A DNA stretch of 64,000 bases. It comes from Verrucomicrobiota bacterium. Lineage in GTDB: Bacteria; Verrucomicrobiota; Verrucomicrobiia; Limisphaerales; PALSA-1396. The stretch is from assembly GCA_016200005.1 (NCBI GenBank), contig JACQFP010000085.1, positions 1 to 64,000 on the forward strand, given 5' to 3'. Of the stretch, positions 1 to 64,000 are shown in pieces (within the stretch, counting starts at the first letter, position 1; each line of letters opens with the position of its first letter). The translations under genes and the position numbers were made by a program. The notes beneath the pieces are model-generated. The model was not told the DNA's origin, did not search any database, and saw nothing but the letters and a program-made list of their open reading frames with translations.

Positions 1-1
1 G

Positions 2-658
2 TATGCACGCGAAGAATTGCACCGCGCAAGAATCCCGCAGTCAAAGCCGAATGACCTCGAACGGGCGCGACGCTTTTTGGTTTCTTCCATGATGGCTATC
101 AACGGGGTTTTTGGAGAGGAACGCGGCGGATTTTCGTATTCTGATTCTTACGCCCGCGATGGACGCGAGGCGCGGGTAAATCGCTGGTATAATTTGCCGG
201 AGAGAATTTCCAAAGCTGCCGAGCGGTTGCGCAACGTCCGCGTGGAGAACAAGGACGCCAAAGAGTTGCTAAAACAATATCTCAACCGCCCAGCGACACT
301 GGTTTATTTAGACCCGCCGTATCTGGCGGACCGAACGAACGGCTACAATCACGATGAAAATAATCCTGAATTTCACCGCGCGCTTCTGAAGCTGGCGACT
401 CGCGCCCGTTGCATGATTTTTATCAGCGGATACGCGAACGATTTATACGAGAGCTTCCTGACTCGGAAAGCCGGTTGGAGTCGCAGAACCATTGAAGCGA
501 CGACCAGAGATTCATCCGGGCAAATTCACAAACGAACTGAAGTCATCTGGATGAACAAACATTTTCAGAAGGCGCAAATGTCCAGCCAGATTCCGATTGT
601 TCTCACCAGGAAGGAATCAAAACAGAAGAAGTTGAATCCTTCACGAACGAGAGCATGA
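2..658 (+). CDS. D12-class DNA adenine N6-methyltransferase, C-terminal part
   Basis: This is the 3' part of a DNA adenine methyltransferase of the MethyltransfD12 (Dam-like) family, which transfers a methyl group from S-adenosylmethionine to N6 of adenine in duplex DNA. The catalytic DPPY motif is plain (VYLDPPYLADR, about residue 100 of the visible part), followed by the usual helix, the strand MIFISGY and a C-terminal segment ending in TEVIWMNKHF. The frame is open to the window edge, so the N-terminal FxGxG cofactor loop lies outside. A TTG at 17 is only an internal codon. About 30 lysine-rich residues after the family core look like a non-conserved tail. Whether it is an orphan or part of a restriction system cannot be seen. 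Confidence 0.85.
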   Translation, partial: YAREELHRARIPQSKPNDLERARRFLVSSMMAINGVFGEERGGFSYSDSYARDGREARVNRWYNLPERISKAAERLRNVRVENKDAKELLKQYLNRPATLVYLDPPYLADRTNGYNHDENNPEFHRALLKLATRARCMIFISGYANDLYESFLTRKAGWSRRTIEATTRDSSGQIHKRTEVIWMNKHFQKAQMSSQIPIVLTRKESKQKKLNPSRTRA

Positions 659-838
659 AAGTAGATGTTGTGTCCTTCAGTTTATCCAACGCGGCATTTT
701 TATGGCGTAGTGAGCCAAAAGTAAGTGTTAACCGATGGAGGGCGAACGTGGTAATTCCTTTAGCCGCTTTCAGTTTGCTTATGCCGCGGGAAACTCGTAA
801 GCTTTTTCAGAACAATTGAAATCTTAACCCGAAAAACT

Positions 839-1072
839 ATGGCCGACAAAAACAGCAAACAGCCCGAAACCGTCCCCGGCAAATGGTATGTCGATCAGAC
901 CTGCGTCCCGTGCAGCGTCTGTCTGGAAGAGGCACCGACGCTGCTCAAGTTCAACGACGACCAGACGCACGTTTTTTTCATGAAGCAGCCGACCAGCCCG
1001 GAAGAGGAAGCCGCCGCGCAAAAGGCCTTGGAGATTTGCCCAACGGGCTCCATTGGAAACGACGGGGAGTAA
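839..1072 (+). CDS. single-cluster 4Fe-4S ferredoxin
   Basis: This 77-residue acidic protein has the layout of a monocluster ferredoxin. Cysteines 22, 25 and 28 form a CxxCxxC group and a fourth, Cys67, sits in the typical C-terminal CPTGSI motif, so one [4Fe-4S] cluster is expected. Such proteins carry single electrons in the cytoplasm. The partner enzyme cannot be read from the context, because the neighbours are a methyltransferase and a lipoprotein. The ATG at 839 follows an AT-rich leader without a strong ribosome-binding site. The minus-strand frames over it are shadows. Confidence 0.85.
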   Translation: MADKNSKQPETVPGKWYVDQTCVPCSVCLEEAPTLLKFNDDQTHVFFMKQPTSPEEEAAAQKALEICPTGSIGNDGE

Positions 1073-1109
1073 ATTGTTCGACATTGGCTGATTCATTTTC
1101 TGTCTGCTC

Positions 1110-1556
1110 GTGAAACAGACTGTTACTTCCTCGGTTTTGATCGTCGAAACGCTGCTCTTGGCGCTTCTGTCCGGCGGTTGCGCTTTCAGTCGCGCTTGGA
1201 ACGCGGCGGCAACCACAGCCACTCCCACCGCCGACATTCAAGGGCGCTGGCGGGGCACGTGGGCCAGTGAGGTGAGCGCTCACACCGGCAAGCTGCGTTG
1301 CATCATTACCAAGCAGGATGATGGGAAATACCAGGCGCGTTATCACGCCAACTACCGCAAGATTTTGAGCTTCAGCTACACGGTCACGCTGGATGCAACC
1401 TACACCAACGGCATTTACAAATTCAGCGGCGACGCCGACCTCGGCTGGGCGGGCGGCGTTTATCATTACGCGGGACAGGCCAACACCACCAACTTTTACT
1501 CCACCTACCAGTCAAGGAACGACCACGGCATTTTTCAAATGCGCCGGCCGGAATAA
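1110..1556 (+). CDS. small lipoprotein of unknown function
   Basis: The protein has 148 residues and starts at GTG 1110. The N-terminus is a hydrophobic helix ending in a lipobox-like LSGGC at residues 20-24, so it is probably a lipid-anchored envelope protein. The mature part is rich in Tyr, Thr and Gly, contains GRWRGTW and short alternating strands, and looks like a small beta-barrel or beta-sandwich of the lipocalin-like kind. No catalytic motif is visible. I do not recognise the family. It lies 37 bp after the ferredoxin on the same strand. Confidence 0.6.
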   Translation: MKQTVTSSVLIVETLLLALLSGGCAFSRAWNAAATTATPTADIQGRWRGTWASEVSAHTGKLRCIITKQDDGKYQARYHANYRKILSFSYTVTLDATYTNGIYKFSGDADLGWAGGVYHYAGQANTTNFYSTYQSRNDHGIFQMRRPE

Positions 1557-1744
1557 CCACGGCTTGATTGCACACCCCGGTTTGCCAAAAGTAATATCCG
1601 GTTAGAAAGACGCCCACCACCCCAGTGCCTGACCGGTTTTGGGATTGTTCCCCAAGGAGGGACGCTGGCACACAAGTCGCCGCAGCCGGGCGAGAACGTC
1701 TGCGCCTGTCCAGCGTGTGATCTTTCGGGTAAAGGGGCTTTGGT

Positions 1745-2158
1745 TCACTCCATCGCGACCGGCCGGCGGGAGGCCTTTTTGTCGGCGTGATGCGATTTGT
1801 CGGCGAGCAACCGGTTTTTCGCGCGGCGCGAGCGTTTGCGTTTCTGGCGGCGGATCTTTTCGATGCGGAAACGCTCGGCAGCCACGAAGCCGCGTTGCAG
1901 TGCTTCAATCTTGTCGAGCAACAGGCGACGGGCGATGAAGCGGTTGAGTCCCTGCTGGCGCGTGGCCTGACATTTGACCTGCACACAGGTCGGACGGTGG
2001 AGCAGCATCACGCAGGTGGAGGTCTTGTTGACGTTCTGCCCGCCGTGGCCGCCGGAGCGGACGAAGGTTTCTTCGATGTCGGCTTCGCGCACGCCCAACG
2101 CAACCATGCGTTGTGCAAGTTGGGCTTGCTTCTCCTGACTTACAGCGAACGCGCTCAT
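1745..2158 (-). CDS. release-factor-like GGQ domain protein
   Basis: This protein of about 137 residues contains the peptidyl-tRNA hydrolysing loop of class I release factors, RSGGHGGQNVNKTST, with GGQ at residues 39-41. It has no codon-recognition domain. After the catalytic domain comes a very basic tail (RRQKRKRSRRAKNR) like the ribosome-binding tail of ArfB/YaeJ and of mitochondrial C12orf65-type factors. It probably releases peptides from stalled ribosomes. An in-frame ATG at 2194 would add 12 residues. I chose 2158 because the catalytic fold begins soon after it; neither start has a clear Shine-Dalgarno sequence. Confidence 0.8.
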   Translation of the reverse strand: MSAFAVSQEKQAQLAQRMVALGVREADIEETFVRSGGHGGQNVNKTSTCVMLLHRPTCVQVKCQATRQQGLNRFIARRLLLDKIEALQRGFVAAERFRIEKIRRQKRKRSRRAKNRLLADKSHHADKKASRRPVAME

Positions 2159-2215
2159 GGCGCGACCGTAGCAGGTGGAGTGTCTTGGTTGCAACGTGAA
2201 TGGCGATTAATCGAA

Positions 2216-2288
2216 GGAGCGCGGACAGTTTCGTCCGCGCGAAAACATTTGTGTGACTGGAACTCGCGGACAAGGCTGGCCGCGCTCC
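2216..2288. repeat. 73 bp palindromic intergenic repeat
   Basis: The ends are perfect 9 bp inverted repeats (GGAGCGCGG at 2216 and CCGCGCTCC at 2280). Inside, GCGCGGAC (2219-2226) and GTCCGCGC (2233-2240) form a tight 8 bp stem, and the GCGGACA word recurs near 2267. The element lies between the ends of two minus-strand genes and could fold in RNA or DNA. Its shape suggests a dispersed REP/MITE-like sequence, but no second copy is in this window. Confidence 0.55.
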
Positions 2289-2310
2289 CCAAAAATCCTC
2301 GCGCGCCGAA

Positions 2311-3501
2311 TTACTTGCTCTCCGGCTTAGGCTCGTCGGTCTTGGTGTCGTCCTTCTTCGGCTCTTCCTTCTTTTCAACCATCAGCGCCGAGCGATCTTT
2401 CAACAACGGTTCGACCGTCCAACTGGAAACCTGATAAGTCCATTTCTCGAATTGCTTTTCCTGCTTCAATTTGTCTTCCAGCTTCTTTTGGTTGTCTTTG
2501 AATTCCTTGTCGAGTTTTTCCTTGGCTTCCGGTTTTTCATCCTTGCCGGGCGTTCGTTCCTTGGGGAGGTTGGCGTTCACGGTCATGGCCAGGTGATAAT
2601 TCTCGTCGCCCGGCTTTTTGCCAACCTTGAGCGTATAGGTGAAGTTGTTGAACGTGTCGACGGTCACCACGAATGGTTTGTCCATGCCGAGGTCTTCAGG
2701 CTTGGCGCCGGGCAGGGCGACGTCGTTGAAACTCGGCGAATAAAGCGGGCTGGGCACGGCGGAAACCTTGGAGGAATCGAGCTTTTCGTCCGGCTTCGCG
2801 TCGGCCAGTTTCCATTCGTTGGTTTCGGACTCCCGCGAGATGGTCCAGGAATTGGTGGCATTGGTTGAAACGAGTGAAATGGACCCGATCTTCTCCACTT
2901 TGAAGAAATCCTTGTTCAACCATTGCTCCGGCTTGGCTTCGACATTCGAAAGCGGTTCGCGGACCAGCGCGACGCTTTGCGGGTTGTTGGCAAGCATCAC
3001 GAAGCGGCCATCCGGCCAGCCCCCGCCGCCAAATCCCGAGGTGTCCGAGCTTTCCTTCATCGACTTCTTGCCCAGCAACAACGCGTTGAGCGTTTTGTCA
3101 TCCTTGTCCTTAAACTCCACGAGTGTGCCGGTGTTGGTGCCCTGGCCAGGCGGGACCAGCTCCAACCGCGCGAGTTGGGCCACCGCAGCCTTGACGGGCC
3201 GCGTCACTTTCAGTTCCCAGATTTTCTTGAGCAGATCGCTGATGTCGTTGAAATTGGCGGGGTAGTCGCCCCGTTCGCGCACCGTCCACTGATCGTTTTT
3301 CTTGACCAGGTTCAACTCGGCATTCGGCTGCTTGATGACAACGTGGGCCACATCGTTCAATGGAAAATTCTGGATGACCTTCTGGCCCATGCGTTGATCG
3401 CCGGCTTCCCACGATTGCTTGTTTCGTTTCAGCAACAGCAGGCTGGCGCCGCCGATGACCACGAATAGAATGATGATCAGTTGAAGTTGTTTCCGGTTCA
3501 T
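2311..3501 (-). CDS. DUF4340 domain protein of the Gld-type ABC cluster
   Basis: This 396-residue protein has one N-terminal membrane anchor (about residues 7-24) and a large extracytoplasmic part of the DUF4340 type, with the recurring strand pattern that includes LLLGKK and FVTVDTFNNFTYTLKVGKK. The C-terminus is rich in Lys, Glu and Asp. DUF4340 proteins accompany GldG-like proteins and ABC-2 transporters in Bacteroidota, Verrucomicrobiota and others; their biochemical role is not established. The start overlaps the GldG-like stop by 4 bp, so the two are translationally coupled. It is the last gene of the operon transcribed from 7145. Confidence 0.85.
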   Translation of the reverse strand: MNRKQLQLIIILFVVIGGASLLLLKRNKQSWEAGDQRMGQKVIQNFPLNDVAHVVIKQPNAELNLVKKNDQWTVRERGDYPANFNDISDLLKKIWELKVTRPVKAAVAQLARLELVPPGQGTNTGTLVEFKDKDDKTLNALLLGKKSMKESSDTSGFGGGGWPDGRFVMLANNPQSVALVREPLSNVEAKPEQWLNKDFFKVEKIGSISLVSTNATNSWTISRESETNEWKLADAKPDEKLDSSKVSAVPSPLYSPSFNDVALPGAKPEDLGMDKPFVVTVDTFNNFTYTLKVGKKPGDENYHLAMTVNANLPKERTPGKDEKPEAKEKLDKEFKDNQKKLEDKLKQEKQFEKWTYQVSSWTVEPLLKDRSALMVEKKEEPKKDDTKTDEPKPESK

Positions 3502-5417
3502 TTTGCCTTGGCGCGTTGTCGCTTGAAAAATGCCGAAGTCAGGCCCGCCAGGATCACCACAGCCGGCATGGCGCCGATGTTGAGCACCTTGGTCCAGAAT
3601 TCCAGCGAGTCGATGTCGCGGCGCAAATTCTTCCGCACTTCCTTCAATTCCTTTTTGGTGTTGGCTTCCTCGTGTTTGAACTTCTCCAATTCCTGCTGTT
3701 GCTCCGGCGACAGAATGAAACGCTGGCCGCCCTCCTTCTTGCTTTGCAATTCATTGAGGCGCTTCTGCGTGTCGGCCAGTTTGGCTTCGATCTCCTTGAG
3801 CTTGCTTTGATACGCCTCCTGCGCGCTGGCCTGCATCTCGGCGACGACGGTGAAGGGGCGGTTTATGGCCGCGCGGCTGCGAACGCCAATGAGGTTGCTG
3901 TCACCGGTCATTTGCTCGACGAGGTTCTGCACAAAATTCAAATTGCCGTTGCGCGGAATGACGATGCGCTGTCCGAGGATGTCTTGCACCTGAACACTGA
4001 ACTGGTCATAAAGCAGGTCGGTGTCGCCCACGAGGACAACGACATTTTCGCTCTTTGTTTCCTTCAACGTGTCCGCTGGTTTTGTCTCCGGCTTTTTCTC
4101 GGCTTCGGTTTTGTCGTCTTTTTTCTCTTCATCTTTTGGCGGGCCATCGGGAAAAGCAGTCTTGAATTTTCCCTTGAGCCGGATCGCCAGTGGATAGGCG
4201 GTGCCGGACGGCTTGAATTCTTTGGCGATGGTTTCACCTGAGAATGAAGCGGTCATGCCATCGACGAGTTGCGATTGCGTCGTCGTTTTCAAGAGCACCG
4301 TCTCCGTCAATCCCGCCATCGGCGTGCCACTGAACGTGCCGGCGAAGGGCAGCAACAGGTTGTCGATCTGACTGGTCACGACATCGTCGGCGTTGATGCC
4401 CTGCGAGTTCATGAACAAGAACGCCGGCATCAGTTGCGGCGCGCCGCCGCGCTGCATGCTCAATTCGCGGGCGTAATTCATGTCCGCCACCACCTTGCTC
4501 GTATCAAACTGAATCCCCCACGCTTTCAAAAGTTTGTCCAGCGACGACGGCCCGCCCGGCATGTTCGCCATCATCGGATTGGAAGGATTCGCCGGGCGAT
4601 CCACCAGCGACATCGCATCCAGAAACGCGATGAGCTTGCCGCCGCGCATGATAAACTGATCGATGGCGTACTGTGCTTTGTCGGAAATGCTTTTGGGATG
4701 AACGACCACCAGCAACTTGACCTCGTCAGGAATCTTTTCGCCGTCCATCGACACTTGTTTAATATCAAAATCGCTCTGCAGTTCGGAGATGAACACCCAC
4801 GGCTGCTGACCCTGCTGCCCCATGCGCATCATCATCGGGTTCATGGGCTGACCGAACACCGGCAGCGAAGCCATGACGCCGACGACGGGTTTCTCCGTGG
4901 TGATCACTCGTGAAATGGCGCGGGCGATGTCGTATTCCATCAACTTTTCGCGCTCTGGCGCAAAGAAGGGAATGGCCACTTTTTGGTCGAGGTAACTGAC
5001 GGCCAGGCCGAGATAAACTGATTCACCGGTCGGCAGCATTTGACCCTCCACGCCGTCGAGCCGGGCCGAATCCTCGGCGTCGGAATCCGGTTCCGGATTG
5101 AGTTTCTTGATCTCGATTTTGCCCTTGCCGTTTTGCTGGAATTCGCTGAGCAAATCCTCCACGCGTTGGGCATAAGTTTTCAGATTTTCCGGCATCTCCT
5201 TGGCACCTTGGGTGACGTAGAGACGGACTTCCACCGGGCCGTCGAGCCGATTCAGAATCGCCTTCGTGCCCGGTGACAACGTGTAAACCTTGTCGTGGGT
5301 CAGGTCGATGCGCTGCTTGAATGCGCTGGCGACATAATTAAATGCCACCACAACCACAAGCATGATTCCGACACCGGCAACCGAATATAAAAGTGTTTCG
5401 ACTTGTTTCTTTTTCAT
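3498..5417 (-). CDS. GldG-like ABC transporter auxiliary protein
   Basis: The 639-residue protein starts with a transmembrane helix (about 10-32), followed by a GldG/ABC-type uncharacterised transport domain (YTLSPGTKAIL, PVEVRLYVTQG) and an intraflagellar-transport-like fold with VVHPKSISD and the strand GGKLIAFLDAMS. A coiled coil lies at about 530-605 and a second membrane helix at about 612-632, so the bulk is periplasmic and both ends are anchored. Residues 430-460 are a charged low-complexity linker. In gliding Bacteroidetes GldG works with GldA and GldF. Here no other gliding genes are visible, so a general envelope transport role is equally possible. Confidence 0.85.
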   Translation of the reverse strand: MKKKQVETLLYSVAGVGIMLVVVVAFNYVASAFKQRIDLTHDKVYTLSPGTKAILNRLDGPVEVRLYVTQGAKEMPENLKTYAQRVEDLLSEFQQNGKGKIEIKKLNPEPDSDAEDSARLDGVEGQMLPTGESVYLGLAVSYLDQKVAIPFFAPEREKLMEYDIARAISRVITTEKPVVGVMASLPVFGQPMNPMMMRMGQQGQQPWVFISELQSDFDIKQVSMDGEKIPDEVKLLVVVHPKSISDKAQYAIDQFIMRGGKLIAFLDAMSLVDRPANPSNPMMANMPGGPSSLDKLLKAWGIQFDTSKVVADMNYARELSMQRGGAPQLMPAFLFMNSQGINADDVVTSQIDNLLLPFAGTFSGTPMAGLTETVLLKTTTQSQLVDGMTASFSGETIAKEFKPSGTAYPLAIRLKGKFKTAFPDGPPKDEEKKDDKTEAEKKPETKPADTLKETKSENVVVLVGDTDLLYDQFSVQVQDILGQRIVIPRNGNLNFVQNLVEQMTGDSNLIGVRSRAAINRPFTVVAEMQASAQEAYQSKLKEIEAKLADTQKRLNELQSKKEGGQRFILSPEQQQELEKFKHEEANTKKELKEVRKNLRRDIDSLEFWTKVLNIGAMPAVVILAGLTSAFFKRQRAKAK

Positions 5418-5436
5418 CAGCCTTCGAGAAATTGTT

Positions 5437-6183
5437 TCAATGTCCGGAGCGCAAATTGCGCAGAATCACGCCGGTGGCAAAGAGCGAGAACCCGATGATC
5501 GACAAGAAGAAGAGTAGGTCTCGCGAATCCAGCACCCCGCGTTGAAACCCTTCAAAATGCGGAATGACGCTCAACGCCGCCACCGTTTCGACCAGCCGGG
5601 CGGGCGCCCAACGCACGAGCAAATCCGTCACCGGCGGCCAGCCCGCCAGGATGAGGAATAAACAAATCACCACCGAGAGAATGAAGCTGATGACCTGGTT
5701 GCGCGTCATCGCCGAGGTCATGGAACTCACGGCCAGGTACGAGCCTGCCAAAAGCAGACTGCCGACGTAACCGCAAAAGATGACGCCGTTGTCGGCGTGG
5801 CCGAGATAATTGACCGTGATGATCACCGGAAAGGTCAGCACCATCGCCAGCGTCAGAAACAGCCATGAGGCAAGGAACTTTCCGACAATCGCCTGCCATG
5901 CCGTCACGGGCATCGTCAACAGAAGTTCCATCGTGCCTTGCCGCCGTTCCTCCGACCACAAACGCATTCCCACGGCTGGCACGAGGAAGAGACTCAGCCA
6001 CGGTTGCCACATAAAAAATGAAATCAGCGACGCTTCGCGCCGCTCAAAAAATCCACCCAGCATGAACGTGAAAAAACCGGCCAGCAGCAGAAAGATGACG
6101 ATGAAAACGTAAGCCACCGGCGAGGCGAAGTAGCCGGCCAGTTCGCGCTTGGCGATGGTTTTGATGTTGCTACACGCGTTCAT
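5437..6183 (-). CDS. ABC-2 type permease (GldF-like)
   Basis: This 248-residue inner-membrane protein has about six hydrophobic helices in the arrangement of ABC-2 permeases. The N-terminal motif IAKRELAGYFASPVAYVF and the conserved cytoplasmic loop LWSEERRQGTMELLLTMPV are typical of GldF/NosY-type subunits. It would form the membrane channel for the ATPase encoded just upstream, with which it overlaps by 4 bp. The GldG-like gene follows after 19 bp. The substrate is unknown. Confidence 0.88.
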   Translation of the reverse strand: MNACSNIKTIAKRELAGYFASPVAYVFIVIFLLLAGFFTFMLGGFFERREASLISFFMWQPWLSLFLVPAVGMRLWSEERRQGTMELLLTMPVTAWQAIVGKFLASWLFLTLAMVLTFPVIITVNYLGHADNGVIFCGYVGSLLLAGSYLAVSSMTSAMTRNQVISFILSVVICLFLILAGWPPVTDLLVRWAPARLVETVAALSVIPHFEGFQRGVLDSRDLLFFLSIIGFSLFATGVILRNLRSGH

Positions 6184-7145
6184 GGCTGCGCCTCCTTCGC
6201 GGTTTCCGGCAGCGTGATGCTGCGGAACACTTCATCCAATCGTCCCTCTTCGGTGTGCAATTCTTCGATCCTCCAATTCTCCCGCGCGGCCAGGTCGCCG
6301 ATGCTGCGCGCCAGTTCGCCATTGCGGCTATCCTTCCGCGGCAATACTCGCGCCGAGACCCCCGAAGCATCTTCCTTGAGGACAGTCGTTTTTCGAGCGC
6401 CAGAAATTTGGGCAAGTTTTTGACTCAGTGTCGGTCCATTCAGCCCGCTAACACGCAAGGTCACCGCGCCGGCTGACTCCGCGCGTTGCATCAGTTCCGT
6501 CGGTGTGCCGTTGGCAACGATTTTTCCGCGATCGATAATGATGACCCGCGAGCAAACCGCTTCGACTTCCTCCAAAATGTGCGTGGAAAAAACAATCGCC
6601 TTCTTCTCGCCCATCCGCCGGATGATGTTCCGTACCTCCTGCTTTTGATTAGGGTCCAAGCCATCGGTTGGCTCGTCCATGATCAAAACATCCGGGTCGT
6701 GAATGATCGATTGAGCGAAACAAGTGCGATGACGGTAACCTTTGGAAAGCGTATCGACGCTCTGGTGCAGCACCGAATCCAGGAAACACATTTCCACGAC
6801 CCGATCAACCGCCTTACCTTTTTCTCCGCCGCGCAGACCGCGGATTTCAGCACAAAAACCCAAGAATCCGTGCACCGTCATGTCTGTATAGGCCGGGGCA
6901 TTCTCGGGGAGATAGCCGATAAGGCGCTTGGCCGGTATCGGATTCTCCACCATGTTAAAATTACCCACGGTGATCGAGCCCGCCGAAGGCGGAATGAACC
7001 CGGTGACCATTCTCATGGTGGTGGATTTTCCCGCGCCGTTCGGCCCTAGAAAGCCGAGCACTTCGCCGCGTTCCACCGAAAACGAAACGCCATCCACTGC
7101 CTTTTTGAGTCCGAACGACTTCGCCAAATCCTGAACTTTAATCAT
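6180..7145 (-). CDS. ABC transporter ATP-binding protein (GldA-like)
   Basis: This 321-residue cytoplasmic ATPase has a Walker A at residues 34-41 (GPNGAGKS), a Q-loop, the signature region TLSKGYRHR, a Walker B and D-loop LIMDEPTDGLDP and the switch histidine in FSTHILEEVE. The signature is LSKGY rather than LSGGQ, as is common in ABC-2 exporters. About 90 extra C-terminal residues carry a regulatory alpha/beta extension. It is the first gene of the four-gene minus-strand operon and energises the permease downstream. Confidence 0.92.
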   Translation of the reverse strand: MIKVQDLAKSFGLKKAVDGVSFSVERGEVLGFLGPNGAGKSTTMRMVTGFIPPSAGSITVGNFNMVENPIPAKRLIGYLPENAPAYTDMTVHGFLGFCAEIRGLRGGEKGKAVDRVVEMCFLDSVLHQSVDTLSKGYRHRTCFAQSIIHDPDVLIMDEPTDGLDPNQKQEVRNIIRRMGEKKAIVFSTHILEEVEAVCSRVIIIDRGKIVANGTPTELMQRAESAGAVTLRVSGLNGPTLSQKLAQISGARKTTVLKEDASGVSARVLPRKDSRNGELARSIGDLAARENWRIEELHTEEGRLDEVFRSITLPETAKEAQP

Positions 7146-7378
7146 GCTGCTTGCCCAATTCTGCTTTGAAATGAGGTGTCGAAATACTCATTTCCGGCGC
7201 AAATGTAAACTAATTTTTCACAATATTGTCTTTATCAGCGGTGTCCCTTACACTGCTCACAAGCTATCGACCACTTTGACAGTTTTAAGGCAAGATGTTC
7301 AAAAATAATCGCGCCGCCCAGCTCCGGATTCGCAACGACCGAGGTAACGCGGCCCACTCCGCGCAGCCGCCGACGCGA

Positions 7379-7406
7379 GGAGGTGGATTCCTGTCTGTCC
7401 GCCTCC
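7379..7406. other. 9 bp hairpin in the leader of tadA
   Basis: GGAGGTGGA (7379-7387) pairs with TCCGCCTCC (7398-7406), including one G-U pair, around a 10-nt loop. It lies 25 bp before the tadA start inside the 286 bp gap 7146-7431, which is otherwise without a recognisable gene. I tested the gap by eye for a tRNA T-loop and for the SRP RNA core, because ffs often neighbours tadA, and found neither. A 10 bp palindrome ACAATATTGT lies at 7220-7229, upstream of the ABC operon. Confidence 0.3.
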
Positions 7407-7431
7407 CCACCCCGGCTACAAACAGACCGGC

Positions 7432-7947
7432 ATGGACGAACCGATGATCGATTTGCAGAGCGACCATTACTTCATGGGCGAGGCGTTGCGTCAGGCGGCG
7501 CGCGCGTACGAAGCGGAGGAAGTTCCCGTTGGCGCGGTGGTCGTGCGGGAGGGACGCATCATCGCCCGGGCCTTCAACCAGGTAGAGTTGTTGAAAGACG
7601 CGACCGCCCACGCGGAGATGCTGGTTTTGACGCAGGCTGAACAATCCTTGGGTGACTGGCGGTTGACCGATTGCACACTTTACGTCACCAAAGAACCTTG
7701 CCCCATGTGCGCCGGAGCCATCGTTCACGTCCGCCTGGCGCGCGTGGTCTTCGGCGCGAGTGATCCCAAAGGCGGTGCGGCGGGTGGGGTGTTGAACCTG
7801 TTGCAATACCCTTCGCTGAACCATCAATGCGCTATCACCTCAGGGGTGCGCGAAGCCGAATGCCGTTCGCTTCTGCAAACATTTTTCGCCGAGCAACGAG
7901 AAAAGCAGAAAGCCCCAAACCCCTCATCTGGAGCGGGACTCAACTGA
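7432..7947 (+). CDS. tadA: tRNA-specific adenosine deaminase TadA
   Basis: TadA deaminates adenosine 34 of tRNA-Arg(ACG) to inosine in the cytoplasm. The zinc-dependent cytidine-deaminase core is intact: His60 and the proton-shuttling Glu62 in HAE, and Cys90 and Cys93 in PCPMC. The region VVFGASDPKGGAAG, the substrate loop of the family, is present. With 171 residues it is of normal length. The last 8 bp overlap the convergent CBM48 gene. Confidence 0.95.
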   Translation: MDEPMIDLQSDHYFMGEALRQAARAYEAEEVPVGAVVVREGRIIARAFNQVELLKDATAHAEMLVLTQAEQSLGDWRLTDCTLYVTKEPCPMCAGAIVHVRLARVVFGASDPKGGAAGGVLNLLQYPSLNHQCAITSGVREAECRSLLQTFFAEQREKQKAPNPSSGAGLN

Positions 7948-8257
7948 CCGCCAGCAACGAGACTTTCTCATTCTTCTCGTTGCGGGCGATGCCTTGAGCG
8001 CGCGGGTCGAGAGTCGGTTTCCCGTCCACGTAAAACTGGTAATGATGGTGTCCATGACTCATCGGGATCTGGACCAGCCAGGCCCCGTCTGGCTGGCGCT
8101 TCATCGGATGGGCAGTGGTATCCCACTCGTTAAAATCACCGACCAACGATACGTGCCTGGCTTCCGGAGCGACACAGATGAAATTGATTGGCTTGGCCAT
8201 TTTCTTCGCCGAATAGCGATGCAACGACCCGACGGAGTACGTGTTTGAACGATGCAT
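7940..8257 (-). CDS. stand-alone CBM48/AMPK-type glycogen-binding domain protein
   Basis: The 105-residue product is essentially one E-set/CBM48 domain: PINFICVAPEA, VSLVGDFNEWD, MKRQPDGAWLVQIP and HHYQFYVDGKP follow the pattern of the domain found before branching enzymes and in AMPK beta. No catalytic domain is attached. Such free domains bind alpha-glucans or act as adaptors. AAGGA about 12 nt upstream supports ATG 8257; an internal ATG at 8200 begins closer to the domain. It is divergent from the kinase-like gene that follows. Confidence 0.8.
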   Translation of the reverse strand: MHRSNTYSVGSLHRYSAKKMAKPINFICVAPEARHVSLVGDFNEWDTTAHPMKRQPDGAWLVQIPMSHGHHHYQFYVDGKPTLDPRAQGIARNEKNEKVSLLAVS

Positions 8258-8477
8258 TTTACAACATTTTCCTTTTCTTAAGCTAACTCAACTTGCGAAA
8301 ACCTTACGTTATTTTTTTCGCGCCCGCAGAAAAAAGCAAAAGGCCCAGGTACAAGCAAGCGCAAAGGATGCAAAAGTTGAATTCCCACGAGTCGGTCACA
8401 TTTGCTTTCTGACAAAACCGGCCCCGGATGAAATTGGGTTGGACAAACTTCACGGCGGCCGACTAATTTCGCCGCGC

Positions 8478-9329
8478 ATGGTGAAGATCGTGACAACGCC
8501 GGAGTGGGACACGCTCCTGAGTGCCCACCACCTCAACACCGTGGCCGGCGTTTATGCGTTGAACGACGACGCGCAGGTCATCAAGCGCAGCGACAGCAGC
8601 GAAGTGCGGCGGGCAGCGTTGCCGCACGGCACCCAGGTTCACACCCTCATCATCAAAAAGTATTGGGTCACGAAAACCTCGCAACTTTGGAGCGGCTTCT
8701 GGCGCGGCACTTTTCTGGGCCGTTCGAAGGTGCGGCGGGAGTTTGAAAATCTTGAGCGACTGCGCGTCTGGGGATTGGACGCGCCCGCGCCGGTGGCTTA
8801 CGGAGAAGAGCGCCGCGCCCGGTGGCTGCGGCGCGCGTTTCTTATCAGCGAATGTGTCGCCGAGCCGCTCCCGCTGGACTTGTTCATCCGGGACCATCTG
8901 CCTTCCTTGCCGGATGCGGAGCGGGGAAGGATGCGTCGTGAATTGATCCAACGGCTGGCTGACTATACCAAGCGGCTACACACCCACCACTTTGTGCACC
9001 ACGATTATTTCTGGCGAAACATCATTCTGTCGGGTAAACGCCTCACGCGCTTTTTCCTGATCGACGCGCACAAAGGCCGCGTCTGGCCATCGTGGGCAGC
9101 GCAGGCCAGTCGCGCCAAAGACCTCGCCACGTTGGACACCCCGGCGACGCACTTTTTCCGGCGGACGGAACGGTTGCGCTTCTTTCTCCGGTACGTTGGG
9201 CACGATTCATTGACGAAGGAGGACAAGAAACTGCTTCGCCGCGCCTTAAGAATCGCGTCCCCGCTGCGGGAGCGTCAATACCGCCGCGTTGAACGGGCGC
9301 AACGTCTCACCGCACGAGAACGCGGATGA
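8478..9329 (+). CDS. Kdo/WaaP-family lipopolysaccharide kinase-like protein
   Basis: The protein has the small protein-kinase-like fold of the LPS kinase family (KdkA/WaaP/InaA). HHDYFWRNII, the catalytic-loop equivalent, and FFLIDAHKG, the metal-binding DFG equivalent, are clear; an ATP-lobe lysine is probably in LIIKKYW. Members phosphorylate Kdo or heptose of the lipid A inner core at the cytoplasmic membrane. The frame is open from a GTG at 8241, but I prefer ATG 8478, which gives 283 residues, close to the paralogue at 15012, and starts at the conserved fold. The C-terminus is rich in arginine. Confidence 0.8.
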   Translation: MVKIVTTPEWDTLLSAHHLNTVAGVYALNDDAQVIKRSDSSEVRRAALPHGTQVHTLIIKKYWVTKTSQLWSGFWRGTFLGRSKVRREFENLERLRVWGLDAPAPVAYGEERRARWLRRAFLISECVAEPLPLDLFIRDHLPSLPDAERGRMRRELIQRLADYTKRLHTHHFVHHDYFWRNIILSGKRLTRFFLIDAHKGRVWPSWAAQASRAKDLATLDTPATHFFRRTERLRFFLRYVGHDSLTKEDKKLLRRALRIASPLRERQYRRVERAQRLTARERG

Positions 9330-9363
9330 ACAGGCTCGCTTTGCCGGAAAGGCTCAACGACCC

Positions 9364-10182
9364 TCAAAACGTAAAGGACTGGCCGAGCACTTTTCCGGCA
9401 ACGGCATCAAGCACCGCCGCGCTGCCGCCGGTGAGCAAGCCGAGTTTGGAACCCGTGGCGTCATCCGCGCCGTTGACGGTGCCCTTGAGTTTGATCTTGG
9501 ACATGTCGGTGGTGCCTGAGTAGCTGCCGTTCAAATCAAACGGGAGCATTCTGCCATTGGAAAGCGTTATGGACGCCGTGCCGTCAAGCTTGGTGCCGGT
9601 GGGCATGATGTCGAGTGCGAGCGTCCAGCTCCCATCCATTCCGGCAGGCACGGGGAACGCAATATCCTCATCAATGGGGGCGCTGCCAAGTCCGGAAGCA
9701 CTGGCCTTGCCCTTGGCGTGGCCAACAAGCATCTTGGTGCTCGCATCAATCACCAGTGCATACTTGATGCTGGCGGAATAAGAGCGCGGCGCGCCTTCAA
9801 TAGTGCCTGTCCCCCTTACGCTGACGGTAGCCGAGACGACGCCGACACCGTTTAACGTCTTCACTGAGCCTTTCACCGTATAAGTACCGGTCACCATGTC
9901 CGTGCCAATCGTGACGGTGGTCGATCCCGTACCGGACAGCTTTCCTTTTGCGTCTTGCGCAATGTTGATGTCAAACTCCAGATCAATCGAACCGCTGCCA
10001 CCGGTGTCAATGTCTTGCCGCACATGATAGGGTCCGGCGATATCCCACAACTTCGGAGTGGTGAAGGTCGGGTAGGAATACATGCCCGAAGGGCCGGCAG
10101 CAACGCCGCACCAGACCGATGCAAGACTGAAGCAAATCGCGACAAGCAGAACCGGATGTCTTGGGTAGATAGATGTTTTCAT
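9364..10182 (-). CDS. secreted beta-rich protein of unknown function
   Basis: From ATG 10182 the product has 272 residues. GGAAG five nt upstream and a clear signal peptide (residues 1-27, ending CGVAA) support this start over the longer open frame. The mature part is made of alternating Gly/Thr/Ser/Val strands (GTGSTTVTIG, TYTVKGSVK, VSVRGTGTIEG, LDGTASITLSNG), which suggests a beta-sandwich or beta-solenoid outside the cytoplasm. No catalytic motif or anchor is seen. I do not recognise the family. It lies tail to tail with the kinase-like gene. Confidence 0.65.
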   Translation of the reverse strand: MKTSIYPRHPVLLVAICFSLASVWCGVAAGPSGMYSYPTFTTPKLWDIAGPYHVRQDIDTGGSGSIDLEFDINIAQDAKGKLSGTGSTTVTIGTDMVTGTYTVKGSVKTLNGVGVVSATVSVRGTGTIEGAPRSYSASIKYALVIDASTKMLVGHAKGKASASGLGSAPIDEDIAFPVPAGMDGSWTLALDIMPTGTKLDGTASITLSNGRMLPFDLNGSYSGTTDMSKIKLKGTVNGADDATGSKLGLLTGGSAAVLDAVAGKVLGQSFTF

Positions 10183-10537
10183 AGTAACTTCCACTGGTTG
10201 GTTTTTGTTTTTTGACTCACTTAAGCATGACCGCGGAGATAAGATTGTCAATTCAATAGACCCGTTTACCAACAAACGTCCAGTATTTGCCAAGAAACGT
10301 GGGGCCACACTCCGCTGCCCCACTAGATTGAGCGCAGCTATGCGACCACTATCCTTGAAGGAATGAGGGAACAGATGCTCGCATTTGTGTTATTGCCACC
10401 AGCCATCAGGAAACGTTGGGTGAGTACGGGACTGGTTTCCTGAAGGATGGCGCAAGTTTCAAACACATGGCTCGGACTGTTTGCGACTGAGATGCAACCG
10501 TATGGAAAGCGCCGCGTTGGTAAGCGTGGGCAACTGC
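10183..10537. other. divergent intergenic region, 355 bp
   Basis: This space separates a minus-strand secreted protein from the plus-strand activase gene and should hold promoters for both, but I see no convincing -35/-10 pair. It contains two inverted repeats: GTGGGG/CCCCAC around 10300-10325, and CAGGAAAC (10407-10414) with GTTTCCTG (10435-10442) separated by 20 bp. Either could be an operator or a hairpin. No gene is visible. Confidence 0.4.
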
Positions 10538-13500
10538 ATGAGTGAGGACTCTCCGAACTCCGATGGCTCCTCACCATTTCGTTTCATCGGCCTGGATGCC
10601 GGTGCGGAGACGCTCAAACTAGTCGAGCTCCATCAAACCCCGCAGGGCTTCAAAGTCGTGCGCCGCCGCGTTATCGAGCACGGTAAGAGACCGGGGCCTG
10701 TCCTCGTGGAAGAATTGAAATCCTGGGACTGGCCGTCGGTCAAAGGCGCGGCGGTTAGCGGACGATTCGCGCAGCAGTTCCGCCTGCCACAAGTGCCGGT
10801 CAAGCAGGCGCAATTGCGTGGCTTCCGATTCAATCGCGGCGATTGTCCCGCAACCATCATTTCCATCGGCAGCCACGGCTTTTCAGTCCTGGAATTGCGC
10901 GAAAACGGCCTCATTATGTTTCGCGAAAACAGCCGTTGCTCGCAAGGCACGGGGAATTTTCTCCGCCAGCTCATCGAGCGCTTTTCGCTGACCGTGGAAG
11001 AGGCCAGCCGGCTTTGCGCGGACGTTGCCAACCCCGCGCCGCTTTCCGGTCGCTGCCCGGTGATTCTGAAAACGGACATGACGCACCTTGCCAACAAGGG
11101 TGAGGACCGCGCGCGGATCCTTGCGGGATTGTTCGACGCGGTATGCGAAAACGTGCTCGTGCTCGTGAAGCCTGGTGTCAGCCCGGCGGACGTGCTGCTC
11201 ATCGGTGGCGTGAGCCGCGCGCCGCGGGTCCGTCGCGTCTTTGGTGATTCTCTTGCCCGGAACGGCATGAACCTCCTGACGCTGGAGGGTGACGAGGCAC
11301 TTTGCCTTGAAGCGCTGGGAAGCGCGCTCGTGGCAACGGAGTCATCCACGCCTCTGGCATCGCTCGACCAATTGCTCTTGCCGCCGCGCGAAATGAAGCT
11401 CGAACCGTTGGCCGGACTCGGCGAATCGCTCAGTTCTGTCCGACGCATGGCTGCCCGGCCTTGGGCGTGTGTAACCGGTGACACGCAGCGCGTGATTCTA
11501 GGATTCGACATCGGCTCAACCGGCTCGAAAGTGGTGGCCATGGACGCAGACTCAAGCGAGACCCTTTGGGAAGCCTATCGCCAGACACTTGGCGATCCCG
11601 TGGGCGCGGCGCAAGGGTTGATGCACAGTTATGTCGCCGGGCCGGTTGGCCACAAGCATCCCATCGCGTTTGGCGTTACCGGAAGCGGACGCGAAATTGC
11701 CGGGTCGCTGCTCACCTCGTGTTACGGCAAGAACACCGTGTTCGTCCTCAACGAAATCGTGGCGCATGCAACGGGCGCGCTGCATTTCGATCCGCGAGTG
11801 GACACAATCTTTGAGATTGGTGGACAGGATGCGAAATACATCCGGCTCAACGCGGGACGGATCGTGGACTGTGCGATGAACGAAGCGTGCAGCGCGGGCA
11901 CGGGTTCATTCATCGAGGAACAGGGCCGGAAATTTGCCGGCATGAGTGAGGTGCGCGAACTCGGCCGCGCCGGAGTGGAAGCTGCCCGCGGCGTGTCTCT
12001 GGGCCAGCATTGCTCCGTGTTCATGGCCGAGGTGATCGACGAAGCAGTGGGCGCGGGCATCGAACAATCGGCCATCATTTCGGGTCTGTACGATTCGATC
12101 ATCAAGAACTACCTCAACCGCGTGAAGGGCAACCGCTCCGTGGGCCAGGTGATTTTCTGCCAGGGCATGCCGTTCGCGGCGGACGCGCTGGCGGCTGCAG
12201 TTGCACGGCAGACCGGGAGCGAAGTCATCATCCCGCCGAACCCGGGAACCGTTGGTGCGTTGGGCATTGCGTTGCTGGCGGCGCGGGAATTGCCGCTGGC
12301 AAAACTTGCGCCGCTGACTCCCGAACGGTTCCTTGGTGCGAGCGTCGAGGCGAAGACAACATTTGTTTGTGGCGCAAGCCGCGGCTGTGGCGGCGCCGGG
12401 AACAAGTGCCGCATCGATAATCTTTGCACCGTGGTCGCCGGCGAGCGGCAGCGTTTTACATGGGGCGGCGGCTGTTCGTTGCACGACCAAGGCACGCGAA
12501 AGAGGAAACTGCCCGATCTCGCGCCCGATCCGTTCCGCGAACGTGAGGAACTTCTGCGCAAACTCACTGCGCCGTTCGCCGAATCGCGCGGGCAACAGCG
12601 GATCGCGCTGACGGATGAATTCATGTTGAAGGGATTATTCCCGTTCTTCTCCGCGTTTCTCCATGCGGCGGGGTTTGATTTGCTGATCTTTCACGACGGC
12701 GATCACACCGCGCTCAAACGCGGCATCCAATCGGGCAATGTGCCGTTCTGCGCGCCGATGCAGTTGTTCAACGGTGTCACGGAGCGCATGGCGGCGACTG
12801 GCGCGGACCTGCTGTTTGTGCCGATGCTGCGCAGCGTTCCCCGGGCGGACGGACAGCGCTTTTCAGTGGTATGCCCGGTGGTGCAATCCTCGCCGGACAT
12901 TGTGCGGTGGGGCGTGAATCACACTAAACCCGCGCCCCGTATCATCTCGCCGGTCGTCAATCTTGCGCAAGGCAACTTTGAATCGGAACCGTTTCTCGAA
13001 AGCTGTCGGCGGATGGGACAAGAACTGGGGTTGCGGGGGCATGAGTGGAAAGGGGCTTGGCTGGCTGGCGTCCAATTACAAAAGCAGTTCGACGAGGAAT
13101 GTGGAGCGATCGGACGTCGCACTCTGGAGTTTTGCCAGGCGCACGATATTGTGCCGGTGGTCGTGTTGGGTCGCGCCTATACGATTTACAACAAGGTGCT
13201 CAACTCGAACGTGCCCGCGATTCTCCGCGAACAGGGCGCCATCGGCGTTCCGGTGGATTGCTATCCGCTCGAAGCCGATACGCCGGTGTTTACGGACATG
13301 TATTGGGGTTACGGCCAAAACATTCTGCGCGCGGCGCATCAGGTGCGGCGCACGCCGGGCGTGTATTCACTTTATTGTAGCAATTATTCCTGCGGGCCGG
13401 ACAGCTTCAACCTGCACTTCGCCGCCTATATCATGGAGGGAAAGCCGTTTGCGATCATCGAAACGGATGGACATTCGGGTGACGCCGGCACGAAAACGCG

Positions 13501-14857
13501 CGTGGAAGCGTTTCTGCACTGCGTGGACGAAGGTCGGCGTAGCCCGGGCATGGGGACGCGCCTGAACGATTTCACCCGGATGCAATTCAGCGGGGCGCAG
13601 TTGAAGCATCTCCGCGCACGAACCGGTGATGCCGAAAACACACTCGTGCCTTACTTTGGAATCTCCTCGGAAATTGCGGCTGCCGTGCTTCGTGGGCTCG
13701 GTCTCAAAGCTGAGCCGCTGCCGGCGCCCGACAATACCGCGTTGCTCCTTGGCCGCCGCTACACCTCCGGCAAGGAATGCCTGCCCATGGCGCTGACCCT
13801 GGGCTCCTTGTTGAAACGGATTGAACAAGGTGGCGCGGAGGAAAAGTTCATCTACCTGATGCCCAGCGCGAACGGCCCGTGCCGATTCGGTATCTACAAT
13901 CTCCTGAACCGAATTGTGTTCGAGCGGCTGGGTTTGCAGGATCGCGTCCGCATTTGGTCGCCGAACGACGCCGGCTACTTCGATGATTTCCCACCCGGGA
14001 CGGAGATGCTTCTCCTCGCGGGTATCACCGCAAGCGACTTGCTTTACCAAGCGTTGCTTGACACGCGACCTACTGAGCGCGTGCCGGGCGCAACCGAAAA
14101 GATTTTTGCGCAATACAAGGCGCAGTTGTGCCAGGTTCTTGAAGGCGCGGCGCGGTCTGATCTTGCGCTGGCGCCGGCACTCTGGGAGGTGGTGAGCGGA
14201 AACTTATTTGGCCTCCGACGATTGTTAAGGAACGCCGCCGCTGAATTCGTTGCAGTGCGCGGGCCGGGCGAAAAGCCGCTCATCGAACTGGCCGGTGAGA
14301 TTTACCTTCGCTCCGTCGAATACAGCAATGACTTCCTCATCGACAAGCTTGAGGCGCGCGGTTTGCGGGTGTGGCTTTCGCCCAAAGCGGAGTGGTTGGA
14401 TTACTGCGGGCACGTCGCGCGACGGCAGGAAGGGCGGAATCGTTTCGCCGACCGCTTCAGTCACCTCGTGCAAAAACGCATTGAAGCAACCCTCTTCGCG
14501 GCGTTGGGTCCGCGTCTCGCCTGGCCCAAGCCTCCGACCACTGAGGACGTGTTGCATGCCGTGCGTCCGTACATCAACGACGCACTGGAAGGCGAAGCCG
14601 TGCTGACCGTCGGCGCGCCGCTTTGCGAGTGGCGACACCGGCACATCGATGCCGTGGTGAGCGTTGGCCCGCTGGAGTGCATGCCCACGAAGATTGCCGA
14701 AGCCCAGTTCCACCACGTGGCGGAACACGAAGGATTGTTGAGCCTGACGCTCTCATTCAACGGCGACCCGATCAATACCGAGCCACTGGACAACTTCGCC
14801 TTCGAGGTCCACGCCCGCTTTCAGCAACGCAAAGTCCTTCAACCTTGCCAGGTGTGA
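10538..14857 (+). CDS. acyl-CoA dehydratase activase-related protein (BadF/BcrA tandem with DUF2229)
   Basis: This 1439-residue protein joins two ASKHA-fold activase domains. The first (about 15-290) has GLDAGAETLKLVE and CSQGTGNF; the second (about 325-595) has GFDIGSTGSKVV and the cluster/ATP motif CSAGTGSFIEEQ. A cysteine-rich stretch (CGASRGCGG, CRIDNLC) at about 610-650 is followed by a DUF2229 region and C-terminal 2-hydroxyacyl-CoA dehydratase-like sequence. HgdC-type activases use ATP to inject an electron through a [4Fe-4S] cluster. The function of the long fused form is not established. No dehydratase or CoA-transferase gene is adjacent. An upstream ATG at 10502 is possible. Confidence 0.85.
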   Translation: MSEDSPNSDGSSPFRFIGLDAGAETLKLVELHQTPQGFKVVRRRVIEHGKRPGPVLVEELKSWDWPSVKGAAVSGRFAQQFRLPQVPVKQAQLRGFRFNRGDCPATIISIGSHGFSVLELRENGLIMFRENSRCSQGTGNFLRQLIERFSLTVEEASRLCADVANPAPLSGRCPVILKTDMTHLANKGEDRARILAGLFDAVCENVLVLVKPGVSPADVLLIGGVSRAPRVRRVFGDSLARNGMNLLTLEGDEALCLEALGSALVATESSTPLASLDQLLLPPREMKLEPLAGLGESLSSVRRMAARPWACVTGDTQRVILGFDIGSTGSKVVAMDADSSETLWEAYRQTLGDPVGAAQGLMHSYVAGPVGHKHPIAFGVTGSGREIAGSLLTSCYGKNTVFVLNEIVAHATGALHFDPRVDTIFEIGGQDAKYIRLNAGRIVDCAMNEACSAGTGSFIEEQGRKFAGMSEVRELGRAGVEAARGVSLGQHCSVFMAEVIDEAVGAGIEQSAIISGLYDSIIKNYLNRVKGNRSVGQVIFCQGMPFAADALAAAVARQTGSEVIIPPNPGTVGALGIALLAARELPLAKLAPLTPERFLGASVEAKTTFVCGASRGCGGAGNKCRIDNLCTVVAGERQRFTWGGGCSLHDQGTRKRKLPDLAPDPFREREELLRKLTAPFAESRGQQRIALTDEFMLKGLFPFFSAFLHAAGFDLLIFHDGDHTALKRGIQSGNVPFCAPMQLFNGVTERMAATGADLLFVPMLRSVPRADGQRFSVVCPVVQSSPDIVRWGVNHTKPAPRIISPVVNLAQGNFESEPFLESCRRMGQELGLRGHEWKGAWLAGVQLQKQFDEECGAIGRRTLEFCQAHDIVPVVVLGRAYTIYNKVLNSNVPAILREQGAIGVPVDCYPLEADTPVFTDMYWGYGQNILRAAHQVRRTPGVYSLYCSNYSCGPDSFNLHFAAYIMEGKPFAIIETDGHSGDAGTKTRVEAFLHCVDEGRRSPGMGTRLNDFTRMQFSGAQLKHLRARTGDAENTLVPYFGISSEIAAAVLRGLGLKAEPLPAPDNTALLLGRRYTSGKECLPMALTLGSLLKRIEQGGAEEKFIYLMPSANGPCRFGIYNLLNRIVFERLGLQDRVRIWSPNDAGYFDDFPPGTEMLLLAGITASDLLYQALLDTRPTERVPGATEKIFAQYKAQLCQVLEGAARSDLALAPALWEVVSGNLFGLRRLLRNAAAEFVAVRGPGEKPLIELAGEIYLRSVEYSNDFLIDKLEARGLRVWLSPKAEWLDYCGHVARRQEGRNRFADRFSHLVQKRIEATLFAALGPRLAWPKPPTTEDVLHAVRPYINDALEGEAVLTVGAPLCEWRHRHIDAVVSVGPLECMPTKIAEAQFHHVAEHEGLLSLTLSFNGDPINTEPLDNFAFEVHARFQQRKVLQPCQV

Positions 14858-15011
14858 TCGTCGGTTTACCCGGCGATGCCCCTGCACCGGGAGCGGTCCG
14901 CCAGATTGTTGCTGGATTCCCGCACAAGGGAATGTGACCTCAAGAATCCGGTGGACAGAAACCACCCCGCCCCAAATAATCGGCCCGGCTTCACGAGAAG
15001 CTTCCGGCCCG

Positions 15012-15890
15012 ATGATCCAACATCACACGATTCCGCTCGACGACGGCAAGGTGCTGGCGTTCGAGTCCTTCGTGCCGGTGCTGCGGGCCAACGGACTCGA
15101 CACGTTTGAAAGAGTCATGGCGGAGCAATCCGGAGCGGTCGTCCGCGCCGTGCCGGGACGCTCCACCGTGCAGCTTCAACTCGCCGAGGGTCACGGACCC
15201 CCACTCGTCTGTTATCTAAAACGTTACGAAACCGGCTACCTCTCGCGCTGGAAGTTTTTCTGGCGCGCCATCCACTGGCCCGGCGCCGACGATGAAGCCG
15301 CGCGCGAATGTCAAAAAATCCTGTTACTCCGCCAGCACGGGTTTCTTACGGCCGCGCCCGTGGCCCTGGGACAACGCCGATGTTGTGGTGTAGTGACCGC
15401 CAGTTTCTTGTTGCAACAGGAAATTGTCGGCGGCGCGCCGGCTGATGAATTTATCTTGCAACGGCTGCGCGGCGCTCCGCCGCGACGCAAGTGGCAATTG
15501 CTGGAGCGCATCGGCAAACTGGCCGCGGCATTTCATGGCGCGGGCTTCATTCACAAGGACCTTTATCTGAAACATATTTTCGTCGTGGAGCGCGGTGACA
15601 CGATGGACTTGTTCTTGATCGATTTGCAGCGCGTGGTTGGTCCGCGACGGCATCGTTGGCGTTGGTATTTGAAAGACCTTGGCGCGCTGGCTCACTCAGC
15701 GTTGTTCCAAACCCGGCTTTCCCGGACTAACCTGCTGCGGCTTTACATTGCTTACACCGGCGTAAAGAAACTGCGGCGCGAAGATCGGGAAATGATTTCA
15801 AAAATTTTGCGGCGAGTGCGCCAGTTTCAGAAACGCCTGCCGAAATATCGTCGCATCTGGAATGCGCCGCCGCCATCGCTGCTCAGTTAG
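15012..15890 (+). CDS. Kdo/WaaP-family lipopolysaccharide kinase-like protein
   Basis: This is a second LPS-kinase-like protein, 292 residues from ATG 15012. GFIHKDLYLKHIF is the catalytic loop and LFLIDLQRV carries the metal-binding aspartate; LVCYLKRYE probably has the ATP-lobe lysine. The fold and length match the gene at 8478, and several blocks correspond (FWR near the N-lobe, the HHD/HKD loop, the arginine-rich C-terminus), but the two are clearly diverged. It probably phosphorylates an inner-core sugar of LPS. It follows the activase-related gene by 154 bp on the same strand. Confidence 0.83.
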   Translation: MIQHHTIPLDDGKVLAFESFVPVLRANGLDTFERVMAEQSGAVVRAVPGRSTVQLQLAEGHGPPLVCYLKRYETGYLSRWKFFWRAIHWPGADDEAARECQKILLLRQHGFLTAAPVALGQRRCCGVVTASFLLQQEIVGGAPADEFILQRLRGAPPRRKWQLLERIGKLAAAFHGAGFIHKDLYLKHIFVVERGDTMDLFLIDLQRVVGPRRHRWRWYLKDLGALAHSALFQTRLSRTNLLRLYIAYTGVKKLRREDREMISKILRRVRQFQKRLPKYRRIWNAPPPSLLS

Positions 15891-16011
15891 AACTCGAAGC
15901 CGCGATGGAATGCCCCACTTGTCCTTTATTAGCGCTCGCCAAGGAGCACGGGCAATAATTTTTCAAAGGATCCATCGCCGCCAGTTGTCGAATCAGGTAA
16001 AAGGGCGCCGG

Positions 16012-16548
16012 ATGGCCGCGACGAACGATGAGAAGGACTGGATTTTGCGAAGCCAGAACGGCGATCACGAAGCTTTTGAAGCATTGGTTAGAAGTTATCA
16101 GCGCATGATACACGCGCTCACATTTCGTATGACCGGTTCGATGGCGGACGCCGAAGATCTGGCGCAAGAGACTTTTTGCCAGGCCTACTCGCAGCTCGCC
16201 TCCTATCGGGCCGAAGCGAGATTTTCCTCATGGCTGTATCGAATTGCGGTAAATCGTTGTTTGAACTGGAAAAAACGCCAGGCACGACGCGCGCAGTTGC
16301 ATGAGGACTGGAGCAGCCGCCAGGAAACCGTGATCAACCCAAAAACGGTCCTGGCACAGCGGGTGCAAGAGGCGCTGCTGACGCTGAATGTGAAGCAACG
16401 CGCTGCGATCGTGCTTACGATTTACGACGGGATGAGTCATGCGGAAGCGGCACGTGTTTTGGGCTGCTCGGAAACCACGGTTTCGTGGCGGGTTTTTGCG
16501 GCGCGTAATAAATTGAAACGCTGGTTGAAGACGAATGCTCATGAATAA
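16012..16548 (+). CDS. ECF-type RNA polymerase sigma factor
   Basis: The product from ATG 16012 has 178 residues and the two-domain layout of an ECF sigma-70 factor: region 2 (HEAFEALVRSYQ, DAEDLAQETFCQAY, FSSWLYRIAVNRC) and region 4 (VKQRAAIVLTIYDGMSHAEAA, ETTVSWRVFAARNKL). It should direct RNA polymerase to a small regulon. The frame is open upstream to 15862, overlapping the kinase gene, but that part has no sigma-like sequence. The next gene starts 14 bp before its stop and has the form of a membrane-bound anti-sigma factor. Confidence 0.93.
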   Translation: MAATNDEKDWILRSQNGDHEAFEALVRSYQRMIHALTFRMTGSMADAEDLAQETFCQAYSQLASYRAEARFSSWLYRIAVNRCLNWKKRQARRAQLHEDWSSRQETVINPKTVLAQRVQEALLTLNVKQRAAIVLTIYDGMSHAEAARVLGCSETTVSWRVFAARNKLKRWLKTNAHE

Positions 16549-17152
16549 CTCGGATCTCGAACGCGTGCTGAAAAGTGCGGAGGTGTCCGCGCGCTCCGAT
16601 GAATATTGGGAGCAGTTTCCCAAGAGGGTGACGGCCAACACCCATTGGCAATCTCAAACGGCCGGAAAATTTACGACGGAGAAACCGCGCAGGCTTACTC
16701 TTGCGACTTCGTTGAAGAGACTCGCTTTGGCAAGCGCCTGCGTTGCTGTTGGACTCGTCATCGGTTTTTGGAGAGGACAGGCTCCGGATGAAACCGTTTT
16801 GTCTTTAACTCAGGCCAAAAAATACTTTCGTGAAATAGAAATTCTGTTTCCGAATCAACTTCAGGCCATTGTTTTCGACGAACAAGGCGCGCGATTGATT
16901 CTAGGAGAAAAGGCGGATGTGCCCAACTCTCCACCTGTCTATCTCAGGATTTGCGGGCCGCATGGCTGTCAAACTTTCGTAACGTTCAGCGGCCAGCAGA
17001 TTCGCGTCAACAGAGATGAATTCGACGTTTTGCTTGACGCGAAGGGAAATGTGATGCTGGTGGGCAGACGATTTGTCTGGTCGAGCGCATCGCTCGGAAG
17101 CAAAACCAGTCCATATCGAATCGAAGCCCGAACTCTGGAGACTCCGTCGTGA
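16535..17152 (+). CDS. probable membrane-bound anti-sigma factor
   Basis: This 205-residue protein has a short acidic/basic cytoplasmic N-terminus (about 1-58), one transmembrane helix (about 62-80, LALASACVAVGLVIGFW) and an extracytoplasmic domain with a CGPHGC pair of cysteines that may form a disulfide. Position and topology directly after an ECF sigma gene suggest an anti-sigma factor, but no zinc-binding HxxxCxxC motif is present, so the assignment rests on context. The first two possible starts (ATG 16535 and ATG 16541) differ by two residues. Its stop overlaps the next start by 4 bp. Confidence 0.6.
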   Translation: MLMNNSDLERVLKSAEVSARSDEYWEQFPKRVTANTHWQSQTAGKFTTEKPRRLTLATSLKRLALASACVAVGLVIGFWRGQAPDETVLSLTQAKKYFREIEILFPNQLQAIVFDEQGARLILGEKADVPNSPPVYLRICGPHGCQTFVTFSGQQIRVNRDEFDVLLDAKGNVMLVGRRFVWSSASLGSKTSPYRIEARTLETPS

Positions 17153-17991
17153 GTATTTCTTGGTCATATTATCTCTGGTTGGCAGTAGTGACAGGTCGTG
17201 TGTTTGGCGCATGCACCCAATTGCACGTTTTGCCGGACGCCGGCCCCCAGTGCGTCTTCGGAAACGCAACTCAAACCATCACCGTATTCTTTCACAATGC
17301 TGGCCAGGAACAATTCGAGGCCGACCTTACGATACGGCGGCTTCAGACGACTTCCGCCACGCTGACACGCTTGAGCGAAATTCCGTGGAAAACACTCCAA
17401 GTATTGCCGGGCCAAACGATTGTCGAGTCGGCGGAGATTTCTTTCCCCAATGTGCGGGCGGAAACCCGATTTCTGATTCAATGGCTTGATGGCACAAACC
17501 GGGTACTCGGCACAACCGAGGTGTTCGTGTACCCGACAAATCTGCTCGGCCAGCTCAAGTTGTTGGCGGGTGAGGAGCGGCTCGGCGTTTTCGATCCGGC
17601 CAATCAGTTCAAGCCGTTGCTCAAACAATTCCGCGTTCCGCACCAGGACTTGGTAGAAGACGGCACCGATAAATTCCACGGCAAACTCGCCATCTTCGGC
17701 CCGTTCGACTCAAAGCTACAGATGCGCGTAAACCTCGCGGATGACATCCGAGCACTGGCGAAACGCGGCGTGATGGTTGTATGGTTGCAACCGCCGCCGG
17801 CGAAGCATGCCCCGCTACAACCGTCCTTCTATACCGTGCGCATCGGCAATGGCGCCATCGTCGTGGCGCAAGCAGTTTTGGTTTTGCGCCTAGGTGAAAG
17901 CCCGCAAGCCCAATTGAATTTGATTCATCTCGCGGAAGCAGCGATTCATCCCGCGCCGCTGGATTTGCCCCAAGTTGAAACTTCACACTGA
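17149..17991 (+). CDS. secreted protein of unknown function in the sigma/CsgG cassette
   Basis: The 280-residue product starts at GTG 17149, in a GTGA overlap with the previous stop, and has a signal peptide (about 1-20) followed by a Cys-containing mature N-terminus. The first half looks like an Ig-like or beta-sandwich domain (QTITVFFHNAGQEQF, FLIQWLDGTNRVLG). The second half alternates alpha and beta (GKLAIFGPFDSKL, MVVWLQPPPA) and recalls a degenerate alpha/beta fold. No enzyme motif is clear. It is tightly coupled to the anti-sigma candidate and lies 9 bp before a CsgG-like gene. Confidence 0.6.
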   Translation: MSISWSYYLWLAVVTGRVFGACTQLHVLPDAGPQCVFGNATQTITVFFHNAGQEQFEADLTIRRLQTTSATLTRLSEIPWKTLQVLPGQTIVESAEISFPNVRAETRFLIQWLDGTNRVLGTTEVFVYPTNLLGQLKLLAGEERLGVFDPANQFKPLLKQFRVPHQDLVEDGTDKFHGKLAIFGPFDSKLQMRVNLADDIRALAKRGVMVVWLQPPPAKHAPLQPSFYTVRIGNGAIVVAQAVLVLRLGESPQAQLNLIHLAEAAIHPAPLDLPQVETSH

Positions 17992-18000
17992 CCTCGAAAC

Positions 18001-18936
18001 ATGAAAACTATCCGAGCTATTCTTCTCACTGCACTGCTCGTATCTGCTGCCCTTGCACGTGCTGCCGAGCCGCAAGTTCTCACCGTCGCCGTCTTCGACT
18101 TCGAGTCGAAGGACGAAGTTGTGCGCGACCTTGGCCCCAAAGTCGCCGCACTCATCAACGCGAACCTGTCGGCCGAATCGCAAATTATCACTGTGGAACG
18201 GGCGGAGTTGGAGAAGGTGTTGGGCGAACAGGAACTGGGTCTGTCCGGAACCGTCAGTGCCGAGAGCGCAGCGAAAGTCGGCCATTTGACCGGCGCCAAA
18301 GTGCTCGTCACCGGGCGCGTGTTCAAGGCGGACAAGGAATTGATTGTCGTTGCCAAGGTCATCGGCACGGAAACCAGCCGCGTTTATGGCGAGTTGGTCA
18401 AAGGTGCGGCGAGCGCATCGATGACTGACCTGTCGGCGGAACTGGCGAAGAAAATTGCAGCGACGGTTTCTGCGAAGGGCGACACGCTCGTGGCCAAGGT
18501 CGAAACGCGTGAGGAACGCATCGCCAAAATCAAGAAGGCGTTGAAGTCCGACAAGCGGCCTGCAGTTTCGGTGAAAATCGCCGAGCAGCATCATGCCGGG
18601 CAGGTTCGGCAGATCATTGATCCGGCCGCCGAGACGGAATTCGGGAAGATACTTCAAGAGTGTGGCTTCAACCTCGTGGACGACAAATCGCCGCAGAAAG
18701 CGGACATCGAAATAATCGGCGAGGCGTTCAGCGCATTCGGTCTGCGCAAAGGGAATTTGATTTCGTGCAAAGCCCGCGTTGAGATCAAGGCCCGAAGAAG
18801 AACGGGCGAAATCCTGGTGGTGGACCGCCAAACCTCCGTGGCCGTGGACGTGACGGAGCAAACCGCGGCGAAGACCGCGCTGCAAAACGCAGCAATAGAG
18901 GTGGCAGAGCGTGTTGTTCCAAATCTGACGCGCTAG
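18001..18936 (+). CDS. CsgG-like secreted protein
   Basis: This 311-residue protein has a signal peptide (1-21, ending ARA) and a CsgG/FlgT-type N-terminal domain: VLTVAVFDFESKD, ITVERAELEKVLGEQELGLSG and VGHLTGAKVLVTGRVF are the usual strands and helix. CsgG itself is an outer-membrane secretion pore with a lipobox, which is absent here, so this is better described as a periplasmic relative. The second half has another alpha/beta domain (KADIEIIGEAFSAFGL). It sits between the secreted protein and the large multi-domain protein and is probably co-transcribed with both. Confidence 0.75.
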   Translation: MKTIRAILLTALLVSAALARAAEPQVLTVAVFDFESKDEVVRDLGPKVAALINANLSAESQIITVERAELEKVLGEQELGLSGTVSAESAAKVGHLTGAKVLVTGRVFKADKELIVVAKVIGTETSRVYGELVKGAASASMTDLSAELAKKIAATVSAKGDTLVAKVETREERIAKIKKALKSDKRPAVSVKIAEQHHAGQVRQIIDPAAETEFGKILQECGFNLVDDKSPQKADIEIIGEAFSAFGLRKGNLISCKARVEIKARRRTGEILVVDRQTSVAVDVTEQTAAKTALQNAAIEVAERVVPNLTR

Positions 18937-18965
18937 GCAACGAATAGTTCCAATCCTATTTCGAT

Positions 18966-21900
18966 ATGAACAAACGATTCTTACTTTTCGCGACTGCGTT
19001 GTTGGCTATCGGCGGTCTGGCGGCGTGGATGATCCTCAGATACGCAAACTCGGACACGAAGTTTTCCGCGATCTCTGATGATGAAATGACACGGCACATG
19101 GCGAAAATGCTTGGACCTGCTCCAGGGGCGCAGCCAGCCCCGGCTGTGCTGGATATGAAACGTCCGGTTCGCTTGGCGATTGGCAGCCTCGGCTTTGCTG
19201 ACGAAGAGACGAACCGGAAGACCGCTGATCTGACGCTGGCAGAACTGACCGGAGCAAAGGGGCTGGAACTGGTCGAGAGACAATCCCTCGATAGGGCGCT
19301 GCAGGAAATGAATCTGAGTCTGTCGGGTCTCATCCGCGCGCGGGATGCTGTTCGCGTCGGGAAACTCGTCCGCGCCGATTGGTTTCTGCTGGGCAGCAGC
19401 TTCAACTTCAACGGAACCAACTCAATTGTTGTGCGGGCCGTGGATGCGCGCACGGGTATACTCCGCGAGGGGGGTGTTTTCGCTAGTGGGCAGTCCCCGA
19501 TGCGTCTGGCATCCGATCTGGCGGGTTTCATACGTCGGTGTCGCCAGAATGCCGCTGAGGCGAAATCCCCGGTGTATCTGGCTGTGGGAAGTTTTGACGA
19601 CCTAAGTGTAAACAATCGCCAGGCGACATTTCCGACGCAATTACGCTCTTACCTCACTGCTGCCTACCAGAAGACCAGCATCACGCTGCTGGAGCGTGAG
19701 TTCGCTAGCACCTTGCTTCAGGAGGTGCGACTCGACCTGGCGGGGTTGACCGATGTGGCGGACACAAATGCCCCAGCGATGCAGTCTGCCTATTGGATGG
19801 TGGATGGATATTACCAATCGTACGAGACTTCTCAATTCGAGGTAGAGTTGGTTCTCAATGTGCGGCGCATGTTCGGGCGAAATCAACAAATCGCTTTGCG
19901 GAACAAGCCGGGCGAGCTTTTGTTTCAGCAGGTCAGAGCGTTCATCGATGGCGTGATGAAACGGGACCAGGCGGCATTGTCGCCGACCCGCGTGACCGAG
20001 CTGCGCGCACAGTTGGCCGTTGGCCGGGATATTCTCATGTCTGTCAAATTGAGCAATCGGGGGCAATTCTCTGACTGGATTGGATATACCGGCAACTTGT
20101 CGGCCAGTGATCTGGCTCGCAACCGTCGGAACATTGAGGAGGCAATCCGGGCATTTGAAACCGTGATGCTCCTCGACCCGAGAAATCGCGAAGCCAAAAT
20201 GGGTCTCGCCGGTTGCTATAAATCGGCGTTTATCAACCGTGTGGATGAAGCACGTGATCTATACCGGGAGATCATTGAAGGCTCAGTGAGTGACAAATGG
20301 ACTCGAGATGCGGAGGAAGAGTTGGTGTGGGGATTCAGGCGCTTCTACAGCCCCGAAGAGAAGCGTCGCTGGTTTGAATCTGCTGCCCAACGCGCTTCCA
20401 ACGTGGCCTCTCTGGAATTCTACCAAAATCAGCTTAAGGCCGCGAACGAAGAGGTTATCCTTGAAAAGCGTGGCACATCGGAAGCAGAAAGGGTGGCCGA
20501 GGAACGTTTGTTTCGGGACATGCAGGCTTGGGAAAAACAGGTGCGGGGGCACATGTTTGGCGTGGACTTCTACAACACGGGTTTGGGGAAGTACGTCGAA
20601 GCTTTTGGAACTAACCACGCGGCTGCCGCCAAACGACTGGTGGAACTACTGCCGAAACTTCAGGCGGCATCATCCAATCTGGCCCCACATATCCTGGCGG
20701 GCGTCGTCACGTTTCAGTTGGATACCAACGCGCCGATCATCTCGGAATTTGAACGATCGCTCGACAGGGATTCAGAAAATCCGCGAGAGATGTTTGAGTC
20801 CCGTTACTATATTCAACTGCTCGCCAGCCCGGTCTATCGCTGGGCTGCGGAGAAAAAGCTTTATTCTATTGCGGCGAAAACAAAGGCCCTCTTGATACAT
20901 GCGGCGGGCAAAAACCCCGGCCTCTCGGTCGGTAACGAGGACAAGATGGGGTTGGCCTTCAGCTATCTCGGTGCGCAAGAGTGGCAGAAGGCATTGGAAG
21001 TTTTTCAAGGCTACTCCAACCGGCCAGTTCTGATGGGAAACGGCGGTCTTTGGGGCAAAGCTTTTACTCCCGTACTCACTCGTAAAGAGGTCGCGTATTG
21101 CCAGAAAAAATTGGGACTGCCGGTCGCGTCTGACCCGCGTGAGTTTGAGATGGGTGACGCCTGTTTCTGTCTGCACGAGCCTTCCGTGTTCGCGACTACA
21201 CCGGATGGGCTGTGGATCTGCATCGGTGATCAATTGATGCAGCTCGATTTTGACCTAAAGACCAATTTCACCATCCGCCTGCCGATCGAAGGTTCGACGG
21301 CGATCACCCGGCTGTGCCCCGGCTCAACCAACATCTGGATTGGAACAGCGGGTGAAGGGTTGATCGAGATAGATAAAGCCACTCGCCAGTGCCGCCGGCT
21401 GACCGTGAAGGATGGCTTGATGATGGATTACATCACGGAACTTCACCTCGCCAAAGACACGCTGTGGATTGGTTACGGTCATGGACCCAGTGGCGGACTC
21501 GGACGCCTCGATGTATCCACGCGACGAATCGTTTCCTATACGCGTTCGCTTCTGGACAAGCCGAATCTTCAAGGGCGCTCTGACAATGGCCACCTGATCG
21601 GATCACGCGAGCTACCACCGGGCAAATTGGTTTTCGGAATCACGACCAGCCCGAATGGGGAGATATGGGTGCTGGGGCACGGCGCAGGCTTGCGGCGGTA
21701 CAAACCGCAGGATGAAACTTGGGAAACGATTGAGAAAGTGGGTGGTGGTTGCCTGGTGGCAGACTCAGAGCGAATATTTCTCGGCCAGGATCGATCGCAA
21801 CTAGATTACGATGGGCGGCTAAACGCCACTTGTGAATTGGGTGTGCATGTCATGGACTTAATGAATGGTCAGTTGCGGAAGTTTGGGGAGGTAGAGGGTT

Positions 21901-22133
21901 TGCCGTGCTCGGCAGTAACCACCATGACGCTGGATGGCCAGAATTTGTGGATTGGTGGCACTGGTTTCATCGCTTGCGTGGATGCTGGCGAAGGGAAAGT
22001 TCGCAATCTAGCGTATGTCAACACTCGGGGCGCTGTACTCAACGGCGTGCAACAGATTCAAATCGGCGGTGGCTACGTCTGGGCCAATTTCGACAAACAT
22101 CTTCATCGCGCCTCGTTGAAAGATGTACGATGA
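18966..22133 (+). CDS. large CsgG/CsgG/TPR/beta-propeller envelope protein
   Basis: The 1055-residue protein has an N-terminal signal anchor (about 5-25), then two CsgG-like domains: the first has RLAIGSLGF and ELVERQSLDRALQEMNLSLSG (about 66-190), the second YLAVGSFDDL and LLEREFASTLLQEVRLDLAG (about 202-330). A helical TPR-like part (about 370-700, with VMLLDPRNREAKMGLAGCY) follows. The last 330 residues contain repeated propeller blades of the two-component-regulator type (IWIGTAGEGLIEI, LWIGYGHGPSGGL, LWIGGTGFIACV). The order suggests a periplasmic scaffold. I know no named protein with this layout. Confidence 0.7.
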   Translation: MNKRFLLFATALLAIGGLAAWMILRYANSDTKFSAISDDEMTRHMAKMLGPAPGAQPAPAVLDMKRPVRLAIGSLGFADEETNRKTADLTLAELTGAKGLELVERQSLDRALQEMNLSLSGLIRARDAVRVGKLVRADWFLLGSSFNFNGTNSIVVRAVDARTGILREGGVFASGQSPMRLASDLAGFIRRCRQNAAEAKSPVYLAVGSFDDLSVNNRQATFPTQLRSYLTAAYQKTSITLLEREFASTLLQEVRLDLAGLTDVADTNAPAMQSAYWMVDGYYQSYETSQFEVELVLNVRRMFGRNQQIALRNKPGELLFQQVRAFIDGVMKRDQAALSPTRVTELRAQLAVGRDILMSVKLSNRGQFSDWIGYTGNLSASDLARNRRNIEEAIRAFETVMLLDPRNREAKMGLAGCYKSAFINRVDEARDLYREIIEGSVSDKWTRDAEEELVWGFRRFYSPEEKRRWFESAAQRASNVASLEFYQNQLKAANEEVILEKRGTSEAERVAEERLFRDMQAWEKQVRGHMFGVDFYNTGLGKYVEAFGTNHAAAAKRLVELLPKLQAASSNLAPHILAGVVTFQLDTNAPIISEFERSLDRDSENPREMFESRYYIQLLASPVYRWAAEKKLYSIAAKTKALLIHAAGKNPGLSVGNEDKMGLAFSYLGAQEWQKALEVFQGYSNRPVLMGNGGLWGKAFTPVLTRKEVAYCQKKLGLPVASDPREFEMGDACFCLHEPSVFATTPDGLWICIGDQLMQLDFDLKTNFTIRLPIEGSTAITRLCPGSTNIWIGTAGEGLIEIDKATRQCRRLTVKDGLMMDYITELHLAKDTLWIGYGHGPSGGLGRLDVSTRRIVSYTRSLLDKPNLQGRSDNGHLIGSRELPPGKLVFGITTSPNGEIWVLGHGAGLRRYKPQDETWETIEKVGGGCLVADSERIFLGQDRSQLDYDGRLNATCELGVHVMDLMNGQLRKFGEVEGLPCSAVTTMTLDGQNLWIGGTGFIACVDAGEGKVRNLAYVNTRGAVLNGVQQIQIGGGYVWANFDKHLHRASLKDVR

Positions 22134-22289
22134 AGAAGGAGCAACGGGCCGGCAGAACAGTGAACTGTCAAACTGGGGACGCGGTTGGAGCGCGTGCTCC
22201 GGAAGCTGGTCAAATGAACGTTTCAACCATGCACTGTGATCTTCGCCAACGCCATCGTCCATTTTTCAATTGAATTTCTTTCGGACACG

Positions 22290-23459
22290 TCAATCCGGCT
22301 TCTTCAGTTCCGGCAGACGGCGCGGAGCGTAGTAGGGTTTCCCGTTGAGCTTTTGTACTTCCTTGGAAAAGCTGGTGCCGTAATCGCGTTGCGCGTCCGA
22401 GAGTGTCCAGGCTTGCCGTTTGTAATTCCAACTTTCCGGATTCAATCGCTGCGCTTCTTTGTAATGCCGGATGGAGGCCGCGGTCTGGCCCGTGCGATAA
22501 AGGTGCTCGGCCAGACCGAACTCTGCCGCCGCCAGCGCCCATTCGGGTGGCGGCGGTGTCAGGCGCGCTCTTAATTCCGGTTCACTCAACACGAACGCGC
22601 TTTGTTCGCCCTTGGCCACCCAATCGCGAATCGCGTCGAGGTAGGGCGCGGCGTCCAATCCGTGCAGCGCCTGATAACGATTGTCGGCGTAGGCGACCTC
22701 ATTGGGGCGAACGATCCGACCCTGTTCGTTGATCCAGACGGCGGTGGGCACATTCACCATGTTGTAGAGCCGGGTGACGACGTGCTGCGTGTCGATGAGA
22801 ACCGTGTAATCCAGTTTCGCCTTCTCAATCCACGGCCCCGCATCCTTCGCGCCTCCGGTGTCCTGCGCGACGGAAACAATCTCGAAATTCCGATCCTTCA
22901 ACTCCTGGTAAAATATCTGCCAAACTGGCAGATCGAAGCGGCACCCTCACCACGATGCCCAGGTGATGAGCAGCACCTTCTTGCCGCGAAAATCCGAGAG
23001 TGAGTGCGCCTTGCCTTTCAAGTCCGGCAGCGTGAAGTCGGGTGCCATGAGCGAGGTCAGATAGCCGTTCTGTTCGGCGGCGCGCGGACCGAAATACCAA
23101 ATCGCGGCTTCTGCGTCGTAAGCCGCGGGCTGGTGCAAAAGCCGGGCAAACTCGTTCAGATTGAACCAGGTGACCGCCGCGTTTGTTGTCAGGAACGACT
23201 GTTTCCGGTCCGCTGGAATGGGAAAACAAAGTTCATCGCGGCACACTCCCTCCGGCTTGAGTTCGAACCGGCTGGCGCGCTTGAGGTCGGCGAGTTTCAC
23301 CCAGAGGTCAGCAGCGTTGGTGGCAGGGAAAGACGTGGGTGGCGCAACGATCTCGGTTGCAATTCCCTCATAAATGACCACGCGAGAACCGTCGTTGGCA
23401 GCCGAAGCATTCATTGCCATCACACCGAACAATGCCGCCCGGAAACAGAGCGTTCGCAT
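22290..23459 (-). CDS. candidate selenoprotein: secreted redoxin/TlpA-like protein with in-frame UGA
   Basis: Read straight through one TGA (22947-22949), the frame gives 389 residues: a signal peptide (about 1-20), an N-terminal domain, a redoxin domain starting at FTLPDLKGKAHSLSDFRGK, and a C-terminal TPR-like segment. The TGA is codon 171 and falls exactly at the peroxidatic position, in the context WASW-[UGA]-GCRFDLP. Both sides stay in frame and in family (IVSVAQDTGG, NVPTAVWINEQG follow). I infer selenocysteine, giving a U-x-C redox motif with Cys173. A nonsense mutation or a sequencing error at a Cys codon is the alternative. TGA is an ordinary stop elsewhere in this window. It follows the acylase gene by 59 bp. 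Confidence 0.7.
22915..22949 (-). promoter_or_regulatory. bacterial SECIS-like hairpin after the UGA
   Basis: On the minus strand the UGA is followed by 13 nt, then a perfect 8 bp stem AUCUGCCA/UGGCAGAU closing a 3-nt loop GUU. The loop begins 21 nt after the UGA and its first base is G. Both properties agree with the published description of bacterial SECIS elements, which bind SelB and direct selenocysteine insertion. A weaker lower stem (UGGUGAGG with UUUUACCA, several G-U pairs) could enclose the UGA itself. The hairpin lies within coding sequence. Confidence 0.65.
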
Positions 23460-23518
23460 GGCGGCATCAACTCATCTATCAGAATGGATTTCAAGCCGAT
23501 AACAGCGTTAGCTCAATT

Positions 23519-25768
23519 TTACTTTTCCCCCGGGTGGTATGTCCTCGTCGCCTGAGCCACGACGTCTTTCCAGTAGAACGGAGATTCCTTGAACTTGCGT
23601 TGCGAGAGCAGTTGCGCCTGGTCGAAGAAGTGTGGCGACGCCGGGTCGCTGCTGGCGCCGTACTGCAGAAGAGTTTTGGCGCGCACCGTCTTCTTCCCGA
23701 ATTCGAACACACCCATAAAACTGTTGCCCACCACCGCGTACTGCTTGCTACGGTCAACGTGCCCCGGGATTGGCGGGGTGTAATACTGCGTGAACGCGAC
23801 TCCCAAGGTGCCGGGAATGCCAGCCGTAGGCACACTCGGCAATTTGTCGCTGAACGGAACCTTGGCGAGGTCTGCCACGTTGGCTTGTCGTTGCAGTCGG
23901 TGGATGTCGCCCCAGGCAATTTTCCAATTGCCGTAAATGTGTTGCAGCTTTTCCGCCGCCGTCACGAGCGCTTGAAACTGCGCTTTGGGGTTGTTGATCA
24001 TTTCCGGTTTCAGGCTCTCTTTCGTGGCAAAACCTGGCCCGACCAGTTCCTCATACCATTGAACGCAGAGGCTTGCCTGCGTGGACTTCACGCCGCCGCG
24101 GCAATCCCAGTTCAACAGATGAGTGAAATACGGTTCGGCTTTGCGGGCAAGTTCCGGGTCGGTCTGCTTCAACTCTTCAAACTGAATTTTGTATTTTGGC
24201 AACTCCGTCAGCGCCCAGTAAATGGTCGTGTCCAGACACAGCGTCTCCCATTTTTCGAAGGTGATGTCGTGGACATTGCGCAAGAGGTAACGCGCCATTC
24301 TCGCCCGGCGCTTATCGTCGTTCTGCTCCTTCTTCTGGATCATGTAGGCAGGATAATTTCCGGGGAACGGATTGCCATCGTCCGTGGTGGTGAACGGAGT
24401 CTGGTTGCAGTTCTGAACAAAACCCGAGATCGGATTTAACACGCGCGGCAATTCGTTGAAGGCGTGATAACCCTGCCATTCGGTGCGCGGATTGGCGCCA
24501 TCCAGTGGTTTCTCGGCTTCGAAGGCCGGGTCGCGCTTGGGCACGATACCGTTGTAAAGATACAGGATGTTTCCATCGCGGTCGGCATACACGACATTGT
24601 AAATGTGCTGCTCCAGGCGGGACATGGCATTGAGAAACTCGGACAAGTTTTTCGCCTTGAGCATCTGGAGCGATTGGCGCGGGTAGAAGGCTTCGCGAAA
24701 TTTGGCGATGTTCACCGCGATTTGTCTGGTGTCGTTGATCTTTTCGGCAATCGGGCCGTGGTGTGTTTTCCGAAAGGTCACCTCACGCTCGGTCATGCCA
24801 TTGGTCGTTTTGACTTTGATGGTGTCATGCCATTCGGTCGCGGTGCGATAACCATCGCCATACTTGTAATTCAGCGGGTGGCCGGGATCGTCAAACGTTT
24901 CCTGCCAGGCATCGCCGGTGTTGGGCTTGTTCACCGTGAAAGTCCACCCCATGTTTTCATTGTGTCCAATGGTGGTAAGCGGACTGCCGAAAAAAGTGGC
25001 CCCGGAAAAATTCAGACCCTCGCCGCTGTGAAGGTGCGCTTCGTAAAACTGACCAAAGCCGTAATACGGCTGGTGCGGATTGGAAAAAAGCATCGTGGAA
25101 TGGTTCTTCGTCCGGCCGGGAGCGATGGCGTAAGCGTTGCTCCCGATGAATTCTGCTTCGGTTGCATCGCTGTTCTTGGCGAAGTCGGATTTGGCAGTGT
25201 GCGTTCCCTGGTAAATGGTTTGCAACAGGACGTTCCGACCAAAGGCCATCAAATACCACGGCTCAAAGCGTTCCAGCAGGCGCAATTTCACGCCGGGATT
25301 TTTCTCGATGTAATAGTTGATGCCCGCGACGAACGCGGCACACACGGCGCGGTCCTTGGGTGGAAGTTTCTCGAAATCTTCCCGCGCCAGACGCGGCACC
25401 TCGAACAGTCGATTCAACCAATCGCCGGAATAGGCCGCCTCCCCGTTCAATTCGCTGGCCCGTCCCAATCCGGCAACATACGACTCTTCAAGCTGCCACA
25501 AATAATCCTCCGCCTGACAATACGCGAAACCGAAGATCACGGATTCATCCGTCGGCCCGTCGATGTGCGGCATTCCGTATTGATCGCGATAAATGGTGAC
25601 GCTGCGGGCGAAGGCCGCCGCGTCGATGCTGGGCGACGCTGACTCGCTCGCGTGAACCGGATTCAGGAGTCCGGCCACCACGGCAAACCAGACCGTCAAG
25701 AGCCATTGAGTGCGAAATGTTCTGCCAACCGATTGCCTGGCGCCGTAATGAGCGTGCTTGGATTTCAT
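23519..25768 (-). CDS. penicillin acylase family (Ntn-hydrolase) protein
   Basis: This 749-residue precursor has a signal peptide (about 15-42) and the penicillin amidase layout: an alpha chain starting at VTIYRDQYGMPHI, a spacer, and the autocatalytic GSNAYAIAPGRT where Ser becomes the N-terminal nucleophile of the beta chain. HPQPYYGFGQFYEAHL-type sequence, GHNENMGWTFT and the C-terminal NSFMGVFEF block fit the family. Members hydrolyse amides of acyl side chains, including N-acyl-homoserine lactones; the substrate here is unknown. ATG 25768 is preferred over the longer frame to 25906 because it starts just before the signal peptide. Confidence 0.9.
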   Translation of the reverse strand: MKSKHAHYGARQSVGRTFRTQWLLTVWFAVVAGLLNPVHASESASPSIDAAAFARSVTIYRDQYGMPHIDGPTDESVIFGFAYCQAEDYLWQLEESYVAGLGRASELNGEAAYSGDWLNRLFEVPRLAREDFEKLPPKDRAVCAAFVAGINYYIEKNPGVKLRLLERFEPWYLMAFGRNVLLQTIYQGTHTAKSDFAKNSDATEAEFIGSNAYAIAPGRTKNHSTMLFSNPHQPYYGFGQFYEAHLHSGEGLNFSGATFFGSPLTTIGHNENMGWTFTVNKPNTGDAWQETFDDPGHPLNYKYGDGYRTATEWHDTIKVKTTNGMTEREVTFRKTHHGPIAEKINDTRQIAVNIAKFREAFYPRQSLQMLKAKNLSEFLNAMSRLEQHIYNVVYADRDGNILYLYNGIVPKRDPAFEAEKPLDGANPRTEWQGYHAFNELPRVLNPISGFVQNCNQTPFTTTDDGNPFPGNYPAYMIQKKEQNDDKRRARMARYLLRNVHDITFEKWETLCLDTTIYWALTELPKYKIQFEELKQTDPELARKAEPYFTHLLNWDCRGGVKSTQASLCVQWYEELVGPGFATKESLKPEMINNPKAQFQALVTAAEKLQHIYGNWKIAWGDIHRLQRQANVADLAKVPFSDKLPSVPTAGIPGTLGVAFTQYYTPPIPGHVDRSKQYAVVGNSFMGVFEFGKKTVRAKTLLQYGASSDPASPHFFDQAQLLSQRKFKESPFYWKDVVAQATRTYHPGEK

Positions 25769-25909
25769 TTTTTTTGTTTGGCAGCGGCGAATCACTATCA
25801 CAAAACTCAGCCTGCCTTCAAGGACGGTCGGTTGATGGGTTGGGGTGTTTCGGTTTGCGGCAGGATTCACCGGTGATGCGGGCGTTCCTCGCGCAACCAA
25901 CAGCATCGA

Positions 25910-26428
25910 CTAAGCCACGGTGCCCTTCGGCTTGACCGCGATGACGCCGTTGATTTTCCAGCCCGCGTCTTCCTTTCGCAAAAAATATTGGTAGTGCACG
26001 ACGTTGCCGGATTCACCTTCCACCTCCACGTTCACAACCGCTTCCTCGCCGTTGTCGCGCACCACGCCGAACTCCGCCGACTTGAACCGCGCGATGACCG
26101 GATAGCCGCCCTTGACCATCCGCTCAAACGCCGCCAGTGGATACTGCGTCTTGACGCCGGCGGCGGCGAAAGTATATGCCGTCACGTAATCATCGTCGCG
26201 GAAGGCGGCGAGTTGGGACTTGATGATCTGGGTCAATTCCCGGCGCCGCGAGTCCGCGCTGATCTGCAACGACGGTGCTTCGGCCGGTGGTTTTCCGCGC
26301 GCTTCCGAGTAGGTCAGTTCGTCGTCTGGATTCACGACGACATGAAACCAGCGGTACAAAAAGAACAGGCCGACACAGGCGATCAAGAGTGCCGCCAGGC
26401 GGATCGTGGTGTTCAGGCGTGGTTTCAT
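25910..26428 (-). CDS. DUF4864-like membrane-anchored protein
   Basis: The 172-residue protein has one N-terminal membrane helix (about 9-28) and an extracytoplasmic domain resembling DUF4864: IIKSQLAAFRDDDYVTAY followed by YPLAAFERMVKGGYPVIAR and a cystatin/NTF2-like sheet (VVHYQYFLRKEDAGWKINGV). It has no catalytic motif. Its start overlaps the stop of the TonB-like gene by 4 bp, so the two are co-translated. A gap of 141 bp separates it from the acylase gene downstream. Confidence 0.7.
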   Translation of the reverse strand: MKPRLNTTIRLAALLIACVGLFFLYRWFHVVVNPDDELTYSEARGKPPAEAPSLQISADSRRRELTQIIKSQLAAFRDDDYVTAYTFAAAGVKTQYPLAAFERMVKGGYPVIARFKSAEFGVVRDNGEEAVVNVEVEGESGNVVHYQYFLRKEDAGWKINGVIAVKPKGTVA

Positions 26429-27183
26429 TCCAAAGTGCGTTTGGCTTTGAGATGGAAGTTGATGATAAACATGCGTTGCGTTGCTTGATCGCTGGCGGGA
26501 AAGGGTTGGCCAATGGCTTTGACCCGGTCAAGCACGGCCGCGATTGAGGTGTCCAACGCGAAAACTCCCGATAGTCTGAGAACCTGGTAGGAGGAGACAG
26601 CGCCATTGCGCGAAACGGTGACCGATACCCTGACGGCCACACTGTCATCCGCGAGTCCGTCTGGGGGGAGCCAGGCATTTTCATAAACGGCTTCCACCAA
26701 GTTCTGGTAATCAACAACAGGTCTTCCTTCGGGAATTATTGGCGAGCTCCGGCCTTGGGTGGAAGATTGTTTGCGAATGGTTTCCAAAACCTCGTTCACT
26801 TGTGCCGCACGATTAGCCATCCCTTCGGAGCTTTCTCCGTCTTGGATTGATTTTCGGTATTCAGAGCGACTGCGGATCAAGGGATTCGAAATATCAACTT
26901 TCGGCCACCGGTTAGCCGTCCGTGCTGACGGCTTTCTTGCAGTTTGACCAGGTGGCTGCGGTGATTCTGAACTCTCTGAATGGGGGGTGTCAGCATTGTG
27001 CAAAGTTCTTTCGACCCGCTGGTTTGGCAAGACTGTTATTGTCGTTTCGGGTGGTTTGTTTTTTGACGCTCCGCCCGGTTCATACTTGACCACCAGGAAC
27101 GCCGGGCCGACGAACAACAGCGCCAGCAAAAGGATATGCCCCGTCACCGAGGCGACAACGCTCTTTTTTTGAAGTCGGCTCAT
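26425..27183 (-). CDS. TonB-like energy transducer protein
   Basis: This 252-residue protein has a short cytoplasmic N-terminus, a transmembrane helix (about 12-32), a Ser/Pro-rich periplasmic stretch (about 60-120) and a C-terminal TonB/TolA-type domain with AWLPPDGLADDSVAVRVSVTVSRNGAVSSYQVLRLSG-like strand order (about 165-245). TonB proteins pass energy from an ExbB-ExbD motor to outer-membrane receptors, but no exbBD or receptor gene is in the window. A TolA-like role is an alternative. The ATG overlaps the stop of a short upstream frame. Confidence 0.72.
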   Translation of the reverse strand: MSRLQKKSVVASVTGHILLLALLFVGPAFLVVKYEPGGASKNKPPETTITVLPNQRVERTLHNADTPHSESSESPQPPGQTARKPSARTANRWPKVDISNPLIRSRSEYRKSIQDGESSEGMANRAAQVNEVLETIRKQSSTQGRSSPIIPEGRPVVDYQNLVEAVYENAWLPPDGLADDSVAVRVSVTVSRNGAVSSYQVLRLSGVFALDTSIAAVLDRVKAIGQPFPASDQATQRMFIINFHLKAKRTLE

Positions 27184-27560
27184 GGTCTGGTTTTACCAGG
27201 ATTGGGCGGACGACGACACGTTATCAAGCGGTAAATCCAAAAGCAAGGCATCGGCGCAGGCAGGTTTCCCGAGCTGCAATCTGGCGGCCATCCGCATGGC
27301 CGGCCAGCAAAGAATAGCCGCGCTGGTTCGCAGGGATCACCGCCAGCGGACACCCAGTTTAGGCAGATTGCCGGCGCCTTGAATTCGTTGCGCGCTTCCT
27401 TTGTGGCGCCAGTAATGGCTGGAAGCAACTGCGCGATGCCCGCGGCGAATTTGCCGAACAGAAAGAGGAAGAGGAATAAGAAGGCGCATAATCCCAGCGC
27501 AACCAGCAGTTTGATTGAGCGGCTGACGTTGACGAATGTCATGCGTTCGCAGTCGCCCAT
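27180..27560 (-). pseudogene. fragment related to the HflK-like gene at 36311
   Basis: This 126-codon frame contains VALGLCAFLFLFLFLFGK, which closely matches VALGLYAFFFLFLFLFGK in the SPFH protein at 36311. At DNA level about 80 bp (27429-27511, minus) agree with 36719-36801 in most positions. Outside this segment neither side resembles that gene, and the rest is a Pro/Cys/Arg-rich sequence typical of a non-coding frame. I read it as a decayed duplicate or recombination remnant. It ends in an ATGA overlap with the TonB-like gene, so a small expressed membrane peptide is not excluded. Confidence 0.45.
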
Positions 27561-27862
27561 GACAATCTCCGACCCGGACTTTCTCGAGACGCTGCAACGG
27601 TTTCACGGTGCGGTGCTGAATTGAGGGCCGATCAACGCGCTACAATCACGGTTTATCGTTGGATCCTCGGCTTGATGAAATCAATAGCGCCTATACCTCA
27701 AGGCGCAGCGCCCCAGGGCCGCAACCAAAGATACGCCGCCTTCAGGTTGCAGACGGTGGTGTTTCCCAAGGCGGTCCAACATTGAGGTTGCCCCATCCAT
27801 TCGCCTTAGCGCCGGAACAATCTGAAGCTTGAACGCCAACTTTGTTTGTTTGCACGGCTATT
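27561..27862. other. intergenic region without a gene, 302 bp
   Basis: No frame here has coding character and I see no RNA gene. The segment contains short GC-rich imperfect repeats around 27700-27790 (GGCGCAGCG, GGCGGT words) and may be debris of dispersed repeats, continuing the degenerate stretch to its left. It should also contain whatever terminator the esterase gene uses, but no stem with a T-tract is apparent. Confidence 0.4.
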
Positions 27863-28867
27863 TCAAAATTGTTTCAGGAACTGCACCATCTTCTCATAAG
27901 TCCTGGCGGCAATCTCCGCATCGTTCCGCCCAAAACCGTGGCCGCCGTCGGGGATGGTGATGAACTCGTGCTTCACGCCCTTGGCGGTGAGTTCCTTGTC
28001 CATCATCACGGAAAGTTCGTAGGGCACGTCCGTGTCTTTGGTGCCATGAATCAGCAAGGTGGGCGGGTAATCCCTGGTGACGTTGCGCACAGGACAAAAC
28101 GGGTCAAACGCCTTGGATTGTGTGACGGGGTCGAGGCCGGCTACGATTTTTGGCCAAAGGCCGTTCTGGCGGCAATAGAGGTAAAGATTCCCGCCGGGCT
28201 TCCACGCATCTTCCTTTGATACGAGTGGTTTCGTGCGGTAGAACGCGTCCGGTTCGCCGTACCATTTGCCGGTGATGTCGCCGTAACCCCAGAACGAAAC
28301 GAGCGCCTTGGGCCGGGGCTTGACGCGATAACCCGCGACCTGAGTCAGATAACCTCCCGCCGATTGTCCCATCACCACAATCTCCTTCGGGTCGATATGA
28401 AACAGCGCAGATCCTTTCTCATGCACCCAGTTGCAAGCGTCTTCCAGGTCTTCGAGGATCGCCGGCAACTTCACTTGCGGCGCGAGACGATAGTCGATGG
28501 AGACGACAGCATAACCGGCCTTGAGCAACACGTCGAAGAGCGAGCCGGGTCTTGTGGATGCCCCACGACCGCCCATCATCAACGCGCCGCCGTGAATGAA
28601 AATCACGACTGGTTTCACCTTCTCGTCGGCAGAACGATATACATCGGCCTGAAGCGAGTTGGTTGAGTTGGCGAAGGATTTGTACGTGTAGGTCTTCTTG
28701 ATTATGCTCACCTCGTCAGCAAGTGCGGTGAGCGGCAAGGTAGTCGCGCCAAGGAGGCAGCCAATCCACAACAGATTGCGCGAGAATCGGGCGGCGCTTG
28801 AGGTCGATTGTTTCACCAGGCGACAGGCAATTGAATTTTGTTGAACAATATCTGGACGCTTTGTCAT
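27863..28867 (-). CDS. secreted alpha/beta-hydrolase (carboxylesterase family)
   Basis: The 334-residue protein has an N-terminal hydrophobic export segment (about 30-50) and a complete hormone-sensitive-lipase/BD-FAE-like hydrolase domain. The oxyanion motif HGGALMMGG, the nucleophile elbow GQSAGG with its Ser, the acid in GTKDTDVPYE and the His in GGHGFG are all present. It should hydrolyse small esters in the periplasm or outside; substrate unknown. It lies 3 bp downstream of the gene starting at 29620 on the same strand, so the two are probably co-transcribed. Confidence 0.9.
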   Translation of the reverse strand: MTKRPDIVQQNSIACRLVKQSTSSAARFSRNLLWIGCLLGATTLPLTALADEVSIIKKTYTYKSFANSTNSLQADVYRSADEKVKPVVIFIHGGALMMGGRGASTRPGSLFDVLLKAGYAVVSIDYRLAPQVKLPAILEDLEDACNWVHEKGSALFHIDPKEIVVMGQSAGGYLTQVAGYRVKPRPKALVSFWGYGDITGKWYGEPDAFYRTKPLVSKEDAWKPGGNLYLYCRQNGLWPKIVAGLDPVTQSKAFDPFCPVRNVTRDYPPTLLIHGTKDTDVPYELSVMMDKELTAKGVKHEFITIPDGGHGFGRNDAEIAARTYEKMVQFLKQF

Positions 28868-28870
28868 GTG

Positions 28871-29620
28871 CTAAGGAGCAAAGTGGTTTATCTGTTCCGG
28901 CTCGCCAAAAGCGCCCTTCTGGCCAAAGGCAACCACACGGACGATCAAATCGTGAAGGCCATCGAGTCTGATAGTGCCGCCATTCTGTCCGCTTAAACGC
29001 GAGACGCCACTGATGGGCGAGTCACCTCTGGCCTTCGGATGAATGGTGCCGACCAGACGCCCATTGTCCATGTGCCGCAGTCCGTTCGGGATTCGAAACA
29101 ACACCCAGTTCCATTTCTGGTTTTTGGCTGCCGCGGGGATCGAGCCGCCATCCACCGCAATCGGCTCCGGCAATGTGCCCGTTAAAAAGTTGAAGTAGCG
29201 CGGATCGCCCTTGGCGTCGAGGAATGCGCCATCGCCATAAACCTGCATCAAGATGTCGATGACGTGTTCGCTGGCCCAGGTCGGATACAATTCATCCGCC
29301 GTGTTGAATTTAATGCCCGCAACTTTCACGGCGGCGTGACCGGCGATGGTGATCGGCTCCGTGGGATGGTCGCCACCCGTCAGGATTTTCAGAGAGGCGA
29401 CCCAATTCGTGCTCACCGGTTTCAACGCGTCGTCGGTGCTGATGAAATGGACTTTCTTGCCGGCGTTGGCGGTGGGCGGCCATTGCTCCGGATTAAACGG
29501 TCCGGTTTGTCCACACAGCTTACCAGTGATCACCAGCAATAGCAGAAAACTGAATGATAACCCCAGCCGATGAAGCCGCGCGCGAGAAGACTGAAGGCTC
29601 ATGCTCAGAGGGATTTTCAT
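28871..29620 (-). CDS. secreted protein of unknown function
   Basis: From ATG 29620 the protein has 249 residues, with a signal peptide (about 15-36, ending CGQ). The mature part includes GPFNPEQWPPTANAGKKVHF, a stretch with DGLHDLIVRVVAFG and several Gly-rich turns, and may be a beta-sandwich that binds carbohydrate. No catalytic motif is recognised. It is probably the first gene of a pair with the esterase, which could share its substrate; this is inferred from position only. Confidence 0.6.
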   Translation of the reverse strand: MKIPLSMSLQSSRARLHRLGLSFSFLLLLVITGKLCGQTGPFNPEQWPPTANAGKKVHFISTDDALKPVSTNWVASLKILTGGDHPTEPITIAGHAAVKVAGIKFNTADELYPTWASEHVIDILMQVYGDGAFLDAKGDPRYFNFLTGTLPEPIAVDGGSIPAAAKNQKWNWVLFRIPNGLRHMDNGRLVGTIHPKARGDSPISGVSRLSGQNGGTIRLDGLHDLIVRVVAFGQKGAFGEPEQINHFAP

Positions 29621-29666
29621 AGCGCGAAAATTATTGGACGGAATCCTTACGGGCAAACAAAAAAGG

Positions 29667-30170
29667 TCACGGTCCGAGCGTTCTGACGGTGTCCACGTGC
29701 GTGATGCGCCAGGTGCCGTCGATTTTCTTGAGCTGGATCTTCAACTCCTGCACGCCGAAATCGCGCTGACCAGATTGGGTGACTTTGGCGGTCAGTTCGG
29801 CGGTGGCGGATTGCCTCTCCGCATCCAGACCCACATTGATGTCGAGGAACTCGACGCGCAAGCCGCTGATCTGGGAACGGACTGCCAGGGCGATCTGCAG
29901 GATTTCGTCGCGTCCGTGGATTGAGCGTCCGCCCTCAGCGGGTACCTGGACATTGATTTCAGCGTCCGTGCTGAAAAGGCCGGCCAATTTGTTGGCGCTG
30001 GCGAGGCGGCTGAGCGGTTTTTCGTTCGCCGGGAACGAAGTGACTTCGGCGAGGTCCGCGAGCAGAAGGCGGACTCTTTTTTCCTCGCTGGGGAAGAATT
30101 TCTGATAGCCGAGAAAACCGAGCCATCCGGCAAGGATGATCAGGACAACATAAAAAATCTTTTTTACCAC
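29667..30170 (-). CDS. membrane-anchored NTF2/SnoaL-like protein
   Basis: The 167-residue product starts at GTG 30170 with GGAAAG six nt upstream, and overlaps the lepB stop by 7 bp. The N-terminus is a transmembrane helix (about 5-22). The rest is a single alpha/beta domain whose strands (LRVEFLDINVGL, SATAELTAKVTQ, IQLKKIDGTWRITHVDTV) resemble the NTF2-like/SnoaL fold. It has no obvious catalytic residues. Translational coupling to signal peptidase suggests joint expression, not necessarily joint function. Confidence 0.7.
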   Translation of the reverse strand: MVKKIFYVVLIILAGWLGFLGYQKFFPSEEKRVRLLLADLAEVTSFPANEKPLSRLASANKLAGLFSTDAEINVQVPAEGGRSIHGRDEILQIALAVRSQISGLRVEFLDINVGLDAERQSATAELTAKVTQSGQRDFGVQELKIQLKKIDGTWRITHVDTVRTLGP

Positions 30171-30685
30171 AATATCTTTCCCGCAATTCTGTGTGCCTTG
30201 ACGACCCCGTGGGCATGAGTGAACTGGTCGGTGGCGCGATTGTCGCCGATGGCCAGGTATTCGTCGTCGGCCAGATGGCGGGGCGGCTCTTCCCACGGTT
30301 CTCTTTTCACGACATACGGTTCGTCCAGCGGCCGGCTGTTTATCATTACCATACCCCGCTCGATGGAATAAGTTTCGCCGGGCAAACCGATGATGCGTTT
30401 CAAGTACACGATGTGCATGCCGGTGGTCTTGATGGCGACAACATCGCCGCGTTTGGGTTTGCTCCAGACGTAGGCCAGCCGGTTGATGAAGTTGATTCTG
30501 CCGTCGCGATAAGTCGGCTCCATGCTGATGCCCTCGATGCGTGCCGGCACGAGCACAAACCCGAAGATGACCACCGAACCCACGATCACGATGATCAGAC
30601 GAACCAGCGTGCGTTTCGGGCGCCGGCCAATGACGATCCGCATCCACCAGGGTGGCGATTCCGAGGTTGGTTTCTCCGCGTGCAT
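30164..30685 (-). CDS. lepB: signal peptidase I
   Basis: This 173-residue inner-membrane serine protease removes signal peptides from exported proteins. One transmembrane helix (about 26-46) precedes the catalytic domain. Ser54 in GISMEPT is the nucleophile and Lys96 in YLKRIIGLPGE the general base; the substrate-pocket box LADDEYLAIGDNRATDQF completes the family pattern. ATG 30685 is chosen because the open frame upstream (to 30799) has no family sequence. Single-helix, short signal peptidases of this type are common outside the Proteobacteria. Confidence 0.93.
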   Translation of the reverse strand: MHAEKPTSESPPWWMRIVIGRRPKRTLVRLIIVIVGSVVIFGFVLVPARIEGISMEPTYRDGRINFINRLAYVWSKPKRGDVVAIKTTGMHIVYLKRIIGLPGETYSIERGMVMINSRPLDEPYVVKREPWEEPPRHLADDEYLAIGDNRATDQFTHAHGVVKAHRIAGKILW

Positions 30686-30833
30686 GATTGTTACGGTTCC
30701 CCGCAGTGCTCGTGCAAGTCTGTTTACGAGATAGCGGAGCAACAGGCAATCGGAAAGGCGAATCAGACGAGAGACATCGCTCTCGAGAAGGCAAATCAAA
30801 ACTCAATGAATTCTTTAGATTATCCTGCCTGCT

Positions 30834-31649
30834 TCAAATCACCACGCCCGCTTGTGGGGCGACGGCTAATGTGTAGCGGCCCTTCAGCCTCCTCAATCGA
30901 ACCGGTGCTCCGAACGCCCGGGAAAGTTGTCGGGAGCTTAAAACCATCGGCCTCTTACCTACGGCCAGCAGACGGCCATTCTTCAGAATGAGGACATGGA
31001 AAAAGACCGGCATGATTTCTTCCACGTGATGGGTCACTTGCACCAGCGCCGGCGCCGCTTTCCGGCGACCCAGGCGCTGGAGAAATTGCAGGAAGTGTTC
31101 GCGGGCGACGGGGTCGAGACCGGCGCACGGTTCATCGAGAATCAAGAGCCGCGGATTGGCCATGAGCGCGCGACCGATGAGCACGCGTTGTCGTTCGCCC
31201 TGCGAGAGATAAAGCCAGGGACGTTCGGCAAGGTGCGCGCACTCGATTTGTTTCAAAATGCGCATCCCGCGCACGCGGTCGGCGGCCGTGACGCGCCCCC
31301 ACAGATCTATCATGGCGTATTTGCCGCTGACGACGGTTTCCAGCGCTGGCTCGGCAGCCGCCATCATTTGGCGAATGCTTGAACTGACGAGGCCGATTTG
31401 CTTTCGCAACTCGCGCCAGTCTGTGTGCCCATAACGGTGGCCAAGGACTTCAATTTCTCCAGCGGTCGGCATCAGATAGCCCGCCAGCGCGCTCAATAAT
31501 GAAGTCTTGCCAGAACCATTTGCGCCGAGGATGACCCAGTGCTGACCGCGTTCGACTCGCCAGGAGAGATCGTCCAGGATCAGCGTGTCGCCGCGTTGGA
31601 TGCGCAAGCGAGCGACGGCCAACGTCGGTGGTTGACGGTTTCGTTTCAT
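30834..31649 (-). CDS. ABC transporter ATP-binding protein (ModF/YlmA-like)
   Basis: The 271-residue ATPase has a Walker A GANGSGKTS, the signature LSQGERQRV, a Walker B LLILDEPCAGLDP and a switch His in VTHHVEEI. The form LSQGE and HHVEEI are typical of ModF-like or YlmA-like soluble ATPases that are not coupled to an adjacent permease, and none is adjacent here. The C-terminal part (LRRLKGRYTLAV) is a short extension. ATG 31649 starts 22 bp after the stop of the bactofilin gene upstream. Function beyond ATP hydrolysis is unknown. Confidence 0.88.
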   Translation of the reverse strand: MKRNRQPPTLAVARLRIQRGDTLILDDLSWRVERGQHWVILGANGSGKTSLLSALAGYLMPTAGEIEVLGHRYGHTDWRELRKQIGLVSSSIRQMMAAAEPALETVVSGKYAMIDLWGRVTAADRVRGMRILKQIECAHLAERPWLYLSQGERQRVLIGRALMANPRLLILDEPCAGLDPVAREHFLQFLQRLGRRKAAPALVQVTHHVEEIMPVFFHVLILKNGRLLAVGKRPMVLSSRQLSRAFGAPVRLRRLKGRYTLAVAPQAGVVI

Positions 31650-31671
31650 GAAGGAGAAATTGTCCAAGGCG

Positions 31672-32376
31672 CTACATGACGCCACCAATTTTCATGGCGC
31701 CGACCACGACCGCGCCGCTCTCGACGACCAGCCCGCGCGCTGCTATGTCGCCGAAGAATCGCGCCGTGGATTTGAGCAACACCGTGCCTTCAGCCATAAG
31801 TTTGCCCACGAGTTCGCCGCCGATCTCCGCGCCGCCACACTTGATTTCCGGCCAGCGAAAATAGTTGCCTTCGGGAATGATCAATCGTCCGGTGGTGAAA
31901 CTGCCTTTGATGTTCGCCGTGGAATAAATGGTCAGCGAATTGACGGCATTGAGCTTGCCGAGGAATTTGCCCTTGATGATGGCGGTGCCGACCATCGCCT
32001 CGGTGTTGAAGAGATAGCCTTTCTCCTCGATGACGAACCGGCCGTGCGTGCGGAAATTCTTGGACTCGGCGTGGGCGATGGTGTAGTCGCGCAAATCGAC
32101 GTGCGCACTGCAACGCTTGCACATGGTGGATTCGGCGGTGGCCGGCGCTTCCAGCGTGGTGCCGCATTGGAAACAGATGACCTGCTTTTGTTCGATGACG
32201 GGCAGGCGTGTCTTGGCGGCCGGTTTGGCTTTGGTCACCGGTGCGCGGACTTCCTGGACCAGGAAATGCGCGTGGCACTTTTTGCAGATGGTGGAATAGG
32301 CGCTGGCGGGCTCCAGTTGCAGGTTACCGCACTGGGGGCAGGCCACGCGGACCTTGTCCTGTTTCTTCGCCGGCAT
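31672..32376 (-). CDS. bactofilin-like protein with two zinc ribbons
   Basis: This 234-residue protein has two N-terminal zinc-ribbon motifs: CPQC with CKKC (about residues 13-34) and CFQC with CKRC (about 68-90). They are followed by a bactofilin (polymer-forming) beta-helix with IIKGKFLGKLNAVNSLTIY and ANIKGSFTTGRLIIP. Bactofilins polymerise into cytoskeletal filaments near the membrane. The duplicated zinc ribbon is not part of ordinary bactofilins and may bind nucleic acid or protein. It follows the plain bactofilin gene by 34 bp on the same strand. Confidence 0.82.
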   Translation of the reverse strand: MPAKKQDKVRVACPQCGNLQLEPASAYSTICKKCHAHFLVQEVRAPVTKAKPAAKTRLPVIEQKQVICFQCGTTLEAPATAESTMCKRCSAHVDLRDYTIAHAESKNFRTHGRFVIEEKGYLFNTEAMVGTAIIKGKFLGKLNAVNSLTIYSTANIKGSFTTGRLIIPEGNYFRWPEIKCGGAEIGGELVGKLMAEGTVLLKSTARFFGDIAARGLVVESGAVVVGAMKIGGVM

Positions 32377-32410
32377 TCAATGTCCACCCCGTGGGTGAAT
32401 TCCCGGCGGC

Positions 32411-32839
32411 TTAACGCGCACCCAGTTTGTGAAGCTCAGGGGACTTGGGCGCTTCGGCTGCACGCGGGGCGGCTGCCGGCGTGGGCACGGCCTTGTTGGG
32501 GTTCACCTCGGTCTTGCCGACATACGTCACCCCTTCCTCAATGGTCAGCTTGGAGGCGCGAATGTCCCCGAACAATTCCGTCTTGGCTTTGATTTCAATT
32601 TTGTCCTTGGCGGTGATGTTGCCGGTGACTTTGCCGCGCACCGTGACAGTGTTGACGTTGATGTTGCCGTTGATGACGGCATTTTCGCCGAGGCTCAGCG
32701 TGCCGTCGGAGTGGATTTCACCGTCCAGTTTGCCGTCGAAATTCATTTCACCGGTAAATTTGAGGTTGCCCTTGATCTCCACGTCGGAGGCCAGCACGTT
32801 TTTTGAAGAATTGCCTGTTGTATTCATGTTGTTGTCCAT
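32411..32839 (-). CDS. bactofilin
   Basis: From ATG 32839 this is a 142-residue bactofilin. A short polar N-terminus precedes the right-handed beta-helix core (VEIKGNLKFTGEMNFDGKLDGEI, VINGNINVNTVTVRGKVTGNI, with evenly spaced hydrophobic and glycine residues). A Pro/Ala-rich tail of about 25 residues follows. Bactofilins form filaments that organise cell shape or envelope enzymes. The longer frame to 32890 is not supported. Together with the zinc-ribbon bactofilin it forms a small cytoskeletal unit. Confidence 0.88.
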   Translation of the reverse strand: MDNNMNTTGNSSKNVLASDVEIKGNLKFTGEMNFDGKLDGEIHSDGTLSLGENAVINGNINVNTVTVRGKVTGNITAKDKIEIKAKTELFGDIRASKLTIEEGVTYVGKTEVNPNKAVPTPAAAPRAAEAPKSPELHKLGAR

Positions 32840-32935
32840 TTTTTGATTGATGATTTGTTTGTGGTACTCCAACGGCAACGCGACTGTCAACGGGTTTGTG
32901 CCAGGAATTCCCTTGGTGCGGCGTTCGCGCTTTTT

Positions 32936-33439
32936 TCAAAGTTTGCGGATCGCCTCCCAGAGTGGCTGCAGATCGGGATCGTTGAGGGCCATCTCTTTGA
33001 TTCTCTCTTTCCTGCCAATTCTCAGGGCGCGCTTGAGCCAGGTCAGCGCCTCCTCAAACTGGTTCAACTGACAGGCGTAGCAGGCGAGGTTGTATGGAAT
33101 GATCATCTCTTTAGGGAACTTTTCATGGGCCGGGAGTAACGCCTCCCACGCCGCATGCAGTCCGCCGTCTGGCGCGCGACGCAAGGCGTAAGCTTGATGT
33201 ACCCAGCCGGAAGAGCGCTTTGGCGCACGGCGGACCAGCAGGCGGGCAGCTTCCAAAGCCGCCCCCCAGCTTTTTTCTTCGGCGCAAATCAGCCAGCGAA
33301 CTTCCAGCACGTCCGGATGGTTCTGTTGCGCCATCGTTATCTTCCCAAGCTCCGTCCGGGCTTCGACGTTATTGCCCAGTTCCAACCAGCCAATCGCGGC
33401 CCTCAAATAATGGATGTCGGGTGGTTCAAGTGATTGCAT
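32936..33439 (-). CDS. TPR-like repeat protein
   Basis: The 167-residue product from ATG 33439 is almost entirely helical with TPR/SEL-like helix pairs: YLRAAIGWLELGNNVEARTEL, WGAALEAARLLVRRAP and YNLACYACQLNQFEEALTWLKRAL. It has no signal peptide or membrane helix, so it is probably a cytoplasmic scaffold. The partner cannot be read from the sequence. It is divergent from the dienelactone hydrolase gene at 33606; the 166 bp between them should hold both promoters. Confidence 0.75.
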   Translation of the reverse strand: MQSLEPPDIHYLRAAIGWLELGNNVEARTELGKITMAQQNHPDVLEVRWLICAEEKSWGAALEAARLLVRRAPKRSSGWVHQAYALRRAPDGGLHAAWEALLPAHEKFPKEMIIPYNLACYACQLNQFEEALTWLKRALRIGRKERIKEMALNDPDLQPLWEAIRKL

Positions 33440-33605
33440 CACGCAAATGTTAATGTGCTGGCTCGCTTCGTGGAATAGCAATCGCAGCGGCCGGAGTTCG
33501 CCAGGCATTTATTCCACGAGGCAAGCGGCTGACAACGACGGTGCACAGTCCTCGGGAAGTTGGCCGTTGGCTTTTTGCCATGTTCCGAGCTAACCTTGCT
33601 CCCGT

Positions 33606-34382
33606 ATGAAAACTTCAATCCTCGTTCTGCTGGCTTTGGCATGGACGCTGGCCGCCAAAGCGCAACTGCACACTGAACCCGTGGAATACAAACAGGGCAA
33701 CACCAAGTTGGAAGGCTGGCTCGCCTACGACTCGTCGGTCAAGGGCAAGCGTCCCGGCGTGCTCATCGTTCATCAATGGAAAGGACTCACCGACTATGAA
33801 AAGAAACGCGCGGAGATGCTGGCGAAACTCGGCTACAACGTTTTTGCGTTGGATATTTACGGCAAAGGAGTGCGCCCAACAAATCCCAAAGACGCCGGCG
33901 CCGAGGCCGGCAAATACAAAAGCGACCGCGCTCTGTTGCGGGCGCGTGCCCAAGCCGGGTTGGCCATTCTGAAGCAACACGAACTAACCGATTCGAAACG
34001 CGTTGCCGCCATCGGGTATTGTTTTGGTGGCACGACGGTGATCGAACTGGCACGCAGCGGCGCTGACATCGCGGGCGTGGTGAGTTTTCACGGTGGACTG
34101 GATTCGCCGAAGCCGGAGGATGGCAAGAACATCAGATGCAAAGTGCTCGCGCTGCACGGCGCGGATGATCCATTTGTTCCGGCCAAAGACCTCGACGCGT
34201 TTGAAGCTGAAATGAAGCAGTCAGGCGTTGATTACCAGTTGGTAAAATACAAAGGCGCCGTCCATAGCTTCACGGACTGGAACGCCGGCAGCGACAATTC
34301 CAAGGGAGCGGCCTACAACAAGCGGGCCGACGAACAATCGTGGGAAGCGATGAAGCAGTTCTTTGCGAAGATTTTCAAATAG
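33606..34382 (+). CDS. secreted dienelactone hydrolase family protein
   Basis: This 258-residue protein has a signal peptide (about 1-19) and a dienelactone-hydrolase-type alpha/beta fold. The nucleophile is cysteine in GYCFGGT, the acid lies in HGADDPFVP and the histidine in GAVHSF, as in the family. Dienelactone hydrolases open lactones in aromatic degradation, but most paralogues, especially exported ones, have unknown substrates. A possible promoter is TTGGCT, 18 bp, TAACCT just before the start. Confidence 0.88.
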   Translation: MKTSILVLLALAWTLAAKAQLHTEPVEYKQGNTKLEGWLAYDSSVKGKRPGVLIVHQWKGLTDYEKKRAEMLAKLGYNVFALDIYGKGVRPTNPKDAGAEAGKYKSDRALLRARAQAGLAILKQHELTDSKRVAAIGYCFGGTTVIELARSGADIAGVVSFHGGLDSPKPEDGKNIRCKVLALHGADDPFVPAKDLDAFEAEMKQSGVDYQLVKYKGAVHSFTDWNAGSDNSKGAAYNKRADEQSWEAMKQFFAKIFK

Positions 34383-34384
34383 CT

Positions 34385-34456
34385 CAAGCACCCAATTACC
34401 CAAGCACCTAAGCACCCAAACACCCAACTTGGGTCGTTGGGTATTTGGGTGTTTTC
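34385..34456. repeat. palindromic TTGGGT-unit intergenic repeat, copy 1
   Basis: The left arm repeats CACCCAA-like units, the right arm TTGGGT and TTTGGGTG units, so the element can fold into a long imperfect hairpin. It fills the gap between the dienelactone hydrolase stop and rsmD. Similar elements occur at 45861 and 49220, with the same 6-8 bp unit but different arm lengths and spacers. Confidence 0.75.
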
Positions 34457-34459
34457 ACC

Positions 34460-35074
34460 ATGCGCATCACAGGCGGCCAAGCCGGCGGACGGATATTGAA
34501 AGTGCCCAAGGGATTCGACGTGCGCCCCACGCCGGACCTCGTCAAACAAGCTGTTTTCAACAGCCTCGGCGGGCGCGTCGTTGGCGCGTACGTGCTGGAA
34601 CTGTTTGCGGGCACTGGCGCGTTGAGTCTGGAATGTCTCAGTCGCGGCGCGGCACGGGCCGTTTGCGTGGAAAAGGCCCATCGTCACGCGCAGGCCATCC
34701 GACAAAATCTGCAAACCGCATCGCTGTCCGCGGAGAAGCTGGATGTGCGCGTTCAGGATGTGTTTGTCGCCATCGCGCAATTGACCGCCGCCGAGCGCCG
34801 GTTTGATCTGATCCTTGCCGACCCGCCTTACGGCGAAAAAAACGTTGGCCGCCGGTCCACTTCATTTGCGCAACGGCTGCTGGATGACACAAACCTTCCC
34901 AGACTGCTCGCTACCGGCGGGCTATTCGTGCTTGGCCACACCAAACGCGATACGTTGAGCATTCCCGATGATTGGCACGAAGTGAAAGCACTGAAGCACG
35001 GTGACAGCCTGATGCGTTTTTTTCATTTACCGGAGCTGCATGAAAAGCCGAAAACTGAAATGGTGAAAATCTGA
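34460..35074 (+). CDS. rsmD: 16S rRNA (guanine(966)-N2)-methyltransferase RsmD
   Basis: RsmD methylates G966 of 16S rRNA in the assembling small subunit. The family start MRITGGQAGGRIL, the SAM motif LELFAGTGALSLE and the catalytic ADPPYG are present in a protein of 204 residues, the usual size. I start at ATG 34460, which begins the conserved block. The in-frame TTG at 34445 lies inside the palindromic repeat, which would add five non-conserved residues. Confidence 0.93.
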   Translation: MRITGGQAGGRILKVPKGFDVRPTPDLVKQAVFNSLGGRVVGAYVLELFAGTGALSLECLSRGAARAVCVEKAHRHAQAIRQNLQTASLSAEKLDVRVQDVFVAIAQLTAAERRFDLILADPPYGEKNVGRRSTSFAQRLLDDTNLPRLLATGGLFVLGHTKRDTLSIPDDWHEVKALKHGDSLMRFFHLPELHEKPKTEMVKI

Positions 35075-35085
35075 AATGTCAGGGT

Positions 35086-35234
35086 TTCAACTTTCAGAAT
35101 TTCTGCTTTTTCCCAAGTGTGCATCCAAACGCACAGTTCCCAAACTCGCCAGCTTTGACTAACTTCCGGCGCGATTCAGATGGCATTGGACAAATCTGAA
35201 ATTCTGAAAGCTGAAAAGCTGAAATTGATTTCTG
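35086..35234. repeat. imperfect intergenic inverted repeat with CTGAAA units
   Basis: A left arm near 35094 (TTTCAACTTTCAGAATTTC) is matched by the right arm near 35197 (GAAATTCTGAAAG and then TGAAA). The spacer is about 85 bp. The units CTGAAA and TTCAG recur several times on both sides. It sits between rsmD and an ABC permease gene and has the same design, repeated short words in inverted arms, as the other intergenic palindromes, with a different word. Confidence 0.55.
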
Positions 35235-35292
35235 TTTTCTCCTTTCTGAGTTTGGCTTTGTGGTTTTAGCTTTTCCCGGCTTGGGAATAGCA

Positions 35293-35320
35293 TTGCAATC
35301 AGCCATCGGTTTCGTAAAAT
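35293..35320 (+). promoter_or_regulatory. possible sigma-70 promoter for the permease/SPFH operon
   Basis: TTGCAA (35293-35298) and TAAAAT (35315-35320) are separated by 16 bp, ahead of the ATG at 35341. The predicted RNA would have a leader of about 14 nt. Start context shows no Shine-Dalgarno sequence, as for many genes here. Confidence 0.35.
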
Positions 35321-35340
35321 CCGTGGCATAATCGACCGAC

Positions 35341-36303
35341 ATGCGACAAGTCATTACCATCGCGAGCAACGCGTTCATGGAACTGGTTCGGCAACCGGTG
35401 TTCCTGTTATTAATGACCAGTTCGGCGGTATTCGAGATATTTTTGTCCACGCCCTACTATTTTGCGTTCGGGGACGAGCCGAAACTGGTCAAGAACAGTG
35501 TGCTGGCGGTCATGTTGCTGGCGGGTCTGCTGGGGGCGGTGTTGAGCGCTTCTGCCTCGCTGGCGCGTGAAATTCGGACGGGAACGGCCCTCGCCGTGCT
35601 GTCCAAACCCATTGGCCGCGCACAATTCTTACTGGCCAAATACCTCGGCCTCGCGGTGGCGCTGACGTTGCTGACCTACGTGAATCTGGTCGCGGCGCTG
35701 CTGACCAGTCGGATGGCGTTTGACGCTTACGGCTCGACGGACTTGTTCGCGTTGGGGATTTTTGCCGGCGCGCTGGTGGTGGCTTATTCGCTTGGCGGTT
35801 TCAGTAATTTTTTTCTGCGCCGGCCATTTGTCGCGGATGCGGTCTTCAGTGTTGTGGCCATGGTCACCGTAGCGTTTGTAATCATCAATTTCTTTAACAA
35901 GGAGGGGCATTCGCAGGCATTTGCCACTGGGGTCGATTGGCGGTTGGTGCCGGCGGCCTTGTTGATCTTGTTCGCGCTGTGGATACTGGCGGGGCTGGCG
36001 CTGGCCTGCTCGACGCGGCTGGACATGATTCCCACGCTGGCGATTTGTTCGGGGCTGTTCTTGCTGGGTTTAATGTCAGACTATCTTTTTGGACGCAAGG
36101 CGGAGGCCGGCTCGTGGTGGGCTTCCGTGCTTTACACGCTCACGCCGAATTGGCAACTTTTCTGGCTCGCCGATGTGCTTGCCACGGGCAAGAGCGCGTT
36201 CCACTGGAACTACGTGGCCATGGCATTTGCCTATGTGGTTGGTTATGTGGGCGCAGCGCTGGCGGTGGCGACAATGTTATTTGAGGATCGGGAATTGAGT
36301 TGA
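35341..36303 (+). CDS. ABC-2 type permease
   Basis: This 320-residue inner-membrane protein has six or more hydrophobic helices. The N-terminal ITIASNAFMELVRQPVFLLL and the loop SLAREIRTGTALAVLSKPIGR, the hallmark between the second and third helices, mark an ABC-2 permease. No ATPase gene lies next to it; the nearest on this strand is at 42769, 6.5 kb downstream in the same direction, and could serve both. It is followed by an SPFH gene after 7 bp. Confidence 0.83.
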   Translation: MRQVITIASNAFMELVRQPVFLLLMTSSAVFEIFLSTPYYFAFGDEPKLVKNSVLAVMLLAGLLGAVLSASASLAREIRTGTALAVLSKPIGRAQFLLAKYLGLAVALTLLTYVNLVAALLTSRMAFDAYGSTDLFALGIFAGALVVAYSLGGFSNFFLRRPFVADAVFSVVAMVTVAFVIINFFNKEGHSQAFATGVDWRLVPAALLILFALWILAGLALACSTRLDMIPTLAICSGLFLLGLMSDYLFGRKAEAGSWWASVLYTLTPNWQLFWLADVLATGKSAFHWNYVAMAFAYVVGYVGAALAVATMLFEDRELS

Positions 36304-36310
36304 GGGTGAC

Positions 36311-38188
36311 ATGGATCAAAAAATTCAAAAGAAAGGGCTGATCAATTTTCTGCTGCTGTTGGTGGCGGCGTTGTCCAGTTTCGCGGTCGGCCGTTACGGA
36401 CATTTGCTCGCCGGACAGGTCAGCGTAATCTTCTTGGGACTGGGCGTGCTCGTGGCCGCGGTGAGTTGGTTCCAGATGCGGTTGGAAGAAAGCGAACGGC
36501 TGGAGAAGCTGGAGTTTGACGAACTCGCGAAGTCCGCCTCTCGTTCGGCGCTGTTCAACGCTGCGGACGCTGAAGTCTTTCCGGCGCAACGGGCGCGTCA
36601 ACAGTTCGAACGGATTGTCGTGCCGGGGTTCACGGTGATTTTGTTCCTGGCCCAGGCTGGTGGCGCGTACTGGGCCTGGCGCTGGTTGGAAAAAATCACT
36701 GTGCTGCCGCTCAAACAGCCGCTGGTCGCACTGGGATTGTACGCCTTCTTTTTCCTCTTCCTCTTTCTGTTCGGCAAATTCTCGGCTGGCATTGCGCGTT
36801 TGGAAGGTCAGCGGCTGTTGCGGCCGGGTGCGGGGCATTTGTTGTTGAACGCTTACTTGTGTTTCGTCGTCGCGGGCAGCATCGCCGCCGTGGAAGCCGG
36901 ATTTCCGAAAGTTGATTTGTATGTCGCGCGGGTGCTGTGTGGCCTGTTGACGTTGATCGCCGTGGAGACGGCGATTAACCTGGTCCTGGAAATCTATCGC
37001 CCGCGGGTCAAGGGGAAGGTCGAGCGCCCACTTTACGAAAGTCGCTTGGTTGGCTTGCTCAGTCAGCCGGAGGGATTGATCACCACGGCGGCGCAGGCGC
37101 TGGATTATCAATTCGGCTTCAAAGTTTCGGAGACGTGGTTTTACAAGACGCTGGCGGAAAAACTGCCGGCCTTTGTGCTCGGACTCGTCGGCGTGCTGCT
37201 GTTCTCCACCTGCATCATTTTTCTGGAACCAGGCGAACAAGGTTTGCTCGAGCGATTCGGAAAACCGGTCACCAACCGGCCGGTGCTGAATTCAGGTCCG
37301 CATCTGAAATTTCCCTGGCCGATTGACAGCGTCTATCGCTTTCGCACGCGTGAAATCCATAGTCTGAATGTCGGCTTCGTGCCCGATCCACAACGGGAGA
37401 AGGAGCGGACGGTTTTGTGGACGGTGCCGCATTACAAAACCGAATTCAATCTCCTGGTCGCCAGCCGCGAGCCGCTTGCGGGCACGTCCACCAATCAAGC
37501 TGCCGGTGAACGCGCCGTGCCGGTCAATCTCCTCACCGTCAGCATTCCCGTGCAATACCAGATCGCCGACGTGCGCGCCTGGGCTTACAACCACGAAGAC
37601 CCCACCAATTTGCTGGAGGAACTGGCCACGCGCGAAGTCGTCCTGTACCTCGTCGGCGTGGACTTGATTGACATCATGTCCACCGGACGGGAGAAGGCTG
37701 CGGCGGAATTGCGCGACCGCATCCAGGCCCGCGCCGAAGAACTGAAACTGGGCGTGAATATTTTGCTCGTGGGATTGCAGGACGTTCATCCGCCCGTGAA
37801 AGTGGCGGACGCTTATCAGGCGGTGGTGGGCGCGCTGCAACAAGTTCAAACGAACATTCTGGCTGCGGAGGGTTACCGGGCTAAAACTCTCCCGCTGGCC
37901 CGGGCCGAGGCGCAGAAAATGGTTCGCGAAGCTGAAGCGGACGCGTTACGCCGGACGATCGGCGCTACTGCGCAGGCCGCGCAGTTCACCAACCAGATGG
38001 CGGCTTATGCGGCCTCGCCCGACGTTTACCCGCAGCGGCTTTATCTACAAACACTGGCCAGGGCCAGCGGCACCACCCGCAAATACATCATCGCCCCTAC
38101 CAACACGACCGAAGTCATCCAACTCGATTTACAAGACAAGTTGCGGCCGGATCTGCTGGACGTGACCGTGCCGCCGGCCGGCAAATGA
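36311..38188 (+). CDS. polytopic membrane protein with SPFH (HflK-like) domain
   Basis: The 625-residue protein has five or six transmembrane helices in its first 270 residues, then an SPFH/prohibitin domain (about 300-560: LEPGEQGLLERFGKPV, HLKFPWPIDSVYRF, VPVNLLTVSIPVQYQI) and a helical end. HflK normally has one helix, so the N-terminal membrane module is an addition. SPFH proteins assemble into large cages around membrane proteases such as FtsH. It is the first of three consecutive SPFH genes. Its start lies 7 bp after the permease stop. Confidence 0.82.
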   Translation: MDQKIQKKGLINFLLLLVAALSSFAVGRYGHLLAGQVSVIFLGLGVLVAAVSWFQMRLEESERLEKLEFDELAKSASRSALFNAADAEVFPAQRARQQFERIVVPGFTVILFLAQAGGAYWAWRWLEKITVLPLKQPLVALGLYAFFFLFLFLFGKFSAGIARLEGQRLLRPGAGHLLLNAYLCFVVAGSIAAVEAGFPKVDLYVARVLCGLLTLIAVETAINLVLEIYRPRVKGKVERPLYESRLVGLLSQPEGLITTAAQALDYQFGFKVSETWFYKTLAEKLPAFVLGLVGVLLFSTCIIFLEPGEQGLLERFGKPVTNRPVLNSGPHLKFPWPIDSVYRFRTREIHSLNVGFVPDPQREKERTVLWTVPHYKTEFNLLVASREPLAGTSTNQAAGERAVPVNLLTVSIPVQYQIADVRAWAYNHEDPTNLLEELATREVVLYLVGVDLIDIMSTGREKAAAELRDRIQARAEELKLGVNILLVGLQDVHPPVKVADAYQAVVGALQQVQTNILAAEGYRAKTLPLARAEAQKMVREAEADALRRTIGATAQAAQFTNQMAAYAASPDVYPQRLYLQTLARASGTTRKYIIAPTNTTEVIQLDLQDKLRPDLLDVTVPPAGK

Positions 38189-38200
38189 TATGAAGACAAA

Positions 38201-38299
38201 CGGAGTATTGGAGTGTTGGAGCAGTGGAGTGTTGAAACTCCGCCGCTCCAGTCTGTCCACTGCTCCATTACTCCATCACTCCATTACTCCATTCCTCCC
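38201..38299. repeat. palindromic GGAGTNTT-unit intergenic repeat
   Basis: The left arm repeats GGAGTATT, GGAGTGTT, GGAGCAGT; the right arm repeats the complement as CACTGCTCCATTACTCCAT. The arms flank a GC-rich centre of about 20 bp and can form a long hairpin between the first and second SPFH genes. An in-frame TTG at 38213 would translate the whole element as a 29-residue N-terminal extension of HflC, which I do not accept. Confidence 0.7.
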
Positions 38300-39217
38300 A
38301 TGAAACGAAATTATCTGAACCTGACCATCGGCTTGATTCTCCTGCTGGTATTCGTCGCGCTGCTGTTTTGCTTCCAGGTGCGGCAGACGGAAATCGCGCT
38401 CGTCACCACGTTCGGCAAACCCACCCGAACCATCACTGAACCGAGGGCATTTCCATATTTCAAATGGCCCTGGCCAATTCAAAAAGTTCAGAAGTTCGAC
38501 AAGCGCATCCAGAACTTCGAGGAAAAATTCGAGGAGACGCTCACCAAGGACAGTTACAACATTACCATCACCGTTTATGCCGGCTGGAGCATCAGCGACC
38601 CGACCATTTTCCGCGAGCGTTTCAACGATTCGGTTGCCCGGGCCGAGAGCGAACTGACCACACTCTTGCGCAGCGCCAAGAGCGCCGTGGTCGGCCAGCA
38701 TCCGTTCTCGCATTTCATTTCCACCGACGAAAAGGAACTTAAGTTTAGGGAGATCGAGAGCGAAATGCTAGACAGGGTCAAAGGCGTTGCCAAAGACAAC
38801 TACGGCATCGACATTCGTTTTCTCGGCATCAAACAACTCGGTTTGCCGGAGAGCATCACGCAAAAAGTTTTCGACCGCATGAAGGAAGAACGCCAACGCT
38901 TCGTGCAGAAACTTCAGGCCGAAGGCGACGCGAAGGCGAGCGACATCCGCAGCGCCGCCAACCGTGAACGCGCCGAGATCATCACCAAGGCCGAGGCCGA
39001 GGTTACGGAACTGCGCGGGAAAGCGGAAGCCGAAGCGGCCAAATCGCTGGCCGTGTTCAAGGAAAATCCGGAACTCGCGGTTTTTCTGCTCAAGATCAAC
39101 GCGCTCGAACAAAGTCTGAAAGAACGTTCCACGCTGGTTTTGGACCAGCGCACCCCGCCGTTTGATTTGTTGGATTCCGGCGCGCAGGGCGCCACGAAAC
39201 CACCCGGCAAGAAATAA
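38300..39217 (+). CDS. hflC: protease modulator HflC
   Basis: From ATG 38300 this 305-residue protein has one N-terminal transmembrane helix (about 5-25), then an SPFH domain beginning RQTEIALVTTFGKPTRTI, and a helical end rich in Ala and Glu (FVQKLQAEGDAKASDIRSAANRERAEII). HflC pairs with HflK into a membrane cage that modulates the FtsH protease. The long upstream open frame is repeat sequence, so the later start is preferred even though no Shine-Dalgarno sequence is visible. It precedes hflK by 7 bp. Confidence 0.88.
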   Translation: MKRNYLNLTIGLILLLVFVALLFCFQVRQTEIALVTTFGKPTRTITEPRAFPYFKWPWPIQKVQKFDKRIQNFEEKFEETLTKDSYNITITVYAGWSISDPTIFRERFNDSVARAESELTTLLRSAKSAVVGQHPFSHFISTDEKELKFREIESEMLDRVKGVAKDNYGIDIRFLGIKQLGLPESITQKVFDRMKEERQRFVQKLQAEGDAKASDIRSAANRERAEIITKAEAEVTELRGKAEAEAAKSLAVFKENPELAVFLLKINALEQSLKERSTLVLDQRTPPFDLLDSGAQGATKPPGKK

Positions 39218-39224
39218 TTTTTCG

Positions 39225-40352
39225 ATGAGCGACGAACGCAATCATCTTCACGACGATCCGGCTCATAAACCTGAGCGCGGTCAACCGTCCGCATCGACGG
39301 AGCCGCCCGTCACGGCGGAAGACGCCGGTTCGCAGGCACTGGCGGACGCGTTGCGCAGCAGCTTCTTCTTTGTCAAAGCAATCATGGTCGTGCTGGTGGT
39401 CATCTTTTTCGGGTCGGGCGTCTTCTCCGTACCGCCACAGGAAAAGGCGATCATCCTGCGTTTCGGCAAACCGGTCGGGACGACGGAGGAACAGTTGCTG
39501 GGACCGGGATTGCACTGGGCGTTTCCCAAGCCGATTGACGAAGTTGTCAAGATTCCCATCGGCCAGATTCAAACTGTTACTTCCACTGTGGGCTGGTACG
39601 CCACCACGCCGGAAGCGGAACTGGCCGGCACCGAAGCTCCCGCCGGCCCATCGCTGAATCCCGCCATCGATGGCTACACGTTGACCGCCGATGGCAACAT
39701 CATTCATGTGCGCGCCACGTTAGGGTATCGGATCAAAGACCCGCTGGCTTACGCATTCGATTTCTTTAGCCTCTCGAATGTCGTGCAGAACGTTTTGAAC
39801 AACGCGCTGCTTTACGTCTCGGCGCGCACGACCGTGGACTCGGCGCTGTTAAACAACGCCGGATTCAAGGAGAAGATCCTGGCGCGCGTCACGGAACAAA
39901 TCGCCGCGCTGAAACTCGGCATCACGCTCCAACCTGGCGAAGTCAAGGTCATCCCGCCGCGTTATGTGAAACCAGCCTTCGACGAAGTTTTGGCTGCCAA
40001 CGTGAACTACAACACCGTGGTGAACAAGGCGCAAGGCGAGGCCGGCGCCGTGCTCAGCAAGGCGCGCGGTGAGGCCAACGCGATCCTCAACACCGGGCAA
40101 TCCGACCGCACGCGCCTGTTGCAATCGGTCGCCGCCGATGCCAAGGCGTTCACCGAGCAACTGCCCCAGTACGAAAAAAATCCCGAACTGTTTCGCCAGC
40201 GTATTCTGACCGAAACGTGGCAGAAGATTTTAGTGGCTTCAAAGGACAAGTTCTTTCTGCCCGAACGCGCCGATGGAAAACCGCGCGAATTGCGGTTATT
40301 GTTAAACCGTGAGCCGGCCAAAGAAAAAACCGAAACCCCGGCCAAACCCTGA
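39225..40352 (+). CDS. hflK: protease modulator HflK
   Basis: This 375-residue protein has a polar N-terminus rich in His and Glu, one transmembrane helix (about 47-66) and an SPFH domain starting VPPQEKAIILRFGKPV, with GPGLHWAFPKPIDEVVKIP. The helical C-terminus includes QGEAGAVLSKARGEANAIL. With HflC it would form the alternating cage that surrounds FtsH. HflC before HflK reverses the E. coli gene order. The P-type ATPase gene follows after 6 bp. Confidence 0.88.
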   Translation: MSDERNHLHDDPAHKPERGQPSASTEPPVTAEDAGSQALADALRSSFFFVKAIMVVLVVIFFGSGVFSVPPQEKAIILRFGKPVGTTEEQLLGPGLHWAFPKPIDEVVKIPIGQIQTVTSTVGWYATTPEAELAGTEAPAGPSLNPAIDGYTLTADGNIIHVRATLGYRIKDPLAYAFDFFSLSNVVQNVLNNALLYVSARTTVDSALLNNAGFKEKILARVTEQIAALKLGITLQPGEVKVIPPRYVKPAFDEVLAANVNYNTVVNKAQGEAGAVLSKARGEANAILNTGQSDRTRLLQSVAADAKAFTEQLPQYEKNPELFRQRILTETWQKILVASKDKFFLPERADGKPRELRLLLNREPAKEKTETPAKP

Positions 40353-40358
40353 CGTCGT

Positions 40359-42365
40359 ATGCAAGTCACTTCATTATTGAGCCAGCAAGAACACACGCAT
40401 GACGCCGAATGCGCCTCGTGCGATCACGACCACGAGCACGCTCCCGTCCGTCTGCAATGGACACTCGTCGGGCTGATCTTTGTCATTAATGCCTTTGTCG
40501 TGGACTGGCTGTTTGAACAGGGCCACATCGTCGCCAGCGCCAGCGGCATGATCGGCGCCCTCGTGCTTGGTTATCCCATCGTCGTTACTGGCATCAAAGA
40601 TCTTCGTCGCGGTATTCTCAGCATCAACGAACTCGTTTCCATCGCCGTGCTCGCCGCCTTTGCTTCCGGCGATTACAAGACCGCCGGCGTCGTCGCATTC
40701 TTCATGTTGATGGGCGAAATCATCGAAACCCGCACCGCTGAAGGCGCGCGCGCGTCCATCGAATCGCTCATCAAACTCACACCCACCAAGGCGCGCCGCA
40801 TCAAGGGCAGCCACGAAGAAGAAGTCGCCGCGAGCGAATTGGTGGTGGGCGACGTCATCCGCATCCGGCCCGGCGACAATGTCGCGGCGGACGGCGTGAT
40901 TGTGAACGGTCAAGGCTCGTTTAACCAGGCCACCATCACCGGTGAATCACTGCCCGTGGATAAAAAACCGGGCGACGACGTTTTTGCCGGCACGCAAAAC
41001 CTGACCGGCGTTCTGGAAATCCGCGTCACGCGCGCCGGACAGGACACCACCCTGGGTCGTGTGCGCGAACTGATTCTGGCAGCGGAAAAAACCAAGCTGC
41101 CGATCATGAAGATCGTGGACCAATACATGAGCTTCTACACGCCGCTCGTGCTGGTCATCGGCGCGCTGGTATGGGCCTTCACCAATGATTTGAACCGCGT
41201 CATCGCCGTGCTCGTCGTCTCCTGCCCGTGCGCGTTCATTCTGGCGACTCCTACTGCGATGGTCGCTGCGTTGTCGGCTGCAGCGCGTCTCGGCATTTTG
41301 ATCAAGAACGTCAGCGACATCGAGGCAGCCGCCAAGATCAATGCTTTCGTCATCGACAAGACCGGCACCCTCACCACCGGCAAGCTCGCCGTCAGCCGGC
41401 TGGCCCCGCTCGGCGATACTCCACCCGCCGAATTGCTGCGACTCGCGGCCACGGCGGAAAAGTACAGCAACCATCCCACCGCCAAGGCGCTGGCGGAATT
41501 GGCGCAAGAAGCCGGTGTGCCGCTCGTCGAGCCGAAGAATTTTTCCGAAACCGCCGGTCGGGGCATCAAAGCGGATGTCGATGGCGCCAACGTCATCGTT
41601 GGCCGCGCTCAATGGCTCAAGGACAACGGCGTGACCGAGGACTTCATGAAGTCGGTCGATCTGAACGAGACGGAAGGGTTCAGCCTGATTTTCGTCGCGC
41701 GCAACGGCAAGTGCGTCGGTTGGATTGGCCTGCAAGATCAGACCCGAAGCGAAGCCCGCGAAGCGCTGGTCGAACTCAAGGAAAGCGGCGTGCGGCGCAT
41801 CGCCATGATTTCCGGCGACCGCCAGCCAGTAGCTGCCCGCGTGGCGCGCGAAATCGGTTGCGAAGAAGTGGTGGGCGATTGTCTCCCGCAGAACAAAGTG
41901 GAATTCGTCCGCGCGACGAAGGCCAAGGGTTATCGCGTCGCCGTCGTCGGCGATGGCGTGAACGACGCTCCGGCGCTGGCGGCGGGCGACATCGGCATCG
42001 CGATGGGCGCCGCCGGCAGTGAAGTGGCGATTCATAGCGCCACGATTGCGCTCATGAACAATGACCTTCGACGGCTGCCATTTTTGATCAAGCTGTCGCG
42101 CAGCACTCGAGCGGTCATCAACCAGAACTTTTTGTTCGGCGTGTTCTTTATCATCGGCGGTTTGACGCTGACCGCCTTTGGCTACATCGGACCGATTATC
42201 GCCGCTATCCTGCACAATGCCGGGTCGCTGATCGTCATTTTCAACAGCGCCCGCCTCGTGCGCAAAGGCGAGGAACTGGAACATTACCAACCAGCGCCGA
42301 CCGAGCCGACTGACCGAGGCAACAAACATGAAGCCGCCGGCCAGTTGACGCCAAAGATGGCGTGA
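40359..42365 (+). CDS. heavy-metal P1B-type ATPase
   Basis: The 668-residue pump has the CPC metal-binding motif in SCPCAFILATP, the phosphorylation site DKTGTLTTG, the P1B marker in SNHPTAKALAEL and the hinge GDGVNDAPALAAGD. A CPC followed by this architecture fits Zn/Cd or Cu subgroups; the ion is not certain. Instead of an N-terminal HMA domain there is a short His/Cys-rich segment (HTHDAECASCDHDHEH) that may bind zinc. It starts 6 bp after hflK and is probably in its operon. Confidence 0.9.
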   Translation: MQVTSLLSQQEHTHDAECASCDHDHEHAPVRLQWTLVGLIFVINAFVVDWLFEQGHIVASASGMIGALVLGYPIVVTGIKDLRRGILSINELVSIAVLAAFASGDYKTAGVVAFFMLMGEIIETRTAEGARASIESLIKLTPTKARRIKGSHEEEVAASELVVGDVIRIRPGDNVAADGVIVNGQGSFNQATITGESLPVDKKPGDDVFAGTQNLTGVLEIRVTRAGQDTTLGRVRELILAAEKTKLPIMKIVDQYMSFYTPLVLVIGALVWAFTNDLNRVIAVLVVSCPCAFILATPTAMVAALSAAARLGILIKNVSDIEAAAKINAFVIDKTGTLTTGKLAVSRLAPLGDTPPAELLRLAATAEKYSNHPTAKALAELAQEAGVPLVEPKNFSETAGRGIKADVDGANVIVGRAQWLKDNGVTEDFMKSVDLNETEGFSLIFVARNGKCVGWIGLQDQTRSEAREALVELKESGVRRIAMISGDRQPVAARVAREIGCEEVVGDCLPQNKVEFVRATKAKGYRVAVVGDGVNDAPALAAGDIGIAMGAAGSEVAIHSATIALMNNDLRRLPFLIKLSRSTRAVINQNFLFGVFFIIGGLTLTAFGYIGPIIAAILHNAGSLIVIFNSARLVRKGEELEHYQPAPTEPTDRGNKHEAAGQLTPKMA

Positions 42366-42368
42366 GCA

Positions 42369-42743
42369 ATGAAAACAAAACGTTTTCTCATTTTTGCCAC
42401 CCCCATAACTGTAGCTGCAATCATCAGTGGTTATCTGTTTGTAATTCTAAAGCCGCAAACCGGTCATTTGGACGGGAAGAAAATTACTGCTGCGGTTCAG
42501 GCCTACAGCGGCAAAATGAAATTGCAAAATCAAAATGTGCCGCCTTCGGTTTCTTTGCAGGAACTCATCACCAAAGGATTTTTGAAACACGAAGACGTTA
42601 GCGCCTTCGACGGAATGGAAGTGACAGTTTACTTGGCAGTGGATGAGACAAACCCTCAAGCAGTTCTAATGCGCGCGCGATTATCAGACGGCGGCCAAAT
42701 AGGTGCTCTAGCCGATGGCAGCATTCACCAAGTTTCCAAATAA
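42369..42743 (+). CDS. small membrane-anchored protein of unknown function
   Basis: The 124-residue protein has an N-terminal transmembrane helix (about 7-25). The rest carries AAVQAYSGKMKLQNQNVPPSV, LQELITKGFLKHEDV and MEVTVYLAVDE, which resembles the body of a minor pseudopilin-like protein without the prepilin cleavage site. The start is 3 bp after the P-type ATPase stop, so it is translationally coupled. Function unknown. Confidence 0.6.
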   Translation: MKTKRFLIFATPITVAAIISGYLFVILKPQTGHLDGKKITAAVQAYSGKMKLQNQNVPPSVSLQELITKGFLKHEDVSAFDGMEVTVYLAVDETNPQAVLMRARLSDGGQIGALADGSIHQVSK

Positions 42744-42768
42744 CCGTTCAAGACCGCTGCGAATATTT

Positions 42769-43983
42769 ATGCCCGTCGCCGAATTAAATCATCAATCGCA
42801 AATCGGAAATCAAAAATCCACTGAGGTCGTCGTCTCTGTTCGCGGTCTGACCAAAATCTTCAAGGATTTCTGGAATCGGCCCAAGGCGCGCGCGGTCGAT
42901 AATGTTGATTTTGAAGTCCGGCGTGGCGAGGTCTTCGGTCTGCTCGGACCAAACGGCTCCGGCAAGTCCACGACCGTAAAGATGCTGCTAGGTTTGCTTT
43001 ATCCGACCAAAGGGCACATCGAAGTTTTTGGCCATTCGCCGCGGCACGTCGCCACCAAGGCGCGCATCGGTTATCTCCCCGAGGAATCGTATCTCTACCG
43101 CTACCTCAACTCGCGCGAGACGCTTGATTTTTTTGGAAATCTCTTTTCCCTTTCGGGACGCGAGCGCGATCAACGCGCAGAGCAGTTGCTGGACATGGTG
43201 GGCTTGAGCCAGACGCGTACGCGAGCCGTGGGCGAGTTCTCCAAAGGCATGCAACGCCGCATCGGCCTGGCGCAGGCGCTCATCAACGATCCCGACCTCG
43301 TGATTCTCGACGAACCGACGTCCGGCCTCGACCCCATTGGCTGTCGCGAAGTGAAGGATTTGATCGTGGCGCTGGCGCGCCGCGGTAAAACGGTGATCCT
43401 GAGCAGTCATTTGCTGTCGGACGTGGAGGACGTGTGCGACCGCGTAGTGATTTATTATGGCGGAAGAATCCAGGCGATGGGCACGTTGAAGGAGTTGCTC
43501 GCCACGCCCGACGCCATCCGAATCACGACACCGGTGCTGCCGCGCGAGACGATGGAACGTGTGTTGGAGGTCATCCGTAAGGACGTGGGTGAACAAAAAG
43601 TCAAAATCGATAACCCGACACAAAATCTGGAGAGCTACTTTCTCGATGTGGTGCAGAAAGCCCGGCGGGCGATGGAAGAAACGTCCGGCGCCACCTCCGG
43701 TCATCGCGTCGCGGCGTATCTGCGCGGCGAAACGGAAGCCAAACCTTCCACCGACAAAATCCTGGAACGCCTCACGTTGCCGCAAACCGTGCCGTCTCCG
43801 TCGCAAGAGCAATCTCCGAAACTTCCGGCACAGGCGGAAGTAGATGAAGCGAAACTCGCAGCGTTGACTCAATCTGCAGAACCAGTCAAAGCCAGTGCTG
43901 AAACTGCGAAACAGACGAGTGATGACGAGTTACGCAAGGCAAATGAGAAGTTGGCGGGATTATTGGGCGAACGAAAGAAGTAG
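42769..43983 (+). CDS. ABC transporter ATP-binding protein
   Basis: The 404-residue ATPase has a Walker A GPNGSGKST, signature EFSKGMQRRI, Walker B LVILDEPTSGLDP and switch His in LSSHLLSDVED. The nucleotide-binding domain ends near residue 250; the last 120 residues are a Pro/Gln/Lys-rich tail not usual in the family. Residues 4-20 (NHQSQIGNQKS) are encoded by repeated AATC-containing units. It serves the ABC-2 permease that begins at 44471, with a lipoprotein gene between them. Confidence 0.88.
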   Translation: MPVAELNHQSQIGNQKSTEVVVSVRGLTKIFKDFWNRPKARAVDNVDFEVRRGEVFGLLGPNGSGKSTTVKMLLGLLYPTKGHIEVFGHSPRHVATKARIGYLPEESYLYRYLNSRETLDFFGNLFSLSGRERDQRAEQLLDMVGLSQTRTRAVGEFSKGMQRRIGLAQALINDPDLVILDEPTSGLDPIGCREVKDLIVALARRGKTVILSSHLLSDVEDVCDRVVIYYGGRIQAMGTLKELLATPDAIRITTPVLPRETMERVLEVIRKDVGEQKVKIDNPTQNLESYFLDVVQKARRAMEETSGATSGHRVAAYLRGETEAKPSTDKILERLTLPQTVPSPSQEQSPKLPAQAEVDEAKLAALTQSAEPVKASAETAKQTSDDELRKANEKLAGLLGERKK

Positions 43984-43988
43984 TCGAA

Positions 43989-44474
43989 ATGTCGGCCAAA
44001 ACTGTCAGCCTCCTGTTAACACTGGCGCTTATTGGATGCGTAACGCCACAGAAGAAGTCTGGCTCTCCCGTCACGATTCAAGTCGATAGAAGAATTAACA
44101 AAGATGCGATGCCGTATTGGTTAGGCTATTTAACGGCACGAGCTGGGTACATCGGAAAACACAAGGCCGAATACGTTGGCGAAACCGGAGTAATTGTGCC
44201 GCACTTTGAAGAAGAAGTCGATGCTCGAACTAAGGCAGCTCAAGTTTACGATGAACTGCAATCGAAAGTTAACGCAAAGCCAAACTCATATTTTGCAGAG
44301 CTCGCCAAGGTGAACAATGCTGGCTTTATGCGAGAATATGTCTGGACTTACTTGCGACAGACGGCTTGGACGGATAACCAAGAGCCGTCCAGACTAAAAG
44401 CGTTCGAGACTTGGGCGAAAGAGAATATCCCCAATCATCAACCTATAACTTACGGCAAGGTTACTTTCCAATGA
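43989..44474 (+). CDS. lipoprotein of unknown function
   Basis: The protein has 161 residues with a signal peptide and lipobox (LALIGC, Cys17), so it should be lipid-anchored. The rest is helical and polar, with MPYWLGYLTARAGYIGKH, FEEEVDARTKAAQVYDEL and FETWAKENIPNHQP. I do not recognise the family. It starts 5 bp after the ATPase stop and overlaps the permease start by 4 bp, so it belongs to the ABC operon. Confidence 0.65.
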   Translation: MSAKTVSLLLTLALIGCVTPQKKSGSPVTIQVDRRINKDAMPYWLGYLTARAGYIGKHKAEYVGETGVIVPHFEEEVDARTKAAQVYDELQSKVNAKPNSYFAELAKVNNAGFMREYVWTYLRQTAWTDNQEPSRLKAFETWAKENIPNHQPITYGKVTFQ

Positions 44475-45856
44475 TGCAACAAATCTTTGCCATCGCCGTC
44501 CTGACTTGGAAGGCCGCGTTCCGTTTCAAGCTGTTCATTGTGTTGGCGGTGTTGTTGTTGGCGGCGGTGGTGGGTTTGCCGATTCTGATCAAGGATGACG
44601 GCACGGCGCGCGGGTTCACACAAATTCTGCTCACGTACACATTGACGGCCATCACCGCCTTCCTTGGATTATCGACGCTCTGGCTGGCGTGCGGCACGCT
44701 CGCCCGGGACATCGAGGAGTGTCAGATTCAGATGGTCGTCGTCAAACCGATTGCGCGCTGGCAAATCTGGCTGGGCAAATGGCTCGGCATCATGTCGCTC
44801 AACGCGTCGCTGCTGGCTTTGGCGGGCGGCAGCGTTTACGGGCTTCTGCAATGGCGCGCGACCCGGTTGCCGCCGGATCAGCAGGCCGTATTGCGAAACG
44901 AAGTGCTCGTGGCGCGAGCGTCGGTCAAGGAGGAAAGTCTGGACAAATACATCGAAACGCAAACCGACCAGTTGCTGCAGGAGCGGTTGAAAAAGAATCC
45001 GCTGTCGAGCGCAGACGTGCTGGAGGTCCGAAAGCAAATTCGCGAGCAGGTCAAGGCGCAGTTTCAAGTTGTGCCACCCGGCGGTTATCGTCCGTGGCAG
45101 ATCAATCTGGGGCTGGCCAAGAATTATTTGCGGGATCAACCGCTTTACCTGCGCGTGAAGTTCAATGCCGCGGACAAGAGTCCATCCGGCACGTTCACGG
45201 CGCTCTGGCAGGCGGGCGTGCCAGAAAGCCAGCACTTGTGGCGCGACCAGATGAGCCTGGCGCCGGAGACATTTCATGAATTCCAGATCCCGCCGAATCT
45301 TTTCGATGAGAAGGGCGTGCTGACAATTTTTTTCCTGAATCCAAACGATACGGCCCTATTGTTTCCGCTCGATGACGGAATGGAGGTGCTTTATCGCCAG
45401 GGCGGCTTTGGCCTCAACTACGTTCGCGGGTTGGGAATCATTCTCTGTTGGATGGCGTTGCTGGCCACGTTGGGGCTGGCCTCGGCGACCTTTCTTTCCT
45501 TTCCGGTGGCCGCATTTTTATCGTTGGGAATCCTGACGCTGGTATTTTCGAGCGGTACGATCTCCGGCGCTGTTTCGGAAGGCACATTGATGGGTTATGA
45601 TTCAGAGGCCGGCGCGCCGGCGCATACCGCAGTGGACGTGGTGGCCATCCCGGTTTTTCGGGCGTTGCTCAAGTTGATTAATCTGGCCAAGGATTTTTCG
45701 CCCATCGATTCGTTGAGCACCGGGCGCTGCATCACCTGGGGACAACTCGGCCAGGCTGGCGCACAAATTATCTTGTTGCTGTGTGGACTGTTGGGACTGA
45801 TCGGGATTTTCATATTCAACCGGCGCGAACTGGCCACCGCGCAAGGAACGCAATGA
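44471..45856 (+). CDS. ABC-2 type permease with large periplasmic insert
   Basis: This 461-residue membrane protein begins with an ABC-2 helix (FAIAVLTWKAAFRFKLFIVL) and the cytoplasmic loop LARDIEECQIQMVVVKPIARWQI. A polar insert of about 200 residues (about 130-330, with Gln/Glu-rich helices and a beta region) separates the first and last membrane helices and should lie in the periplasm. The C-terminal helices finish with LLCGLLGLIGIFIFNRRE. It pairs with the ATPase at 42769. Confidence 0.82.
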   Translation: MMQQIFAIAVLTWKAAFRFKLFIVLAVLLLAAVVGLPILIKDDGTARGFTQILLTYTLTAITAFLGLSTLWLACGTLARDIEECQIQMVVVKPIARWQIWLGKWLGIMSLNASLLALAGGSVYGLLQWRATRLPPDQQAVLRNEVLVARASVKEESLDKYIETQTDQLLQERLKKNPLSSADVLEVRKQIREQVKAQFQVVPPGGYRPWQINLGLAKNYLRDQPLYLRVKFNAADKSPSGTFTALWQAGVPESQHLWRDQMSLAPETFHEFQIPPNLFDEKGVLTIFFLNPNDTALLFPLDDGMEVLYRQGGFGLNYVRGLGIILCWMALLATLGLASATFLSFPVAAFLSLGILTLVFSSGTISGAVSEGTLMGYDSEAGAPAHTAVDVVAIPVFRALLKLINLAKDFSPIDSLSTGRCITWGQLGQAGAQIILLLCGLLGLIGIFIFNRRELATAQGTQ

Positions 45857-45860
45857 AAAA

Positions 45861-45945
45861 TCCAAATACCCAAATACCCAAATACCCAATTCTGCCGACT
45901 GGCATTTTTTTGGGTATTTGGGTTTTTGGGTGCTTGGGTATTTGG
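45861..45945. repeat. palindromic TTGGGTA-unit intergenic repeat, copy 2
   Basis: The left arm is a run of CCAAATAC units (45861-45889) and the right arm a run of TTGGGTAT/TTTGGGTG units (45909-45945), separated by about 20 bp. It lies between the permease and the next gene. The same unit recurs at 34385 and 49220. Confidence 0.8.
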
Positions 45946-45956
45946 CACTTCCGCAA

Positions 45957-47441
45957 ATGAAACACGCCAAACTTTACAAAGCGATGTTAAGCGCCCTCGC
46001 CATCGTGCTTTTGATCGGCGTGTCGCAAGCTCAGCGCGTGCTGAACCGCGAGCGCGATCAACTCGGCCTCACGCGTGTTACGCCGTTGGAAAACGCGCCC
46101 CCGGTTCTGGCATTCACGACTGTGGCCCTCGGCGGGTTTCGTGGATTGATCTCCAACGCGCTTTGGATTCGCGCCAACGATCTGCAGGACGACGGCAAGT
46201 ACTTTGAGATGGTTCAACTGGCCGACTGGATCACCAAGCTCGAACCGCACTTCACTCAGGTCTGGCTCGTGCAAGCCTGGAACATGGCTTACAACATCTC
46301 GGTAAAATTCAAGGACGCGCCCGACCGCTGGCGCTGGGTCAAGAGCGGCCTCGAGTTGCTGCGCGATGACGGCCTGCGTTACAATCCGAACGAGACGCTC
46401 ATCTACCGCGAACTGGCGTGGTTCTTTCAACACAAGATGGGCGCGAACCTCGACGACGCCCACATGTATTACAAGCAGCAGTGGGCCAATGAAATGTCGA
46501 GCATCCTCGGCACAAACGAAACCAAGGTGAACTGGGACGCGCTGATCCATCCGACAACGGAAGGGGAGTTGCAACGGACGATGCTGTTGACGAACAAATA
46601 CAAGATGGACCCCAAGTTCATGAAGGAAGTCAACGATCATTACGGACCGCTGGAATGGCGCTTGCCCGAGGCGCACGCCATCTATTGGGCGGCGTTGGGA
46701 CTGGAAAAGGCCAAACTTAACGAGCGGAAGATCAATCCGGAAGAGTTGATCACGTTGCGCCGCGTCATTTATCAATCCATGCAGTTGAGCTTTCAACGCG
46801 GGCGGCTGGTGGCGAACAGATTTCAGAAACGATTCGAGTTCGGTCCCAATCTCGACATCATCCCCAAAGTCAGCGCCGCCTACGAACAGCAGATGGCCGA
46901 GGACGAAAAGGACCGCGACCACATCGGCCGGGGACACAAGAATTTTTTGAAGGACGCGGTCTATTTTCTCTACGCCAACAACCGGGAAAAGGACGCCGCT
47001 TACTGGTTCAAATACCTGCGCCAGAAATATCCCGATGCCCTTCCGGCAAAACAGACGCTCGATGAATACGCCGTGAGCCGGGTGCAGGAGGAAGTGGGCG
47101 ACAAATCGCCCGACCGCACCGAAGCGATGCTGGAGGGCATGTTGGCCAGTGCGTTTTATAGTTGGGCCATCGATGAAGATGACCGCGCCGAAGCTCTGGA
47201 TCGGATGGTGAAGCAGTACTGGACGCGCTTCCAATCCGAGATCAAAGGTTCGGAAGGTAGAGTTGGGCTGCGACCACTTAGCGAAATAAAAAAGATCGTT
47301 CTGGATCGCCTGCTTGATCCTGAAAACGGCTTTCCGTTTGAGATGCGGGCCGTGTTGCGCACCAAGCTACGCATGCCGGCTGAAAGCGCGCCTGCTCCGG
47401 CTACAACCAACGCACCGCCGGCTGCCGCAGCGAAACCGTAA
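45957..47441 (+). CDS. large helical membrane-anchored protein of unknown function
   Basis: The 494-residue product from ATG 45957 has one N-terminal hydrophobic helix (about 8-25), then is helical with TPR-like pairs (YFEMVQLADWITKLEPHFTQVW, LRYNPNETLIYRELAWFFQH, KYLRQKYPDALPAKQTL). The tail is Pro/Ala-rich. The N-terminal frame extending to 45918 is made of the palindromic repeat and is not accepted. I know no named family. The protein may be a periplasmic scaffold related to the ABC operon upstream. Confidence 0.65.
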   Translation: MKHAKLYKAMLSALAIVLLIGVSQAQRVLNRERDQLGLTRVTPLENAPPVLAFTTVALGGFRGLISNALWIRANDLQDDGKYFEMVQLADWITKLEPHFTQVWLVQAWNMAYNISVKFKDAPDRWRWVKSGLELLRDDGLRYNPNETLIYRELAWFFQHKMGANLDDAHMYYKQQWANEMSSILGTNETKVNWDALIHPTTEGELQRTMLLTNKYKMDPKFMKEVNDHYGPLEWRLPEAHAIYWAALGLEKAKLNERKINPEELITLRRVIYQSMQLSFQRGRLVANRFQKRFEFGPNLDIIPKVSAAYEQQMAEDEKDRDHIGRGHKNFLKDAVYFLYANNREKDAAYWFKYLRQKYPDALPAKQTLDEYAVSRVQEEVGDKSPDRTEAMLEGMLASAFYSWAIDEDDRAEALDRMVKQYWTRFQSEIKGSEGRVGLRPLSEIKKIVLDRLLDPENGFPFEMRAVLRTKLRMPAESAPAPATTNAPPAAAAKP

Positions 47442-47506
47442 GAGCGGGCATCCGTTGCATCCAATGATTGCCTTGCGTCTCTCCTCTCGCGTAAGCTTTC
47501 GGGTCT

Positions 47507-49219
47507 GTGACGAAGGTTAATACCACCCAACGCCCGGTGCGTATCGGTCTGATTTCGCTCGGTTGCGCGAAAAATCTGGTCGATGCCGAGATCATGCTCG
47601 GCGCACTCATCCAGAGCGGCGTGGAAATCACCAACGACGCGGCCACCGCCGACGTGGTCATCGTCAACACCTGCTCGTTCATCGACAGCGCGCAGGAGGA
47701 GAGCGTCGATACCATCCTGGAATCAACGGAACTGCGTGAGGCGAAGAATCGTGGCCAGGGACTGATCGTTTCCGGCTGTCTGCCACAGCGTTTCCGCGAA
47801 GAACTGCCGAAGTTGCTGCCCGAAGTGGATGCGTTCATGGGCATTGATCAGGTAGCCCAGGTCGGGAACATTGTTCAACAGGCGCTGGTGCACCGCGCCG
47901 GGCGAATTCAAAATGGAAAATTAAAAATTAAAAACCCCAAATCGGAAATCGCGGCTCGGCTTGCCGAACTGGCTAAGTCGAGTGTACCTGCGGAACACGA
48001 AAACGAACAATCCCTTCGCCGCAGCGAAAAGCTTGGCAAGACCAAAACCGTCGTCACACCAGTCACGCCTCACGACTCACGCAACACGCAGCACGCCCCG
48101 CTGGTCGATGTCAACACACGCCCCACCTACATCCCCGACTTTGCCACGCCGCGTTTTCGTCTCACGCCGCGCCATTTCGCCTACGTGAAAATTGCCGAAG
48201 GCTGCAATCATCCGTGCAGCTTCTGCATCATTCCCCGGATGCGCGGCAGCCATCGCAGCCGGCAGCAGAGCGACATCGTGCGGGAAGCGCGGGCGTTGAT
48301 CGCCGACGGCGTGAAGGAGTTGAACTTGATTTCGCAGGACTCAACCTATTACGGACTCGATCTGAGAGCGGGCCACAGTCGCGCAATTTCGTCGCCGGAG
48401 AAATTCAAAGCTGCCGCAAAATCTTTACCGGTCAATGCCACCACGCTCTGCACCTTGTTGCGCGAACTCAATTCGCTCGAGGGCGATTTCTGGATCCGCC
48501 TGCTCTACACGCACCCGGCGCATTGGACAGATGAATTGATTCAAACCATTGCCGAATGTCCAAAGGTGGCGCGCTACGTCGATATTCCGCTGCAACACAT
48601 TCACGAAAACATGCTCGAACGGATGCGCCGTGAGACCAGCGAACAATACATCCGCGACCTCATCCAGAGAATCCGCTCCGGCATTCCCGGCATTACCTTG
48701 CGCACAACATTCATCGTCGGCTTTCCTGGCGAAACGGAAAAATATTTCCAAACGCTGCTCGACTTCATCCACGAAACGAAGTTTGAACGCCTCGGCGTGT
48801 TCACTTACTCGAAGGAGGAAGGCACGCGCGCCGGCAACATGCAGGGTCAGATTCCTGATAAGATCAAAAAACAACGACGCGCCCGGGCGATGGCCGAGCA
48901 ACACCAGGTCGCGGTGCAAGTCTCCGAATCGTTCGTTGGTCGCACCCTTAAAGTACTGGTGGAAAGCGAAGCCAGCGCAAAAGCACTGGGCCGCGCCAAC
49001 GTATTTTCCTGGGAGCATGGGTTGATCCGTGACCAGGAAACTCTGAACCCTCAACCCTCAACCCTCAAGTATTTGATCGCCCGTGGCGAGGCCGACGCGC
49101 CGGACATCGATGGTCGCGTTTGTGTGCGAGGCAGATTGCCGATTGGCGAATTTGCGCAAGTGAGGATCATCGGTCACACGGATTACGATTTGATTGCTGA
49201 GCCGGCGAGGGGACAATGA
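47507..49219 (+). CDS. rimO: ribosomal protein S12 methylthiotransferase RimO
   Basis: RimO adds a methylthio group to Asp88/89 of ribosomal protein S12. The UPF0004 domain has Cys20 in SLGCAKNLVD and further cysteines in NTCSF and SGCLPQRF. The radical-SAM motif is EGCNHPCSFC; a TRAM domain ends the protein. At 570 residues it is about 130 longer than usual: one insert of about 80 residues lies between the UPF0004 and radical-SAM domains, with words such as NGKLKIKNPKSE and SRNTQHAP, and another lies near the end (LNPQPSTLK). Both inserts look like translated short-unit repeats. GTG is the start. Confidence 0.92.
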   Translation: MTKVNTTQRPVRIGLISLGCAKNLVDAEIMLGALIQSGVEITNDAATADVVIVNTCSFIDSAQEESVDTILESTELREAKNRGQGLIVSGCLPQRFREELPKLLPEVDAFMGIDQVAQVGNIVQQALVHRAGRIQNGKLKIKNPKSEIAARLAELAKSSVPAEHENEQSLRRSEKLGKTKTVVTPVTPHDSRNTQHAPLVDVNTRPTYIPDFATPRFRLTPRHFAYVKIAEGCNHPCSFCIIPRMRGSHRSRQQSDIVREARALIADGVKELNLISQDSTYYGLDLRAGHSRAISSPEKFKAAAKSLPVNATTLCTLLRELNSLEGDFWIRLLYTHPAHWTDELIQTIAECPKVARYVDIPLQHIHENMLERMRRETSEQYIRDLIQRIRSGIPGITLRTTFIVGFPGETEKYFQTLLDFIHETKFERLGVFTYSKEEGTRAGNMQGQIPDKIKKQRRARAMAEQHQVAVQVSESFVGRTLKVLVESEASAKALGRANVFSWEHGLIRDQETLNPQPSTLKYLIARGEADAPDIDGRVCVRGRLPIGEFAQVRIIGHTDYDLIAEPARGQ

Positions 49220-49305
49220 CCCAAATACCCAAATATCCAAATACTCAAGGGCTGAGAGCCTTCCACCTCGCGTCTTGGGTATTTGGATATTTGGGTATTT
49301 AGGTT
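49220..49305. repeat. palindromic TTGGGTA-unit intergenic repeat, copy 3
   Basis: Left arm CCAAATACC/CCAAATATCC (49220-49246), right arm TTGGGTATTTGGATATTTGGG (49274-49300) with about 25 bp between. It fills the gap between rimO and pgsA and shares its unit with copies 1 and 2. Confidence 0.8.
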
Positions 49306-49332
49306 TTTGCGTCTTTGCATTAAAACAAAACC

Positions 49333-49905
49333 ATGAACCTGCCAAACAAACTGACACTTTCCCGCTTCATGCTGACGGTCGCGTTCCTGGTGGTCCTGCT
49401 TTCGCAGTCGCGTTACCACCCAACTCTGGCCCTGGTCCTTTTCATTGCCGCCAGTTTGACGGATTATTTCGACGGCCGGATCGCACGGCGCGACCAGCTC
49501 ATCACGAACTTCGGCGTGTTGATGGACCCGCTGGCGGACAAGATACTGGTCTGCTCCGCGTTTATCGCGTTCGTCGATCGCGGCTGGATGCCGGTGTGGA
49601 TGGTAGTGGTCATCGTGGCGCGCGAGCTGGCGATCACCGGCTTGCGGTTGCTGGCGGCGTCGAAACAGGTGGTGCTGGCAGCGGAAGGCTATGGCAAACA
49701 CAAAACCATTTCACAAATCGTGGCGATCATTTCGATTCTCGTCCTCCAGAGTTATCCTGAATGGGGCGACTGGTCGAAGGCGATTTTAGATTGGTGGGTG
49801 CCGTATTTCACGGCTGTGTCAAAATGGGTGGCGGTCGTGCTGACTTTCACTTCTGGCGCACTTTATCTTTGGAACAATCGAAGGTTGTATTTGGACGATC
49901 TATGA
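49333..49905 (+). CDS. pgsA: CDP-diacylglycerol-glycerol-3-phosphate 3-phosphatidyltransferase
   Basis: PgsA makes phosphatidylglycerophosphate from CDP-diacylglycerol in the inner membrane. The full CDP-alcohol phosphotransferase signature is present: Asp44, Asp47, Gly48, Ala51, Arg52, Gly61, Asp65 and Asp69 in the order D-x2-D-G-x2-A-R-x8-G-x3-D-x3-D. The protein has 190 residues and several membrane helices. The next gene encodes a PgpA-containing fusion, which would dephosphorylate the product. Confidence 0.94.
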   Translation: MNLPNKLTLSRFMLTVAFLVVLLSQSRYHPTLALVLFIAASLTDYFDGRIARRDQLITNFGVLMDPLADKILVCSAFIAFVDRGWMPVWMVVVIVARELAITGLRLLAASKQVVLAAEGYGKHKTISQIVAIISILVLQSYPEWGDWSKAILDWWVPYFTAVSKWVAVVLTFTSGALYLWNNRRLYLDDL

Positions 49906-49914
49906 GTTGGTAGC

Positions 49915-50715
49915 ATGGGAGCCGACACTTTTTCAAACATGATGTTTGCGAATTGGTTTGGGGGATGGGAGATAGTGTTGATTCTGGCCGTCATCCTTAT
50001 TCTACTTGGTACCAAAAAGCTGTCTGACATGGGGAAGGGCTTCAACCAAGGTTTTAATGAGTTGTTGAAAGCGACCAGAGATGTGGCAGACGAATTGGGG
50101 GACAAAGAGCAGCGAGTAACCGGCGTTGTTTATGAGGCAATAACGCCCGACAGTCGGACGGCAGACTTTACCTTTCGTACCCAAACTGAAAATGATTCGT
50201 CCGTTATCCTTTTCATTGCACAAGGGTTTGGCGTGGGGCGAATACCGTTTGCGCCCGGCACGTTCGGTTCGCTAGTTGGCCTGCTCTGGTTCCTGGCTTT
50301 GCTCTCGACGGGAAATGTATTGTTGTTCCTGACTGGTTCGATTGCGGGAGTTGCGGTGTCCGTCTGGCTTTGCGACAAGGCCGAAAGCATTTTGAGGCAA
50401 CGTGATCCACGCTCTGTGGTGCTGGACGAAATTGTTGCGGTGCCATTCTGTTTCGCCAGTTGGGTCGCCGTGTTATTTTTCAAAAACGGCCACCTGCCCG
50501 CTCCCGAATATTTCTTCTCCAGCGACACATGGCTGCTAACGGCTGGAGTTTTCGCAGCCTTCCGCTTTTTTGACGTCTTGAAGCCATGGCCGGTGCGGCA
50601 AAGCCAGTCGTTGCCCGGCGGCTGGGGCGTGACGATGGATGATCTGCTGGCGGCGGCTAATGTTAACGTAACCGTGCTTTTGGTTTACTGCGCTAAAATG
50701 TCTTTTGCTCTCTAG
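49915..50715 (+). CDS. pgpA: TatA-like segment fused to phosphatidylglycerophosphatase A
   Basis: This one open frame encodes two unrelated modules. Residues 18-52 form a TatA/MttA-type unit: a short membrane helix, the hinge and an amphipathic helix (LGTKKLSDMGKGFNQGFNEL). A linker (about 60-100) leads to a complete PgpA domain with FAPGTFGSLVGLL (112-124), DPRSVVLDEIVA (164-175) and FRFFDVLKPWPVR (216-228) plus MDDLLAA (241-247). PgpA converts phosphatidylglycerophosphate to phosphatidylglycerol. It sits 9 bp after pgsA. The TatA part could be an anchor or part of a twin-arginine translocase. Confidence 0.85.
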   Translation: MGADTFSNMMFANWFGGWEIVLILAVILILLGTKKLSDMGKGFNQGFNELLKATRDVADELGDKEQRVTGVVYEAITPDSRTADFTFRTQTENDSSVILFIAQGFGVGRIPFAPGTFGSLVGLLWFLALLSTGNVLLFLTGSIAGVAVSVWLCDKAESILRQRDPRSVVLDEIVAVPFCFASWVAVLFFKNGHLPAPEYFFSSDTWLLTAGVFAAFRFFDVLKPWPVRQSQSLPGGWGVTMDDLLAAANVNVTVLLVYCAKMSFAL

Positions 50716-51218
50716 CGGCGCGGCGGCGCCGGCGGCAGCGGGAGGAGTTCGCCGGAAACGTTTTGCGTTGGTTGATACAGCCCCGGAGTCAGGCCGGCGA
50801 GCGGGTCGGCGTTTCGGTAATGTCGCCACCACAGAGCGATCACGATCAGGCTGATCAACGCCAGGGCGACGCCGAGTGCGATCAGTGCGGTGCGCCGGTT
50901 TACCTTGGAAAACTGGAGCATGATAAAATCCACAGCGGTGCGCGGTTGATCGGAGAGCGGTGGCGGCTCACTGAATTGTTCGGTCTGACTCAACTCTTCG
51001 TCCAGTGCGGCCATGATCTGCGGCACGTCCAGTTTGAGCACAGCGGCGTAGCTGCGGACAAACCCGCGAATATAGACCGTGGCGGAAAACACTTGGAAAT
51101 TCCCTTCTTCCAGCGCCCGGACGTGGTCGGTCCGAATTTTGGTAATCTCGGCCACCTGGTACACAGTGAGGTTCTGGGCCTCCCGGCCTTCGCGGAGTTG
51201 TTCGGCTACCGTCGGCAT
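50712..51218 (-). CDS. RodZ-like HTH membrane protein
   Basis: The 168-residue protein has an N-terminal Cro/XRE helix-turn-helix (LREGREAQNLTVYQVAEITKI, VRALEEGNFQVF), a proline-rich linker, one transmembrane helix (about 112-131) and a short periplasmic tail ending in prolines. This layout is that of RodZ, which links MreB filaments to the envelope. The periplasmic part is shorter than in E. coli RodZ. The stop overlaps the convergent PgpA-fusion gene by 4 bp. Confidence 0.8.
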   Translation of the reverse strand: MPTVAEQLREGREAQNLTVYQVAEITKIRTDHVRALEEGNFQVFSATVYIRGFVRSYAAVLKLDVPQIMAALDEELSQTEQFSEPPPLSDQPRTAVDFIMLQFSKVNRRTALIALGVALALISLIVIALWWRHYRNADPLAGLTPGLYQPTQNVSGELLPLPPAPPRR

Positions 51219-51261
51219 GACGGCCTTAAATAGCGATTTTGTTCATCACTTGGCAATCACA

Positions 51262-51289
51262 GAAAAGCGGAGCAAACTTTTCCGCTCCG
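51262..51289 (-). terminator. possible rho-independent terminator after lpxR
   Basis: Reading the minus strand, a 6 bp stem CGGAGC/GCTCCG (51284-51289 and 51268-51273) with a 10-nt loop is followed directly by CTTTT. It lies 20 bp beyond the lpxR stop and separates it from the RodZ-like gene downstream. Confidence 0.45.
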
Positions 51290-51308
51290 AAATTTCAAGG
51301 AATGCGTT

Positions 51309-52382
51309 TTAAAATTTGTATTTGATGAACAGGGAACCGAAACGGTCCTCCTGGATTTGTTTCACGAATTCTGGGGTGCGGTGAACGAAAGTGTAGCCCA
51401 ACTCCCACCGGCGCAGCGCAAATGCAAACCCGCTTTTCCATTCGCCCACAAATGCCTCTTTGGCGACGTGATGGCCGTCGCGCAGAAGGTTGCCGTCAAG
51501 AAAAACCGTGTAAAGCACCGCCCGCCCTTCCACGCCCGTGAACAAATAAAATCCCCATCGTCCGCCGGTGCGGGAAGGCGACCAACCGCCTTCAGTTGTG
51601 ATCAGCGAATCGATGGTTTGCGCGCCGAAATCGTCCGGCAGGTTCCAGCCCAGTCGGACGGTTGCCCCGAGTCGGAAGGAAGTATCGACGTTGCCAAGAC
51701 TGGCCCCCGCGTGTGGAATGAAATCGACGTAGCGCACGTTTTCTTGCGCAGGTGAGAAGCGCCAGGAGCGCTGGTATTTCAACGCCAGTCCCGGCTCGTC
51801 CTTGAGTTGATGGGCCCAACCCGCCGGTTTGGCGGAGTTGTCGAGTTCGTGAAACAACGCCTGGGACACTTCCGCGAGTGACGCCCGACCAATGGCGCCG
51901 AAATCCAGTTGAAAGCTTTCCAGCATCGGTTGATTGCCAAAAGCCAAGCCACGCCGCTGAAGAATGAAACCGCTGTAAAGCCACCCGGCGTACGGGCGGT
52001 CGTTTGACACCAAGGTTTTCACCCCGATGTCGAGTGGGGTATAGATGCTCTGGCCCAGTTCATAGCCAAATTTCTCGGTGCGGAGCGAGAAACCCCACGC
52101 GGGAATTTTTGCGGAAAGGCCGGCGGCCCAGCGCGGCAGGACACCATCCTCCTGCAGATAGGCGACCTTGAATCCTTGTGTGTAATGCCCGTCGGTGTGA
52201 AACATGAAGTCGTTCTCTTCAATGAACGTACACACCGGCCCCTGATCAAAGGATTGAGGAAAAGCTGGCGTGGGTTGACCCAGAACCGAGGCCAACATTA
52301 TTCCGGCGGCAATCCACTGACACCCGCGCACAGTTTGATTCACACCCAGGTTTTTGAACAGTTTAACCGCGGAGAGGGTCAC
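51309..52382 (-). CDS. lpxR: outer-membrane lipid A deacylase LpxR-like protein
   Basis: The 357-residue protein has an export signal (about 25-43) and an LpxR/DUF2219 beta-barrel. ENDFMFHTDGHYTQG carries the Asn-Asp and Thr of the active site, NDRPYAGW the conserved Arg, and ALFHELDNS the probable catalytic His. The C-terminus ends in Phe, as do many outer-membrane barrels. LpxR removes the 3'-acyloxyacyl chain of lipid A. With the two Kdo-kinase-like genes this implies lipid A/LPS modification. GTG 52382 is the start used; ATG 52298 is an alternative. Confidence 0.87.
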   Translation of the reverse strand: MTLSAVKLFKNLGVNQTVRGCQWIAAGIMLASVLGQPTPAFPQSFDQGPVCTFIEENDFMFHTDGHYTQGFKVAYLQEDGVLPRWAAGLSAKIPAWGFSLRTEKFGYELGQSIYTPLDIGVKTLVSNDRPYAGWLYSGFILQRRGLAFGNQPMLESFQLDFGAIGRASLAEVSQALFHELDNSAKPAGWAHQLKDEPGLALKYQRSWRFSPAQENVRYVDFIPHAGASLGNVDTSFRLGATVRLGWNLPDDFGAQTIDSLITTEGGWSPSRTGGRWGFYLFTGVEGRAVLYTVFLDGNLLRDGHHVAKEAFVGEWKSGFAFALRRWELGYTFVHRTPEFVKQIQEDRFGSLFIKYKF

Positions 52383-52421
52383 GCCCCTGCCCGCTCATTT
52401 CCAGCATCGACTGATTGATTG

Positions 52422-53165
52422 CTAAACAGTCCGCAGCGTAATTTCATCATCACCCTGCATCGCTGAAAAGGCCAGGTAAGGAAAAAAAACCAGGTTCAGC
52501 ACGGGCAGAAACACGAGGAGCACGAGCCACGCGCTTTTTCCCAGCGCCTCACAAAGCTTTGCGCACAAATAGATGAAGACGAAAACGCCCGGCAGCACAA
52601 ATAGATATAACAGGAAGAGCCACGGCGAAATGCCGGCGGCGCGGTGCAGCGGAATCAACTGCAGAAAAGGCAGCCAGATCAACGGCCCCGGCTCGGTCTT
52701 TACCTTGAGGCAGATTCTCCTCATGCAGAATGAGTAAAAAAGGTGAAGCACCAACCACACGGCCAAGACCACGAGCAACAACGTGCCCAAATTGACACCA
52801 CTAGCCTTGAGTTTGTCCTCGTATGAACTGCTGGTGCTGCGAAGGAATTCGGTGGCTTTGGTCTGTCGTATTTTGGCGGTTAATGACTCCAATTGGCTGG
52901 CCAAGGGACTGGGCTTATCCGGTTCCGCCGGCGCGTAGCCCAGTTTTTTCAATTCTTCGGGGTTCAGGTCTTTGAGCTTGAAACTGCTCAAGCCGCCGGC
53001 ATGGCTGATGAACACCGCTGTTCTCGTCTTATTGAGGATCGTGACATTGGAATAGGTTTGCGAGCCGATCTTGAGTATTTCGAAGGTTTCATCCGCGCCC
53101 AGGGAATTCCCCACCCACATGGTCAGCAGGGTCAGAATCAGTAATGGGAGACGTCGAATGATCAT
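52422..53165 (-). CDS. polytopic membrane protein, DUF5684-like C-terminus
   Basis: The 247-residue protein from ATG 53165 has a signal peptide (about 1-24), a small periplasmic domain (TFEILKIGSQTYSNVTILNKTRT), a linker with Lys-rich helices and then about five transmembrane helices (about 130-240: NLGTLLLVVLAVWLVLHLFY, WLFLLYLFVLPGVFVFIYLC, WLVLLVFLPVLNLVFFPYLAF). The Leu-rich C-terminal part resembles DUF5684. No function is known. It precedes the lpxR gene on the same strand by about 40 bp. Confidence 0.6.
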   Translation of the reverse strand: MIIRRLPLLILTLLTMWVGNSLGADETFEILKIGSQTYSNVTILNKTRTAVFISHAGGLSSFKLKDLNPEELKKLGYAPAEPDKPSPLASQLESLTAKIRQTKATEFLRSTSSSYEDKLKASGVNLGTLLLVVLAVWLVLHLFYSFCMRRICLKVKTEPGPLIWLPFLQLIPLHRAAGISPWLFLLYLFVLPGVFVFIYLCAKLCEALGKSAWLVLLVFLPVLNLVFFPYLAFSAMQGDDEITLRTV

Positions 53166-53283
53166 TAAATGGAGCTTTGGCCGTTCACGCGTTGTCACCT
53201 TTTAAACCCAGCACCGCATCCGCGCACAAGTCAATAAAAGGAAACCGCACGGATTGCAATTCCTAAACCGCGGACAATTCACC

Positions 53284-55914
53284 TCATTGTTCTCCTCCAT
53301 CCGCCCCGCCGCCGTCGAGGTCGATGAGAATGTCCCGCGGCTCGGCGCCCTTGCTGGGACCGACGACACCACGATTTTCCAGTTCGTCCATGATGCGGGC
53401 CGCGCGCGTGTAGCCGAGGCGCAGGCGGCGTTGCATCAAGGAAACGCTGGCTTTCTGTTCGCTGCGAATCACTTCGATGCATTGCTGCATGAGTTCCTCG
53501 TCTTCGTCAATTCCGCTTTCATTGTCAAAGTTGCCCGCGGGTTTGGAGAGTTGTCGGTGTATCTCCATTTCGTAGCTCGGTTTGCCCTGCTTGGCGATGA
53601 AGTCCACAATGGTTTGAATTTCGTGATCCGTGATGAGCGCGCCCTGGGCGCGAATCAGTTTGGCCGAACCGGGCGGCAGATAAAGCATGTCGCCTTTGCC
53701 GAGCAATTTGTCGGCGCCCATCGCGTCGAGAATCGTGCGCGAATCCACTTTGGCGGCGACTTGGAACGCGATGCGCGCGGGAATGTTCGCCTTGATGACG
53801 CCCGTGATGACATCGACACTGGGCCGTTGCGTGGCGACGATGCAATGGATGCCGGCCGCGCGCGCCATCTGCGTGATGCGGGCGATGGCCATCTCAACGT
53901 CGGCGGGCGCCACCAACATCAGGTCGGCCAACTCGTCGATGATGACCACGATGTAACTGAGCTTGTCGGGAATGACGATGTCCTCCTCGCGCGGCACCAC
54001 GATTTCCTCGTCCACCTCGACGGCAAATCCGTCCGAGCCGGCTTCGACCTTTTCCTTTTTAGCCATGAGCGGAAGTTCGGGTTCGGTTTGTCGTATCGGC
54101 TTGTGCTTGGGCCGCTCGTTGAACGATTTGATGTTCCGCACCCCGACGCGCGCAAAAATCTGGTAGCGCTTTTCCATTTCGTTGACGACCCAGCGCAAGG
54201 CGAGGATGACTTTCTTCGGATCGGTCACGACCGGCACGACGAGGTGCGGCAAGGTGTTGTAATGTTGCAGCTCGACCACCTTGGGATCGATCATCACAAA
54301 ACGAAGCTGATCGGGCGAAAAACGAAAAAGCAACGAGGCAATGATGGCATTGATGCAAACCGATTTGCCGGAGCCGGTGCTGCCGGCGATCATCAGGTGC
54401 GGCATTTCACCGAGGTCGGCCACGATTGGGTGACCGTAAACGTCCTTGCCCAGCGCCAGCGGAATTCGGGCCTTCGTACTCCGCCACTCCTCGGACTCCA
54501 ACAAGTCGCGCATGATGACCTTGGTCTTGATCAGGTTCGGAACTTCCACCCCCACCGAACTTTTGCCGGGCACTGGTGCAAGGATGTGAATGCGTTCGGC
54601 TTTGAGCGCGGCAGCGATGTTGTTGCTGAGTGCGGTGATTTTTTCGAGCTTCACACCGGGCGCGGGATGCAACTCGTAGCGAGTGATGGTCGGGCCTTTG
54701 GTGATGTCGCCCAGCGAAACCTCGATTTCAAACTGCGCGAGCGTCTGTTGCATCAGCCTCGCATTGGCCATCAATTCTTCCTTCGACTCGGTTGGCTTGA
54801 TGGTGGCGTCGGGATACTGAAGAAAATCAATCGACGGCAACTGGTAGTTGCCGATCAATGGGGTGGCGGCGACAGCGATTGGCTTCGGTTTCTTCGGCGC
54901 AGGTTTCGGCTTTGTAACCGGCGGTGCGGGAGCAGCCGAAACAGGATCGATGTGGATCGCGGGTTCTGATTTGGCATCGCCCGCTGGCTTATCCGCTTCT
55001 TCTGGTTTTGATTTGCCGATCGGTTCCAGCTCCTTGCCCAAGACATCCGCGGTGGTTGCGGCGGCGACTTCGCGGGCGGGAATGATTTCGACTTCGTCGG
55101 GTGGCGCTGGTTCTTTCGGCAGTTCTGCCGCCTTCTTGGAGCGGGGTGTGGCGGTGGCGGTTCTGGCCTGCGGCACACTCAGATCCCGAACGGTCGGTTC
55201 GGGCACGGGGCGGAGATCGGCGCCGAGGCCGGCCTTTTCCACCTGCTCGTGCAGTTTGCGTGCCTGCTTTTCGAGTTCACGGGCGCGGCGTTCGAGCGCT
55301 TTTTCTTCCGCGGTCATGCCCTCCACGGTTTCCGTTTTGGGCGACCACAAACCGCGCAGCCAGTCGCCGAGGCCGAAATTGGTCAGGAACAACAAGCTGA
55401 TGAAATAGAGCGTCGCGTAAATGATGGCGGCGCCGACCTTGCCGAGCATCCAGAAGGCATATTCGTAGGTGAAGTAACCGAGCCAGCCACCCACGCTCTG
55501 CGTCGCCAATTTCTCCTTGGCTGCGCCCAGCCATCCGCCCGACTCCATCATGTGCAGGAGGCCCGTGAGGGACATCAAGAGCATCGTCGCCCACAGGATT
55601 GACCACCGTGATCGCTCCCGCAGATACCCCAGGAAGTTGAACAAATACGCCACGCCGAAAGCGGTCAACAGCAGCGGCACCGCATAAGCCCCGACCCCGA
55701 GCACGACGAAGAAGGCGAATGCCAGATGGGCGCCAATGGTACCGATCCAGTTGTGCGTGGGATGATTCGGTGGATTGCGAATGAACGAGAGATCGTAACG
55801 GTCGAAGGAAAGCTGGGCCACCATGAGCAACAACGCACCGGCGATCAGCACCACGCCAATGATGTCGTTAAACCCACGCGCCGATGTCGAGTCGGTCGAT
55901 TCCTTTCGAGCCAT
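53284..55914 (-). CDS. ftsK: DNA translocase FtsK
   Basis: The 876-residue protein has four N-terminal membrane helices (about 20-190), a Pro/Ala-rich linker (about 250-350), and the FtsK motor with Walker A GSTGSGKS, Walker B IVVIIDELADLM and the IATQRPS block. The C-terminal gamma winged-helix domain (about 810-870: QCIEVIRSEQKASVSLMQRRL, GYTRAARIMDELE) reads KOPS-like sites. FtsK pumps chromosome DNA at the septum so that dimers are resolved. The gene is complete. The 571-residue plus-strand frame over it is a shadow. Confidence 0.95.
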   Translation of the reverse strand: MARKESTDSTSARGFNDIIGVVLIAGALLLMVAQLSFDRYDLSFIRNPPNHPTHNWIGTIGAHLAFAFFVVLGVGAYAVPLLLTAFGVAYLFNFLGYLRERSRWSILWATMLLMSLTGLLHMMESGGWLGAAKEKLATQSVGGWLGYFTYEYAFWMLGKVGAAIIYATLYFISLLFLTNFGLGDWLRGLWSPKTETVEGMTAEEKALERRARELEKQARKLHEQVEKAGLGADLRPVPEPTVRDLSVPQARTATATPRSKKAAELPKEPAPPDEVEIIPAREVAAATTADVLGKELEPIGKSKPEEADKPAGDAKSEPAIHIDPVSAAPAPPVTKPKPAPKKPKPIAVAATPLIGNYQLPSIDFLQYPDATIKPTESKEELMANARLMQQTLAQFEIEVSLGDITKGPTITRYELHPAPGVKLEKITALSNNIAAALKAERIHILAPVPGKSSVGVEVPNLIKTKVIMRDLLESEEWRSTKARIPLALGKDVYGHPIVADLGEMPHLMIAGSTGSGKSVCINAIIASLLFRFSPDQLRFVMIDPKVVELQHYNTLPHLVVPVVTDPKKVILALRWVVNEMEKRYQIFARVGVRNIKSFNERPKHKPIRQTEPELPLMAKKEKVEAGSDGFAVEVDEEIVVPREEDIVIPDKLSYIVVIIDELADLMLVAPADVEMAIARITQMARAAGIHCIVATQRPSVDVITGVIKANIPARIAFQVAAKVDSRTILDAMGADKLLGKGDMLYLPPGSAKLIRAQGALITDHEIQTIVDFIAKQGKPSYEMEIHRQLSKPAGNFDNESGIDEDEELMQQCIEVIRSEQKASVSLMQRRLRLGYTRAARIMDELENRGVVGPSKGAEPRDILIDLDGGGADGGEQ

Positions 55915-55974
55915 GGGTGCACGTTAACAGTTTGAGATTCAAAGTTCAAAGTTGAAATACGCCACGTCGCCCGA

Positions 55975-56002
55975 TTGACTTGCCCCGGCGCTTTGTTAGC
56001 GT
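55975..56002 (+). promoter_or_regulatory. possible sigma-70 promoter for the YihY-like gene
   Basis: TTGACT (55975-55980) and TAGCGT (55997-56002) are 16 bp apart in the 100 bp space between divergent ftsK and the YihY-like gene. The predicted start is only a few nt before ATG 56015, so the mRNA would be almost leaderless. Confidence 0.35.
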
Positions 56003-56014
56003 TGCGGCAGCGTC

Positions 56015-57754
56015 ATGTCGAAAAAATCTTTTGCCCGTCTCGCGCGCATTGTAACTGGCGCTTTTGGCGCAGCAGGCGACGAGACGTTTTCTCTGGAAGC
56101 CGGCCTGTCGCGGTTCGAGAAGTTCGTCCACTTCTGGGTGCTGGTGGTGGGCAGCTTTCGGCGCAACCGCTGTCCGGTCCGCGCCTCCGCGCTTTCCTTC
56201 ACCACGCTGCTCGCGCTCATCCCCATGCTCGCCGTGGCCATGAGCGTCACCACCATGTTTCTCAAGTCCGAGGGACAGGGGCAGATTGAGTCATTCATCG
56301 AGAAGTTCGTGGAACAGATGATCCCGACGCCGATGGCTGAAACGAGCGGCTCGCCTGACGCCGCGGAGTCTCCAGACACGAACGCGCCGCCAGCAGTTCC
56401 ACCCGGCAACGACTTGGTAACGACGGCTGTCGGTGAAAGCAAGCCGACGGAGAGCGCTGGCCAGACGAATGCCCCGGCGTCGCCGATTCGTGACGAGCGT
56501 GTGGTGGCCGTGCAAAAAAAAGCGGCGGGTAAAATCCATGAATTCATCCAAAACGCGTACAGCGGCCGGATTGGCGTGGTGGGGGTGGTGTTCCTGTTGT
56601 GGACGGCGATCGTGATGTTGACGCGCGTGGAAGAAACGTTCAACGACATCTGGGGCGTGACGCAAGGGCGAAACTGGCTTTCCCGCGTTGTGCTGTATTG
56701 GGCGACGATCACGCTCGGGCCGCTGCTGCTGGTTGGGGCGCTGGGATTGGCCACGGGATCGCATTTTCAGAAGACGCGCGCTTTCATCACCGATGTGCCA
56801 TTTGTCGAACCGGTGTTCTCCCAACTGCTGCCGGTGATCGTGATCACGATCACTTTTGCGCTCTTCTACAAATTGATGCCCAACACCAGGGTGCAGTTCG
56901 GCGCGGCGCTGGTGGGCGGCGCGCTCGCGGGAACGGCGTGGCACCTGTTCAACGTGTTCAGTCTCTATGTCGGGTCGCGCGCCGTGAACGCCAGCAAAAT
57001 CTACGGCAGTCTCGCGCTCGTGCCCTTGCTCATGCTCGGACTTTACACCGTGTGGGTGATCGTGCTGTTCGGCGCGCAAGTGGCCTACGCGTACCAGAAT
57101 CGCGAATCATATTTGCAGGAAAAGCTCGCCGAGAATGTGAATCAACGCGGGCGCGAGTTCGTGGCGTTACGGCTGATGACGTGCATCGGCCAGCGGTTTA
57201 ATCGCGGCCAGCCGCCGCCCACGGTGCGGGAAATGTCCCGCGAGCTCGGCATCCCGAGCAAGCTTGTGCAGCAGGTTTTGCAGACGTTGCTCGCCGCGCG
57301 GCTCGTGGTGGAAGTCTCCGGAACGGAGGGCGGTTATTCCCCGGCGCGCCCACTCGAAGCGATCAACGGCCATCACATCCTGCTCGCCATGCGCGCCACA
57401 CAGGGGCAGGAATTGGTCACGCGTGATGAACCGGTGCGCCTGGAGGTTTATGGCGAGTTCGCCCGCATCCAGGCGGCGGAAAAGGCGGCGGCGTCATCGG
57501 TCACGATGCTGGCACTGGTCAACCGCGCGCAGGCGCGTTTGGAGATCGCGTCGCCAACCGTACCGGAAAAGGAAATCAATGCGACGACCGGCGTGGTCGA
57601 GGTGACGGAATTGCCCAACGAACCGGCTTTGGCCACAGTGCCCGAAGTTACGCCGACGGAAGACGGAATTAAACCCGCTTCACCCCAGCTACGCGCAACG
57701 ACCGGCCCCATGGCCGAGGTCTCCACCGACGACAACCAAACCTTTCCTTTATGA
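56015..57754 (+). CDS. YihY/BrkB family membrane protein with C-terminal HTH
   Basis: This 579-residue protein has the six-helix YihY core (RASALSFTTLLALIPMLAVAM, TAIVMLTRVEETFNDIWGV, AYAYQNRESYLQEKL). A Pro/Ala/Ser-rich insert of about 60 residues (about 107-168) splits the first loop. After the core come a winged-helix region (LMTCIGQRFNRGQPPPTVREM) and an acidic, Thr-rich tail. YihY proteins were once misnamed RNase BN; their function is unclear. The stop overlaps the alanine dehydrogenase start by 4 bp. Confidence 0.85.
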   Translation: MSKKSFARLARIVTGAFGAAGDETFSLEAGLSRFEKFVHFWVLVVGSFRRNRCPVRASALSFTTLLALIPMLAVAMSVTTMFLKSEGQGQIESFIEKFVEQMIPTPMAETSGSPDAAESPDTNAPPAVPPGNDLVTTAVGESKPTESAGQTNAPASPIRDERVVAVQKKAAGKIHEFIQNAYSGRIGVVGVVFLLWTAIVMLTRVEETFNDIWGVTQGRNWLSRVVLYWATITLGPLLLVGALGLATGSHFQKTRAFITDVPFVEPVFSQLLPVIVITITFALFYKLMPNTRVQFGAALVGGALAGTAWHLFNVFSLYVGSRAVNASKIYGSLALVPLLMLGLYTVWVIVLFGAQVAYAYQNRESYLQEKLAENVNQRGREFVALRLMTCIGQRFNRGQPPPTVREMSRELGIPSKLVQQVLQTLLAARLVVEVSGTEGGYSPARPLEAINGHHILLAMRATQGQELVTRDEPVRLEVYGEFARIQAAEKAAASSVTMLALVNRAQARLEIASPTVPEKEINATTGVVEVTELPNEPALATVPEVTPTEDGIKPASPQLRATTGPMAEVSTDDNQTFPL

Positions 57755-58854
57755 TTATTGGCGTCCCCAAGGAGATTAAGGAGTACGAGTATCGCGTGGC
57801 GCTGTTGCCATCGGCCGCCTATCAACTGATCAAGCGCGGCCATTCGGTGGTGGTGGAGCGCGGGGCGGGCGCCGGCGCGGGTTTTCCGGACGCCGAATAC
57901 GAACAGGCCGGCGCGAAGTTGGTGGCCGCGCACACCGCGGTGTTCGAACAGGCCGAGCTCATTGTGAAGGTGAAGGAGCCCTTGCCCGGCGAATACTCTT
58001 TGCTGCGAGCGGGTCAGTTGCTGTTCACGTATCTTCACCTCGCCGCGAGCAAACCACTCACCCAGGCTCTCCTCGAATCCGGTGTCATCGCGTTGGCGTA
58101 CGAGACCGTGGAAGTTAATCGCCGCCTGCCGCTGCTCGAACCGATGAGCGAAATTGCCGGGCGGATGAGTGTGCTGGTGGGTGGCTACTTTCTGGCCAGA
58201 CACATCGGCGGCAGCGGCGTGTTGCTGGGTGGCGTGCCGGGTGTGTTGCCGGGAAAGGTGGTGGTGCTGGGTGGTGGCACCTCGGGCATCAACGCGGCAC
58301 GCATGGCCCAGGGGCTTGGCGCGGACGTAACGATTCTCGAAGTGGACTGGGAGCGGATGCGTTTTCTGGACATCACACTGCACACGGCCCACACACTTTA
58401 CTCGAACGAAGCGCATATGATGGAGCTTCTGCCAGAAGTGGACCTGCTCATCGGTGCGGTGCTGGTGCCCGGTGCCCGAGCGCCGAAATTGATCAACAGG
58501 GAAATGTTGCGCCGGATGGGACCCGGCAGCGTGCTGGTGGACATCGCGATCGACCAGGGCGGTTGCGCCGAAACTTCCCGTCCCACCACCCACCATGATC
58601 CCGTATTTGTGGAGGAGGGTGTGATTCATTATTGCGTGGCGAACATGCCGGGCGCTTATGCGCGCACCGCAACGCAGGCGCTGACCAATGTGACCTATCG
58701 CTATATCGAGATGTTAGCCGATCACGGCCTTGCGGAAACGTGCCAGCGACTACCGGCCTTTATTAGCGGCATCAATGTGATGGCGGGAAAAGTCACACAC
58801 AAGGCCGTCGCCGAAGCGCACGGAATGCCGTATTCACCACCCGAGTTCGAGTGA
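57751..58854 (+). CDS. ald: alanine dehydrogenase
   Basis: Ald reversibly oxidises L-alanine to pyruvate and ammonia with NAD+. The 367-residue protein begins MIIGVPKEIKEYEYRVAL, has the catalytic Lys in VKVKEP, the His in LFTYLHLAASKP and the NAD-binding VVLGGGTSGINAARMA. The length and motifs are normal for the family. The ATGA overlap with the YihY-like gene means translational coupling, although no metabolic link is evident. Confidence 0.95.
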   Translation: MIIGVPKEIKEYEYRVALLPSAAYQLIKRGHSVVVERGAGAGAGFPDAEYEQAGAKLVAAHTAVFEQAELIVKVKEPLPGEYSLLRAGQLLFTYLHLAASKPLTQALLESGVIALAYETVEVNRRLPLLEPMSEIAGRMSVLVGGYFLARHIGGSGVLLGGVPGVLPGKVVVLGGGTSGINAARMAQGLGADVTILEVDWERMRFLDITLHTAHTLYSNEAHMMELLPEVDLLIGAVLVPGARAPKLINREMLRRMGPGSVLVDIAIDQGGCAETSRPTTHHDPVFVEEGVIHYCVANMPGAYARTATQALTNVTYRYIEMLADHGLAETCQRLPAFISGINVMAGKVTHKAVAEAHGMPYSPPEFE

Positions 58855-59308
58855 CCAGAAGACGGAAGTCCACATCGCACGATCGCCTCGGTGACCACAC
58901 AAAAACTGATCGGTATTTCGTCGTTAATCTTCGTTCGGCAACTGAGTTCTCTCATTCGGTTGAAATCCGCTCGCTGCCAAATGCATTGAATATCAAGTTT
59001 GCGGGAGGAAGTGTTGTTGAACGTACGAGGTCAACCTCGAATCGATCAACAATCACGCTTCATTGGCGGGCAGATATCGATCCTGATCCAGCGTTTTATC
59101 GCCTCGTAAATAGACATTGTTTGTCCATTCGAAAGACACAACTCACGAGAGTGCGGAAACATTGCGAGTCCTATTCTTCTCATTTAAGCATCGGCTACTT
59201 CGCGAAAGGCCGTCGGCATCTTTGCTGGGATGCCCCCTGTTTGTCAGAAGCCAAGCGTCAACGCAATTGGCAAGTCACTTGCTATTCACAATAAAAAACA
59301 GTGAACGT
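58855..59308. other. intergenic region before the pseudopilin operon, 454 bp
   Basis: The region between ald and the pseudopilin operon is less GC-rich than its surroundings. A 147-codon frame (58851-59294) crosses it but has no family features and poor codon character, so I do not call a gene. The only supported element is the sigma-54-type site at 59268. A longer leader or a binding site for an activator of that promoter would be expected upstream; no clear inverted repeat was found. Confidence 0.5.
59268..59283 (+). promoter_or_regulatory. sigma-54-type promoter of the pseudopilin operon
   Basis: TGGCAAGTCACTTGCT agrees with the consensus TGGCACG-N4-TTGCW in every defined position but one (A for C), with correct GG-to-GC spacing. 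Transcription would start near 59294, about 15 nt before the ATG at 59309. Pilin genes of several bacteria are sigma-54-dependent. Confidence 0.5.
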
Positions 59309-59779
59309 ATGAAGATTGAACAGGAGGTTTGCTCCAAGGCTTATGGTCGGCTCGGCGGGTTCTCGCTCGTCGAAACCGTCGTTGGGATGGGGATTATGGG
59401 TGTAGCTGCTCTGGCGCTCCTCTCGGGATTTACAGGTGGTTTTTTCACGATGCAAATGGCCCGTGAAAATCAGCGCGCCACCCAGATTATTCTGGAAAAG
59501 ACTGAAACCATCCGACTTTACAATTGGGATCAGGTTAATTCCAACGGCTTCATCCCCTCCACGTTTACCGCGACTTATGACCCGCAGGGCACCAACAGTT
59601 CGGTTGGGACGATTTACAACGGTACCCTGATCATCACGAATGTGGGCATTAACGCGTCATACAGCAACGACATGAAACGGGTGATCGTCACACTCAATTG
59701 GCAGACCGGAAACGTGAACCGTAGCCGGACCTACACAACCTTTATTGGCCGCAATGGAATTCAAAATTACATCTACTGA
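59309..59779 (+). CDS. prepilin-type N-methylation protein (minor pseudopilin)
   Basis: From ATG 59309 the product has 156 residues. A prepilin leader ends in RLGG and is followed by FSLVETVVGMGIMGVAALAL, giving the expected Gly-Phe cleavage site and Glu5. After the helix come a short loop and a beta-rich C-terminus (GTLIITNVGINASYS, RVIVTLNWQTGN) typical of pseudopilins such as GspI/PilV. The frame open to 59117 upstream is not used. It is the first of three overlapping genes. Confidence 0.85.
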   Translation: MKIEQEVCSKAYGRLGGFSLVETVVGMGIMGVAALALLSGFTGGFFTMQMARENQRATQIILEKTETIRLYNWDQVNSNGFIPSTFTATYDPQGTNSSVGTIYNGTLIITNVGINASYSNDMKRVIVTLNWQTGNVNRSRTYTTFIGRNGIQNYIY

Positions 59780-60314
59780 ATTTCGTGCCCCTTCCAGCGT
59801 GACCGGCATGCTGTTGGTTGAGATGCTGGTGGCGCTCGCAATCGGGTCACTGCTGGTGCTCGTCCTTTGCGCACTTTCTTACTACAGCACCTATAGCTTT
59901 GTTTCGCTCGCCAACTATGTCGATTTGGACCGTTTCAATCGCAATGCCATGGACACCATGACCAAGGAAATGCGCCAAACCAAGCGAGTTACTAGTTTTG
60001 CGACCAACAGCATCACGTTCGAGGATTACGATGGACGTGCCCTGACCTACACTTACAACCCCGGAGCAAAGACGTTGACCAGACTCAAGGACGGTGCGAC
60101 CACCCAGGTGATGACTTATTGCGATTCCCTCTATTTCACAATCAACCAGCGAAATCCTGTGGGTGGCTCCTACGATGTTTACCCGGTAGCGACCGCTGGC
60201 ACCGCCAAGGTCGTCAACGTCACCTGGAGATGTTCCCACACCATTCTCGGCCGAGTAGCCAATACAGAAAACGTTCAAACCGCGCGAATCGTCATCCGCA
60301 AACAAGGCACATGA
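59754..60314 (+). CDS. prepilin-type protein (PilW/GspJ-like)
   Basis: The 186-residue protein from ATG 59754 has a prepilin-type leader and hydrophobic helix: VTG followed by MLLVEMLVALAIGSLLV, with Met rather than Phe at the first mature position and Glu5 kept. The body has strands such as TSFATNSITFEDYDGRALTYTY and NVTWRCSHTILG. It resembles GspJ/PilW minor pseudopilins. It overlaps the previous gene by 26 bp and its stop overlaps the next start. Confidence 0.82.
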   Translation: MEFKITSTEFRAPSSVTGMLLVEMLVALAIGSLLVLVLCALSYYSTYSFVSLANYVDLDRFNRNAMDTMTKEMRQTKRVTSFATNSITFEDYDGRALTYTYNPGAKTLTRLKDGATTQVMTYCDSLYFTINQRNPVGGSYDVYPVATAGTAKVVNVTWRCSHTILGRVANTENVQTARIVIRKQGT

Positions 60315-61663
60315 AAACACGACTCATCCAAACACCAACGCTCCGAGGCAACACGTTGCTCGTCACGTTGTTCATCACCTCGATCATCGGCATTGTTTTG
60401 GCCAGTTACCTCACGCTGGTTCGAAATCAAAACTCTCTCACCATGCGTTCGCAAGCGTGGAATTCCGCCATCACCGTGATTGAAGCGGGCATTGAGGAGG
60501 GTCTGACTCATCTCAATGCGCACGGCACGACCAACCTTCTGTGCGATGGTTGGACGCTGAGTGGCGGTTTGTACTCCATGACGCGCACGATCGGCGATAG
60601 TTACTACGTCGTAACCATTTCCTCTGATTTCAATCCCGCCATTGTTTCTTACGGTTACGTACCGTTGCCTTCGTACGCAATGGTGAATCAGAATTCATTT
60701 TTTGCGACTGCCGGCGTCAACTACGATTCCGCACCCTACGTCAACCGCGCGGTTCGCGTGACCACCCGGCGCAACGGCACTTTCACCAAGGCGATGGTGG
60801 CCAAGCAGACCATCGACATGAACGGGAACAACATCGAGACCGATAGCTTTGACTCAACTAATCCAACGTATAGCACAGGTGGCCAGTACGACGTTACGAA
60901 GCGGAAAGACAATGGAGATGTCGCCAGCAATGACACCATCGTCAACTCCATCAACGTCGCCAATGCCAATATCCGAGGTCACGTCTCCACCGGGCCACAT
61001 GGCACCGTCAACGTCGGTCCGAATGGGGTTGTGGGCAACGCCAATTGGGTCAACGCTGGCAATCACGGCATCCAGCCGGGGTACTTTACTGACGATATGA
61101 ATGTGACTTTTAATGATGTTTCTGCGCCGTTCAACGGTGGGGCGGCCTCGCCCAGCGGGGGAAATTACAACGGCGACTCCTACACCTACATCCTCGGCAC
61201 CGATAATTACCAGATGTCGAGTCTCAGCATGAGTGGGAGTAAGAACATGATTGTGACTGGAAACGCAGTTTTGTATGTAACTGGCAATGCAAGCCTGAGT
61301 GGCAATGCCTACATAAAAATAGCGCCAGGCGCCACCTTGAAGATGTATGTCGCGGGAAGTGCGTCTCTTAACGGGAATGGAATCATAAACCAGAGCCAGT
61401 ACGCCACGAACTTCATGTATTATGGGTTGCCCTCCAATACTACTCTTTCGCTCACTGGCAACGGGACTTTTAAAGGCGTGATCTATGCGCCCAGTGCGGA
61501 GTTCAGCTTAAACGGTGGCGGTTCAGGCACTGACGATTTTATTGGCGCCAGCGTGACAAAAACCGTGACTATGAACGGCCACTTCAAATTCCACTATGAC
61601 GAAGCCCTCATTGGTTTCGGTGGTGGCGGAAAATACATCGTCACCTCCTGGAACGAGATCTGA
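60311..61663 (+). CDS. PilX-like pseudopilin-associated protein with repetitive beta domain
   Basis: The 450-residue protein from ATG 60311 (ATGA overlap) starts with a PilX-like hydrophobic helix (GNTLLVTLFITSIIGIVLA). The last 250 residues contain repeated Gly/Asn/Ser strands (MSGSKNMIVTGNAVLYVTGNASLSGNAYI, SASLNGNGIINQ, LSLTGNGTFKGVIYAPSAEF), which suggest a beta-helix like the one in polymer-forming or DUF7305 proteins. It should be exported and could sit at the tip or side of a pseudopilus. Expression is presumably shared with the two preceding genes. Confidence 0.75.
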   Translation: MKTRLIQTPTLRGNTLLVTLFITSIIGIVLASYLTLVRNQNSLTMRSQAWNSAITVIEAGIEEGLTHLNAHGTTNLLCDGWTLSGGLYSMTRTIGDSYYVVTISSDFNPAIVSYGYVPLPSYAMVNQNSFFATAGVNYDSAPYVNRAVRVTTRRNGTFTKAMVAKQTIDMNGNNIETDSFDSTNPTYSTGGQYDVTKRKDNGDVASNDTIVNSINVANANIRGHVSTGPHGTVNVGPNGVVGNANWVNAGNHGIQPGYFTDDMNVTFNDVSAPFNGGAASPSGGNYNGDSYTYILGTDNYQMSSLSMSGSKNMIVTGNAVLYVTGNASLSGNAYIKIAPGATLKMYVAGSASLNGNGIINQSQYATNFMYYGLPSNTTLSLTGNGTFKGVIYAPSAEFSLNGGGSGTDDFIGASVTKTVTMNGHFKFHYDEALIGFGGGGKYIVTSWNEI

Positions 61664-62048
61664 CAGCAATGCTGATTGAATTCCTGAAGATCCCGTCAGT
61701 GGGCAGCATTTGCCCTGGCAAGAACCCGGGGATCGTCTGACGACCACGCGTGGGCCGACACATTTGGAACGGCACAAGGCCTCGCGAGATTAACTCTTTC
61801 TAACGCGCCCAGCTTGGGAAGAAGCAGGCTTGCAGTCGCAAGCCTGCACCTGCACGCAACTTGAACATAAACAGCGCCGGTGGCACTGGTGTCCGGGCTG
61901 CGGACGAATATCGGAAACATTCTCCTCGTACCAATCGGCCCGGCGGAGTTTCAGGCCCCCCCAACCTGCCGGCGCTTTCGAGGAACCATTGTGCTCGTGG
62001 CCGTGGCGAGAATTTCGAGGCGAGATGGGAGGAGAGAGGCGATGGCAG
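61664..62048. other. convergent intergenic region, 385 bp
   Basis: This space lies between the ends of the pseudopilin operon and the FtsK-like gene. No coding frame with family features is seen; a plus-strand frame that runs on into 62696 is the antisense of the FtsK-like gene. The one clear element is the hairpin at 61824, which could terminate transcription in both directions. Confidence 0.5.
61824..61847. repeat. perfect 10 bp inverted repeat
   Basis: GCAGGCTTGC (61824-61833) and GCAAGCCTGC (61838-61847) are exact complements around the loop AGTC. There is no T-tract on either side, so it is not a standard rho-independent terminator. It may be a dispersed palindrome or a processing site. 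Confidence 0.6.
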
Positions 62049-63998
62049 TTAGCCAACCAGCCGCGCCAGATTCTTGCCGGTTTCATCAATCCAACCATTC
62101 TCCGGCAGCGCGTAGGGACGGAACATTTCGAGGTGGCCTTCCTGCTCGTTAAAGAAGATCGCGCGATGGAGGCCGAGGTTGTTCGCCTTCGGCGAGTCGA
62201 TGAGCACCGCCGAATCATTGGCGCTCATCTGGAAGAGAACCCGCATTTCGAATTCGCTCAGAGCTTTCCGGCTGAGGAAGCGGTTTACATTGTTGACAGT
62301 GTCGCTGGTGCAGATGACGTGAAAGCCCAGACTCGTTCCTTCGCAAATGAGTTTGTTGAAAATGATGCCGGGATTCGGACCACCACCTGCATCGTCGGTC
62401 GAAATGCCGAAGTCCTCTTCATGGCGCAGCTTCTTGAACCGTTGCAGGTCGTGGATGAACAGGTAGATCGCCGGCGCTTTGGCGGCGTATTCGGGATCGC
62501 CGCGCTTTTCCATTTCCTGCGCGAGACCGGTCATGATCTCATCAACCTCCGCGTTACCAGCGAAAGAGATTTCGTGCGGGATGGCGTGAACAACTTTATC
62601 AAGGAAGCGCCGATGCGGCGAATCCGGCGGGTCACTGTCGAAGAGAATGAAACGGGCGCTCCCGCGCGGATGTTGCGCCGCCAGCGAAACGAGTGAGACG
62701 GCCAGCAGAGCGAGCGCAGCTTCGTCGCGTTGGCCGACGATGAGGAGGTTGTTCCCGCTTTGCCGTTTGAACGTCGCTTCGGTCGGGCCTTTGATGGAGT
62801 TGGGCGCGCCGAGCCAGGCGCGCGGCGCAGCCACCGGTTTGATGGACTCGCCTTCCAACAAGCGGCGGAGCGCGTCGTTCTCCTCAACATGCGCAGGCGC
62901 GTTCCCTTCGAAGACGATGGGAGCCGGGTGCGCCTTCGCATCCCGATCGGCGCGATGGCGCACCTTGTCCAGATAAGTCTCGCGCACCTCGTCTGGCAAC
63001 CAGACGATTTGGAAGGGGCTGTTGCCTTCGAGAGTGCCGGCGGTGTCGTTGTAGATGGCTTCGCCGGGACGTGAGAGGAGGCGCGGCGCGCCGTTGTTCT
63101 CGTCCATGATGAGGTAGGCGTCGGCTTCATTACACTGGAGCGCAATGCGGACGACCATTTGACCGAGGGTGGCGCGCGCGAGCGTGTAAGCGCCGCCGAG
63201 CGTCTGCGATCCGAGCAGCACGTGGATGCCGAACGCGCGGCCTTGCCGGACGATCCGGTCGAGCAGCAGCGCCGCCGTTTGCGAAACGCGATCATCCTCG
63301 ACGAAGAATTCCTGGAATTCGTCGATGAGGAGGAGCGTCCGGGGAATCGGCTCGGTGCCGCCCGCTTTCTTGTAGCCCGCGATGTCTTGAACGCTGAGTT
63401 TCCGAAACAAATCCCCACGGCGTTTTAATTCTTCGTCCACCCGCTGAAGCACGCTCAATCCAAACTCACGGTCGCTCTCGATGGCGACGACCCGCGCGTG
63501 CGGAAGACGGCTCGTTGCGTAGCACTTGAACTCGACGCCCTTCTTGAAGTCCACCAGATAAAACTCGACCTGATCGGGACTGCACCACAACGCGAGGTTG
63601 GTGATCATCACGTGGAACAACGTGGATTTGCCTGACCCGGTCTTGCCGGCGATGAGCGCGTGCTGTCGCGTGCCCTTGCCGAGGGCGAGGTATTGCAATT
63701 TGGTCGCCCCGGTGCGGCCAATCGGAACGCGGATTTCGGTCGTTGTGTCCTCACTCCAGAGTTGAGATTCGGGTGGAGCGACTTCGGCAAACGGCATTTC
63801 CACGCGGTTGGAATCGATGCTCGCGCGGCCAACTTTGTGAAGGAACTCCGTTGCCAACACCGCGCTGGGTGGCAAATCAAGACGCAAAGTCGTTCCATCG
63901 AGTGGCTGACCGGCCAACGTGAACTCATTACCTTTCGCCTGAATGCACACACTGCTCTTGCGGAGTTCCTCCGGCACAAACTCCGTCGGCGCGAGCTT
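62049..63998 (-). CDS. FtsK/SpoIIIE-type ATPase, N-terminus outside the window
   Basis: The frame is open to the window edge, so the GTG at 63977 is probably not the start. From it, a complete FtsK/SpoIIIE motor follows: Walker A GKTGSGKST (111-119) and Walker B LLLIDEFQEFF. A second, degenerate P-loop-like domain (about 400-640, with LLIVGQRDEAAL and IYLFIHDLQRF) lacks the Gly-Lys-Thr loop. No membrane helix is visible. Two motor domains in one chain recall EccC-type secretion ATPases, but ESX-like neighbours are not seen. It may also be a DNA-pumping ATPase of unknown system. Confidence 0.8.
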   Translation of the reverse strand, partial: KLAPTEFVPEELRKSSVCIQAKGNEFTLAGQPLDGTTLRLDLPPSAVLATEFLHKVGRASIDSNRVEMPFAEVAPPESQLWSEDTTTEIRVPIGRTGATKLQYLALGKGTRQHALIAGKTGSGKSTLFHVMITNLALWCSPDQVEFYLVDFKKGVEFKCYATSRLPHARVVAIESDREFGLSVLQRVDEELKRRGDLFRKLSVQDIAGYKKAGGTEPIPRTLLLIDEFQEFFVEDDRVSQTAALLLDRIVRQGRAFGIHVLLGSQTLGGAYTLARATLGQMVVRIALQCNEADAYLIMDENNGAPRLLSRPGEAIYNDTAGTLEGNSPFQIVWLPDEVRETYLDKVRHRADRDAKAHPAPIVFEGNAPAHVEENDALRRLLEGESIKPVAAPRAWLGAPNSIKGPTEATFKRQSGNNLLIVGQRDEAALALLAVSLVSLAAQHPRGSARFILFDSDPPDSPHRRFLDKVVHAIPHEISFAGNAEVDEIMTGLAQEMEKRGDPEYAAKAPAIYLFIHDLQRFKKLRHEEDFGISTDDAGGGPNPGIIFNKLICEGTSLGFHVICTSDTVNNVNRFLSRKALSEFEMRVLFQMSANDSAVLIDSPKANNLGLHRAIFFNEQEGHLEMFRPYALPENGWIDETGKNLARLVG

Positions 63999-64000
63999 CC

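Follow-up and report, generated by a model that had tools for sequence, protein, structure and literature searches.

We found that, in a Verrucomicrobiota bacterium, the phospholipid enzyme PgpA is joined in one frame to an N-terminal unit of the TatA type, and that this fusion is real and old. The gene lies in the window (the whole 64,000-nucleotide stretch of DNA that was analyzed) as a single unbroken open reading frame with an ATG start. We consider it somewhat probable that the TatA part acts as an accessory anchor or positioner, which would hold PgpA at the cytoplasmic face of the membrane, and that it is not a working Tat component.

A preliminary description of the window had reported a TatA-type unit and a complete PgpA in the same frame, with pgsA 9 bp upstream, and both observations held when examined with curated profiles. 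In an hmmscan against Pfam, TatA_B_E (PF02416) matched with an E-value of 5e-8, above its curated cut-off, and a second profile search found TatA_B_E at the same place with 35.1 bits. A solved TatA structure (9e07_F) was matched by residues 16–74 in a phmmer search against the PDB. PgpA (PF04608) then follows with 122.1 bits (hmmscan; cut-off 28, E-value 2e-35, profile positions 1–140 of 141), and its conserved blocks are all there, F216-R217, D220, K223 and the GWGVTMDD block at 236–243 included. Judging from its sequence, the product is most likely a PgpA phosphatase, which would convert phosphatidylglycerophosphate (PGP) to phosphatidylglycerol (PG). Upstream, rimO precedes pgsA (Table 1).

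In-frame ATG codons are found at 49915, 49939 and 49942, and the true start may be at one of the latter two, since MMFANWFGGWEIV looks like the starts of canonical TatAs. The ATG at 50029 falls within the TatA part, and from there to the PgpA core there is no in-frame ATG, only TTG and GTG; PgpA would therefore most simply be made as part of the fusion. The AlphaFold model places helices at residues 3–32 and 35–70 with a break at 33–34, at a pLDDT of 45–63 in this N-terminal part; its confidence is high for PgpA only and low for the TatA part, and a PDB fold search with the model of the fusion gave no significant match. PAP2 matches were also observed in the window's genome, and PgpA may not be the sole PGP phosphatase there.

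Table 1. Features at the fusion locus (positions in the window).
Feature	Position	Strand	Details
pgsA, phosphatidylglycerophosphate synthase	49333..49905	+	TIGR00560, 152 bits vs cut-off 109.1
tatA-pgpA fusion gene, 266 aa	49915..50715	+	alternative start 49939 or 49942
TatA_B_E domain, residues 16–65	49960..50109	+	32.4 bits, cut-off 21; PDB 9e07_F 2e-5
Short TatA-type helix	49969..50010	+	Glu19, 12 hydrophobic residues, hinge Gly32; F20-equivalent Leu31; helix also in AlphaFold model
Amphipathic helix	50011..50109	+	Gly42 and Gly46 kept; equivalents of P, F39 and K40 are Ser37, Leu50 and Leu51
Linker motif VYEAITPDSRTADF	50128..50169	+	degenerate version of ALTPDNQTAELYDP, the tail of the stand-alone paralogs
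PgpA domain, residues 100–257	50212..50685	+	D164, D171-E172, FRxxDxxKPxP, GWGVTMDD
RodZ-like HTH_25 membrane protein	50712..51218	−	convergent to fusion gene

Could the N-terminal unit be a generic membrane anchor that resembles TatA by chance? A control HMM was built from 33 canonical TatAs of the same order and run against 5,963 stop-to-stop segments, drawn from ~135 pgsA–pgpA loci together with the window, with all membrane genes included. Below an E-value of 1e-3, it matched TatA-bearing pgpA loci only (17 distinct, with the window's own locus present twice under different names), and the next match was at E ~1. The window's TatA segment scored 62.4 bits, compared with at most 23.2 bits in 2,000 shuffles that kept the composition of helix and tail. 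This control and the shuffles rule out a chance anchor, and the segment scores far above the generic membrane anchor that the preliminary description had named as the alternative. With the same HMM, the N-terminal single helices of family f50 (L128, L137, L158), L098 and L175 had no detectable similarity to TatA. The NCBIfam cut-off for TatA/TatE (TIGR01411) was missed, at 33 versus 53.9 bits.

The plan of TatA consists of a polar residue, ~12 hydrophobic residues and a glycine hinge (PMC13186574), and the window's copy follows it. We compared 16 fused copies with 34 canonical TatAs; because the fused copies are related to each other, Fisher tests on these counts overstate the evidence. The acidic residue was kept in 14 of the 16 fused copies, a hydrophobic stretch of 12 residues in 15 and the hinge glycine (G21) in 14, while G33 and the next glycine of the amphipathic helix were each present in all 16. 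On the other hand, K40 was found in 3 of the 16 fused copies and in all 34 canonical TatAs. The pattern that selected the canonical set required an acidic residue as well as [FL]G and [PSG], so that the invariance of these positions is partly built in; its demand on F39 was loose, and K40 played no part in it. F20 was present in 11 and the proline in 10 of the 16 fused copies; in the window's copy, F20, P, F39 and K40 are all changed (to Leu, Ser, Leu and Leu). According to a recent review (PMC13186574), the F-K motif (F39/K40 in E. coli) is conserved in TatA and F39A is inactive; in the window, this motif is missing, with Leu50-Leu51 in its place. These comparisons suggest that most of the residues on which TatA packing and transport reportedly depend are gone from the TatA part. 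The retention of the glycines and of exactly 12 residues in the stretch could reflect the use of a more specific TatA-like property, and the equal stretch length could also simply reflect the rarity of indels.

How might such a unit serve PgpA? A TatA paralog gene would have landed between pgsA and pgpA and been joined in frame, probably once and early in the order. As in TatA biology, the short helix would enter the membrane with its N-terminus outside, and the amphipathic helix would lie along the cytoplasmic face. From what is known of TatA and PgpA, the linker would then present PgpA at the cytoplasmic face, beside PgsA, which makes its substrate. PgpA reportedly acts at the cytoplasmic face of the membrane and is itself multispanning (PMC11629553), which makes the need for an additional anchor less than obvious. 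The preliminary description had offered two readings of the TatA part, an extra anchor and a means of placing lipid synthesis at Tat sites. We favor the former over the latter because the packing and transport residues are mostly lost, the part is near-neutral in one genus and it was lost repeatedly. Against the anchor stands the observation that, in the genus measured, strong constraint falls on the linker and not on the TatA helix; the linker may thus be a functional element, which the term "anchor" may miss.

To place the fusion among its relatives, 293 genomes of the order were searched, with matches in 281, and ~135 pgpA loci were read. The same fusion, complete and in frame, occurs in 12 genomes of one order of Verrucomicrobiota, which represent at least eight families (the window's genome, G099, G003, G158, G070, G139, G195, G038, G027, G015, G265 and G076). 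Four damaged forms add to these: in G120 and JACPZS010000099 (L051), the junction is in frame and the ORF is broken elsewhere, while the junction itself carries a frame break in G010 and a stop in G094. The junction proposed earlier for the window thus recurs in relatives, with 2 of the 16 split or frame-broken there. At ~91 loci, pgpA directly follows pgsA without a TatA part. In a search of 388 genomes of the phylum, none of the ~150 best matches listed joins a TatA part to PgpA outside the order.

On a tree of PgpA and PgsA from 115 loci, the fused label requires 11 changes, at least five of them forced by well-supported branches. This count alone is blind to gain versus loss, and the direction was argued from stubs and remnants: L025 retains a short linker stub resembling that of its relative L011, and L035 a TatA remnant (E-value 7e-4 with the control HMM). 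The simplest reading is a single fusion early in the order, followed by decay and repeated loss, with independent events as the alternative, and the loci compared indicate that the TatA part has been lost repeatedly in the order. Between G094 and G154, whose flanks are 95–96% identical in nucleotides, a clean ~300 bp indel fits gain and loss alike. In G001, the nearest relative (same genus, pgsA 88% identical), the fusion gene is missing after pgsA, which the RodZ-like gene directly abuts, and PgpA was not found in the genome (82% complete). No pgpA follows pgsA within the bases read at L276 (G001), L277 (G148) and L278 (G042).

Evolutionary rates were estimated in one genus from four genomes (G099, G070, G139 and G120). 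The fused TatA part, with ~40 codons, showed a dN/dS of 0.37–1.36, compared with 0.12–0.28 for the linker, 0.05–0.29 for PgpA and 0.08–0.11 for pgsA. For canonical tatA in the genus of G099, dN was 0–0.02 at a dS of 0.31–0.78. These results indicate that, in this one genus, the fused TatA part is near-neutral and the linker and PgpA are constrained; the window's lineage, in which no close relative keeps the fusion gene, may differ.

Could the extension, then, be baggage without a role, left when a paralog gene between pgsA and pgpA lost its stop? We regard this as possible but rather unlikely. The near-neutral rate would fit a neutral fusion, as would the losses scattered across the order, the clean presence and absence in the near-identical neighbors G094 and G154 and the lack of the whole gene in G001. 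However, the frame has stayed open in all 12 genomes and across the families that they represent, the acidic residue, the length of the stretch and the two glycines have persisted through deep divergence, and the linker is under constraint in the genus measured.

A coupling to the translocon, in which the TatA part would join TatA assemblies so that PG synthesis would take place at the sites of folded-protein export, appears unlikely. The homology to TatA is clear, the short helix is kept, TatA reportedly tolerates changes behind the amphipathic helix (PMC13186574), and the genome has both tatA and tatC. A separate tatA, which the preliminary description had proposed to look for, was found next to tatC: the only TatC gene of the window's genome (C36) lies beside that other TatA, and the fused part is in a gene without tatC linkage. 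However, the F-K motif is gone from most fused copies, with all four of the positions compared changed in the window, and the paralog of origin was not seen beside tatC. Moreover, the fused part is near-neutral in one genus and recurrently lost, while canonical tatA is almost invariant. The genome's own tatC-linked tatA (G000:C36:131973-132083, L001) has its frame broken after KEFK in an A run, and coding for a TatA-like tail resumes downstream in another frame; this break is probably an assembly indel.

The linker itself points to the source of the TatA part. In many fusions, the linker contains VADALTHSNQT, VAEALTPDNQT or a similar sequence (ALTxxNQT). Stand-alone TatA paralogs with an ALTPDNQT tail occur in G001, G196, G148, G191, G009 (three copies) and G199, and their plan runs from a TatA core through GGIYGKPAAQALTPDNQTAELYDP to a basic tail. 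In the TatAs that we treated as canonical, the tail is instead rich in proline. Because the ALTxxNQT motif is common to fusion linkers and stand-alone paralogs and the canonical tail is Pro-rich, a TatA paralog of the ALTPDNQT type is the most likely source of the fused part, and an origin from the tatC-linked TatA is not favored. A profile of the tail, run on 286 genomes of the order, matched TatA paralogs and TatA–PgpA loci only; in 388 genomes of the phylum, there were two weak matches in other proteins. It reached threshold in the fusions of G099, G070, G139, G120, G010 and G094, whereas the window's linker is recognizable by eye and stays below the threshold. The preliminary description, sound on the frame and its domains, had contained neither this conserved motif and its paralog origin nor the fact that the nearest relative lacks the gene.

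It could be argued that ALTxxNQT is a docking or regulatory peptide taken from the TatA paralog, which the helices merely carry to the membrane. The tail, GKPxAxALTPDNQxAELYDP, is ~75% identical among the eight stand-alone paralogs, including L214 with its degenerate TatA core, and the linker is strongly constrained in the genus in which the fusion was measured. The motif is, however, degenerate in the window, without a match to the tail profile, and absent in L011, L020, L026, L036, L051 and L099; roughly half of the fusions, that of the window among them, have a degenerate motif or none. We find this explanation improbable.

The stand-alone paralogs are apparently a small, undescribed TatA paralog family; Pfam and NCBIfam hold no model for them beyond the TatA core. 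At the paralog loci (L180, L210, L211, L214 and L239–L242), the invariant tail is followed by a basic C-terminus, the core at L214 being degenerate with the tail kept, and the three copies of G009 lie at different places. It is conceivable, though we are doubtful, that these paralogs form a separate membrane-module family other than the translocase, with helices that sense or shape the membrane and a tail that docks a partner, and that the PgpA fusion reflects one such job at a PG-rich membrane. In G009 (L240:1957-4553), a radical SAM gene, an Lgt-like gene and an ALTPDNQT TatA paralog stand in a row. Lgt uses PG, and this neighbor is a second hint of a link between the paralogs and PG-rich membrane. 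The radical SAM gene is matched best in NCBIfam by TrsS and then by the tetraether synthase Tes, both under cut-off.

That an assembly or sequencing error joined two genes is very improbable, and for the family it is refuted by the in-frame fusions in relatives: the junctions broken by a stop or frame break in two relatives (G094 and G010) and the broken canonical tatA suggest that single-base errors may exist in the assembly, but 12 independent assemblies share this in-frame junction, and wherever the linker motif is present it is kept in frame.

Several other features were observed near the locus. Between rimO and pgsA (49214-49309), units of CCCAAATA(C/T)CCAAATA form an inverted repeat with arms of 36 nt that are 89% complementary, and the same units recur at 45861-45930 of the window (8 matches compared with 0.01 expected). 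Tandem AACCCTC repeats lie within rimO, near its 3′ end (49039-49068), and the RimO frame has, by eye, a long extra stretch at about residues 130–210.

Compared with known systems, the fusion resembles TatA/TatE (PF02416; TIGR01411) in its short acidic helix, 12-residue stretch, glycine hinge and amphipathic helix with G...G, and differs in the lost F20, P, F39 and K40, in its C-terminal enzyme domain and in having no tatC beside it. With PgpA (PF04608; PRK11068/NF008288), it shares a full-length domain, the acidic and Gly-rich blocks and an operon-like arrangement with pgsA, but it carries an N-terminal module of ~95 residues and scores 66.7 against a cut-off of 226 for the NF008288 equivalog. 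The ALTPDNQT-tail paralogs share the TatA-like helix and a tail that is partly kept as the linker; unlike the fusion, they have no PgpA, continue into a basic C-terminus after the tail and do not neighbor pgsA at the loci examined.

The fusion is an apparently new combination of two known families, TatA_B_E and PgpA, a novelty judged from the literature searched, in which no TatA–PgpA fusion was found, in agreement with the earlier remark that no described one was known. We know of no earlier described fusion of TatA to an enzyme. Not all Pfam TatA matches in such genomes are Tat components. In these natural sequences, the portion of TatA that forms the short and amphipathic helices is set apart from the portion required for packing at the translocon, and they also lead to an apparently undescribed family of TatA paralogs whose tail is strongly conserved. 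If the anchor reading is true, lipid synthesis would have taken over a component of protein export as a membrane module.
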